From the NCBI GenBank assembly GCA_015069565.1, contig SVIJ01000014.1, positions 1-36,170 on the forward strand: a DNA stretch of 36,170 nucleotides, written 5' to 3'. Positions within the stretch are counted from its first letter, which is position 1; each line of letters opens with the position of its first letter. Of the stretch, positions 1 through 36,170 are shown one piece after another. The stretch is from Clostridiales bacterium. GTDB taxonomy: Bacteria; Bacillota; Clostridia; Christensenellales; Borkfalkiaceae. The notes under the pieces are model-generated. The model did no database searches. It had not been told where the DNA came from and saw only the letters and a list, made by a program, of their open reading frames with translations. The position numbers and the translations under genes were made by a program.

Positions 1-169
1 CCATAGCGTCCTTAATTTGGACCTGCGTAGCAAAGTAGTATCCCAAGCCGCCTACGCCGCCAACCGTGCCGACTACGCCGAGTACAAACCCGAGCAACAG
101 ACAGCCGATTTTACCGGCGATACCGCTTTTCTTCTTCACAACCGTTTTGTTTCTTTCGCGTCTTGCCAT
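1..169 (-). CDS. N-terminal part of a single-pass membrane protein (cut by window start)
   Basis: Minus-strand reading from the ATG at 167-169 is open to the window edge (56 codons). It begins MARRERNKTVVKKKSG, a strongly basic cytoplasmic tail, followed by a Gly/Val/Leu-rich membrane segment (about residues 22-47, with many G-V-G steps) and then YYFATQVQIKDAM. This is the layout of a type II single-pass protein with a short cytoplasmic tail and a large extracellular domain off the window. A GGGAG ribosome site lies about 8 nt upstream and a near-perfect promoter at 247-275. The family cannot be named from the N-terminus. Confidence 0.7.
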   Translation of the reverse strand, partial: MARRERNKTVVKKKSGIAGKIGCLLLGFVLGVVGTVGGVGGLGYYFATQVQIKDAM

Positions 170-246
170 AAAAAAACTCCCTTATTTATACGTCTGCATA
201 GCGCGTATGCGCCTGTGCGACAATATATATGTTTTTATACAAAATC

Positions 247-275
247 ATTATACCGCATATTTTTCTAAAATGCAA
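247..275 (-). promoter_or_regulatory. Sigma-A promoter for the partial membrane protein gene
   Basis: On the minus strand TTGCAT (270-275) and TATAAT (247-252) are separated by 17 nt. It lies just beyond the terminator of the upstream phosphoribosyltransferase gene, so the two genes are separate units. Confidence 0.8.
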
Positions 276-285
276 GTATTACGCC

Positions 286-329
286 AAAAAAAATAGCGGA
301 TAATCAGCACTTTTTTTGCCATTATCCGC
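286..329 (-). terminator. Intrinsic terminator of the phosphoribosyltransferase gene
   Basis: Perfect 9-bp stem GCGGATAAT (296-304) / ATTATCCGC (321-329), followed on the minus strand by a run of eight T (286-293). Confidence 0.8.
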
Positions 330-350
330 AAATTTTTCCTTTTTTGTAAA

Positions 351-893
351 TTAGAGCAGGGGAATCGTACCCAAATAGATCACGTCTTCCCGTTTTGCCG
401 CGTCGCCTTCCGCCAAAACGAACGCCTTTTTGTGCAGGATGCCGCCCGCTTTTTCCACCAACGCTTCCAAGCCCGAAAGGGATGCGCCCGTGGAAACAAC
501 GTCGTCGACGATGGCAACCTTTTTGCCCTTCAAAAGCTCAACGTCGTGCTTGGAAAGGTAGAGCTTTTGCTCCTTGCCCGTCGTGATGGACGCTTCAATC
601 GTCACTTCAATCCCGTCCTGAACGTACAGCTTTTTGCTCTTGCGCGCAACTGCATAATAGCGCTGACCAAGATTACGGGAAACACAATGGGCGAGCTGTA
701 AGCCCTTCGATTCAGCGGTGAGTACCACTTCGCAATCGGTCAAATGCTTTGCAAGGAGCTTTGCGCAATGCTCGGTGAGCTCGTTGTCGCCGTGCAGGTT
801 GAAAAATGCAATGTTGATGCCCGAGGGCAGGGGAAGAATGGGTAATTCTGCTTTGAAGCCTTCAAAATCTACTACGTATACGTTTTTGCTCAT
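351..893 (-). CDS. Type I phosphoribosyltransferase, APRT-like
   Basis: 180 aa. Near residue 125 it carries the PRPP-binding signature VAIVDDVVSTGAS, a hydrophobic strand, two Asp and a TG(A/G)S loop, diagnostic of type I phosphoribosyltransferases. Upstream TAESKGLQLAH and ARKSKKLYV resemble the substrate-side and dimer-loop motifs of adenine and xanthine enzymes. The likely role is purine base salvage: base + PRPP to nucleotide + PPi. The N-terminus lacks the classical APRT segment, so the base used is uncertain; proteins of this type are often annotated simply as phosphoribosyltransferase. The start is supported by AAGGCGG upstream. It is a single-gene unit with its own terminator. No purine riboswitch is visible in the short leader. 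Confidence 0.85.
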   Translation of the reverse strand: MSKNVYVVDFEGFKAELPILPLPSGINIAFFNLHGDNELTEHCAKLLAKHLTDCEVVLTAESKGLQLAHCVSRNLGQRYYAVARKSKKLYVQDGIEVTIEASITTGKEQKLYLSKHDVELLKGKKVAIVDDVVSTGASLSGLEALVEKAGGILHKKAFVLAEGDAAKREDVIYLGTIPLL

Positions 894-919
894 AGTAAAA
901 CCGCCTTAAATTAGTATCT

Positions 920-948
920 ATTATACATTGTAGCACCTTCTTAAAAAA
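920..948 (-). promoter_or_regulatory. Probable promoter of the phosphoribosyltransferase gene
   Basis: A perfect TATAAT (920-925, minus strand) lies about 27 nt before the start codon. The -35 region is only a T-run, so the -10 carries most of the evidence. Confidence 0.5.
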
Positions 949-1019
949 AAGTAAACCTATTCACGGAAAAAAGAAAAATATTTTTTTTGCGAAAAGGTGA
1001 GCTTGCGCCCAAAAGCAGA

Positions 1020-1048
1020 TTGACAAACACGCCGTTGTATGGTAGAAT
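1020..1048 (+). promoter_or_regulatory. Sigma-A promoter for recX-birA
   Basis: TTGACA (1020-1025), 17-nt spacer, TAGAAT (1043-1048), about 57 nt before the recX start. No LexA/DinR-type operator was recognised around it. Confidence 0.8.
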
Positions 1049-1105
1049 AATACCGCTTTCCCTTCCGCTTGGAAGGACAAAAAACGCGACGAAAAGGAAA
1101 ATCGT

Positions 1106-1729
1106 ATGGAAATCACCGCCATCACCCCCCAAGCCAAAGACAAAACCCGTTGCTCGATTTACGTCGACGGGCGTTTTTATTGCGGCTTGACGCTGGAAAC
1201 GACGGTGAAAAACCGCTTGAAGGTGGGGCAGACGGTCACGGGAGGGTATTTGAGCGAAATCCAGCTCGAAAGTGAGAAGCGCACGGCGCTTGACAAGGCG
1301 CTCACCCACATCACCGCCACCCAAAAAACGGAAAAGGAAGTCGCCGACTTTTTGACGAAAAAGGGGTACTTGCCTGCGACGGTGGAATACGTTTTAGAGA
1401 AGATGCGCTCGTACGGCTTTGTCAACGACGAAGACTATGCTAAGGCGTATGCGGAAAGCAAATCCAAGAAAAAAGGCGTTCGCTTGATTCGTCAGGAATT
1501 GCGCGCAAAAGGGGTTTCGGACGAGCAGGCGCAGGCGGTGCTTGTAGAGATCGACGAAGACACGCAAATTGCGGCGGCAAAATCGATTTTGGAAAAGTAT
1601 ATGCGCGGCAAAACCGCCGACGCACCCACCCTGCAAAAGGCGTATCGGCACTTGCTTTCGAAGGGCTTTTCTTACGACGTTGCAAAATCGGCGCTTTCGT
1701 CGCTTGGCGACGTGGATGAAATGCAATAA
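1106..1729 (+). CDS. recX: Regulatory protein RecX
   Basis: 207 aa, the usual size for Gram-positive RecX, which binds RecA filaments and modulates strand exchange and SOS induction. Family features visible: an N-terminal RCSIYVDGRFYCGL beta segment, then repeated three-helix modules including EVADFLTKKGYLPATVEYVLEK, YGFVNDEDYAKAY and GVRLIRQELRAKGV. The ATG is preceded by AAAAGGAAA. birA follows 17 nt after the stop, so the two are probably co-transcribed. recA itself is not in the window. Confidence 0.88.
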   Translation: MEITAITPQAKDKTRCSIYVDGRFYCGLTLETTVKNRLKVGQTVTGGYLSEIQLESEKRTALDKALTHITATQKTEKEVADFLTKKGYLPATVEYVLEKMRSYGFVNDEDYAKAYAESKSKKKGVRLIRQELRAKGVSDEQAQAVLVEIDEDTQIAAAKSILEKYMRGKTADAPTLQKAYRHLLSKGFSYDVAKSALSSLGDVDEMQ

Positions 1730-1746
1730 AAGGGGGCAGGTACGCG

Positions 1747-2463
1747 ATGAAATGGATAGAATACCGCTTTGACAGCCTGCCGTCTACGCAGGATTTTTTG
1801 CAAAAAAAACGCTCGGAAGGGCAAAATATGCTCGCCGTCGCAAGTGTGCAAACGACAGGAAAAGGCACGAAGGGCAGGCGCTTTGAATGCGGCGAAGGGG
1901 GGCTTTGGCTCTCGGCGCTCGTCTTTCACGAAAACGCCCCTGCAAAGGACGCTTTTTTGATGATGTCGCGCGCGGCGGTGGCGGTGTGTAAGACCTTGGA
2001 ATGCTACGGCTTAACGCCGCAAATCAAATGGGCAAACGACGTTTTGCTTGGACGAAGAAAGGTGTGCGGAATCTTGACGGAAAACGAGCTTTCAGGCTCG
2101 CAAATCCGTTCCACTCTTTGGGGAATCGGCTTGAACGTCAACAACTCGCTCTCGGACGAGCTTGCGCCGATTGCAACGACTGTATGTAAGCGCCTTGGCA
2201 AACCGCTTGATTTGCGCGAAGTGGAAGAGCGTTTGCTGGAAAACCTGCTTGCGCCATTTTCTTTTGAAGAATATCGCAGCCGCATGGCGTATTTGGGGGA
2301 AGAAATCCCCTTTGTAATCGGTGAGCAGGTAAAATACGCCACCTTGCTTGGCGTGAACGAGCGGGGGGAGCTTCTTCTCGAAGAAGACGGGAAGACGGTG
2401 GCTTATCCGTATGGGGAAATATCCTTTGCTCGCCGTTCCAAACCGAATTTAACCAGGTTTTGA
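1747..2463 (+). CDS. birA: Biotin--[acetyl-CoA carboxylase] ligase, monofunctional
   Basis: 238 aa. It activates biotin to biotinyl-AMP and transfers it to the biotin carboxyl carrier lysine. Visible motifs are the adenylate loop GKGTKGR (residues 38-44), KWANDVLL (94-101) with the downstream KVCGIL segment, and GIGLNVN. It begins directly with the catalytic domain, so the N-terminal winged HTH of the bifunctional BirA repressor is absent and it should not regulate biotin genes itself. The start is set by a GGGGGCAGGT stretch just upstream. A 7-bp inverted repeat (GCGGAAA at 2466, TTTCCGC at 2494) follows the stop but has no T-run. Confidence 0.92.
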   Translation: MKWIEYRFDSLPSTQDFLQKKRSEGQNMLAVASVQTTGKGTKGRRFECGEGGLWLSALVFHENAPAKDAFLMMSRAAVAVCKTLECYGLTPQIKWANDVLLGRRKVCGILTENELSGSQIRSTLWGIGLNVNNSLSDELAPIATTVCKRLGKPLDLREVEERLLENLLAPFSFEEYRSRMAYLGEEIPFVIGEQVKYATLLGVNERGELLLEEDGKTVAYPYGEISFARRSKPNLTRF

Positions 2464-2534
2464 CGGCGGAAAAGCCCCAATACTAAAACAGGATTTCCGC
2501 TTGCAATACAGGCTAGGCGAAGATAAGGAAGAGT

Positions 2535-4061
2535 ATGAAGTATATTTTGACGAATGAACAAATGCGTGAAGCGGACGCGTTCACCATCGAAACCTTGGGC
2601 GTTCCGTCCTTGGAGCTGATGGAGCGCGCGGGTATCGCGTTAAAAAAAGAAGCGGAGCGGCTTGCTCCGACGGGGAAGATTTTGATCGTTTGCGGCGGTG
2701 GCAACAACGGCGGCGACGGCTTTGTTTGCGGTAGACATTTACTGCTTGAAGGCAGAGAAACGGACGCCGTATTTTTTGCGGAAAAGCGCACGCACGAGTG
2801 TGAAGTCAACCTGTCCGAGTTTATGCTGAATAACGGCCGTATTTACGATGAGATTCCCGATAGCGAGTATGCGCTTGTGATCGACTGTCTTTTCGGTACG
2901 GGCTATTCCTATCGCGACGACGAGCGCACGGCTGCGGTGATTCGCAAGCTGAACACCTTGAAAAAGCGGGGCGCGAAGATTCTTTCTGCGGACATTCCTT
3001 CGGGGGTATGCGGCAATAGCGGCATTGCCAAGGGGGAAGCGGTGGATGCGGACGTCACCTTGTGCTTTGGCGAGATGAAAGGCGGCGTAGTTCTTTGCGA
3101 TGGGCTCGATTATGCAGGGGAAGTGCGCCGCGCGGACATCGGTATTGCTTTGCCTGCCTTTGATGCGGACGGAAACGGCTATGCGCGCCTTGCGGAAGAA
3201 GACGAGATTTGTCAGCTTTTGCCAAAACGTAAACGAAATACCCACAAAGGCAATTACGGCAGAGCAACGGTGGTTGCAGGTAGTGAAAAATATACGGGCG
3301 CGGCGTATTTGTCTACGCTTGCGGCGGTTCGTAGCGGCGCAGGGTATACGACGTTGATGCTGCCTAAAAACCTATTCCCGATTTTTGCGCTCAAAATTCC
3401 CGAAGCCTTGCTTTCTATCACAAACGAAGGGGGCAGGTACGCGTTTAAGGAAGAAATTATGGCAAAAATCCCCAAGGGTGCGGTGGCGTACGGCATGGGG
3501 ATGGACGTTTCCGAAGACGTTGCGATGGGGGCGGAATATTTACTCTCTCATCACGAAGGGATACTCGTGCTGGATGCAGACGCGCTCAATTCCTTGGCAG
3601 AATACCGCTTTGAAAACCTTTCCGCGCTATTCCAAAACGCGACGTGTGAAGTGGTGCTCACCCCCCATCCGAGAGAGTTTGCACGGCTTATCGGCGTGGA
3701 CTGCTCGCAGGTGGTGGAAAACGCCCTTTCCCTTTCGCAGAAGTATGCGAAGGAGTGGGGCTGTACCGTACTTTTGAAGGGCGCGGCAACGATTGTCACC
3801 GACGGCAAGCGGACGTTGATTACGAATCGCGGTACGGCAGGTCAAGCCAAAGGGGGAAGCGGCGACGTGCTTTCGGGGGTGATTGCAGGGCTTTGCGCTT
3901 CTGCGCTCGGTAGCTTTGAAGGGGCGCTTACGGCGGCATACCTTTGCGGCGTCGCGGCGGAGCTTGCCACGGCGGATATCGGGGAATATTCCCTGACGGC
4001 AACGGACGTAATCTCGTACCTGGGTAAGGCATTTCTACAATTACAAGATTTTGAGAATTGA
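2535..4061 (+). CDS. nnr: Bifunctional NAD(P)H-hydrate epimerase / ADP-dependent NAD(P)H-hydrate dehydratase
   Basis: 508 aa, a fusion of the two nicotinamide-nucleotide repair enzymes. The N-terminal YjeF_N epimerase domain (about residues 1-215) has GGGNNGGDGFVCGR from residue 54 and an IDCLFGTG segment. The C-terminal carbohydrate-kinase-like domain (about 225-505) has the TPHPREFARL segment and KGGSGDVLSG near residue 440. Together they convert damaged hydrated NAD(P)HX back to NAD(P)H. AAGGAAG supports the start. The TGA stop lies inside the first linker of hairpin array 1, so the repeat begins at the very end of the gene. Confidence 0.93.
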   Translation: MKYILTNEQMREADAFTIETLGVPSLELMERAGIALKKEAERLAPTGKILIVCGGGNNGGDGFVCGRHLLLEGRETDAVFFAEKRTHECEVNLSEFMLNNGRIYDEIPDSEYALVIDCLFGTGYSYRDDERTAAVIRKLNTLKKRGAKILSADIPSGVCGNSGIAKGEAVDADVTLCFGEMKGGVVLCDGLDYAGEVRRADIGIALPAFDADGNGYARLAEEDEICQLLPKRKRNTHKGNYGRATVVAGSEKYTGAAYLSTLAAVRSGAGYTTLMLPKNLFPIFALKIPEALLSITNEGGRYAFKEEIMAKIPKGAVAYGMGMDVSEDVAMGAEYLLSHHEGILVLDADALNSLAEYRFENLSALFQNATCEVVLTPHPREFARLIGVDCSQVVENALSLSQKYAKEWGCTVLLKGAATIVTDGKRTLITNRGTAGQAKGGSGDVLSGVIAGLCASALGSFEGALTAAYLCGVAAELATADIGEYSLTATDVISYLGKAFLQLQDFEN

Positions 4062-4266
4062 ACCCTTTGGGTTCGTGAATTGCATATTTCATATGCGTGA
4101 ATTGAACGCAGGGAGCGTTCGTGAATAGATTGCTGTTGCAATCGTTGTGGGGGAATTTATTTTAGCTATAACGCAAGGCTTTGCCTTGCAATTCACGTTT
4201 TCGAGAGAAAACAATTCTTGGAGCGTATGCGAGAATTCACGATTTGCGTTTGGCAAATCAATTCAC
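4053..4266. repeat. Hairpin array 1: four left linkers, centre, four right linkers
   Basis: Left linkers related to GTGAATTG start at 4053, 4075, 4097 and 4121; right linkers related to CAATTCAC start at 4189, 4212, 4233 and 4259, giving a period of about 21-26 nt. Between them are small hairpins with unrelated stems: AACCC/GGGTT, CATAT/ATATG, AACGC/GCGTT, ATTGC/GCAAT, then CAAGG/CCTTG, GTTTTC/GAAAAC, a weak CTTG/CGAG and GATTTG/CAAATC. The centre (about 4142-4173) is a CGTT/AACG-bounded loop with GTGGGGGAATTTAT. The array fills the entire space between two convergent genes. No transposase or target-site duplication is visible. Function unknown. Confidence 0.88.
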
Positions 4267-4270
4267 TTTA

Positions 4271-5038
4271 CTATTCCTTTCCAAAGATGCGTATAAGCAT
4301 AGACGTGACGACCAAAAAAATTCCCATCAACAAATAGTAATAAGGAAATGGCGAAAACAGAGAAGAGATTAAAAGCAACGCGCCGCTCGTCAAAAACGGG
4401 CGGGCGTTCTTTTTTTGTAGCCAAAGCGCAAAGCCGCGCTTTTTCTTTTTTGTAAAAGCCTTTTCGCTTTTGTATTCTACGGGTAGGGCGTTTTTTTCTT
4501 TTAAGCGTAAGTAGATTTCTTCTGCGGTAAAAACGCGGACGGTGAACCGAGATAAAAACCGCTCGCAATCGCTATCGAGCGAAGAACAAAGCAAGATACA
4601 TTCCCCTTCCGTCGGCTGGGCGAGCAGAGGCAAGACGTGGTTGGCCGTGAGCGGTGACGCCAAAAACAAAGGAAAGAGCAAGCCTTCGTCGGTTGCAACG
4701 AAATGCCTTCCGCCGTAGCGGCTGATGTGGACGGTTTCCGATTGCAAAAAAGGCTCGGTGCGCTCGGCGAAAAACTCCGCTTGTTCCCGTTGGGATAGAA
4801 GCGCAAGATGCAAAGAAAGCATTTCCGCCTGCCGTTTTTCCTGTGCTTTTAACTGTTTGCCGCGATATTTTTTCTTCATCCAAAGCCCGACGAAGCCGCA
4901 AACGCATATTCCAAGCAGGGCGGAGAGTAGCGCAGAGAGCCAAAGCTCGACGCCGCGAAAGCGCAAATAGCAAAGTACGGGCAAAAAAACGACGGTAAAG
5001 GCGAAGATTAAATCGGAAAAATAAGCGGATTTTTTCAT
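4271..5038 (-). CDS. Uncharacterised multi-pass membrane protein with central soluble domain
   Basis: 255 aa. Two hydrophobic segments near the N-terminus (about residues 9-27 and 33-54) are followed by a basic and glutamine/glutamate-rich helical stretch (55-90), a soluble domain of about 120 residues, and a C-terminal hydrophobic pair (about 215-250) after a Lys-rich patch. No catalytic motif was recognised and the family is unknown to me. The start is well supported by AAGGAG 6 nt upstream. It is convergent with nnr, and the hairpin array occupies the gap. Confidence 0.75.
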   Translation of the reverse strand: MKKSAYFSDLIFAFTVVFLPVLCYLRFRGVELWLSALLSALLGICVCGFVGLWMKKKYRGKQLKAQEKRQAEMLSLHLALLSQREQAEFFAERTEPFLQSETVHISRYGGRHFVATDEGLLFPLFLASPLTANHVLPLLAQPTEGECILLCSSLDSDCERFLSRFTVRVFTAEEIYLRLKEKNALPVEYKSEKAFTKKKKRGFALWLQKKNARPFLTSGALLLISSLFSPFPYYYLLMGIFLVVTSMLIRIFGKE

Positions 5039-5087
5039 AAAAAACTCCTTGTTTTACGATTTTTCCCAGAAAGGCGTGTACTTAAAC

Positions 5088-5116
5088 TTGAAAAAATGCA
5101 AAAAATGATATATAAT
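5088..5116 (+). promoter_or_regulatory. Sigma-A promoter for nadD/yqeK-rsfS
   Basis: TTGAAA (5088-5093), 17-nt A-rich spacer, TATAAT (5111-5116), 38 nt before the start codon. Confidence 0.8.
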
Positions 5117-5154
5117 AGTAATAGAGTAAGCGTTTATAGACGCAGGGTGAAAGT

Positions 5155-6306
5155 ATGCGGATAGGCATTTTTGGTGGGTCGTTCGATCCCATTCACAACG
5201 AGCATATCGCGCTTGCGCGGCAGGCGGTGGTCGATCTTTTGTTGGATCGGCTGTTCGTTATGCCTGCGGCAAATCCCCCGCATAAGCCTTGGCGCGTTTT
5301 AACGCCCGACAAAGACCGTTTGAAAATGTGCGAGCTTGCCTTTGCCGAAGACGAGAAAATCACGGTCAGCGATTACGAGCTGAAAAAAGGGGGCGCGAGC
5401 TACACCTATTTGACGGTGCGGCATTTCAAGGAGCTCTATCCAAACGCCGAGCTATTCTTCTTGATGGGTACGGATATGCTACGCAATTTCCCTTTGTGGA
5501 AAGAGCCGAAGGATATCCTGCAAAACGCGACCCTTGCCGTTTGCGCTCGCGCGGAAGAGCAGGGCTGGGCGCAGGAAGAACAGGCGGTGTTTTATGAAAA
5601 GTTCGGTGCGAAGTTTGCCGTTCTCTCATACGAAGGGAAGGACGTTTCATCCACCAAAATCCGCGTTTTGGCAGGGGCAGGGTTGGATATAACGCCGTTT
5701 ACCGATGAAAAGGTGGCGAAGTATATCCAAGAGAAGGAGCTGTATGCAATCCAAGGTGCGAAGGAGTCGCTTGCCCTGCAAAAACCTTCCCGTGCGGCGC
5801 ATAGCGTTCGTGTGGCGATGCTTGCGGCAAAGCGCGCAGGGGAGCTACGCCTTTCCGAGAAACAAGCATTACAAGCGTGTTTTCTACACGACTGTGCGAA
5901 AAACCTTGCGTTGGACGCTCCGCTTTTGCAGGGCTTTATACCGCCGAAGGATTGCCCGAACTCGGTTTTGCATCAGTACGCAGGCGAATACGTAGCTCGG
6001 ACACAGCTTGGTGTGACGGACGAAGAAGTGCTTTCCGCGATTGCTTGCCACACGAGCGGCAAAAAAAATATGTCCGTCTTAGACAAGCTTGTGTTTTTGG
6101 CGGATCTTGTGGAAGAAGAGCGGAGTTATCCAGGCGTGGAGCGCTTGCGAAAACTCTTTTGGGAAGACTTAGACGCCTGTCTTTTGGCGGCGCTGGAAGA
6201 TACGGTGGAATATTTAACACGGTCGGGGATGCCCGTCTACGGCATTACCTTGGCGGCGAGAGAATACTATCAAAAGGAGAAAAATTATGGAAGAAATGAC
6301 GAATAG
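5155..6306 (+). CDS. nadD: Fusion protein: nicotinate-nucleotide adenylyltransferase (NadD) + YqeK HD phosphohydrolase
   Basis: 383 aa, twice the usual NadD length. Residues 1-200 are NadD: GGSFDPIH at 7-14 with H14 and H17 as the nucleotidyltransferase HxxH, and SSTKIR at 165-170. This enzyme converts NaMN + ATP to deamido-NAD. Residues about 205-383 are a YqeK-type HD domain with H216, H245-D246, H273, H299 and D317. YqeK proteins are known symmetrical Ap4A hydrolases (Ap4A to two ADP). In Bacillus nadD and yqeK are adjacent separate genes followed by rsfS; here the first two are one reading frame. The end overlaps rsfS by 20 nt. Confidence 0.93.
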   Translation: MRIGIFGGSFDPIHNEHIALARQAVVDLLLDRLFVMPAANPPHKPWRVLTPDKDRLKMCELAFAEDEKITVSDYELKKGGASYTYLTVRHFKELYPNAELFFLMGTDMLRNFPLWKEPKDILQNATLAVCARAEEQGWAQEEQAVFYEKFGAKFAVLSYEGKDVSSTKIRVLAGAGLDITPFTDEKVAKYIQEKELYAIQGAKESLALQKPSRAAHSVRVAMLAAKRAGELRLSEKQALQACFLHDCAKNLALDAPLLQGFIPPKDCPNSVLHQYAGEYVARTQLGVTDEEVLSAIACHTSGKKNMSVLDKLVFLADLVEEERSYPGVERLRKLFWEDLDACLLAALEDTVEYLTRSGMPVYGITLAAREYYQKEKNYGRNDE

Positions 6307-6655
6307 CAAAAAACTGGCGTTGACGGCGTGTAAGGCGCTTTCGGAAAAGCGTGGCAGAGATATCGTAATGCTGTACGTGCGCGAGCGTACTTCTCTTTGC
6401 GATTATTTTGTAATCGCAAGCGCGGGCAGCGCGGCGCAAATTAAGGCGATGGGCGAGCGCGTGGAAGAGCTTGTGGAAAAGGAGCTTGGCATCGAGCCCA
6501 CCCGCGCGGAAGGTGTGCGTGACGGCAGATGGGGCGTAATTGACTACGGCGACGTAATCGTGCATATCTTCAACGACGATACTCGTTTGTTCTACCACCT
6601 GGAACGCCTTTGGTCGGACGGCGAAAATATGGAAAAATACGTTGACGAAGACTAA
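6287..6655 (+). CDS. rsfS: Ribosome silencing factor RsfS
   Basis: 122 aa. RsfS binds ribosomal protein L14 on the 50S subunit and blocks 30S joining when nutrients are limited. The family core is clear: DYFVIASAGSAAQIKAM, the WGVIDYGDVIVHIF segment, and a C-terminal FYHLERLW. AAAGGAG lies 7 nt before the ATG, inside the end of nadD/yqeK; the 20-nt overlap suggests translational coupling. The nadD-yqeK-rsfS order is conserved in Firmicutes, and the transcript ends at the terminator just downstream. Confidence 0.93.
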   Translation: MEEMTNSKKLALTACKALSEKRGRDIVMLYVRERTSLCDYFVIASAGSAAQIKAMGERVEELVEKELGIEPTRAEGVRDGRWGVIDYGDVIVHIFNDDTRLFYHLERLWSDGENMEKYVDED

Positions 6656-6688
6656 TTTCCCCTATACAGGTACGGATTGAAAAGAAAA

Positions 6689-6713
6689 AACGCCTTTTGA
6701 CGGGCGTTTTTTT
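6689..6713 (+). terminator. Intrinsic terminator after rsfS
   Basis: AACGCC (6689-6694) / GGCGTT (6703-6708) stem followed by T7. Confidence 0.75.
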
Positions 6714-6730
6714 GTTTCTTAAAATATCGG

Positions 6731-6952
6731 CTATTCAAATTTAATTTTCTTGGGCGCGGAGTAGACGTTCTTTTTGCGGCTACGCTTTTCCACGATGTAG
6801 TAAACGGGTTCGGGTGGTGGCGGTGCAGGCGGCGGCACGGGCGGCTTTTTTCGTCCTTGCGTTCGGTGTAAAAAATACAGTACGGTATGTACGCTTAAAA
6901 AGCAAAGCGCGAAGAGCGCGCAGAGCCAAAAAAATCCTAAAAATACTTTCAT
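6731..6952 (-). CDS. Small single-pass membrane protein with proline-rich linker
   Basis: 73 aa from the ATG at 6950-6952. A single N-terminal hydrophobic helix (about residues 2-22) is followed by a basic patch, a PPVPPPAPPPPEP stretch and a basic tail ending in APKKIKFE. This start is preferred because the membrane helix begins there and AAAGGGG lies about 12 nt upstream; an upstream in-frame ATG (7046-7048) would add 32 residues without character. Divergent from cwlD. No family was recognised; coding status rests on the plausible architecture. Confidence 0.5.
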   Translation of the reverse strand: MKVFLGFFWLCALFALCFLSVHTVLYFLHRTQGRKKPPVPPPAPPPPEPVYYIVEKRSRKKNVYSAPKKIKFE

Positions 6953-7065
6953 ATCGGTAGTATAACCCCTTTTTATGGTGGAAAAAATAGAAAGGAAGGC
7001 GAAGGGTTGCTGATTTTGTCGAAAGTGCAGGTCGCACGAATTGAGCATGAATTGCCGATTTATCG

Positions 7066-7081
7066 CATACCATAAGGTATG
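7066..7081 (+). promoter_or_regulatory. Perfect palindrome over the cwlD start codon
   Basis: CATACC-ATAA-GGTATG, 6 bp per arm, includes the ATG and the only ribosome-site-like bases (AAGG). CATACCAT also matches seven of eight positions of a Bacillus sigma-E -10 (CATACAMT), but the -35 is weak, so hairpin and promoter readings are both tentative. Confidence 0.35.
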
Positions 7082-7789
7082 AAAAATACAAAAAAAAGAA
7101 TGTTGGGGATCGCCCTTGCGTTGGCGATCGGGTATTGCTTTGTGGTGGGAGTTTGCTTTCGCGCGCTCAGCGCGCCTGCCGCAGTGGCTGGGGTGACGGA
7201 ATTAAAGCTCGTAGTGGATGCAGGGCACGGCGGAATTGACGGCGGCGTGGTCGGTGTGAAGACGAAGCGAAAAGAGAGCGACGTCAATCTCTCGATTGCC
7301 TATCTTTTGAAGGATAGGCTGACCGACGCAGGCTTTTCGGTGACGATGACCCGCACGACCGACCAAGGCTTGTATGGTACAACCTTGCCTGGTTTTAAGC
7401 GTCGGGACTTAGAAAAACGCAAGGAAATTTGTGAACGCGCCGCGCCCACCTTCGTGGTATCTATTCATCAAAATTTTTACCCTTCATCGGCGTCACGTGG
7501 GGGGCAGGTATTCTTTGAAAAGGAAAATCCGCAAAGCAAAGCGCTTGCCGAGAGTCTGCAAAAGGAGCTGAACGTGCTCTATGAAAAGCAGGGAGTGAAG
7601 CCGCGCGTTGCCGCCGCGGGGGATTACTATATGTTGAAAATCACCCCCCCGTCCGTGATTGTCGAATGCGGTTTTTTGTCTAACCCGAAGGACGATGAGT
7701 TGCTTGCCGACGGCAATTTTTGCGCCGCGCTTGCGGAAGCGATTGCGACGGGGGTGCTTTCCGAGATCAAAAATCTTGCCGCAACGTAA
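7079..7789 (+). CDS. cwlD: N-acetylmuramoyl-L-alanine amidase, CwlD-like
   Basis: 236 aa, essentially the length of Bacillus CwlD. A membrane anchor (about residues 7-26) precedes a single Amidase_3 domain: VVDAGHGGIDGG with H50, E66 in the KESDVN segment, H130 in VSIHQNF, and IVECGFLSNPKDD near residue 200. These are the zinc ligands and catalytic Glu of the family. CwlD removes stem peptides during spore cortex synthesis so that muramic-delta-lactam can form. With sigH, spoVA and yunB nearby a sporulation role is likely, although the domain alone cannot exclude a vegetative amidase. The start is embedded in a palindrome. Confidence 0.82.
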   Translation: MKNTKKRMLGIALALAIGYCFVVGVCFRALSAPAAVAGVTELKLVVDAGHGGIDGGVVGVKTKRKESDVNLSIAYLLKDRLTDAGFSVTMTRTTDQGLYGTTLPGFKRRDLEKRKEICERAAPTFVVSIHQNFYPSSASRGGQVFFEKENPQSKALAESLQKELNVLYEKQGVKPRVAAAGDYYMLKITPPSVIVECGFLSNPKDDELLADGNFCAALAEAIATGVLSEIKNLAAT

Positions 7790-7806
7790 GATTTTTTGAA
7801 AAATGC

Positions 7807-7835
7807 TTGCAAAAGCCTTTCCATTATGTTATAAT
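7807..7835 (+). promoter_or_regulatory. Sigma-A promoter for mrnC-rlmB-sigH
   Basis: TTGCAA (7807-7812), 17-nt spacer, TATAAT (7830-7835), 64 nt before mrnC. Confidence 0.8.
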
Positions 7836-7899
7836 GGAATACGTATGATGAAAACGGCTTCTGGCGGCAAAGCACCGAGCCGAGAAAAGGAGTGGCAAG

Positions 7900-8337
7900 A
7901 TGATTGCGCAAACGCTGACGGAAGCGGAAGCAAGACAACTCAATCCCGTGACCCTCGCTTTTGTGGGTGACGCGGTGTATTCGCTTTACGTTCGCACGCG
8001 CCTATTGCGCTCATCGCAAGGGTCGGCGGCGGATTACCAACGCGCGGCGTCGAAGATTGTTTCGGCGGAAGGGCAAAGCGCGTTTTTGGCGGCGCTTGAG
8101 CCGACGTTTACCGAAACGGAAACGGAGATTTACAAGCGGGGCAGAAACGCCAAAAAGGCAACCAAGAGCAAGAACGCTTCGGCGGCGGCGTACAACCGTT
8201 CAACGGGGCTGGAAGCGGTGCTGGGGTACTTGTACTTGACGGGGCAAAACGAGCGGCTCACCGAGCTAATGGATAAGGCGGACGAGCAGTTGTTTCAAGC
8301 ACAAAAGGTGGCAACGCCCTACAAGCCCACCCATTGA
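7900..8337 (+). CDS. mrnC: Mini-ribonuclease 3 (Mini-III)
   Basis: 145 aa, an RNase III catalytic domain without the dsRNA-binding domain. Key segments: LAFVGDAVYSLYVRTRLL, corresponding to the RNase III signature helix, YKRGRNAK, and STGLEAVLGYLYL, which carries the second acidic site. In Bacillus the enzyme matures 23S rRNA ends. AAAAGGAG lies upstream. rlmB and sigH follow as in Bacillus (cysS-mrnC-rlmB-yacP-sigH), which supports the identity; cysS and yacP are absent here. Confidence 0.92.
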   Translation: MIAQTLTEAEARQLNPVTLAFVGDAVYSLYVRTRLLRSSQGSAADYQRAASKIVSAEGQSAFLAALEPTFTETETEIYKRGRNAKKATKSKNASAAAYNRSTGLEAVLGYLYLTGQNERLTELMDKADEQLFQAQKVATPYKPTH

Positions 8338-8363
8338 GCGAAGATAAAAACAGGAGAAAAAGG

Positions 8364-9089
8364 ATGAAAACGGAAGGCAGAAACGCCGTTATCGAATTAT
8401 TGAAAACGGGCAAAAACGTAGATAAAATTTTGATGGAGAGATCGAACGGCTCGCCGCAGGGCTCGCTGGGGATTATCTTCGCGGAAGCGCGTAAACGCAA
8501 CGTGCGCGTGCAGTTCGTCGATAAAAAAGTGCTCGAAAAAGAGAGCGAAACGGGCAGACATCAAGGGGTTGTGGCGTTCACGACCGACTACGAATATTAC
8601 GACGTTGATGAGATTATCGAGAGTAAAAAGAGCGAAAAAGGCGGCTTTATTATTCTTTGCGACGGGATTGAAGACGTGCACAATTTAGGCAGTATCATCC
8701 GTGTGGCGGAGTGCGCCGGTGCGGATGGGGTCGTGATTCCGAAGACGGGCGGCGCGCCTGTGACGGAGAGCGTTATCCGTATTTCTGCGGGCGCGGCTGA
8801 GCACATGAAGGTGGCGCGCGTTGCCAACTTAAATCAAGTGATCGAAAAGTTGCAAAAAAGCGGCTACTGGGTGTACGCCTTGGAAGCGGGCGGCGAAGAT
8901 ATTTACGCGGAAGATTTTTCGGGGAACGTTGCGCTGATTGTCGGCGGTGAAGATAGCGGCGTGAAGCGTTTGACGAAGGAAAAATGCGACAAGGTGCTTT
9001 CCTTGCCCTTACAGGGAAAGGTGAACTCGCTCAATGCTTCGGTAGCGCTCGGGATTGCGGCGTATGAAGTGCTGCGAAAAAGGCTCTAA
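8364..9089 (+). CDS. rlmB: 23S rRNA (guanosine-2'-O-)-methyltransferase RlmB
   Basis: 241 aa, SpoU/TrmH superfamily. Starts at the ATG giving MKTEGRNAVIELL, the usual family N-terminus, with AGGAG 8 nt upstream; an in-frame TTG at 8334 overlapping the mrnC stop is less likely. An N-terminal substrate-binding domain (about 1-75) is followed by the knotted SPOUT domain with its three motifs: DGIEDVHNLGSIIRVAE, IVGGEDSGV, and LPLQGKVNSLNASVALGIAAYE. It methylates the 2'-O of a peptidyl-transferase-region guanosine (G2251 in E. coli). Confidence 0.93.
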   Translation: MKTEGRNAVIELLKTGKNVDKILMERSNGSPQGSLGIIFAEARKRNVRVQFVDKKVLEKESETGRHQGVVAFTTDYEYYDVDEIIESKKSEKGGFIILCDGIEDVHNLGSIIRVAECAGADGVVIPKTGGAPVTESVIRISAGAAEHMKVARVANLNQVIEKLQKSGYWVYALEAGGEDIYAEDFSGNVALIVGGEDSGVKRLTKEKCDKVLSLPLQGKVNSLNASVALGIAAYEVLRKRL

Positions 9090-9092
9090 ACG

Positions 9093-9686
9093 ATGAAAAA
9101 ACAGGATAAAAAAGTAAAAAGCATGGGGCAGGTGTCCGACGAAGACTTGGTTGTGGCGGCGCGGAATAGTGATTCGCAGGCGATGGAAGCCTTGCTTTTG
9201 CGCTATACCAGCATGGTGCGGAGTATCGCGCGCGGCTACTTCCTTGCAGGCGGCGATATGGAAGACCTAATCCAAGAAGGAATGATTGCGCTCTACGGCG
9301 CGGTGAAGGATTACGTTTTTGGTTCGATGCGCTTTAAGAGCTTTGCCTACCTTTGCGTGACCCGTAGGATCTTGGACGCGGTCAAGGCGTCGGGACGGCT
9401 GAAAAACAAACCGCTGAACAACTACGTTTCTCTATTCGACGTGGACGTAGATTTGCCTGTTGCCGACCCCTTGGAAGAGATGATCGACCGCGAAAACGGG
9501 GAAGAGTTCTTTCGAAAAATCAACGAAGCGCTTTCCGATTTTGAGTTTCGCGTGCTGATGCTCTATATGAAGGGATATAGCGTGGCGGAGATGTGCGAGA
9601 TTACGAAAAAGAACGAAAAGAGCATTGACAACGCCCTGCAAAGAAGTAAGAAGAAGATTGAAAATCTACTTGGCAAGACGAAGTAA
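9093..9686 (+). CDS. sigH: RNA polymerase sigma-H factor (stationary phase/sporulation)
   Basis: 197 aa, slightly shorter than the Bacillus protein (about 218). Region 2 is clear: DEDLVVAARNSDSQAMEALL, the AGGDMEDLIQEGMIALYGAV core, then the FKSFAYLCVTRRILDAVK -10-recognition helix. Region 4 ends in KSIDNALQRSKKKIENLL, almost the same wording as known SigH. SigH directs the onset of sporulation and competence-type genes. It starts 3 nt after rlmB, so it is translated from the same transcript. The neighbouring spoVA, yunB and cwlD genes fit a spore-forming cell. Confidence 0.9.
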   Translation: MKKQDKKVKSMGQVSDEDLVVAARNSDSQAMEALLLRYTSMVRSIARGYFLAGGDMEDLIQEGMIALYGAVKDYVFGSMRFKSFAYLCVTRRILDAVKASGRLKNKPLNNYVSLFDVDVDLPVADPLEEMIDRENGEEFFRKINEALSDFEFRVLMLYMKGYSVAEMCEITKKNEKSIDNALQRSKKKIENLLGKTK

Positions 9687-9762
9687 ACGTAAAACGAGTG
9701 GGGCAGGTATGCAAATACCTGTTTCGATGAACAAGGCATAGTAGCCTACAAAGGAGAAAAAT

Positions 9763-11547
9763 ATGGCGCATTTGGCATTATACCGTACCTTCCGACCGAA
9801 GAGCCTTTCGGACGTCGTTCGGCAGGAACATATCGTCACGGTACTGAAAAACCAAATCGAAAGCGGACGTATCGGGCACGCATATTTGTTTTGCGGCCCG
9901 CGCGGAACGGGTAAGACGAGTATTGCGAAAATTTTCGCGCAGGCAATCAACTGTGAAAGCCCCGTAGACGGCTCGCCGTGCGGAAAGTGCGCGGCGTGTC
10001 AGGCGCTCGCCCGTCCTGAAAACTTGGATATTAACGAGATTGACGCCGCTTCCAACAACGGCGTGGACGAGATGCGCGATCTTCGCGAAAAGGTGCAGTA
10101 TCCGCCCGTGGCAGGGAAGTACAAGGTGTACATTGTGGACGAAGTTCACATGCTTTCCATGCAGGCGTTTAACGCTCTTTTGAAGACGCTCGAAGAGCCG
10201 CCCGCGCACGCGGTGTTTATTCTGGCAACGACCGAATCGCATAAGATTCCGCCGACCATTCTTTCTCGCTGTATGCGGTTTGACTTCAAGCTCATTCCGC
10301 AAGCGGATTTGGAAAAGCAACTGAAAAAGGTTTTTGATAGCATCGGGAAAAAGTACGACGGGGAAGCGATTGCGGCAATCGCGCGCGCAGGTGCAGGGAG
10401 CGTTCGTGATATGCTTTCGATTGCGGATACCTGCGTTTCGTACAGCGAAGGAAAGCTGACGTATAAGGACGTGACGGCGGTGCTTGGCAGCGCGGACTTT
10501 GACGGCGTGTGCGCACTTTGCGATGCTATTTTGCAAGGGAATGCAGGTTTGGCGCTGGAAACGGCAGAAGCGTTTTTGGCTTCGGGAAAGAGCGTAGGGA
10601 TGCTCGTTTCGGACGTTTTGAACTTCTTGAACGAATGCGCCATTGCTCGCTCGTGTAAGAGTGCGCAGACGTTGCTTGCTTTGCCGAAGGCGGACTATGA
10701 ACAGCTTGCGGCAGTGGCGAAAAACGCGCAACCGCATATGCTCCTTAGAGCGACGGAAATTTTTGCGAAAGCGGAGAGCGAGTTGAAATATTCCACGCTT
10801 CCGCGCGTGATTTTTGAAACGGCGATTTGCAAGGCGAGTATGCCGCAAACGGATGTGGATACGGACGCGCTTTTGGCGCGGATCGAGCTGCTTGAAAAGG
10901 CGGTTGCTACGGGCAATATCGGGACGGTGGCTGCGGCAAGCAGTCCTGCAAAAGTAGCGGAAACCACACCCATGTCTGCGGCGAAGCAGAAAAAAGAAGA
11001 AAAACCTGCGGTGGTGGAAGACTATGCGCCTGTCTATGACGAGCCGCCGATTTTTGACACTCCGTCTATGTACGACGAGCCGATTGTAAGCGTGCCGCCA
11101 AAGGCGGCTGCTCCCCAGCAAAAGGCGGCTGTTCCCGTCCAAAAGGCGGTGGAAGAAACGCCCGTTCAGCCCATCGAGAAACCGATCGCGCAGGCGGCTG
11201 CTCCCGTGGTGAAGCAAGCGCCGACGGGGGATGCAAAGGCGACGTTTGGGCTCTTCCTGAGAACGCTGAGAAAGACGGGTAGAAACGGGGTGCTGTTCAC
11301 GATGTGTATGGACGCTGAGCCGTCCTACGACGACGGCGTTTTGGTGCTCGCTACCGATAGCGAAACGATGTTCAACTCGATGACCAAGCCCGAGCATTTT
11401 GCGCTCATTGCACAGGCGTTTGAGATGATCGGCGTTGGCGCAGGGCAGTTTGACGTACGCTTGAAAGGCAAACAGACGGATACCTTTACCAAGAGCTTTA
11501 ACGAGCTCAAAGAAAGCTTTCCGTCCACGAATATAGAAATTAAGTAA
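9763..11547 (+). CDS. dnaX: DNA polymerase III subunit gamma/tau
   Basis: 594 aa. The clamp-loader AAA+ domain has Walker A GPRGTGKTS (45-53), a four-Cys zinc site (C64, C73, C76, C79), Walker B VDEVHM and the sensor region TILSRCMRF. A low-complexity Ala/Pro/Glu/Lys linker (about 390-485) includes repeated QQKAA/QKA segments, followed by a C-terminal tau-like domain. AAAGGAG precedes the ATG. It forms a unit with ybaB-recR-gpsA. A short 7-bp inverted repeat (CAGGTAT/ATACCTG, near 9704) sits in the leader. The A6G run near 10990 is not in the phase needed for E. coli-type -1 frameshifting. Confidence 0.95.
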   Translation: MAHLALYRTFRPKSLSDVVRQEHIVTVLKNQIESGRIGHAYLFCGPRGTGKTSIAKIFAQAINCESPVDGSPCGKCAACQALARPENLDINEIDAASNNGVDEMRDLREKVQYPPVAGKYKVYIVDEVHMLSMQAFNALLKTLEEPPAHAVFILATTESHKIPPTILSRCMRFDFKLIPQADLEKQLKKVFDSIGKKYDGEAIAAIARAGAGSVRDMLSIADTCVSYSEGKLTYKDVTAVLGSADFDGVCALCDAILQGNAGLALETAEAFLASGKSVGMLVSDVLNFLNECAIARSCKSAQTLLALPKADYEQLAAVAKNAQPHMLLRATEIFAKAESELKYSTLPRVIFETAICKASMPQTDVDTDALLARIELLEKAVATGNIGTVAAASSPAKVAETTPMSAAKQKKEEKPAVVEDYAPVYDEPPIFDTPSMYDEPIVSVPPKAAAPQQKAAVPVQKAVEETPVQPIEKPIAQAAAPVVKQAPTGDAKATFGLFLRTLRKTGRNGVLFTMCMDAEPSYDDGVLVLATDSETMFNSMTKPEHFALIAQAFEMIGVGAGQFDVRLKGKQTDTFTKSFNELKESFPSTNIEIK

Positions 11548-11558
11548 GGAGAAAAATC

Positions 11559-11891
11559 ATGGCAGGATATAAAGGCGGCAATAGCGGCATGAACGGATTG
11601 ATGCAACAGGCAAAGAAGATGCAGGAAGAAATGGAGAAGACGGCGGCGCTTCTTGACGATTGGGAAGTGGTCGGCACGGCGGCAAACGAAGCGGTCGTGG
11701 TCTACATGAACGCCAAGAAAATCATCAACGGCATCGAGCTTGACGAAAGCGTGGTCGATCCCGACGATATCGAGCTTTTGGAAGACTTGATCATGGCGGC
11801 GATCAACGACGGTTATACGAAAGCGGATAAGGTCTACGAAGAAAAGATGGGTAAGTTCGGCAACATGGGCGGACTTGGGGGACTTTTATAA
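11559..11891 (+). CDS. ybaB: YbaB/EbfC family nucleoid-associated protein
   Basis: 110 aa. The helix MNGLMQQAKKMQEEMEKT and the central beta/alpha core with MNAKKIINGIELDESVVDPDDIELLEDLIMAAINDG-like order are typical of the family; the tail is Gly/Met-rich. These small dimers bind DNA and are nearly always encoded between dnaX and recR, as here. AAGGAG lies 7 nt upstream. Its exact role in recombination or replication restart is not settled for the family. Confidence 0.92.
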   Translation: MAGYKGGNSGMNGLMQQAKKMQEEMEKTAALLDDWEVVGTAANEAVVVYMNAKKIINGIELDESVVDPDDIELLEDLIMAAINDGYTKADKVYEEKMGKFGNMGGLGGLL

Positions 11892-11894
11892 GCT

Positions 11895-12488
11895 ATGGAA
11901 ATCATGATCGAGAGCATCGGCAAGCTGGTGAACGAGTTTTCTCGTTTGCCTGGTGTCGGAAAAAAGACGGCGCAACGGTACGCCTATAAGATCATCGATA
12001 TGACGGAAGCGGAAGCGAAGGAATTTGCGGACGCGATTTTGTCTGTCAAGAAGAAGGTGCGCTATTGCTCGGTGTGCGGTAGCTTTACCGAAGACGACGT
12101 CTGCGGAATTTGCCGAGTGCGCGATAGCAGCGTGATTTGCGTTGTCAAAGAGCCGCGCGACGTTTCGGCGATTGAAAAGTTGCACGAGTTCAAGGGCGTT
12201 TACCACGTTCTGCACGGTACGATCGACCCGATGGCGGGCGTCGGCCCGAACGATATTCGCATTCGCGAGCTGTTGGCTCGGCTGGGCGAAAAGGACGTGA
12301 AGGAAGTGATTGTTGCCACCAATCCCGACGTTTCGGGGGACGCTACGGCAATGTATTTGGCTCGGCTCATCAAGCCCTTGGGGGTCAAGGTCAGCCGTTT
12401 GGCGCACGGGATTCCCGTTGGCTCGGAAATCGAGTACACCGACGACGTGACGCTGACGCGCGCTTTTGTGGAGAGAAATGAATTATGA
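11895..12488 (+). CDS. recR: Recombination mediator protein RecR
   Basis: 197 aa. An N-terminal helix-hairpin-helix (LPGVGKKTAQRYA, residues 18-30), a zinc finger (C58, C61, C70, C73) and a Toprim domain (VVKEPRDVSAIE onward, with ATNPDVSGDATA) match RecR. With RecF and RecO it loads RecA on SSB-coated single-stranded DNA. It starts 3 nt after ybaB. A second ATG three codons in is possible. The stop overlaps the gpsA start by four bases (ATGA), indicating translational coupling. Confidence 0.95.
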   Translation: MEIMIESIGKLVNEFSRLPGVGKKTAQRYAYKIIDMTEAEAKEFADAILSVKKKVRYCSVCGSFTEDDVCGICRVRDSSVICVVKEPRDVSAIEKLHEFKGVYHVLHGTIDPMAGVGPNDIRIRELLARLGEKDVKEVIVATNPDVSGDATAMYLARLIKPLGVKVSRLAHGIPVGSEIEYTDDVTLTRAFVERNEL

Positions 12489-13465
12489 GAATATCCGTAC
12501 TCGGTTGCGGGCGTTGGGGCTCGTTTATCGCATGGTATCTTTGCAGTCAGGGCAACGACGTTTGTTCGTGGGGTCCCGAAGACGATTATTCCTATCAGGT
12601 CTTGCGTGATACGGGCAAGAATGAATACGTGACGCTCGATTCCCGTATTTGCTTGACGTCCGACCTTCAAAAGGCGGTGGATCACGCGGAGCTGATCGTG
12701 ATTTCCATCTCGTCGCAGGGCTTGCGTGGGTTTATGGAAAAGGTAATTGCTTGCGGCGGCAAGGAAAAAACCTTCGTGCTTTGCATGAAAGGGATTGAAG
12801 TTTCGACGGGCTCGCGCCTTTCGGAAGTACTTACGCAAAGCGGCGTTTCCCCTGATAATATTGCCGTTTGGGTGGGTCCTGGGCATATCCAAGCGTTTAC
12901 GCAGGGTATCCCGAATTGTATGGTTATCGACTCGGCAAACGACGAGTTGAAGAAAAGGCTCGCGGGCGAGTTCCGCAGCGATTTGATCCGTTTCTATTAC
13001 GGCTCGGATTTGATCGGCACGGAGATCGGCGCGGCGGCAAAGAACGTGATGGGGATTGTGGCAGGCGTGCTCGACGGCTGTGGCTACGGCGCGCTCAAAG
13101 GCGCGTTGATGGCGCGCGGTGCGTGGGAAGTGGCGCGGCTCATCAAAGCGATGGGCGGCAACGAGCTTTCGGCGTTCGGTTTGGCGCATTTGGGCGACTA
13201 TGAAGCGACGCTGTTTAGTCAATATTCGCACAATCGCGGTTTTGGCGAAATGATCGTAAAAGGGGAAAAGTTCCCCAAGCTTGCGGAAGGCGTACCCACC
13301 AGCGCTGCGATGAAAATGCTGGGGGAACGCTACGGCGTAGAGATGCCTTTGACGGACGCGGTATACGAGCTGTGCTACGGCGAAGCGAACGGAAAAACCA
13401 ACCGTGAAAGATGCGACGAGCTCATCAAAAAGCTCTTCTCGCGCGAAACAAAATCGGAATTTTAA
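12485..13465 (+). CDS. gpsA: NAD(P)-dependent glycerol-3-phosphate dehydrogenase
   Basis: 326 aa. The Rossmann motif GCGRWG (7-12) begins the NAD(P) domain. The catalytic C-terminal domain has the conserved EIGAAAKNVMGIVAGVLDG segment with its Lys, followed by GAWEVARLIKAMGG and the FGLAHLGDYEATLFS stretch. It reduces dihydroxyacetone phosphate to sn-glycerol 3-phosphate for phospholipid synthesis. It is the last gene of the dnaX unit, which is an unusual neighbour for GpsA and may simply reflect operon shuffling. The N-domain glycine loop has Arg-Trp where many homologues have Ala/Ser-x, so GpsA is preferred to related dehydrogenases mainly on the catalytic block. Confidence 0.87.
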   Translation: MRISVLGCGRWGSFIAWYLCSQGNDVCSWGPEDDYSYQVLRDTGKNEYVTLDSRICLTSDLQKAVDHAELIVISISSQGLRGFMEKVIACGGKEKTFVLCMKGIEVSTGSRLSEVLTQSGVSPDNIAVWVGPGHIQAFTQGIPNCMVIDSANDELKKRLAGEFRSDLIRFYYGSDLIGTEIGAAAKNVMGIVAGVLDGCGYGALKGALMARGAWEVARLIKAMGGNELSAFGLAHLGDYEATLFSQYSHNRGFGEMIVKGEKFPKLAEGVPTSAAMKMLGERYGVEMPLTDAVYELCYGEANGKTNRERCDELIKKLFSRETKSEF

Positions 13466-13502
13466 CATAGCAGGTACGCGTTGAATACGAAAAGTTGAGA
13501 AA

Positions 13503-13528
13503 GGCAGGCGTTTTTTGCCTGTCTTTTT
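13503..13528 (+). terminator. Intrinsic terminator after gpsA
   Basis: GGCAGGC (13503-13509) / GCCTGTC (13517-13523) stem with one G-T pair, then T5. Confidence 0.8.
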
Positions 13529-13557
13529 GCATACTTTTTTTTCTTTTTCGCAAACTG
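13529..13557 (+). promoter_or_regulatory. Candidate forespore (sigma-G-like) promoter for spoVAC
   Basis: GCATA (13529-13533) fits the Bacillus sigma-G -35 GHATR. After a 17-nt spacer CAAACTG (13551-13557) is close to the -10 consensus CAnnnTA, differing at the last base. No good sigma-A box was found between the gpsA terminator and spoVAC. The leader to 13675 holds no other feature I can name. Confidence 0.35.
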
Positions 13558-13675
13558 CCAATATGAAACGAAACGGAAACAAAGATACAACAACGAACTT
13601 GACGGAAAGGGAAACCTTTTATCCGCAGGGGGTAAGAACAAGCGACGGCGTTCGTACGGTAAAGGGAGAAGAAAA

Positions 13676-14128
13676 ATGACGGGCAAGGACAATGAGAACT
13701 TTAATCAAAATTATATCGACTACGTCCATTCCTTCGATCCACCGACAAAGCATTTCAAAAACTGCTTGCGCGCCTTTTTGGTTGGGGGCTTGATCTGTAC
13801 CATCGGTCAGTTTTTGCGAGTGATTTTTGAAGAGGCGTTGGGGCTTTCGGGGGATGAGCTCGCAGGTACGGTAAGTATAGCGCTCATCTTTTTAGGAACG
13901 CTCTTAACGGGGCTTGGCGTGTACGATCGGATCGGTAAGCACGCAGGCGCAGGCTCGATCGTGCCGATTACAGGCTTTGCCAACAGCGTTTGCTCGCCTG
14001 CGATGGAGTTTAAGACGGAAGGCTACGTCTACGGTATGGCGGCAAAGATGTTTATCGTCGCAGGGCCGATCATCGTCTTTGGTGCGCTTTCGGGTACGAT
14101 TGTTGGGTTGTTATATTTATTGCTATAA
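13676..14128 (+). CDS. spoVAC: Stage V sporulation protein AC
   Basis: 150 aa, the same length as the Bacillus protein. It has several membrane segments and the hallmark loop AGSIVPITGFANSVCSPAMEFKTEG-like order, followed by AKMFIVAGPIIVFG. SpoVAC is an inner-membrane channel component for Ca-dipicolinate uptake into the forespore and release at germination. AAAGGGAGAAG precedes the ATG. It is not directly followed by spoVAD as in most spore formers: fucU lies between them. Confidence 0.93.
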   Translation: MTGKDNENFNQNYIDYVHSFDPPTKHFKNCLRAFLVGGLICTIGQFLRVIFEEALGLSGDELAGTVSIALIFLGTLLTGLGVYDRIGKHAGAGSIVPITGFANSVCSPAMEFKTEGYVYGMAAKMFIVAGPIIVFGALSGTIVGLLYLLL

Positions 14129-14241
14129 TCGAAAAGGGCGTACCGTGTACGCGTTGAAGACTATAAAGCGGTGGTTTTGAATAGGGGATAAAAAAAGGCA
14201 AAAAACTTTTGCATTTTCTATGGATTTTTTTGTTTGGGTAT

Positions 14242-14249
14242 GGTATAAT
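14242..14249 (+). promoter_or_regulatory. Extended -10 promoter for fucU
   Basis: TGGTATAAT gives a TG-N-TATAAT extended -10 (14242-14249), 32 nt before the start codon; no convincing -35. Confidence 0.6.
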
Positions 14250-14281
14250 AGGGATAATAAAATCATAAAGGAATGGTTATT

Positions 14282-14704
14282 ATGCTTAAAAACGTACCCA
14301 AAATTATATCCCCTGAACTTTTGAAAGTGCTTTGCGAAATGGGTCATGGTGATGAAATCGTGATTGCAGACGCAAACTTCCCTGCGGAGAATTACGGCAA
14401 GCGCTGTATTCGCGCGGACGGCTTGGGCGGCGTTCAGCTTTTGGACGCGATCTTAAAGCTGATTCCACTCGATACTTATGCGGATAAAAATTTCTTGCTG
14501 ATGCAAACGACGCAGGGCGATCCTACGCCGACCATTTGGGCGGAATACTTTGAAACGGCAAATAAGAACGACGATAACCTGCGCGCGGGCAATTTGGAGC
14601 GGTTTGCTTTTTATGAACGTGCAAAGCAAGCGTATGCCGTTATCGCGTCGGGCGAAGAAGCGATTTACGCAAATATCATCATAAAAAAGGGTGTAATTAA
14701 GTAA
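14282..14704 (+). CDS. fucU: RbsD/FucU family sugar mutarotase (probable L-fucose mutarotase)
   Basis: 140 aa. The N-terminus MLKNVPKIISPELLKVLCEMGHGDEIVIADANFPA-type order, with catalytic His at residue 22 in GHGDE, is the clear RbsD/FucU signature. The C-terminal AIIASGEEAIYANII-like segment (here VIASGEEAIYANII) favours FucU over RbsD. The enzyme speeds alpha/beta anomer exchange of L-fucose or a related sugar. The start at 14282 is chosen because AAAGGA lies 9 nt upstream; the ATG at 14273 overlaps that site. The gene has its own promoter and terminator and sits inside the spoVA cluster. Confidence 0.88.
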   Translation: MLKNVPKIISPELLKVLCEMGHGDEIVIADANFPAENYGKRCIRADGLGGVQLLDAILKLIPLDTYADKNFLLMQTTQGDPTPTIWAEYFETANKNDDNLRAGNLERFAFYERAKQAYAVIASGEEAIYANIIIKKGVIK

Positions 14705-14730
14705 AAAAACATACAAAAAAACGCTAAAAA

Positions 14731-14756
14731 ACACGCATTTTTTGCGTGTTTTTTTG
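14731..14756 (+). terminator. Intrinsic terminator after fucU
   Basis: ACACGCA (14731-14737) / TGCGTGT (14743-14749) stem, extendable by A-T pairs, followed by a long T-run. Confidence 0.85.
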
Positions 14757-14785
14757 TATAAAAAATAGGCAAAAAAGCAATACTA
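14756..14785 (+). promoter_or_regulatory. Candidate forespore (sigma-G-like) promoter for spoVAD
   Basis: GTATA (14756-14760) fits GHATR; an 18-nt spacer leads to AATACTA (14779-14785), one base from CATACTA. Transcription would begin at or next to the ATG at 14791, consistent with the absence of a ribosome-binding site. Confidence 0.3.
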
Positions 14786-14790
14786 ACGAT

Positions 14791-15816
14791 ATGAAAGGGC
14801 ATACGATTGTTTTTCAAAACAAGCCGAGAATTGTTGCAACCGGCACGATAGCCGGCCCGAAGGAATGCGCGGGTGTGGTGGGTAATTTTGTGGATAAAGC
14901 GCTACTGGAAGATACCTTCGGGGAAGATACCTACGAAAAGGCGGAGTGTAAAATGCTCACTTTTGCCGTTCGGAAGGCGATCGAAAACGGCGGCTTGACG
15001 GAAGAAGACGTCGATCTTCTCATTTCGGGGGATCTTCTCAATCAAATCATTTCAGCGTCCTTTACGGCGCGGGATTTTGATTTTCCCTTTCTTGGAACGT
15101 ATAGCGCCTGCTCGACGATGACGGAGAGTATGGCGCTGGCGGCAATGCTCGTGGACGGCGGATATATCAAAAGGGCGGTGGCGGCAACGGGCAGTCACTT
15201 TTCGTCCGCAGAGCGGCAATACCGCTATCCCTTAGAGCTTGGCAATACGCGGCCGCCGCAATCGCAGTGGACGGTCACCGCCGCAGGCGCAACGCTGATT
15301 GCGGACATGGGTGGGGATAAATCCTGTTTTCAAGGTAAAAAAATCCCTGCAATCACCGCCGCAACGCTTGGGCGAGTGGTGGACTACGGCATCACCGACG
15401 TCAACAATATGGGTGCGGCAATGGCAACGGCGGCTGCGGATACCATCTTGACTAATTTACAGGATATGGAGCGTGACGCGCGCTACTACGACCTTATTGT
15501 CACAGGGGATTTGGGCGCGCTCGGAAGTCGGCTGATGAAGGATTTGCTTTGGGAAAAGGGCGTGGACGTAGAGCCAAATCACGTCGATTGCGGCGAGATT
15601 ATCTATAACGTGATTGAAGACGAGTTTCAAGGCGGTAGCGGCGCGGGATGTAGTGCGGTGGTGTTCGGCTCGTATTTATACGAGAAGCTCAAAAAAGGGG
15701 AAATTCGGCGTATGCTGTTTGCCGCGACGGGCGCGCTTTTGTCCACCGTTTCGAGCGGTCAGGGGGAAAGTATTCCCTGTATATCGCACGCAGTTTCCAT
15801 TGAAATAGACATATAG
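14791..15816 (+). CDS. spoVAD: Stage V sporulation protein AD
   Basis: 341 aa, the expected length. A thiolase-fold protein that binds dipicolinic acid as part of the SpoVA channel. Typical segments: MKGHTIVFQNKPRIVATGTIAGPKE start, DLLISGDLLNQIISASF, GTYSACSTMTESM, RQYRYPLELGNTRPP, and the C-terminal GALLSTVSSGQGESIPCISHAV. The start at 14791 matches homologues; an in-frame ATG at 14746 lies within the fucU terminator and is rejected. No Shine-Dalgarno sequence is evident. It is followed by its own terminator and a sugar-binding lipoprotein gene rather than spoVAE. Confidence 0.95.
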   Translation: MKGHTIVFQNKPRIVATGTIAGPKECAGVVGNFVDKALLEDTFGEDTYEKAECKMLTFAVRKAIENGGLTEEDVDLLISGDLLNQIISASFTARDFDFPFLGTYSACSTMTESMALAAMLVDGGYIKRAVAATGSHFSSAERQYRYPLELGNTRPPQSQWTVTAAGATLIADMGGDKSCFQGKKIPAITAATLGRVVDYGITDVNNMGAAMATAAADTILTNLQDMERDARYYDLIVTGDLGALGSRLMKDLLWEKGVDVEPNHVDCGEIIYNVIEDEFQGGSGAGCSAVVFGSYLYEKLKKGEIRRMLFAATGALLSTVSSGQGESIPCISHAVSIEIDI

Positions 15817-15827
15817 AAAAAAATAGG

Positions 15828-15851
15828 AGCACGCCCAAGGCGTGCTTTTCT
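15828..15851 (+). terminator. Intrinsic terminator after spoVAD
   Basis: Perfect 8-bp stem AGCACGCC (15828-15835) / GGCGTGCT (15839-15846), followed by TTTCTTTT. Confidence 0.8.
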
Positions 15852-15886
15852 TTTACGCGGTGGGTTGGGATATTGCTGGAAAACAC

Positions 15887-15915
15887 TTGCCAAAAAGAAA
15901 AAACCGTGGTATACT
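15887..15915 (+). promoter_or_regulatory. Sigma-A promoter for the sugar-binding lipoprotein
   Basis: TTGCCA (15887-15892), 17-nt spacer, TATACT (15910-15915), 41 nt before the start codon. Confidence 0.75.
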
Positions 15916-15956
15916 GATAAAGCTTGTGAAAGCTTTACAGGCAAAAAGGAGAGCGT

Positions 15957-17657
15957 ATGAAGCAAAAGAGCTTAAAAATCGGGGCGTTGCTGCTTGGCGG
16001 CACAATGCTGTTTGCGTGCGGGGCGTGCGCGCCGCAACAGGAGCATTCCCCCCCCGTGTATCCCGTCGAAGACGACGACGTGGCACGTACGCAGCTCTAC
16101 GTCTACAACAGCGCGTATACGCAGGATATGCTTTGGCTGAATACGATGAAGGAACGTTTTGAAGCCTTGCACGCCCAAGATACCTGTTGGGAGGACGGAA
16201 AGAAAGGGGTGCAGGTGGTAATCCTGCATACGGCGGCGGAATTTGTGAATAGCCCGAGCGAACTGCTCGAAGGGCGTGAAGAAGTGTATTTTGCCTTTGA
16301 TGCGGACGTTCGTGCTCTGCAAAAAGAAAACGCGCTTGCGGAAATTAGCCCCCTTGTTTATGAACAGGAAACGGAAGAACGGAACGTCGAAAGCAAGCTT
16401 TTGCCGTCGCAAAAGGAGTATTACGGCGTAGGCGAAGAAACGCAAAAACAGTACTACGCTTTGCCCGATCGTTTTGGCTCGGTGGGGTTTGTGTACAACT
16501 ACGATTTGTTTGAAGAAAAAGGCTATTTCTTTGCAAAGGACGGAACGGAAGAAAATCCGTTCGTTGCGGACACGGGTATGCCGATTTCGCTTGGCGCGGA
16601 CGGAAAAGCGGATACGTGGGACGACGGCTTGCCCGCGACGTACGACGAGTTTTTTACGCTTTGCAAGTATATAGCGAAAGACGGAAATATCCCTGTGCTT
16701 TGGGGCGGCGCGGAGTATGAAACGTACTTTACGTGGCTTGCGGGCGGCTTGGCGGCAACGCAAAACGGCTACGAGCAAACGCTACTTAGCTACACCTTAG
16801 ACGGAAAGGCTACAAACCTTGGCGTAATTAAAAACGGCGGCTTTGCCCAAGACGAACAGGCTACTATCATTACACAGGAAAACGGCTACGAGCTGGCGCG
16901 CTCGGCGGGAAATTACCACGCCTTGTCCTTTATCGAAGAATTGACGGAAAAGAAGAACGGCTATTACGGAAACTTGACCTTCACGGAAGAGTTTGTAAAG
17001 TCGCAGTCGTCGGCACGAAAGGTGTTTGTGGAAGGGCTGGACGGCGAAAGAGAGATTGCCATGCTGATGGATGGCTCTTGGTGGCAGGGCGCTTACGAAT
17101 ACGCGACGCAAGATGCCAGCGAAGAAAATACGGACGGTGAAGCTTCGGGCGAGCCTTTGCCAAAATCAACGCGCTTTGGTTGGATGCCCTTGCCAAAGGC
17201 AAGCGAGGACGCGCCTATCGAAAATACGACGCTCGATTGCTTGCGCTCGTCCGCGTTCATTAAAGCGAACGTGGAAGAGTGGAAGCTGCCGCTTGCACAA
17301 GCGTTTTTGCGCTTTGTCTATACGGACGACGCGCTCAAAACGTACGAGCAGTTGACGGGTACGCAAAAGGCTGTGGCGTACGGAGAGTCGGGCGTGGAAG
17401 CTTCGCAGGGTACGAGCTTTGCGCAATCCCTTGCGGAACATCGGAAAGCGGCGCGCACCGTCTATCCGTATTTAATGGCGGAAGGCTTAGAAGAGAGCGA
17501 ACGGTTTTTCGCCCCTTGCGAGATTTGGAGAGCGGCATTTCAGCTTTCGGCGGCGCAACAGTACCCCGTTAGCGCGTTTGTGAAAAACAACACTTCGGTG
17601 GTAGACTATTTTAACGGTATGTATAAATACCGTAAGGGCAACTGGATTGAAAAATAA
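15957..17657 (+). CDS. Extracellular solute-binding lipoprotein (ABC sugar importer type)
   Basis: 566 aa. An N-terminal lipoprotein signal with lipobox LFAC (residues 18-21) implies anchoring of C21 to the outer face of the membrane. The rest resembles family 1 sugar-binding proteins: a YALPDRFGSVGFVYNYDLFEEKGY segment typical of the hinge region, DEFFTLCKYI, and a C-terminal MLMDGSWWQGAYEYA stretch. It is longer than the usual 400-450 residues. No permease or ATPase lies beside it; the MsmX-type ATPase at 26879-28294 could serve it in trans. AAAGGAG precedes the ATG. It interrupts the spoVA genes. Confidence 0.83.
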   Translation: MKQKSLKIGALLLGGTMLFACGACAPQQEHSPPVYPVEDDDVARTQLYVYNSAYTQDMLWLNTMKERFEALHAQDTCWEDGKKGVQVVILHTAAEFVNSPSELLEGREEVYFAFDADVRALQKENALAEISPLVYEQETEERNVESKLLPSQKEYYGVGEETQKQYYALPDRFGSVGFVYNYDLFEEKGYFFAKDGTEENPFVADTGMPISLGADGKADTWDDGLPATYDEFFTLCKYIAKDGNIPVLWGGAEYETYFTWLAGGLAATQNGYEQTLLSYTLDGKATNLGVIKNGGFAQDEQATIITQENGYELARSAGNYHALSFIEELTEKKNGYYGNLTFTEEFVKSQSSARKVFVEGLDGEREIAMLMDGSWWQGAYEYATQDASEENTDGEASGEPLPKSTRFGWMPLPKASEDAPIENTTLDCLRSSAFIKANVEEWKLPLAQAFLRFVYTDDALKTYEQLTGTQKAVAYGESGVEASQGTSFAQSLAEHRKAARTVYPYLMAEGLEESERFFAPCEIWRAAFQLSAAQQYPVSAFVKNNTSVVDYFNGMYKYRKGNWIEK

Positions 17658-17671
17658 GCCTAAAAACAAAC

Positions 17672-17700
17672 AAGGAACGCATGAAAATGCGTTCCTTTTT
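17672..17700 (+). terminator. Intrinsic terminator after the sugar-binding lipoprotein
   Basis: Perfect 11-bp stem AAGGAACGCAT (17672-17682) / ATGCGTTCCTT (17687-17697) with a four-base loop and T5. Confidence 0.88.
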
Positions 17701-17708
17701 ACATACTG
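17679..17708 (+). promoter_or_regulatory. Candidate forespore (sigma-G-like) promoter for spoVAE
   Basis: GCATG (17679-17683) fits GHATR; after an 18-nt spacer comes CATACTG (17702-17708), one base from the sigma-G -10 CATACTA. The -35 lies inside the preceding terminator stem. Confidence 0.4.
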
Positions 17709-17748
17709 TAAAAGCAGAGAAAAGTGCTTTAAGGAATGGGTGGAAAGT

Positions 17749-18132
17749 ATGTTTGCGGAAATTTGGGAGCTTGTGTTTGATTTTGTCAAGGCGTTTGCCG
17801 TGGGCGGTCTTATTTGTATGATTGCGCAAGTGGTGATCAATTTGACGGACTTGACGGCAGGGAAAATCTTGGTGACTTTTTTGCTTGCTGGCGTAGTGTT
17901 GCAGGGGCTGGGCTTGTACCAAAAGCTGGTCGATTTTGCAGGCGCAGGGGCGACCGTGCCGATTAGCGGCTTTGGCTACTTGCTTGCAAAGGGCGCAATG
18001 CAGGGCGCGGAGGAAGGCTGGTTCGGGGCGGTGACGGGCGCGTTTTCCGCCGCGTCGGCAGGCGTCACGGCGGCGGTGATTTTTTCACTGATTATGGCAT
18101 TTCTGTTCAAGGCAAAGACGAAGAAGAATTAA
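17749..18132 (+). CDS. spoVAE: Stage V sporulation protein AE
   Basis: 127 aa from the ATG at 17749, close to the family length. Segments AFAVGGLICMIAQ, LLAGVVLQGLGLYQKLVDFAGAGATVPISGFG and AKGAMQGAEE are diagnostic; it has three to four membrane helices and is part of the dipicolinate channel. The ATG at 17647 would add 34 residues translated from the upstream terminator, so it is rejected; TGGAAAG precedes the chosen start. Convergent with yunB, with only 11 bp between the stop codons and no obvious terminator there. Confidence 0.92.
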   Translation: MFAEIWELVFDFVKAFAVGGLICMIAQVVINLTDLTAGKILVTFLLAGVVLQGLGLYQKLVDFAGAGATVPISGFGYLLAKGAMQGAEEGWFGAVTGAFSAASAGVTAAVIFSLIMAFLFKAKTKKN

Positions 18133-18143
18133 GCGTCGCCCTG

Positions 18144-18833
18144 TTATAGCGGTAGCTTGTTTCCAAAAACGTCCGTCTGTAAGTAGGTTTCAGGGACGGA
18201 GCCGACGATGACGAACTCCCCGACGAGTATCTCGGTGGTGACGGCAAAGTTTTCCGTTCTCGACGGCATAACGATGCTGATGTCGGCAATTACGTGCAGG
18301 TAGATGCTGTGCTTGGTTTGGTTGATGCCCACGCTTTCGAACTCGGAAGAAAAGTCGCAGGAAACACTACTGACGGGGATAATTCGAAAGGGGATTTGCG
18401 GCCCAAGCCCTGCAAACGCTTCGATGCCTGTCAGCGCTCCGAGCGGTATGGGAATGCCGTTCAGGCTCAGGCTTTTTAGGTTGGACTGGGAAATGGACGC
18501 CGTATCCCGCGCAATCTTGTTTATCTTCAAGGCGTTTGCGGAAACGGACACGATCTCGCCTGCGCTATCACGCTCGACGGTGACAAGGTCTTCGTAGCGA
18601 AGCTCGTCCGAAAGGGTATAGTAGACGGCGTCGTTCACCGCCACGGTTGTGGAAGCGCGCATGGTCGCTTCGCTGATGGAAACCAAAACACGGGTGACGT
18701 TCCGTTGGAAACCGATGAATAGAAAAACGGCAATTCCCAAAACAAGGGCAAGGGCGGCGAGCAGTTTGGCTCGCCGTCTTATTTTTTTACGCGTCTTAGA
18801 ACGGTAGGTAGGCAGGTCGTAAGCTTGTTTCAT
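18144..18833 (-). CDS. yunB: Sporulation protein YunB
   Basis: 229 aa. A basic N-terminus and one membrane helix (about residues 26-46) lead to an extracytoplasmic domain with YunB features: the ATMRASTTVAVNDAVYY helix, an IPIPLGALTG segment, and SEFESVGINQTKHSIYLHV. YunB is a sigma-E-dependent mother-cell protein needed for efficient sporulation in Bacillus; its biochemical role is unknown. The start overlaps the murG stop as ATGA and has AGGCGG upstream; an ATG eight codons earlier lies within murG. Co-transcription with murG is therefore likely. Confidence 0.9.
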   Translation of the reverse strand: MKQAYDLPTYRSKTRKKIRRRAKLLAALALVLGIAVFLFIGFQRNVTRVLVSISEATMRASTTVAVNDAVYYTLSDELRYEDLVTVERDSAGEIVSVSANALKINKIARDTASISQSNLKSLSLNGIPIPLGALTGIEAFAGLGPQIPFRIIPVSSVSCDFSSEFESVGINQTKHSIYLHVIADISIVMPSRTENFAVTTEILVGEFVIVGSVPETYLQTDVFGNKLPL

Positions 18834-19894
18834 GGGCGGTTTTCCGCCTGTAAGCATTCACGAATGATTTGCAGGGCGGGCTTTGTGCCCGACGAATAAG
18901 GAGCGGTGAGTAGCCGCTCTTTTAAGCCGTTGTCCGCAAGCGCCCGTTCGATGGTTTCAGGCAGCTCGTCTAAGCGGCTTTGCGGAAGCAGGTAGCAAAG
19001 CTGTTTCTCGGAAAAATAGCGCGCGTTTTCCATTTGATCACCGCGCGTTTGCCCTTCAAGCGGAATAAAAATCGCAGGCTTTTTTAAGGCGAGCGTTTCA
19101 AAAACTGCGCCTGCGCCTGCGCGCGAAATAATCAGGTCGGCGGCGGCATAAGCCGCACCCATGTCCTTGATGAAAGGAAATTGACGGTAGTTTTTCAGGC
19201 TGGATTGTAGCGTTCCGTTTTTGCCGCAAACGTGTAAAAGATAGTACTTACGGCAAAGGGCAGGGGCAAGCTTTCTTATAGTGTCGTTGATTGCCGCGCT
19301 GCCGCTTCCGCCGCCGAAGATTAAAATCACTTTTCGTTGCGTGCCGCCTGTAAGCTCTCTTTTTGCCGCGGACTTCGACCTGCCAAACAGCTCTCCGCGC
19401 AGGGGTTGACCGCAATATACGCCGCGAGAAAACCGCTTTGCGGTTTCGGGAAAGGCGGTGAGTACCCGCTTGCATTTTTTTGCCATGAGCTTATTTGCAA
19501 GCCCTGGGGAGAGATCGCTCTCGTGCGTCAGGCAGGGAATACCGAGCCTTGCCGCCGCATAGACGACGGGTAGAGCAACGTAGCCGCCCTTGGAAAATAC
19601 GACGTCGGGGCGGATTTCTTGCAGCTTCTTTTTTGCCGTCGAGATTGCCTGCAAAAAGCGGTGGGGGATGGCAAGATTGTTCTTGATGGCATCAAAGCTA
19701 CAACCCCGTTTCAGCTTAGGCGCGGCATAGGTAAAATAGGGGATTTTTAGCGGCGTGATCAACCCCTTTTCAATGCCGCTTGTACCAAAATAGCACAAAT
19801 CGTATTCGCCTGTTTTTTGGAGCTCTTGTATCAATGCGACGTTGGGGATCACGTGTCCTGCGCTGCCGCCGCCCGTAAATAAGATTTTTTGCAT
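18830..19894 (-). CDS. murG: UDP-N-acetylglucosamine--MurNAc-pentapeptide lipid transferase MurG (possibly a sporulation-linked copy)
   Basis: 354 aa, GT28 fold. GGGSAGHVIPN near the N-terminus, FSKGGYVALP and HESDLSPGLANK are the classic MurG motifs; the C-terminal half has FGGGSGSAAIND and the RAGAGAVFETLALKKPAIFIPL donor site. It adds GlcNAc to lipid I to form lipid II. It is not in a division and cell wall cluster: it is translationally coupled to yunB, and its upstream region fits a sigma-E promoter. A sporulation-specific second MurG for cortex synthesis is therefore a reasonable guess. The GRSKSAAKRELTGG linker is basic. Confidence 0.9.
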   Translation of the reverse strand: MQKILFTGGGSAGHVIPNVALIQELQKTGEYDLCYFGTSGIEKGLITPLKIPYFTYAAPKLKRGCSFDAIKNNLAIPHRFLQAISTAKKKLQEIRPDVVFSKGGYVALPVVYAAARLGIPCLTHESDLSPGLANKLMAKKCKRVLTAFPETAKRFSRGVYCGQPLRGELFGRSKSAAKRELTGGTQRKVILIFGGGSGSAAINDTIRKLAPALCRKYYLLHVCGKNGTLQSSLKNYRQFPFIKDMGAAYAAADLIISRAGAGAVFETLALKKPAIFIPLEGQTRGDQMENARYFSEKQLCYLLPQSRLDELPETIERALADNGLKERLLTAPYSSGTKPALQIIRECLQAENRP

Positions 19895-19929
19895 AAAAAA
19901 TACCGTCCGTGTTTTTCACTTTCGGTATT

Positions 19930-19958
19930 ATTATATCCGCTTAATTGCTTGGATATGC
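19930..19958 (-). promoter_or_regulatory. Candidate mother-cell (sigma-E-like) promoter for murG-yunB
   Basis: On the minus strand GCATATC (19952-19958) matches KMATATT at six of seven positions; exactly 14 nt later GATATAAT (19930-19937) matches CATACAMT at six of eight. A sigma-A reading (TTGCAT-N19-TATAAT) is also possible but has a poor spacer. Confidence 0.45.
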
Positions 19959-19997
19959 AAAATGAAACGGCTTGCCTTTGGCAAAGGTAGGGAAAAA

Positions 19998-20399
19998 TTA
20001 AAGCGCTTCTGCGGCTTGTTCGTCTACGGGTTCGTCTTCGTAATCGGAAGAATCTTCTTTCAGCTCGTCTTCGTCGGGCTTGTATTCGGCGGCAATTTTC
20101 TCTCGTGCGGTCAAAAACCGTTCGTCGGCGGTGGCGCAGTACGCCATATCCAGTGCTTCCAAGGTCGCGCCGTATTCTTCGTTGGTCATGTAGCCTACGG
20201 GCAGCTTGTAGCAGTCGGGCAGGGCAATGCCGCCGCTTCTGCCGCGTGTAATCTCGACGGGCAACGCGCTTTTCAGCTCGTCTACGTAGCGGTAGACCGT
20301 CCGCACGGAAACTCCGTATTTTTTTGAAAAATACGTAGCCGTCACCTTTCTTTTTTCTAACAGCTCAAACAGCATATCAAGTACGTTTTGAAACTTCAT
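19998..20399 (-). CDS. Small HTH_11-type (DeoR/WYL-like) transcriptional regulator
   Basis: 133 aa. The N-terminal winged HTH (about residues 1-60) reads VLDMLFELLEKRKVTATYFSKKYGVSVRTVYRYVDELKSA, as in regulators that normally continue into a WYL or ligand domain. Here only a short middle part follows (LPVGYMTNEEYGATLEAL) and then a very acidic tail rich in Glu/Asp. No ligand domain is present, so it may be a minimal or shortened regulator. It is divergent from tyrS. A weak stem-loop (TTGCC/GGCAA, minus strand, about 19970-19987) may end its transcript. Confidence 0.8.
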   Translation of the reverse strand: MKFQNVLDMLFELLEKRKVTATYFSKKYGVSVRTVYRYVDELKSALPVEITRGRSGGIALPDCYKLPVGYMTNEEYGATLEALDMAYCATADERFLTAREKIAAEYKPDEDELKEDSSDYEDEPVDEQAAEAL

Positions 20400-20429
20400 C
20401 GCACACCTGCCCCCTTCCTTTTAAGTATA

Positions 20430-20458
20430 ATTATACAATACCTGACGGATTTTGTCAA
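20430..20458 (-). promoter_or_regulatory. Consensus sigma-A promoter of the HTH regulator
   Basis: On the minus strand TTGACA (20453-20458), 17 nt, TATAAT (20430-20435). The -10 is part of the palindrome GTATAATTATAC, a possible operator for the regulator itself (inference). Confidence 0.85.
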
Positions 20459-20500
20459 GTTTTCTATGCCAAAAATCGACGCGTATCCCCCGTCAAACGC

Positions 20501-20529
20501 TTGACAAACGGTGAAAAATGTTGTAAATT
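20501..20529 (+). promoter_or_regulatory. Sigma-A promoter of tyrS
   Basis: TTGACA (20501-20506), 17 nt, TAAATT (20524-20529). The leader of about 50 nt has only a small AAAGC/GCTTT hairpin; there is no T-box. Confidence 0.75.
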
Positions 20530-20583
20530 AAAGCAAAAGCTTTAATCAGTAGTCGCTTGTCGGCGAAAAAAAGGAGTAAGAAT

Positions 20584-21780
20584 ATGGCAAAAAACGTAAT
20601 GGATACGCTGAGAGAACGCGGATTTATCAAGCAGACGGTTTTTGAAGACGAGCTGTACGAAAAACTCGGAAAAGAGAGCGTGCCTTTCTATATCGGTTTC
20701 GATCCTACGGCGGATTCCCTGCACGTGGGGCACTTTATGCAGCTCATCGCGATGCACCATATGCAGCAGGCTGGACACAAGCCTATCATTTTGATCGGCG
20801 GCGGCACGGCGATGATCGGCGACCCTTCGGGAAGAACGGATATGCGCAGCATGATGACAAAGGAAACCATTCGTCACAACGTCGAATGCTTCAAAAAGCA
20901 AATGTCCCGCTTTATCAGCTTTGAAGGGGAGAACGCGGCAATCGTTGTGGACAACGGCGACTGGCTGTTGGGGCTCAACTACGTCGATTTCCTGCGTGAG
21001 ATCGGGGCGCATTTCTCGGTGAATAGAATGCTCTCTGCGGAGTGCTTCAAGCAACGCTTGGAGCGTGGGCTTTCCTTCTTGGAATTCAACTACATGCTGA
21101 TGCAGGCGTACGACTTCTTGTACCTGTATCAAAAATACGGCTGCTCGCTTGAGCTGGGCGGCGACGATCAATGGAGCAATATCTTGGCGGGCGCGAACTT
21201 GATTCGTATCAAGGAGCAAAAGCCTGCGTTTGCGATGACGTTTACGCTGCTCACGACGTCGGACGGCAAGAAGATGGGCAAGACTGCAAAGGGCGCGGTT
21301 TGGCTGGATGCAAGCAAGACGACGCCGTACGAGTTCTATCAATACTGGCGCAACACGGCAGATGACGACGTGGAAAAGTGCATGATGCTGCTCACTTTCC
21401 TGCCTGTGGAGCAAATCAAGGAGCTTTGCGCGCACCGCGACGAACGTATCAACAAGGCAAAGGAAGTGTTGGCGTTTGAGCTCACCAAGGAAGTACACGG
21501 CGAAGAAGCGGCGGTTTTGGCGGAGAGCCAAGCAAAGGCGGCGTTCGGCGGCGGCGATGCGGAGCTTCTCACCAAGCAAGTGACGGACGTTGCGACGGTT
21601 GTGGACGTAATGGTGGCGGCAGGCGTTGCCAAGTCTAAGGGCGAAGCGCGCAGACTTATCGAGCAGGGCGGCGTTTCCGTGGACGAAACGAAGGTGACGG
21701 ACGGGAATATGCCCATTCCTGCGAAGGAATTTGTGCTCCACAAAGGCAAAAAGGTACATTTGAAAATTATCGTAGCATAA
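20584..21780 (+). CDS. tyrS: Tyrosyl-tRNA synthetase
   Basis: 398 aa, class Ic aminoacyl-tRNA synthetase. HVGH (residues 47-50) is the HIGH-type signature, with [10 protein letters not shown] after it; DDQW in the GGDDQWSNI loop is the tyrosine pocket; KKMGKT is the KMSKS-type loop; a C-terminal S4 RNA-binding domain covers about residues 335-398. AAAGGAG lies 8 nt before the ATG; an upstream in-frame alternative at 20557 contains this site and is rejected. Many Firmicutes regulate tyrS by a T-box, absent here. Confidence 0.96.
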
Positions 21781-21784
21781 GAAT

Positions 21785-21810
21785 AAAAGGCAGGGACATC
21801 CTGCCTTTTT
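21785..21810 (+). terminator. Intrinsic terminator after tyrS
   Basis: 10-bp stem AAAAGGCAGG (21785-21794) / CCTGCCTTTT (21800-21809) with loop GACAT and a T-run. Confidence 0.85.
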
Positions 21811-21816
21811 GACATA

Positions 21817-22464
21817 ATGGGGAGTATGGAAAAGGCAATTTTAACCGTTCACGGACGAATGGAAACGGAAAAAATTATAGAAAAATCTCGGTTTTTGACC
21901 TATTCGCAACACGTCGAAAGCGAAGAAGAAGCAAGGGCGTTTATCGCGGAAATTCGTGGGATGCACCCCTTTGCCACCCATTGCTGTTTCGCGTTCGTTG
22001 CCGATAAGATAGGAAACCTGCAACGCTTTTCGGACGACGGAGAGCCGCAGGGGACGGCAGGTATGCCCATTTTGGACGTACTCAAAAACAAGAAGCTTTT
22101 TGAAACGGCGGTGGCGGTGGTACGCTATTTCGGGGGAATAAAACTCGGGGCAGGCGGCTTGGTGCGCGCCTATTCTTCGTCGGCGGCGGAGAACCTTGCG
22201 GCGGCGGATATCCGTAGCTTAGAGATGTGCGTGGAGCTTGCTGTGGAAGTGGATTACACGGGGATTGATTCCGTGCAAAAATACTTCTCAACGCATACCT
22301 GTACCCTGCTTTCTTCCGATTACGGGGCAAAGGTGCTCTTTGTGGTTGCCGTTAAAAAAGCGGCGGCGGACGAGTTCCAGTCAGGGCTTGTCGACTATAT
22401 GCAGGGCAGAGTGGAAATCGAGCGTACGGGCGAATATTACAGCCTGTTCAAAATCGAAGAATAG
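21817..22464 (+). CDS. yigZ: YigZ/IMPACT family protein (UPF0029)
   Basis: 215 aa. The N-terminal UPF0029 domain has HCCFAFVADKIGNLQRFSDDGEPQGTAGMPIL-type order and AVVRYFGGIKLGAGGLVRAYSSSA, the two strongest family blocks; the C-terminal half is a ferredoxin-like DUF1949 domain. The biochemical role is unclear; eukaryotic IMPACT affects translational control. The start is uncertain: ATG at 21817 has no ribosome site, and ATG at 21826 has GGGGAG only 1 nt away. It follows the tyrS terminator at once, and a CATAAT overlaps the first ATG, so a leaderless transcript is possible. Confidence 0.88.
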   Translation: MGSMEKAILTVHGRMETEKIIEKSRFLTYSQHVESEEEARAFIAEIRGMHPFATHCCFAFVADKIGNLQRFSDDGEPQGTAGMPILDVLKNKKLFETAVAVVRYFGGIKLGAGGLVRAYSSSAAENLAAADIRSLEMCVELAVEVDYTGIDSVQKYFSTHTCTLLSSDYGAKVLFVVAVKKAAADEFQSGLVDYMQGRVEIERTGEYYSLFKIEE

Positions 22465-22475
22465 AAGGTGAAAAG

Positions 22476-23243
22476 ATGAAGAAGATTACAAGCATTATTT
22501 TAGGCATTGTCTTGATTGCAATCGGCGGAATCTATGCGCTGAACGCTTTTGAGATCACGAACATTGATATATTTTTCGACGGTTGGTGGACGCTGTTTAT
22601 CATTGTTCCGTCCTTCGTCGGGCTGTTTACGCAAAAGGATAAGACGGGCTGTGTAATCAGTCTTATTGTTGGCATTACCCTCCTTTTGATGGTGCGCGAC
22701 GTGCTCGACGTTTCCTGGGCGTGGAAGCTCGTGCTTCCTGCGCTCATTGTGATTGCTGGCGTGAGCGTACTGGTAAAATCGTTGAAGAAAACTTCCAGCG
22801 CAAGCGAGAGCACGGATGCGCCTGCGCAAATCCCAGCACAACCTGAGCAAGAGAGCAAAGAACCCGACCCTGTGCAACCTGAACAGGAAGAGAGCGATAC
22901 GTCGGAAAAGACGGAAAACGACGACGCGAAGAAGCACGTGTGTGCCGTATTCTCGGGGCAGGAGCTGGATTTTTCGGGGTTGCCCTTTGAAGGGGGCTCG
23001 TTTGTGGCAATTTTTGGCGGCGTGGACTGCGACCTGTCGAAGGCGATCATTACCAAGGATTGCACCATCGAAATCTTTACGCTCTTTGGCGGTGTGGACA
23101 TTATCGTGCCCGATTCCGTTCGAGTGAAGGTGGATACTGCTTGCGTTTTCGGTGGGGTGACCGATCATGCAAAGGATAGAACGAGCGGACCTACGCTCTA
23201 TATCAAGGGCGGCTGTATTTTTGGCGGCGTCGAGATTAAGTAA
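22476..23243 (+). CDS. LiaF-like membrane protein (DUF5668 + LiaF C-terminal domain)
   Basis: 255 aa. The N-terminal third has four hydrophobic segments of LiaI/LiaF type, including GIVLIAIGGIYALNAF and FDGWWTLFIIVPSFVGLF. A Pro/Glu/Gln-rich linker (about 108-148) follows, then a short beta-helix domain in which FGGV recurs (IFGGVDCDL, LFGGVDIIVP, VFGGVTDH, IFGGVEIK), as in the cell-wall-stress protein LiaF. LiaF inhibits the LiaRS antibiotic-response system in Bacillus; no liaRS genes are in the window, so the role here is open. AAGGTGAAAAG precedes the ATG, 11 nt after yigZ. Confidence 0.85.
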   Translation: MKKITSIILGIVLIAIGGIYALNAFEITNIDIFFDGWWTLFIIVPSFVGLFTQKDKTGCVISLIVGITLLLMVRDVLDVSWAWKLVLPALIVIAGVSVLVKSLKKTSSASESTDAPAQIPAQPEQESKEPDPVQPEQEESDTSEKTENDDAKKHVCAVFSGQELDFSGLPFEGGSFVAIFGGVDCDLSKAIITKDCTIEIFTLFGGVDIIVPDSVRVKVDTACVFGGVTDHAKDRTSGPTLYIKGGCIFGGVEIK

Positions 23244-23277
23244 TTCGGCGCAAAAATTAAAAAGAAGGTAGGCAGGT

Positions 23278-24054
23278 ATGTATTTAGTAGAGTTTAGATT
23301 TACGCCGAAGAAAGAGCTTCGCGCGCAGGAAGATATAGCAACGAGCCGCCTTTCTTGGTTCTTAATGCTGTGCAAATATAGCGGTCAAATCATCGGTACG
23401 ATAGAACCGAACACAAACGCTGTATACGTTTGCAACGTGTACACGCCGATGAGAGATTCCTTGGATAAAAAGAACGATCTGCCGTTCGTTGCTAAGGAAA
23501 GAGCAAACGTGGAAGAGTTTTTTGAGATTTCTTACCGCGTTTTGGTGGAAGGGGATGACGGTTGCGCGTGCGAAAGTCGAAGCGGTGTCGAGATGTGGAC
23601 GGAAAAAGGCGCGATGGAAAGTCCGTTTGTCTGTCTTTCCTGTGGGAAGAGAATCCCTTTGTACCGTTTGCCGATGTTTGAAGATGGAAGCTTTGATAAT
23701 ACGCTTGCTTGGCAGGAAGCCTTTTGTTCGATGATAGCGCTCAATGATACCGTGTATTACGACGAGTTTACGTCGAACGAGCTTCTTTTACATACGTCCA
23801 AACTCAATCAGCGTGGATACGACGTTGCAAAACGGTTGAAGGCACGTATGGATTGCCCAGTGTATTACCGCTTGCACGAGATTGACGAAACGGAAAAATT
23901 CCAGCCACGTGAATGGGTGGGGAACAACAACGTTCGCGTTTGTCCCGCTTGCCAAAAGGTGATGCGGCGGTTGCCGATTGCGGACGAAGAAACGATAGAA
24001 GTTTGCGACGAATGCGGCTATTCTTCGGCGGAAGAAACGGAAGAAATCTGGTAA
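23278..24054 (+). CDS. Zinc-ribbon protein of unknown function (possibly DUF2310)
   Basis: 258 aa. It shows Cys pairs suited to zinc binding: C119/C122 in CLSCGK, and a C-terminal ribbon with C222/C225 (CPAC) and C243/C246 (CDEC). The N-terminal 90 residues form a beta-rich domain and the middle is helical. The overall layout resembles the DUF2310 proteins described as zinc-ribbon and possibly nucleic-acid binding; this match is from memory and not certain. GAAGGTAGGCAGGT precedes the ATG. Hairpin array 2 begins immediately after its stop codon. Confidence 0.7.
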   Translation: MYLVEFRFTPKKELRAQEDIATSRLSWFLMLCKYSGQIIGTIEPNTNAVYVCNVYTPMRDSLDKKNDLPFVAKERANVEEFFEISYRVLVEGDDGCACESRSGVEMWTEKGAMESPFVCLSCGKRIPLYRLPMFEDGSFDNTLAWQEAFCSMIALNDTVYYDEFTSNELLLHTSKLNQRGYDVAKRLKARMDCPVYYRLHEIDETEKFQPREWVGNNNVRVCPACQKVMRRLPIADEETIEVCDECGYSSAEETEEIW

Positions 24055-24055
24055 G

Positions 24056-24307
24056 AGAAACGCCTGGCGTTTCCGTGAAAAGAAACCTATGGTTTCGTGA
24101 ATTGCGACGTTTGTCGCATGAATTGTTTTCTGTCGAAAACGTGAATTGATTGCAGAAAGCAATCGTTATGGGGGAATTTATATACAGCCTTAACGCAAAC
24201 CTATGGTTTGCAATTCACGCCGTTAGGCGATTCACGCATACTGGGTATGCAATTCACGACGGCAAAGCCGTCAATTCACTTTATCGCAGTCCTGCGATAA
24301 GCTTTTT
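24056..24307. repeat. Hairpin array 2: four left linkers, centre, four right linkers
   Basis: Left linkers (GTGAATTG and variants) at 24075, 24097, 24118 and 24141; right linkers (CAATTCAC and variants) at 24211, 24228, 24250 and 24272; period mostly 21-23 nt. Hairpins in order: GAAACGC/GCGTTTC, AAACC/GGTTT, CGAC/GTCG, TTTTC/GAAAA, ATTGC/GCAAT, centre CGTTA...TAACG with ATGGGGGAATTTAT (24163-24194), CAAAC/GTTTG, CC/GG, CATAC/GTATG, ACGGC/GCCGT. The last is a strong 9-bp stem TTATCGCAG/CTGCGATAA (24281-24300) followed by GCTTTTT, probably a terminator. Same design as array 1 with different stems. Confidence 0.9.
24281..24307 (+). terminator. Terminator-like hairpin closing array 2
   Basis: Perfect stem TTATCGCAG (24281-24289) / CTGCGATAA (24292-24300), two-base loop, then GCTTTTT. 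It would end transcripts coming from the zinc-ribbon gene through the array. Confidence 0.65.
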
Positions 24308-24329
24308 ACGGAATATTTTTGTTTGCCTA

Positions 24330-24358
24330 TTGACAAACGGGCGCAAACTGTGTATAAT
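24330..24358 (+). promoter_or_regulatory. Consensus sigma-A promoter upstream of the Abi locus RNA
   Basis: Perfect TTGACA (24330-24335), 17-nt spacer, perfect TATAAT (24353-24358). Expected transcription start near 24365. Confidence 0.88.
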
Positions 24359-24364
24359 ATATAA

Positions 24365-24431
24365 GAAGGATTTCCGTGGCGTTTTTGCATTCGGGAACGG
24401 CGGGAAGTTCATTTATGGACTTCCCATTTTT
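24365..24431 (+). ncRNA. Probable structured small RNA of the Abi_2 gene (abiF-motif-like candidate)
   Basis: The region between a consensus promoter and the Abi gene is about 67 nt and ends in an intrinsic terminator: GGGAAGTTC (24402-24410) / GGACTTCCC (24417-24425) followed by T5. A 5' CCGT/ACGG helix (24374-24377 / 24397-24400) is possible, and GAAC (24395-24398) could alternatively pair with GTTC (24407-24410), competing with the terminator. Known AbiF-type HEPN genes are often preceded by a conserved structured RNA (the abiF RNA motif); whether this sequence fits that covariance model cannot be tested here. It may act as a separate RNA, as an attenuator, or both. Confidence 0.55.
24402..24431 (+). 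terminator. Terminator/attenuator just before the Abi_2 gene
   Basis: 9-bp stem (one G-T pair) with a six-base loop and T5, ending 12 nt before the Abi start codon; full expression of Abi would need read-through. Confidence 0.75.
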
Positions 24432-24443
24432 GATAGGGGTCGT

Positions 24444-25415
24444 ATGAGTAAGACAAATATCGGCAAAAAAGTATATTTCAGCAGCGAACAGCAGATTGAA
24501 AAGCTGAAACGGGACGGGTTGATTATTCCCGATGAAAAGCACGCAAAGCGGCGCTTGAAGTGGGAAGGGTACTACAACTTTGCCGTCGGCTATAACCGCT
24601 TGTTCAAAGAAAAAAATAAGCGCTATCGAAAGGGCGTGACCTTCGCGCATATCGAAGCGCTGTTTGATTTTGATAAACGCCTGCGCGAAATCGTTTACGA
24701 AGCCACGCAACAGGTGGAATGCAACATCAAAGAGATGCTTTCCGACGTTTTTTCCAAGTACTACGGCGTGGATGAGCGGCTGTATTTGCAGGAAAAGAAC
24801 TTTACGCCCGATCCCAAGGAAGCGCAAAACGTGCGCTGGATCATCGGTACGTGTAAGGCGGCGCTCACCGCGTCCTGTAAGGCAGGGGCGGCTTGCTATC
24901 GCGACTACGTGGCTTACTATGCAAAGACGTATAAGCACGTTCCTTTTTGGGCGCTTATACGCACGCTGACGTTTGGCAATACGTCTAAGTTCTTGCGGCT
25001 GTTAAAGCCTGCGGACGGGCAGGAGATTGCAAGGGAATACGGCGTTTCATATAACGAGCTTTGCAACCTGATGGAGCTTGCCGTTTGCTTCCGCAATATC
25101 GCCGCGCACGGCGAGCGAACGTACTGCGCGCATTTGCCTACGGTGCGGCTGACGCAGGGTTTGCCTGTTTTGCCGAAGTTGCAACTCCCGAAACGGCAAG
25201 ACGGTACACCCATGTACGGAAATAACGACTGTATGGCACTGTTTGTGGCGCTCAAATATTTACTGCCTGCCGCCGCCTTTAACGACTATTTTTCGCGGCT
25301 TAGGCTGGAAATAGAAAACTTGGAAAAGGCGTTGCCGTCCTTTGCATTCCATCGCGTACTTTATGAAATGGGCTTGCAGGGGAGCTGGAAAAAACTGGAT
25401 ATAATGGGTAAATAA
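24444..25415 (+). CDS. Abi_2 (AbiD/AbiF-like) HEPN abortive-infection protein
   Basis: 323 aa from the ATG at 24444, with AGGGGT upstream. Family order is clear: KRRLKWEGYYNFAVGY near residue 36-50, an IEALFDFDKRLREIVYEA helix, VECNIKEML, then PFWALIRTLTFGNTSKFL, and the HEPN catalytic motif R217-x4-H222 in CFRNIAAHGER. HEPN proteins of this group are RNases or predicted RNases that cause growth arrest on phage infection, and related proteins are considered relatives of Cas13. It stands alone behind a terminated leader RNA and next to hairpin array 2. An open frame continues upstream through the array but is not likely to be translated. Confidence 0.88.
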   Translation: MSKTNIGKKVYFSSEQQIEKLKRDGLIIPDEKHAKRRLKWEGYYNFAVGYNRLFKEKNKRYRKGVTFAHIEALFDFDKRLREIVYEATQQVECNIKEMLSDVFSKYYGVDERLYLQEKNFTPDPKEAQNVRWIIGTCKAALTASCKAGAACYRDYVAYYAKTYKHVPFWALIRTLTFGNTSKFLRLLKPADGQEIAREYGVSYNELCNLMELAVCFRNIAAHGERTYCAHLPTVRLTQGLPVLPKLQLPKRQDGTPMYGNNDCMALFVALKYLLPAAAFNDYFSRLRLEIENLEKALPSFAFHRVLYEMGLQGSWKKLDIMGK

Positions 25416-25450
25416 TAGTCAAAAACCGATTAAAATATAAGGAGAACGGT

Positions 25451-26359
25451 ATGAATTACGTAGACGTGGGCGGGGTACGCTCGTCCAAAGTGGTTATCGG
25501 CGGAATGCGCTATGCAGGGAAGCCCCTGCGCCAAATCGAAGAGATCATCATCGAAGCCTTGAAAGCGGGCGCGAATACCTTTGACCATGCCGATATTTAC
25601 GGCAAAGGGGACAGCGAAACCGTCTTTGGCTTGGCTATGAAGGATCTTGAAATTCCCCGCGAAAGCTTGGTTTTGCAGACGAAGTGTGGGATTTGCGACG
25701 GCTACTACGATCTTTCGCGCGAGCATATTTTGGCGTCCGTGGAAAACAGCGCAAAGCGGATGAACACCGATTATTTGGATATCCTGCTCTTGCACCGTCC
25801 CGATTCGCTGATGGAGCCTGACGAGATTTACGAAGCTTTTGATGTTTTGCAGTCGGAAGGGAAGGTGCGCGCGTTCGGCGTGTCCAACTTCTCGCCTGCG
25901 CAGATCGAGATGATGCGCTCGGCTGGGATTCGCGTTTCCGCAAACCAAGTGCAGCTCTCTTTGATGCACTCGCCGATTATCGACGAAGGGCTGAGCTTTA
26001 ATATGGAAAATGCCGAAGGGCTTGGCAGAACGCAAGGTCTGCTTGAATACTGCCGCAAGAACAAAATCGTCTTGCAGGCGTGGTCGCCCTTGGCGTACGG
26101 GTTTATCGAAGGAGTGTTCGTCGGGAACGAAAGCTTCCCTGCCTTGAATGCGGAGCTCTTCCGCTTGGCGGAAAAATATTCCGTCACGCCCGCCGCAATC
26201 GCGATTGCGTGGATCTTGCGCCACCCCGCAGGAATGCAGGCAGTGGTGGGCTCTACGTCGCCCGAACGCATCGGCGAGCTTTGCAAGGCGACGGACGTCA
26301 CCTTGACGAGAGAAGAGTGGTATGCTTTGTACCGCGCCGCCGGCAAACGCCTTCCATAA
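25451..26359 (+). CDS. Aldo/keto reductase (YdhF-like)
   Basis: 302 aa, TIM-barrel NADPH oxidoreductase. The catalytic tetrad is visible: D45 and Y50 in FDHADIYG, K78 in LQTKCG, and H115 in LLLHRPD; the C-terminal cofactor-binding segment reads VVGSTSPERIGEL. Overall wording is closest to the E. coli YdhF type. The natural substrate is unknown for this group. AAGGAG lies 7 nt upstream. It starts 35 nt after abi, without a promoter I could identify between them, so it may be co-transcribed; a strong terminator follows. Confidence 0.9.
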   Translation: MNYVDVGGVRSSKVVIGGMRYAGKPLRQIEEIIIEALKAGANTFDHADIYGKGDSETVFGLAMKDLEIPRESLVLQTKCGICDGYYDLSREHILASVENSAKRMNTDYLDILLLHRPDSLMEPDEIYEAFDVLQSEGKVRAFGVSNFSPAQIEMMRSAGIRVSANQVQLSLMHSPIIDEGLSFNMENAEGLGRTQGLLEYCRKNKIVLQAWSPLAYGFIEGVFVGNESFPALNAELFRLAEKYSVTPAAIAIAWILRHPAGMQAVVGSTSPERIGELCKATDVTLTREEWYALYRAAGKRLP

Positions 26360-26371
26360 AAATAGAGAATA

Positions 26372-26403
26372 TGCGTCGCAATACTTTGTTGCGGCGCATT
26401 TTT
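26372..26403 (+). terminator. Intrinsic terminator after the aldo/keto reductase
   Basis: 10-bp stem TGCGTCGCAA (26372-26381) / TTGCGGCGCA (26389-26398), then T5. Confidence 0.85.
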
Positions 26404-26405
26404 GT

Positions 26406-26607
26406 TTGCTCGTGTACGGCTAGTACACTTACGTCACAAAAATACGCCGCGCCTTGTCTTGCTCGCATCTTGCTCTATTTTCTGCGCTTCGGTGGGCGTT
26501 TTTTCTTGCTCGTGTACGTCTTTGTACACTCCCGTCGGGGAAGCCGCGTTCGCCTGCTCCTGCTTGCATCTTGCTCTATTTTTCCGCGCTTCGGTGAGCA
26601 TTGTTGC
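26406..26607. repeat. Imperfect tandem duplication, about 100-bp unit
   Basis: TTGCTCGTGTACG begins at 26406 and (one base changed after it) again at 26506; CATCTTGCTCTATTTT occurs at 26466 and 26568. Each unit starts with a GTGTAC-N5/6-GTACAC hairpin and ends with GCGCTTCGGTGRGC. The middle of the units has diverged. No reading frame is supported. Related in layout to the shorter elements at 32790 and 35228. Confidence 0.8.
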
Positions 26608-26755
26608 GGCGGGAGCGGCGCAAAGCAGTATTCATTTTTTCCGCAACGACGGCTTTGCCGTCAATTCACGATTGCGGAAGCAATCAATTCACGCCCGATA
26701 GGGCAATTCACGAAAACGAAGTTTTCAATTCACCCCCCCCCGTAAAGCGGTGGGC
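26604..26755. repeat. Hairpin array 3: half-element with four linkers
   Basis: CAATTCAC linkers start at 26662, 26685, 26704 and 26726. Hairpins ACGGC/GCCGT, ATTGC/GCAAT, CCC/GGG and AAAAC/GTTTT precede each linker. Read on the minus strand this is a left half, ending in CGTTGCGG, which can pair with CCGCAA across 37 nt (26604-26609 / 26641-26646) in place of the usual centre. The outer end runs into C9 (26733-26741) and a terminator-like CGGTGGGCTTTT. The opposite half is absent. Confidence 0.85.
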
Positions 26756-26805
26756 TTTTGTGCATTTTATACAGTACGAAAGCGGAACTTTGTCAATATT
26801 GCCCA

Positions 26806-26834
26806 TTGTTTTTTTTAGAAAAATATAGTAAAAT
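26806..26834 (+). promoter_or_regulatory. Probable promoter of the MsmX-type ATPase gene
   Basis: TTGTTT (26806-26811), 17 nt, TAAAAT (26829-26834) in an A/T-rich region, 45 nt before the start codon. Confidence 0.6.
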
Positions 26835-26878
26835 ATTACTATCGAATAAAATTGTTTTTTCTTAGGAGGAAAAAGATT

Positions 26879-28294
26879 ATGTCAGGACTTTTGCTGAAAG
26901 GCATCAACAAAGTATACCCTTCGGGTGTACAAGCAGTTTTCGATTTCTGTCTCGATATCAGAGATAAGGAATTCATCGTTTTGGTAGGTCCTTCCGGTTG
27001 CGGTAAGTCTACCACCCTTCGTATGATCGCAGGTTTGGAAGAAATCTCTTCCGGTGAACTCTACATCGACGGCAACCTTGTAAACGACGTTGTTCCCAAG
27101 GACAGAGATATCGCGATGGTATTCCAGAACTACGCTTTGTATCCCCATATGTCCGTTTACGACAACATGGCGTTCGGTTTGAAGCTCCGTAAGGTGCACA
27201 AGGACATCATCGACCAAAAGGTTAAAGCGGCTGCTGAAATCCTCGGTATCACCGATTACCTTACCCGTAAGCCTAAGGCTTTGTCCGGTGGTCAAAGACA
27301 ACGTGTTGCGCTCGGCCGTACGATCGTTCGTGAACCTAAGGTATTCCTTTTGGACGAACCTCTTTCCAACTTGGACGCAAAGCTCCGTGCTTCGATGAGA
27401 ACGGAAATTTCCAAGCTCCATGCAAGACTTGCTACCACCTTCATCTACGTCACCCACGACCAGGTAGAAGCTATGACCATGGGTACGCGTATCGTTGTTA
27501 TGAAGGACGGCTTCATGCAACAGGTTGATACCCCTCAGAACCTTTACGATTATCCCGTAAACCTGTTCGTTGCAGGCTTCATCGGTACCCCTCAAATGAA
27601 CTTCTTCAAGGGCTCGAAGCTCGTGAAAGAAGACGACGGCGTTTATATTACCTTCGTTGGCAACAACAAGATTAAGCTTCCCGAAGCAATCGTTGCAAGA
27701 ATTAAGAATATCGACGAATATTTGAACACGGACAAGGAAATCACCCTTGGTGTTCGTCCCGAAGATATCCATCAGGACGAAGCATTCGTTTCGGCGCATC
27801 CTGAAACCAGCTTGAAGGCGAGAATCGAAGTTATCGAAAAGCTCGGTGCTGAAACGCAGATCTACTGCGAACTTGACTACGAAGATAAGGAAGCATCCGT
27901 TATCGACAACTCCACGCAGATGATCGCGAAGATTTCCAGCCGTGCGGTAGTTGCGCTCCGCGACGTTGTGACCCTTTCCTTCGACGCTGACCACATCCAC
28001 ATGTTCGACGGCGAAACGGAAGCTACGATGCTCGAAAGAGATGCTGGCTACGAAGTTATCGAAGAAAACGCAGAAGGTTCGGCATTCGTACCTCCTACAC
28101 CTCAGGAAATGCGTGAAAGAATCGACGCAGCGCGCGTAATCACGAAGGAAATGAAGGCGCAGATGCGTAAGGACGCAAGAGCGGCTAAGAAGGCTGAACA
28201 AGCTGCGGCGGCTGCTGCGGAAGTAGTGGAAGAAGCTCCTGTGGAAGAAGCTCCCGTAGAAGAAGTGGTTGAAGAAACCAAAGACGAAGAATAA
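26879..28294 (+). CDS. MsmX/UgpC-type ABC transporter ATP-binding protein with acidic C-terminal extension
   Basis: 471 aa. Walker A GPSGCGKST (37-45), Q-loop MVFQNYALYPHMSVYDNMAFGL, signature LSGGQRQRVALGR, Walker B VFLLDEPLSNLDAKL, His-switch YVTHDQVEAMTMG, then a regulatory TOBE/MOI domain. This subfamily powers many carbohydrate importers and is often encoded alone, as here. From about residue 395 a non-family tail follows: a basic helix rich in Lys/Arg/Ala and then repeated EEAPVEE units. AGGAGGA, nearly perfect, lies 9 nt upstream. Codon choice (many GGT, CGT, CTT, TCC) differs from neighbours and suggests high expression. The ATG at 26852 precedes the ribosome site and is rejected. Confidence 0.92.
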   Translation: MSGLLLKGINKVYPSGVQAVFDFCLDIRDKEFIVLVGPSGCGKSTTLRMIAGLEEISSGELYIDGNLVNDVVPKDRDIAMVFQNYALYPHMSVYDNMAFGLKLRKVHKDIIDQKVKAAAEILGITDYLTRKPKALSGGQRQRVALGRTIVREPKVFLLDEPLSNLDAKLRASMRTEISKLHARLATTFIYVTHDQVEAMTMGTRIVVMKDGFMQQVDTPQNLYDYPVNLFVAGFIGTPQMNFFKGSKLVKEDDGVYITFVGNNKIKLPEAIVARIKNIDEYLNTDKEITLGVRPEDIHQDEAFVSAHPETSLKARIEVIEKLGAETQIYCELDYEDKEASVIDNSTQMIAKISSRAVVALRDVVTLSFDADHIHMFDGETEATMLERDAGYEVIEENAEGSAFVPPTPQEMRERIDAARVITKEMKAQMRKDARAAKKAEQAAAAAAEVVEEAPVEEAPVEEVVEETKDEE

Positions 28295-28309
28295 TCTTTC
28301 GTAATACGA

Positions 28310-28337
28310 AAGCCCATCGCAAAAGCGGTGGGCTTTT
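28310..28337 (+). terminator. Intrinsic terminator after the ATPase gene
   Basis: 11-bp stem AAGCCCATCGC (28310-28320) / GCGGTGGGCTT (28325-28335) with loop AAAA and T6. Confidence 0.85.
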
Positions 28338-28375
28338 TTACAGCCTTACGGCGAATGATATAGGGTAGAGCAGAG

Positions 28376-28406
28376 AAAAAACGCTCCGTTTTCACGGAGC
28401 GTTTTT
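28376..28406 (-). terminator. Bidirectional terminator downstream of the HU gene
   Basis: AACGCTCCGT / ACGGAGCGTT stem flanked by A-run and T-run, so it can act on both convergent transcripts. Confidence 0.85.
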
Positions 28407-28419
28407 CGCGTTTTTGTTA

Positions 28420-28692
28420 TTAGTTGAAAAGATCCTTGTAAGCCTTACCAAACTTCATAACGGGTTTCTTGCAAGCAGGGATTTCAACCGCTTCCTTCGT
28501 CTTAGGGTTGATACCAGTCTTCGCCGCTACTTCCTTAACTTCGATGGTGCCAAGACCTACGATCTGTACCTTTTCGCCGTTCTTCAATGCTTCGGTGACG
28601 GTTTCAAGAAGTGCTTCGTAAACTTCCGTCGTTTGCTTAACGGTAAAACCTGCTTTGTTTGCTGCTACTTTGATCAATTCGCCTTTGTTCAT
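28420..28692 (-). CDS. hup: HU family DNA-binding protein
   Basis: 90 aa, the exact HU length. MNKGELIKVAANKAGFTVKQTTEVYEALLETV forms the dimerisation helices; the beta-arm region reads VGLGTIEVKEVAAKTGINPKTKEAVEIPACKKPVMK-type order, with the proline replaced in IPACK relative to common IPAxK; the tail KFGKAYKDLFN is typical. HU bends and compacts DNA and is normally abundant, matching the consensus promoter and clean codon usage. It is a single-gene unit. Confidence 0.95.
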   Translation of the reverse strand: MNKGELIKVAANKAGFTVKQTTEVYEALLETVTEALKNGEKVQIVGLGTIEVKEVAAKTGINPKTKEAVEIPACKKPVMKFGKAYKDLFN

Positions 28693-28750
28693 AAGAGTGT
28701 CCCCTTTTATTTTTTATTTGCCACGAGAGCCTGTCCCATAACTTGTTCCT

Positions 28751-28779
28751 ATTATATCCCATATAAGGGCGTTTGTCAA
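28751..28779 (-). promoter_or_regulatory. Consensus sigma-A promoter of the HU gene
   Basis: On the minus strand perfect TTGACA (28774-28779), 17 nt, perfect TATAAT (28751-28756). Confidence 0.9.
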
Positions 28780-28845
28780 GGGGTTGACGAAAAAAAATTG
28801 TCGAAATTCCTTGATTTTTCAAGGGTTTTAGCAAATTTTCACAAG

Positions 28846-28878
28846 AAAAAGCGGACGGGAAATATCCATCCGCTTTTT
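28846..28878 (-). terminator. Intrinsic terminator after the YitT-family gene
   Basis: AAAAAGCGGA / TCCGCTTTTT stem (28846-28855 / 28869-28878), symmetrical, effective in the minus direction by its T5. Confidence 0.8.
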
Positions 28879-28893
28879 GGTTGTGTACTTGTC

Positions 28894-29886
28894 TTAATTT
28901 TCGGACGTGTAGAAACCTAAGCCCAAAACCTGCGAAACGTTGCTCATAACGACAAACGCATCGGGGTCGATTTCGTGAATCACACGCTTTAAGGTAGGTA
29001 CTTGACGACGGCTGACGACGCATACAAGCATCGAACGATCTTCCTTCGTGTACATACCTTTGGCAGAAAGCGCGGTGACGCCGCGGCTCAATTCTTGCAT
29101 AACCGCCGTCGATATTTCGTCGGGCTTGTTGGTGATGATTCTAAACTCGATTGCCGACTGGAAGCCGTTCGTCATGGATTCGTTGGTCTTGCTCTCTATG
29201 TACGATTCGAAGATTGCAAGCATAATGGGAAGCAGGTTGTACGCGATCGACGTGTTTTTGTCGTAGAACACGACGAAGGAAGCGCCGATAACCAAACAGT
29301 TAAAGGCAAATAAAATCCATGCGATGCTAGCCGCCGCAAGCTTCTTTTGGATGATTACGGCTAAAATATCCGCGCCGCCCGTCGAGCCGCCCACTTTGAA
29401 GGCGAGCACGATTGCAAGCCCGATACAAAGCCCTGCCGCGATAGCCGCGAAGATGCGTTCTACCTGCAATGCAAACTCGATTTTCAAATCGGGGAATACC
29501 AGCTCAATGAGCAACAACCACAGCGACTGGAAAAGGACGTTGAGCGACGTAAGAACGGCAAACTTCTTCTTGACGTAGAAGAAGGACAGGACGATCAGGG
29601 GCGCGTTGAGCACGAAGACCAAGAGCGCCAAATCCCATTTCAAGGCGATATTCAAAAGAATGGCAATACCGCTGACGCCGCCGATGGTGAAGTTGTTGGG
29701 GGAGATCAAGCTATATGCCGCGATAGACACCAAAAAAGCTGAGATCATCGTGTATACGAGCGCGCGTATCCATTGAAGAACTACCTTCTTTTTACTGCCT
29801 GCTAAGGGATCAATATTCTCTTTGGTGATCTTCGGGGGTAAGCTTGCCCCAGCCGTTGTTTCTAATTGTGTTTCTTTCTGTTGCAT
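28894..29886 (-). CDS. YitT family membrane protein (DUF161 + DUF2179)
   Basis: 330 aa. A hydrophilic N-terminus (about 1-37) precedes five to six membrane helices with the YitT signatures NNFTIGGVSGIAILLN and KVGGSTGGADILAVII. A C-terminal cytoplasmic DUF2179 domain reads FRIITNKPDEISTAVMQELSRGVTALSAKGMYTKEDRSMLVCVVSRRQ-type order. The function is unknown; these are integral membrane proteins widespread in Firmicutes. The start at 29886 has AAAGGA 8 nt upstream; an ATG three codons earlier overlaps that site. No separate promoter is seen, so expression probably depends on read-through from rplI. Confidence 0.9.
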   Translation of the reverse strand: MQQKETQLETTAGASLPPKITKENIDPLAGSKKKVVLQWIRALVYTMISAFLVSIAAYSLISPNNFTIGGVSGIAILLNIALKWDLALLVFVLNAPLIVLSFFYVKKKFAVLTSLNVLFQSLWLLLIELVFPDLKIEFALQVERIFAAIAAGLCIGLAIVLAFKVGGSTGGADILAVIIQKKLAAASIAWILFAFNCLVIGASFVVFYDKNTSIAYNLLPIMLAIFESYIESKTNESMTNGFQSAIEFRIITNKPDEISTAVMQELSRGVTALSAKGMYTKEDRSMLVCVVSRRQVPTLKRVIHEIDPDAFVVMSNVSQVLGLGFYTSEN

Positions 29887-29906
29887 ATTGTACATCCTTT
29901 TTTCGT

Positions 29907-29937
29907 GGAAAACCCCGCCACGATAGAGTGGGCGGGG
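29907..29937 (-). terminator. Terminator-like hairpin between rplI and the YitT gene
   Basis: CCCCGCC (29913-29919) / GGCGGGG (29931-29937), followed on the minus strand by only four T, so it may be leaky. Confidence 0.65.
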
Positions 29938-29949
29938 AAAGTGTTTATA

Positions 29950-30390
29950 TTAGAGCGCTTCGACGCTGATCGTAATCTTTGCCGATACGTTTTCCATCAA
30001 GCGAATTTCTGCCGGGAAAGCGCCGAGCGTTTTGCTGGGTTCCATCTTAATTTTGCGCTTGTCAATGTCAAAGCCCATATCTGCAAGCCCCTGCGCGACG
30101 TGCTGGCTGGTGATCGAGCCGAATACCTTGCCGTTTTCGCTTACCTTAATTTTGACGGTGACGGTTTTGCCGTTCAAAGCCGCCGCAAGCGCCTGTTGCG
30201 CCTTCAATTCTTCTGCCTTGTGGTATGCTGCCGCCGCCTTCTTTTGGTTGGCTTCGTTGATGCCGCTTGCCGTTGCTACTTCCGCAAGTCCCTTTTTAAT
30301 CAAGAAGTTCTTCCCGTAGCCGTCGGAAACTTCAATAATGTCCCCTTTCTTGCCGCTACCTTTAACGTCTGCTTTCAAAATTACTTTCAT
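29950..30390 (-). CDS. rplI: 50S ribosomal protein L9
   Basis: 146 aa, standard length. The N-terminal domain MKVILKADVKGSGKKGDIIEVSDGYGKNFLIKKGLA-type order is diagnostic; a central helix (about 45-75) connects to the C-terminal rRNA-binding domain with GSITSQHVAQGL and KTLGAFPAEIRL. L9 bridges the L1 stalk region and helps maintain reading frame. AAGGAG lies upstream. Promoter at 30433-30461. It is usually next to dnaB or yybT; neither is here. Confidence 0.96.
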   Translation of the reverse strand: MKVILKADVKGSGKKGDIIEVSDGYGKNFLIKKGLAEVATASGINEANQKKAAAAYHKAEELKAQQALAAALNGKTVTVKIKVSENGKVFGSITSQHVAQGLADMGFDIDKRKIKMEPSKTLGAFPAEIRLMENVSAKITISVEAL

Positions 30391-30432
30391 TGTATCTCTC
30401 CTTATATGTATCTAGTTTCCTTCTTCGCATTT

Positions 30433-30461
30433 ATTGTACAAGATTTTTTAGAAAATGTCAA
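30433..30461 (-). promoter_or_regulatory. Sigma-A promoter of rplI
   Basis: On the minus strand TTGACA (30456-30461), 17 nt, TACAAT (30433-30438). Confidence 0.85.
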
Positions 30462-30520
30462 TAGAATAGCGAAAAATTGCAAATACTCTTTTTAGCCAAA
30501 TCGGCAAAGGGGGATTTTTT

Positions 30521-30682
30521 ATGATTGAAAGAACGGTCAATAAGGGTGTAGGCTGCAACGTGACGGGCTGCCGTCACAACTACGCAGGTACGAATTGTAC
30601 TTTGAGCACCATTCACGTAGGCAATACGTGTGACTGCGATGCGGAAAAGTGCACCTGCTGTGATAGCTACGAAAGCAAATAA
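30521..30682 (+). CDS. Small Cys-rich DUF1540 protein
   Basis: 53 aa, too short for most gene callers. Reading: MIERTVNKGVGCNVTGCRHN, then YAGTNCTLSTIHVG, NTCDCDAEKCTCCDSYESK. The CxxxxCRHN-x4-C...IxVG...C order is the DUF1540 pattern of small Cys-rich, probably metal-binding proteins common in spore-forming Clostridia. AAAGGGGG lies 7 nt upstream and a good terminator follows. No clear sigma-A promoter was found. Eight Cys in 53 residues strongly suggest a metal or disulfide-stabilised fold. Confidence 0.85.
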   Translation: MIERTVNKGVGCNVTGCRHNYAGTNCTLSTIHVGNTCDCDAEKCTCCDSYESK

Positions 30683-30703
30683 CCGCTTTTTTAGCTAGAA
30701 GAA

Positions 30704-30732
30704 AACGCTCTCTAAAAGGGGGCGTTTTTTTG
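30704..30732 (+). terminator. Intrinsic terminator after the DUF1540 gene
   Basis: AACGCTC (30704-30710) / GGGCGTT (30720-30726) stem with one G-T pair, then T5 or more. Confidence 0.75.
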
Positions 30733-30768
30733 TTATACAAAAAAGTTTTGTTTTTTTGACTCTATCTC

Positions 30769-30797
30769 TTGCATTTTTGCGGCAGGGGGAGTATAAT
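30769..30797 (+). promoter_or_regulatory. Sigma-A promoter of the PfoR-like gene
   Basis: TTGCAT (30769-30774), 17 nt, TATAAT (30792-30797), 52 nt before the start codon. Confidence 0.82.
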
Positions 30798-30848
30798 AGA
30801 CTCAACAAAATCGAATAGGAAAAACCTATTCATAAGGAGTGTGTTGCT

Positions 30849-32009
30849 ATGGAAGAAGTCAAGCAAGAAAAGAAAGAAAGCTCTTTCTTAAAGTATCTAA
30901 AAGCGTTTCCGAAGCGGTTTTTTATCACCGCCTTTTCGGGAATGGCGCAGGGATTGTTCGTCACATTGATTGCAGGTACGATTTTGGCGCAAATCGCAGG
31001 CTGGATCGGGGTAGACCGAATGGTGGACGGGCAGTTCGTTGCAGGGAATTACGTCGGCAATACGCTTTTGTACATAGCGAATATCGCTAAATCCCTAATG
31101 GGCGCGGGCATCGGCGTGGGAATTGCGCACGCGCTTGGTAAGCATAAGTTGCTCACCTTTTCCGCGGCGGTCGCAGGAATGGTCGGCGCGTTCGCGGACA
31201 AGCTTATGGTAGGGCAGGCGGGTTTGACCGTCTTGACGCTTGGCGCGCCTGGAAATCCGATCGGGGCGTACGTCGTCACGATGCTGTGCGTGGAAATCGC
31301 TTCGCTCTATGCAGGGAAGACTAAGCTGGATATTATTCTCATTCCCTTGGGCGTGATGCTTTTGTCGTTTAGCGGCGTGTTCGTTGCCTATCCGTTTATT
31401 TGGCTCGTCAATCAGCTTGGCGCGCTGGTGGCAATCGCTACGAACGCAACCCCGTTTGTGATGGGGATCGTGATTGCCGTTGTGATGGGGGTACTTTTGA
31501 CGATGCCCACGTCGTCCGCGGCGATTTGGGTGGCGGTGTCTAGCCCCGTCCTTGCGGCAGGTAGCGGCGTGGAATACGAAGCGATGCTCTTAGCAGGCGG
31601 CGCGGCGACGGTTGGTTGCGCTTGTCACATGGTCGGATTTGCGGTGGCAAGTTTTCGCGAAAACGGCGTTAGCGGACTCATTTCGCAAGGGATCGGGACA
31701 AGCATGCTGCAAATCCCGAATATTATGAAAAAACCGCAAATTATGCTACCCATGGTCGTATCGAGCGCGATTTGCGGCCCGCTTTCCACCTGCGTATTCG
31801 CATTGAAATGCGGCGCGTCGGGCGGCGGTATGGGTACGAGCGGCTTGGTGGGTGTGTTTGATTTATTCAAGTACACGTCGGGCGCGCTTGGAATTGTAGG
31901 AATCATACTTTTGATGATTGTGTTGCCTGCGATCCTGAACTTGCTTTTCTCGGAAATTATGAGAAAGAAGGGTTGGATCAAGCAGGGTGATATGAAGCTG
32001 GACGATTAA
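30849..32009 (+). CDS. PTS EIIC-like membrane protein, PfoR family
   Basis: 386 aa with about nine to ten membrane helices. Gly-rich motifs such as GMAQGLFVTLIAGTILAQI, AGMVGAFADKLM, LGAPGNPIGAYV, and the C-terminal GPLSTCVFALKCGASGGGMGTSGLVG are those of the PTS_EIIC_2/PfoR family. It lacks EIIA and EIIB domains. PfoR was named from a regulator of perfringolysin in Clostridium perfringens, but its transport role is unsettled. AAGGAG precedes the start by 9 nt. The histidine phosphatase gene follows after 12 nt and is probably co-transcribed. Confidence 0.87.
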   Translation: MEEVKQEKKESSFLKYLKAFPKRFFITAFSGMAQGLFVTLIAGTILAQIAGWIGVDRMVDGQFVAGNYVGNTLLYIANIAKSLMGAGIGVGIAHALGKHKLLTFSAAVAGMVGAFADKLMVGQAGLTVLTLGAPGNPIGAYVVTMLCVEIASLYAGKTKLDIILIPLGVMLLSFSGVFVAYPFIWLVNQLGALVAIATNATPFVMGIVIAVVMGVLLTMPTSSAAIWVAVSSPVLAAGSGVEYEAMLLAGGAATVGCACHMVGFAVASFRENGVSGLISQGIGTSMLQIPNIMKKPQIMLPMVVSSAICGPLSTCVFALKCGASGGGMGTSGLVGVFDLFKYTSGALGIVGIILLMIVLPAILNLLFSEIMRKKGWIKQGDMKLDD

Positions 32010-32021
32010 AGGAAAGAAAAA

Positions 32022-32753
32022 ATGATTTTTTATTACGTAAGGCACGGCGATCCGATTTACGATCCCGATAGCTTGACCGAGCTGGGGCATAAGCAAGCGG
32101 CGGCTTTGGCAAAGCGTTTTGCGCTGACGGGCTTGGATGAGATTTACTCGTCCACGTCTATGCGCGCGCGTATGACCGCCGAGCCGACCTGCAAAGCCTT
32201 GGGTAAGGAAATGATCTTGCTTGACTGGGCAAACGAAGGGTATGCCTTCCGCGATTTTTCCGTGGAGATCGGTGACGGGCAAAGACGTTGGGTTTTCCAT
32301 CGCGACGAGTACAAAAAGAAATTTTGGAGTGCGGAAGTGCGCGCGCTAGGGCAGGACTGGCATAAGCATCCCTGCTTTGCAAGGGAACGCTTTTCGGAAG
32401 GCGTCGCGCGGATTGACATGGAAACGGATGCGTTTTTCAAAAGCTTGGGATTTGAGCACGATCGGAAAAACGCTTGCTACCGTTCTTTGCAAAAACGCGT
32501 GGAAGGGCAGGAAGAAAAGCGCGTAGCGCTGTTTGCGCACGAAGGCTTCGGGAAGGCGTTTTTAAGTAGCCTGATGGATCTTCCGTATCCGTATGTGGCT
32601 ACCAGGTGCGAGTTGACGCATTCTTCCGTGACGGTTTTTCATTTTGACGACAATGCAGACGCCGCGCCGCCGAAGCTCCTGCAATGGTCGAATGATTCTC
32701 ACCTTTATAAGGAGGGGATATTGACCCCTTATAATCATTGGTCCATTATTTAA
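32022..32753 (+). CDS. Histidine phosphatase family protein
   Basis: 243 aa. The phosphoglycerate-mutase-like RHG motif (R7-H8-G9 in YYVRHGDP), the conserved LTELGHKQAAALAKR helix, the SSTSMRARMTAEP second Arg site, and a C-terminal ALFAHEGFGKAFL segment with the second His show an active branch-1 histidine phosphatase. A charged central insertion (about 75-150) is not in small cofactor-dependent mutases, and the substrate is unknown. AAAGGAAAG precedes the ATG; second gene of the PfoR unit. Confidence 0.85.
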   Translation: MIFYYVRHGDPIYDPDSLTELGHKQAAALAKRFALTGLDEIYSSTSMRARMTAEPTCKALGKEMILLDWANEGYAFRDFSVEIGDGQRRWVFHRDEYKKKFWSAEVRALGQDWHKHPCFARERFSEGVARIDMETDAFFKSLGFEHDRKNACYRSLQKRVEGQEEKRVALFAHEGFGKAFLSSLMDLPYPYVATRCELTHSSVTVFHFDDNADAAPPKLLQWSNDSHLYKEGILTPYNHWSII

Positions 32754-32789
32754 CGGAAAAATAGCTACGAAATTCGGCGCGTGTTTTCG

Positions 32790-32852
32790 CAGTCACGTAC
32801 TACCTGTACGCTCCTTTGAAAAACGCTTGCCTTTCTTGTATTTTTCTCGTCA
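32790..32852. repeat. Dispersed intergenic repeat, copy C
   Basis: Blocks GTCAC (32792), hairpin CGTAC/GTACG, CTCCTTTG (32811), two CTTG, and ATTTTTCTCGTCA (32840-32852). The blocks GTCAC, TCCTTTG and ATTTTTCTCGTCA recur in the same order at 35228-35257; the GTAC hairpin and TATTTTTC resemble the 26406 units. The rest of the 173-bp gap holds nothing else except the terminator. Confidence 0.55.
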
Positions 32853-32883
32853 TGCCTTTACGGGCGAATAGTTTTCATAGAAA

Positions 32884-32911
32884 AAAAGAGCCTTTTGCAA
32901 GGCTCTTTTTT
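32884..32911. terminator. Bidirectional terminator between convergent genes
   Basis: Perfect AAAAGAGCCTT (32884-32894) / AAGGCTCTTTT (32899-32909) stem with loop TTGC, T-run on both strands. Confidence 0.88.
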
Positions 32912-32926
32912 GTTAGTTTATAGATA

Positions 32927-33421
32927 TTAAATCTTTCTTTTCAATTCCTTGATGGCGTTCGACAGGAAATATTCCGCCGTCGTGCCCTTACGGATAAGCG
33001 TAAGCGCTTCGTCGGGGGAGCACCAACGCGCTTCCGCAATTTCTTCATTGAGCTTGATGGACTGACCGTCTTCGACGATTACGATAAAGTTCAGCATCAA
33101 AATATCCTTCGGCGCGTGATAGCGCGAAGACATGTACTTTGCCTTGACGACGTTCAAGCCAAGCTCTTCCTTGATTTCTCTGGGCACGGTCTTTTCAGCG
33201 TTTTCTCCCTTTTTCACATAGCCTGCAAACAGGATAAAATCATCGTCGTCCGCGTGCTTAGCGAGCAGAATTTTATCCTGCGCGCGGTTGGTGACAACCA
33301 TCGAAACCGCAACGGAAAACTGCGGGAACATATAGTTCTCGCATTGATTGCAATAGGGCACTAACCCTTCGTTTTCACAAAAGCGTAAGGACAATTTTTG
33401 TCCGCAATTTCTACAATACAT
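32927..33421 (-). CDS. Nudix hydrolase with N-terminal zinc ribbon (NudC-like)
   Basis: 164 aa. The zinc ribbon (C3, C6, C24, C27) is followed by a Nudix domain whose box fits G-x5-E-x7-REUxEExGU exactly (GYVKKGE...REIKEELGL, about residues 67-89). The zinc ribbon plus Nudix order is that of NudC NADH pyrophosphatases, which also remove NAD caps from RNA, but the protein is shorter and lacks the N-terminal NudC domain, so the substrate is not assured. AAAGGTT precedes the ATG. It starts 10 nt after the small upstream gene and shares its promoter. Confidence 0.87.
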   Translation of the reverse strand: MYCRNCGQKLSLRFCENEGLVPYCNQCENYMFPQFSVAVSMVVTNRAQDKILLAKHADDDDFILFAGYVKKGENAEKTVPREIKEELGLNVVKAKYMSSRYHAPKDILMLNFIVIVEDGQSIKLNEEIAEARWCSPDEALTLIRKGTTAEYFLSNAIKELKRKI

Positions 33422-33431
33422 AATTTAACCT

Positions 33432-33656
33432 TTACCAAACAACGTCTGCGTTTACGATATACGCGCTGCTGTCGAATGCGCTGGGCATATCGCGAACGCT
33501 GTCAAAATATCCAAGCGCGCCAGACTTTGTCAAAAAGCGTTGCGCTGCGTCGGGGTGGTCGGTCAGCATCAAGCCGCCGTCGTAAATGTCCATCAAATAT
33601 CCGTGTTCACCGTTGCTGAACCATACTTCGATAAAATATCTTCCTATGCTTCCCAT
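33432..33656 (-). CDS. Small protein of unknown function
   Basis: 74 aa from the ATG at 33654-33656, with AAGGAG and a second AAGG upstream. It is neutral to acidic with aromatic residues (RYFIEVWFSNGEHGYLMDIYDGG), no membrane segment, no Cys and no motif I know. A consensus promoter lies 37 nt upstream and the Nudix gene follows closely, so it is very likely translated. In-frame codons upstream extend through the promoter and are rejected. Confidence 0.72.
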   Translation of the reverse strand: MGSIGRYFIEVWFSNGEHGYLMDIYDGGLMLTDHPDAAQRFLTKSGALGYFDSVRDMPSAFDSSAYIVNADVVW

Positions 33657-33692
33657 AATCCTTTTTCTCCTTGATTTTATCAAGTGTTTTAT

Positions 33693-33721
33693 ATTATACG
33701 CCTTTCTTTTTGGAATGTCAA
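33693..33721 (-). promoter_or_regulatory. Consensus sigma-A promoter for the small gene and Nudix gene
   Basis: On the minus strand TTGACA (33716-33721), 17 nt, TATAAT (33693-33698). Confidence 0.88.
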
Positions 33722-33781
33722 CCCCTTTTTGAAATTTCATTATCATGGGCGAAATATTTATAAGAAATAGGGCGGTTTAAG

Positions 33782-33810
33782 TTGACAAAGGGGAAAAAAT
33801 GCGCTATAAT
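33782..33810 (+). promoter_or_regulatory. Consensus sigma-A promoter of purA
   Basis: Perfect TTGACA (33782-33787), 17 nt, perfect TATAAT (33805-33810); the leader to the start codon is about 87 nt. Confidence 0.9.
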
Positions 33811-33827
33811 AAGTTGCAACCTGAGAA

Positions 33828-33867
33828 AAGCATTTTTTCACTTTGCGGCGAAAAAGTGCTTATTTTT
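33828..33867 (+). terminator. Terminator-like hairpin in the purA leader
   Basis: AAGCATTTTTT (33828-33838) can pair with AAAAAGTGCTT (33851-33861) over 11 bp (one G-T), followed by ATTTTT. The loop side CACTTT can alternatively pair with AAAGTG, so the leader has two exclusive folds. No known purine or guanidine riboswitch signature was recognised. Confidence 0.45.
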
Positions 33868-33903
33868 ATGCTCTGGTGCGAAAAAGATTGTGGAGATATA
33901 CAG

Positions 33904-35178
33904 ATGCTTACTTCGATTTGCGGTATCAACTGGGGCGATGAAGGCAAGGGGAGAATGGTAGACTTGCTTTCGGAAAAGTTTGACGTGGTTTGCCGTTACC
34001 AAGGCGGAAACAACGCAGGGCACACCGTTATCAACGAACGCGGTAAGTTCATTTTGAACTTGTTGCCGTCGGGGATTTTGCGTGAAGACGTTGTCAACGT
34101 AATGGGTCCTGGCATGGTAATTGACATCAAGCACCTTTGCGGGGAAATGGCAAGATTAAAGGAAGCGGGGATTAAAATCACCCCTGAAAACTTGAAGATT
34201 TCCGACCGTGCGGTGATTACGATGCCGTACAACGTTTTGCAGGACTGCTTGGAAGAAGACAGACTTGCAGGCAAAAAGTTCGGCTCTACCCGTCGCGGGA
34301 TCGCGCCCGTGTACGCGGACAAATACTATAAAAAGGCATTCCGTATGGGCGAGCTTTTGAACACGGAAAAGCTGTACGCTCGCGTTGCGGATATCGTAGA
34401 GTGGAAAAACCTGACCGTTGTGGGCGGCTACCATGCAGAGCCTGTAAAGACGGAAGACATCATCGCATACTTTGAAGAGTTCGGCAAGGCGCTTGCGCCC
34501 TTCGTTTGCGACGTCGGCTTGTACCTGACGGAAGCGAACGCGCAGGGCAAGAACATTATGTTCGAAGCGCAGCTTGGCGCGATGCGTGATATCGACTTCG
34601 GTATCCATCCCTACACGTCGTCGTCTTCGACGATTGCGGCTTATGCGCCCATCGGGGCAGGCGTTCCGCAGTTGCAGCTGACGAACTCGATCGGGATTAT
34701 GAAGGCGTACTCCACCTGCGTAGGGGAAGGGCCTTTCACGGCGGAATACTTTGGCGAAAAGGCGCAGTTCTTGCGTGATCTCGGCGGCGAATACGGCGCT
34801 GCAACAGGCAGACCTAGAAGAGTTGGGCCTTTCGACATCGTGGCTTCCCGCTACGGCATTCGTTGCCAAGGCGCGACGGAAATTGCGCTCACGAAGATGG
34901 ACGTTCTTTCGGGCTATGAAGAAATTGAAGTTTGCGTAGCGTACGAGCTGAACGGTGAAATTATTCACGAATTCCCGTTCATCGACGTTTTGGACGACTG
35001 CAAGCCCGTCTTCAAGACGGTGAAGGGCTGGAACTGCGATATTTCCCATTGCAGAAAGGTGGAAGACCTGCCCAAGGAAGCGCTCGACTACGTTCGCTAT
35101 TTGGAAGAAGCTTGCGGCTGCAAGATTAAGTACGTTTCCGTCGGTGCGGAACGCGACGCATACATCGAAATGTATTGA
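33904..35178 (+). CDS. purA: Adenylosuccinate synthetase
   Basis: 424 aa, standard length. GDEGKG near residue 12 is the P-loop-like GTP site; NNAGHTV provides the catalytic His; SSSSTIAAYAPIGAG and the STRRGIAP-type IMP loop (GSTRRGIAPVYADK) follow; a C-terminal TGRPRRVGPFD signature completes the set. It condenses IMP and aspartate with GTP to adenylosuccinate, the first step to AMP. The start at 33904 has GGAG 9 nt upstream and matches homologues; the in-frame ATG at 33799 is inside the promoter. Confidence 0.96.
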   Translation: MLTSICGINWGDEGKGRMVDLLSEKFDVVCRYQGGNNAGHTVINERGKFILNLLPSGILREDVVNVMGPGMVIDIKHLCGEMARLKEAGIKITPENLKISDRAVITMPYNVLQDCLEEDRLAGKKFGSTRRGIAPVYADKYYKKAFRMGELLNTEKLYARVADIVEWKNLTVVGGYHAEPVKTEDIIAYFEEFGKALAPFVCDVGLYLTEANAQGKNIMFEAQLGAMRDIDFGIHPYTSSSSTIAAYAPIGAGVPQLQLTNSIGIMKAYSTCVGEGPFTAEYFGEKAQFLRDLGGEYGAATGRPRRVGPFDIVASRYGIRCQGATEIALTKMDVLSGYEEIEVCVAYELNGEIIHEFPFIDVLDDCKPVFKTVKGWNCDISHCRKVEDLPKEALDYVRYLEEACGCKIKYVSVGAERDAYIEMY

Positions 35179-35184
35179 TAGACG

Positions 35185-35218
35185 ACCTGCGAAGGCAAAA
35201 CGCTTTCGCAGGTTTTTT
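35185..35218 (+). terminator. Intrinsic terminator after purA
   Basis: Perfect ACCTGCGAA (35185-35193) / TTCGCAGGT (35205-35213) stem, then T-run. Confidence 0.85.
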
Positions 35219-35221
35219 AAT

Positions 35222-35312
35222 GGCTCTGTCACATCCTTTGCTTGATTTTTCTCGTCAATTCGCAAAAATAAATTTTAGCTAAAATCAACCACTCTCTGTG
35301 ACGTAGCCTTTT
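35222..35312 (+). ncRNA. Candidate structured RNA or transposed repeat (includes dispersed repeat copy D)
   Basis: Outer stem GGCTCTGTCAC (35222-35232) / GTGACGTAGCC (35298-35308) with one mismatch, then an inner perfect stem TTGATTTT (35242-35249) / AAAATCAA (35281-35288). T5 follows the outer stem, so a transcript from left to right would end there. The inside also contains the perfect palindrome ATTTTAGCTAAAAT. The first part (35228-35257) carries the repeat blocks found at 32790. No promoter was found between the purA terminator and this element. Confidence 0.4.
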
Positions 35313-35371
35313 TAATAATTTTTGCTTATATTTGCTATAAAGAATTCCACAAAAAAAATCCTTGTCAACGC

Positions 35372-35400
35372 TTGATAAATGCGTTTGCATATGCTATAAT
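35372..35400 (+). promoter_or_regulatory. Sigma-A promoter of ddh
   Basis: TTGATA (35372-35377), 17 nt, TATAAT (35395-35400), 32 nt before the start codon. Confidence 0.85.
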
Positions 35401-35431
35401 AGAGCGTAGTAAAACCATGAAAGGTGAGAAA

Positions 35432-36170
35432 ATGAGTATTCGTATCGGAATTTACGGCTACGGCAACTTGGGCAGGGGGGTAGAACTTGCCTGCCGTCAA
35501 AATCAGGATATGCAGGTGGTGGGGGTGTTTACCCGTCGCGATCCTGCAAGCGTAAAAACAGCATTTGGCGCACCCGTGTACGCGGCGAAGGACGTTTATT
35601 CGATGAAAAATGAGATCGACGTGATGATTCTTTGCGGTGGCAGCTCCACCGATTTGCCCACCCAAACGCCCGATTTGGCAAGACATTTCAACGTAGTGGA
35701 TAGCTTTGATACGCACGCCAAGATTCCTGCACACGTTTCAGCGGTGGGAGAAGCGGCGACGGCGGCGAAAAAGACGGCGGTCGTTTCCGTCGGCTGGGAT
35801 CCTGGTATGTTCTCGTTGACGCGAGCTTATTCGGACGCAATTTTGCCCTGCGGGAAGGACTATACCTTCTGGGGAAAAGGGGTTAGCCAAGGGCATTCGG
35901 ACGCCATCCGTCGGATTGACGGAGTGCAGGATGCGAAGCAGTACACCGTTCCCGTAGAAGCCGCGCTTGCGGCGGCGCGTAGCGGCGAAAATCCCGAACT
36001 TACCACGCGCGAAAAGCATAAGCGTATTTGCTACGTTGTAGCAAAGGAAGGGGCGGATAAAGCGAAAATCGAGCAAGAGATCGTCACGATGCCCAACTAT
36101 TTTGCGGACTACGACACGACGGTGCATTTCATTTCCCAAGAAGAGCTCAATCGTGAGCACGCAGGCTTGC
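35432..36170 (+). CDS. ddh: meso-diaminopimelate dehydrogenase (3' end beyond window)
   Basis: 246 codons are visible of about 325 expected. MSIRIGIYGYGNLGRGVELA is the NADPH-binding start; LCGGSSTDLPTQTPDLA, VDSFDTHAKIPAHV, SVGWDPGMFSLTRAY, FWGKGVSQGHSDAIRRIDG and the TTREKHKRICYVVAKEGAD segment are all highly conserved in Ddh. It reductively aminates tetrahydrodipicolinate to meso-DAP in one step, feeding lysine and peptidoglycan synthesis. AAAGGTGAG precedes the ATG. Its presence suggests mDAP-type wall and relates to dipicolinate supply for spores through the shared precursor. Confidence 0.95.
   Translation, partial: MSIRIGIYGYGNLGRGVELACRQNQDMQVVGVFTRRDPASVKTAFGAPVYAAKDVYSMKNEIDVMILCGGSSTDLPTQTPDLARHFNVVDSFDTHAKIPAHVSAVGEAATAAKKTAVVSVGWDPGMFSLTRAYSDAILPCGKDYTFWGKGVSQGHSDAIRRIDGVQDAKQYTVPVEAALAAARSGENPELTTREKHKRICYVVAKEGADKAKIEQEIVTMPNYFADYDTTVHFISQEELNREHAGL

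Follow-up and report, generated by a model that had tools for sequence, protein, structure and literature searches.

What kind of element is built of constant short linkers that alternate with hairpins which all differ in sequence and yet remain self-complementary? The question is raised by an array at positions 24056-24307 of the window (the whole 36,170-nt stretch of DNA analysed here), which belongs to a fragmented genome from a genus of Clostridia (G000; 1.27 Mb in 56 contigs, 83% complete). Parsing of the sequence gives four linkers on each side of a centre, with variable, self-complementary stems, as described in the initial annotation. The observation is confirmed, and it is larger than first described.

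The element in the window

The features of the window that are relevant here are the following:

24057..24300, unstranded: full 4+4 element with an extra hairpin at both outer ends (from the parse, and from the fold compared with shuffles)
24075..24147, plus strand: left half, with linkers at 24075-24081, 24097-24103, 24118-24124 and 24141-24147
24082-24096, 24104-24117 and 24125-24140: hairpins of the left half, folding strand minus by the loop rule
24148..24211, unstranded: middle section, made of hp4 (24148-24164), the centre GTTATGGGGGAATTTATATACAGCCTTAAC (24165-24194) and hp5 (24195-24211)
24212..24279, plus strand: right half, with linkers at 24212-24218, 24229-24235, 24251-24257 and 24273-24279
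24219-24228, 24236-24250 and 24258-24272: hairpins of the right half, folding strand plus by the loop rule
4053..4266, unstranded: second full 4+4 element, with left linkers starting at 4053, 4075, 4097 and 4121, right linkers starting at 4190, 4213, 4234 and 4260, and the centre at 4144-4172
26663..26733, plus strand: lone right-type half-array with four AATTCAC linkers
23278..24054, plus strand: flanking gene of the DUF2310 family
24420..25415, plus strand: flanking gene of the Abi_2 family

The linkers of the first element are, in order, GTGAAAA, GTGAATT, ATGAATT and GTGAATT on the left and AATTCAC, GATTCAC, AATTCAC and AATTCAC on the right, three of the eight being substituted. The linker is a constant unit, as first proposed, but its length is 7 nt (GTGAATT): the eighth base it had been credited with already belongs to the stem that follows. 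The element at 4053-4266 has the announced plan, and its hp4 (GATTGC..GCAATC) and centre (GTTRTGGGGGAATTTAT..TAAC) are identical to those of the array at 24056-24307, but the palindrome of its hp7 (GGAGCGTATGCGAG) is imperfect. The two elements have a much better fold energy than their shuffles, with z values of -7.03 and -6.09. The proposed period of about 22 nt, or two turns of B-DNA, does not hold: the hairpin segments measure 9-21 nt and the spacing varies with hairpin length, hence there is no B-DNA phasing. In the Rfam check suggested in the initial annotation, no family reached its gathering threshold anywhere in the window.

The region 24310-25415 of the window contains a promoter-like sequence (TTGACA-N17-TATAAT) between the element and the Abi_2 gene. 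A hairpin followed by a T-run (GGGAAGTTCATTTATGGACTTCCC) lies in the same interval and is also kept before the Abi_2 gene of G028; this stretch may be a small RNA that accompanies the Abi gene. Pairs of a small RNA and an Abi gene exist.

A family of four-linker half-arrays

A half consists of a leader and four 7-nt linkers which alternate with flush hairpins, and two halves usually face each other. The linker is GTGAATT, with the variants GCGATAT, GTGAAAT and GTGAAGT; GCGATAT forms four-linker halves of its own, which are at times joined to GTGAATT halves. Exact GTGAATTG-N8-22-GTGAATTG pairs occur 144 times in G000, compared to 0 for the reversed pattern. A linker-agnostic search found 58 arrays in 205 kb of G000, and five dinucleotide shuffles gave none; by width, it gave 48 arrays at 9 and none at 5, 6 or 8, the width-9 arrays being due to the constant bases that adjoin the linker. 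On the outer side of the first linker, the adjoining base is A in 61% of the 139 halves, and in 74% of the 57 that come from G000. The distances that separate adjacent perfect hairpins show a peak at 7 nt in G000, and the peak is clear in G035, G022, G051, G028, G014 and G036; there is none in G006 and G017, and in G008 nearly as many distances measure 6 nt.

In ten genomes, 197 half-arrays were parsed, with four linkers in 160, three in 24 and five to seven in 13. Further copies therefore keep the linker number, as the initial annotation had anticipated; the fraction with four linkers is 57/65 in G000 and 12/12 in G028. Seventy facing pairs form full elements (47 of them 4+4) and 57 halves are lone, several of which retain a recognisable remnant of the opposite half. 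G051 represents a second family within the order; the parse of two of its stretches yielded lone halves only, partly arranged in tandem, behind a related tail (GTTGCGGTAGGGATAGA). The final parser treats G.A and C.T mismatches alike. A first parse (172 halves, of which 139 with four linkers, 46 full elements and 80 lone halves) missed the halves with tandem-G.A stems; it underlies the stem vocabulary, the GNNA third base, the energy comparison, the target-duplication test, the 97.3% pairing and the loops of distinct hairpins reported below.

It had also been proposed that left and right linkers pair with each other to form a ladder. In a loose parse of 15 elements, a few of which were included twice, none of 44 linker changes is matched by a compensating change in the nested partner, and nested partners pair at 6.27 of 7 positions compared to 6.25 of 7 for non-partners. 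The two sides often differ: in the G022 elements L218, L219 and L222 the left linker is GTGAATT and the right one ATTTCAC, which gives a T-T mismatch per rung, and the L016 and L026 elements combine one half of the GTGAATT type with one of the ATATCGC type. These data, the lone halves included, do not support the ladder, which was rejected.

Other repeats were observed along with the family. Interspersed repeats of other kinds (e.g., GTAGGGCGGGGGCTTGCTCCCGCC and GATCCTTCGGCTACGCTCAGGATGACA) lie beside or within arrays in L014, L017, L018, L019 and L033. At L016:16083 and L019:6393, in the same genome, hairpins are spaced by another 7-nt linker, GTTGTAT. The Clostridia MAG RGIG4006 contains one-directional arrays of eight to ten GTGAATT linkers with repeating hairpins (L082:2585-2773), unlike the four.

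Exact GTGAATTG pairs are present in 15 of 61 genomes: G000, 13 of 36 other members of the genus (in one of which, G010, the insert of the single pair is not a hairpin) and G051. Order-wide, 9 of 297 genomes match the three-linker pattern, three of them by inserts that are not hairpins, and the hairpin-bearing matches are G000 and five genomes of one other family. The pheS-pheT locus was read in 30 of the 55 genomes with a match: the gap of G000 is 325 nt long and holds a full element, and no array is found in any of the 29 other genomes read, where the gaps measure 11-156 nt. At lepA-hemW (30 loci read, from 57 genomes), G000 has a full element, G028 has a remnant with two linkers and 27 loci have no array in the gap, some with stray linker-like heptamers; in G076, lepA was not found upstream and the array finder scores putative arrays in the locus. 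The DUF2310 and Abi_2 genes of G028 are neighbours as in the window, with no element between them; besides G000, the DUF2310 gene is found among the 57 genomes only in G028 and, weakly, in G029.

Some gaps are shared. In a sample of genomes chosen as array-bearing, 39 of 173 reciprocal-best pairs flank arrays in both genomes, compared to 28.1 expected, and in 31 of the 39 the array is on the same side of the gene. Arrays in the same gap in several species, somewhat more frequent than independence would give, speak against simple mobility; they could be the result of hot spots, old insertions or a kept function. Phages are also concerned: arrays occur in 4 of 175 virus-collection stretches with linker patterns, two of these virus contigs encode terminase, portal and capsid proteins (PHROGs), and four-linker arrays sit between the terminase, portal and capsid genes of phage contigs. 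Among related phage loci, 4 of 80 have arrays (the two query contigs included); for genome-contig stretches with linker patterns, the figure is 6 of 119 among the matches listed.

The copies might also be DNA sites that serve the host. A protein of the nucleoid, of replication or of repair would bind them, and they would be retained for their part in organising or protecting the chromosome, a role suggested earlier for certain REP and BIME repeats. The count of four, the clean hairpins of most copies and the gaps common to species suggest that many copies are indeed kept. However, the number of exact linker pairs ranges from 144 to none within one genus, insertions differ between species, and phages have elements too; on balance, we consider this explanation unlikely.

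Stem covariation and the strand that folds

Stems elsewhere in the family stay self-complementary while their sequence changes (ten genomes), in agreement with what was first claimed for the window. In 458 segments between successive exact linkers from these ten genomes, taken without any demand for pairing, the outer four positions are 91.0% Watson-Crick, and all four outer pairs are Watson-Crick in 348 segments. When the 3' arms are dealt anew 200 times, the mean is 36.9% and the maximum 39.6%. The 411 parsed hairpins, which have 101 different 5-nt arms, show 97.3% pairing, a value which is partly reached by construction because the parser tolerates no more than a single mismatch among the four outer pairs. 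The stems do differ and remain self-complementary, but they are not free: G000 has a stem vocabulary with slot preferences.

Orthologous gaps illustrate this variation. Between thrS and leuS, G000 and G028 both have an element at the matching spot, with compensated changes in the outer hairpins (GATTTGT/ACAAATC in G000, GATTTGC/GCAAATC in G028) and in the inner ones (GCAAGGT/ACCTTGC and GCAAGGC/GCCTTGC, respectively), and with interior hairpins swapped for other palindromes. In the ilvC-ilvD gap, the elements of G006 and G022 have the same plan and different hairpins, and start three or four bases past the same stop codon.

Two side observations concern the same pair of genomes. A conserved stretch with CGCGGTTCCACC lies between the element and leuS in both (L022 ~2950-3160 and L195 ~690-880); it resembles a T-box leader that would belong to thrS, on the opposite strand. 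In addition, an array with GTGAAGT linkers in G028 (L193:255-322) and one with GTGAATT linkers in G000 (L024:2476-2542) both follow what is apparently the same ABC-transporter gene.

The AATTCAC strand is used here as the reading strand; in either half, its 5' to 3' direction points away from the centre. On this strand, the closing pair is C-G in 405 of 488 hairpins (T-A in 50, G-C in 18 and A-T in 15). The 288 triloops are GNA (109), ANA (78), TNT (42), TNC (17) or other (42), and the 156 tetraloops are GNNA (100) or other (56), never TNNC. Control hairpins from the same stretches, outside the arrays, have closing pairs C-G (608), T-A (542), A-T (445) and G-C (395) and show no loop bias (66 GNNA versus 68 TNNC, 91 GNA versus 91 TNC). 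If only distinct hairpins are counted, the closing pair is pyrimidine-purine in 225/233, and 42 of 76 tetraloops are GNNA, none TNNC.

The mismatches have a polarity as well. Tandem mismatches are of the 5'-GA/3'-AG kind 34 times and of any other kind at most once (e.g., TGAGC-GTTA-GCGAA, the outer pairs varying between genomes); the opposite strand would show them as C.T mismatches. Mostly because of these tandems, stem-internal mismatches on the AATTCAC strand are 71 G.A versus 4 C.T. A strict count of wobbles on this strand gives 25 G.T versus 9 A.C; a first count, which included the loop-adjacent pairs, gave 30 versus 34 (linker sense), and 22 versus 14 on the mRNA strand, where the gene calls are noisy. 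The constraint on folding is strand-specific, and loops and mismatches tell which strand folds.

Palindromes may also be neutral products of template switching, which copies one arm of a hairpin onto the other and would require no function. Such copying would account for stems that change as complementary pairs and for the different hairpin modules that species have at the same gap. It leaves the fixed linker sequence, the fixed number and the strand-specific loop and G.A signature unexplained, and it would make perfect the very stems that carry the 34 tandem GA/AG mismatches, which already strain it. This explanation thus appears very unlikely.

The loops and mismatches point to DNA more than to RNA. 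Tandem G.A pairs are stable in DNA, as are triloops with a sheared A.A pair, and RNA GNRA loops prefer a purine at the third base. In the present GNNA loops this base is T in 33 cases, A in 21, C in 18 and G in 4, i.e., a purine in 25/76. GNA and GNNA loops with any middle base form extraordinarily stable, nuclease-resistant DNA mini-hairpins, according to an excerpt of PMC4686876. For the chromosome ends of Streptomyces, part of PMC7205883 describes palindromes that have GNA loops and show compensatory changes.

The alternative is a cluster of hairpins in the transcript, which would affect mRNA stability, processing or protein binding in operons. Full elements do occur within operons, in gaps such as pheS-pheT and ilvC-ilvD, and would be transcribed; one strand is favoured, and the tandem G.A pairs and the excess of G.T (25 to 9) would suit RNA. 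However, the mRNA strand is not preferred: the lone halves in co-directional gaps are sense in 13 cases and antisense in 17, and in the L406 phage module the favoured strand is antisense to the genes in all three halves. Energies separate DNA from RNA weakly, the AATTCAC strand being better in 55 cases, worse in 25 and equal in 242 with RNA rules, and better in 67, worse in 6 and equal in 249 with DNA rules. DNA is favoured because of the known stability of the DNA loops, the non-purine third base of GNNA and the lack of preference for the mRNA strand. The RNA explanation keeps some weight because of the G.T excess and the positions inside operons, and we regard it as improbable. The observations fit hairpins that fold as single-stranded DNA.

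A possible mobile element and its relation to known systems

The reading we favour, with evenly balanced confidence, is that of a non-autonomous, REPIN-like mobile DNA element with an architecture of its own, which is moved in trans as a single strand. It rests on the dispersed copies, the count of four, the compensatory stem changes, the strand-specific loops and mismatches, the lack of elements at corresponding sites of relatives and the arrays in gaps between phage genes. The unit is the half: an AT-rich leader (outward, ending ...CCRYAAC) and then four modules, each made of a hairpin and a heptamer. Since the halves are usually back to back, this unit is present once per strand, 5' to 3' outward from the centre. 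When a strand becomes single (e.g., as lagging-strand template), the hairpins would fold with their unusually stable DNA loops, and the four heptamers would remain accessible as single strands. A protein acting in trans might read the hairpin feet and the heptamers, and cut, move or copy the element, which would go into AT-rich gaps between genes. Hairpin modules could be swapped between copies, which would produce a species-specific stem vocabulary without altering the linkers or their number.

No target duplication was found in 45 full elements, whose end repeats are no longer than with shuffled partners, and no excision or mobile intermediate was seen. The recurrent gene neighbours of the arrays are housekeeping genes (presumably including ilvD and gyrA, recognised from their sequence), and neither these neighbours nor the Y1_Tnp profile (PF01797) yielded a candidate for the mobilising enzyme. 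The profile has matches in 21 of 57 genomes of the genus, with one weak match in G000 and none in the frames of G035, the array-richest relative; Of the genomes that have three or more linker pairs, 5 of 13 contain Y1, versus 8 of 24 without. Y1 genes are therefore not associated with arrays, and a RAYT was rejected as the mobiliser. None of the genes listed for L014 and L016-L019 was recognised as an autonomous partner; the ends are inverted.

A bolder version of the mobile-element reading, which we hold to be rather unlikely, is that the arrays represent a new class of single-strand-DNA mobile elements in gut Clostridia and some phages, defined by four modules and by exchangeable hairpin cassettes that obey a DNA folding code (C-GNA-G or C-GNNA-G, tandem sheared G.A), and served by an enzyme unlike the known Y1 transposases. 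If the elements are mobile, this would point to a single-strand DNA enzyme, not described before, in gut Clostridia and their phages.

No matching design was found in the databases and open-access literature searched. A CRISPR array was rejected, since the inserts are self-complementary and recur between copies and are not unrelated, foreign-derived spacers. The elements resemble MITEs in being short, non-coding, intergenic and present in many copies with inverted ends; unlike MITEs, they have hairpins with exchangeable stems, and no target duplication was detected. Streptomyces-type telomeres lie at the ends of linear replicons, whereas the present elements are dispersed within contigs, with many internal copies, and have regular 7-nt linkers. 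The likeness, from the excerpt of PMC7205883, lies in the series of palindromes with GNA loops (sheared G.A), which are found here too, in the compensatory changes and in the outward 5' to 3' strand. At the telomeres, this orientation is that of the 3' overhang. Organelle repeats of chlamydomonadalean algae also interleave abundant palindromes with constant short repeats, but the part of PMC8928634 considered here describes one dominant palindrome, repeated, with no count of four and no paired halves.

The ends of IS200/IS605 elements have strand-specific subterminal hairpins which the transposase reads as single-stranded DNA (PMC6006769, in part); they have one small hairpin per end and a tetranucleotide guide, whereas there are four modules per half here, both strands are symmetric and no gene lies inside. 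REPIN, REP and BIME repeats, which go with RAYT (TnpA-REP) transposases, are dispersed extragenic palindromes with inverted doublets and compensatory changes, thought to move as single-stranded DNA (excerpts of PMC3116915 and PMC6006769). Inverted doublets (the 70 facing pairs) and compensatory stem changes (the covariation) are found here as well. An REP hairpin carries a GT[AG]G tetranucleotide at its 5' foot, as stated in part of PMC6006769. This foot is absent here, the foot bases being AATT, ATAT, AAAT or AAGT, and TCAC or TCGC on the other strand. The elements are not classed as REPINs, given that they lack the GT[AG]G foot and are not linked to Y1 transposase genes. Where a REPIN repeats one REP, they combine at least eight hairpins, 7-nt linkers, four per half, and variable stems, in an abundant and accurately built repeat whose folding constraint is legible base by base. 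With this design, the long-standing question of how such repeats stay palindromic could be put to a direct test, using short oligonucleotides and the genomes of strains.
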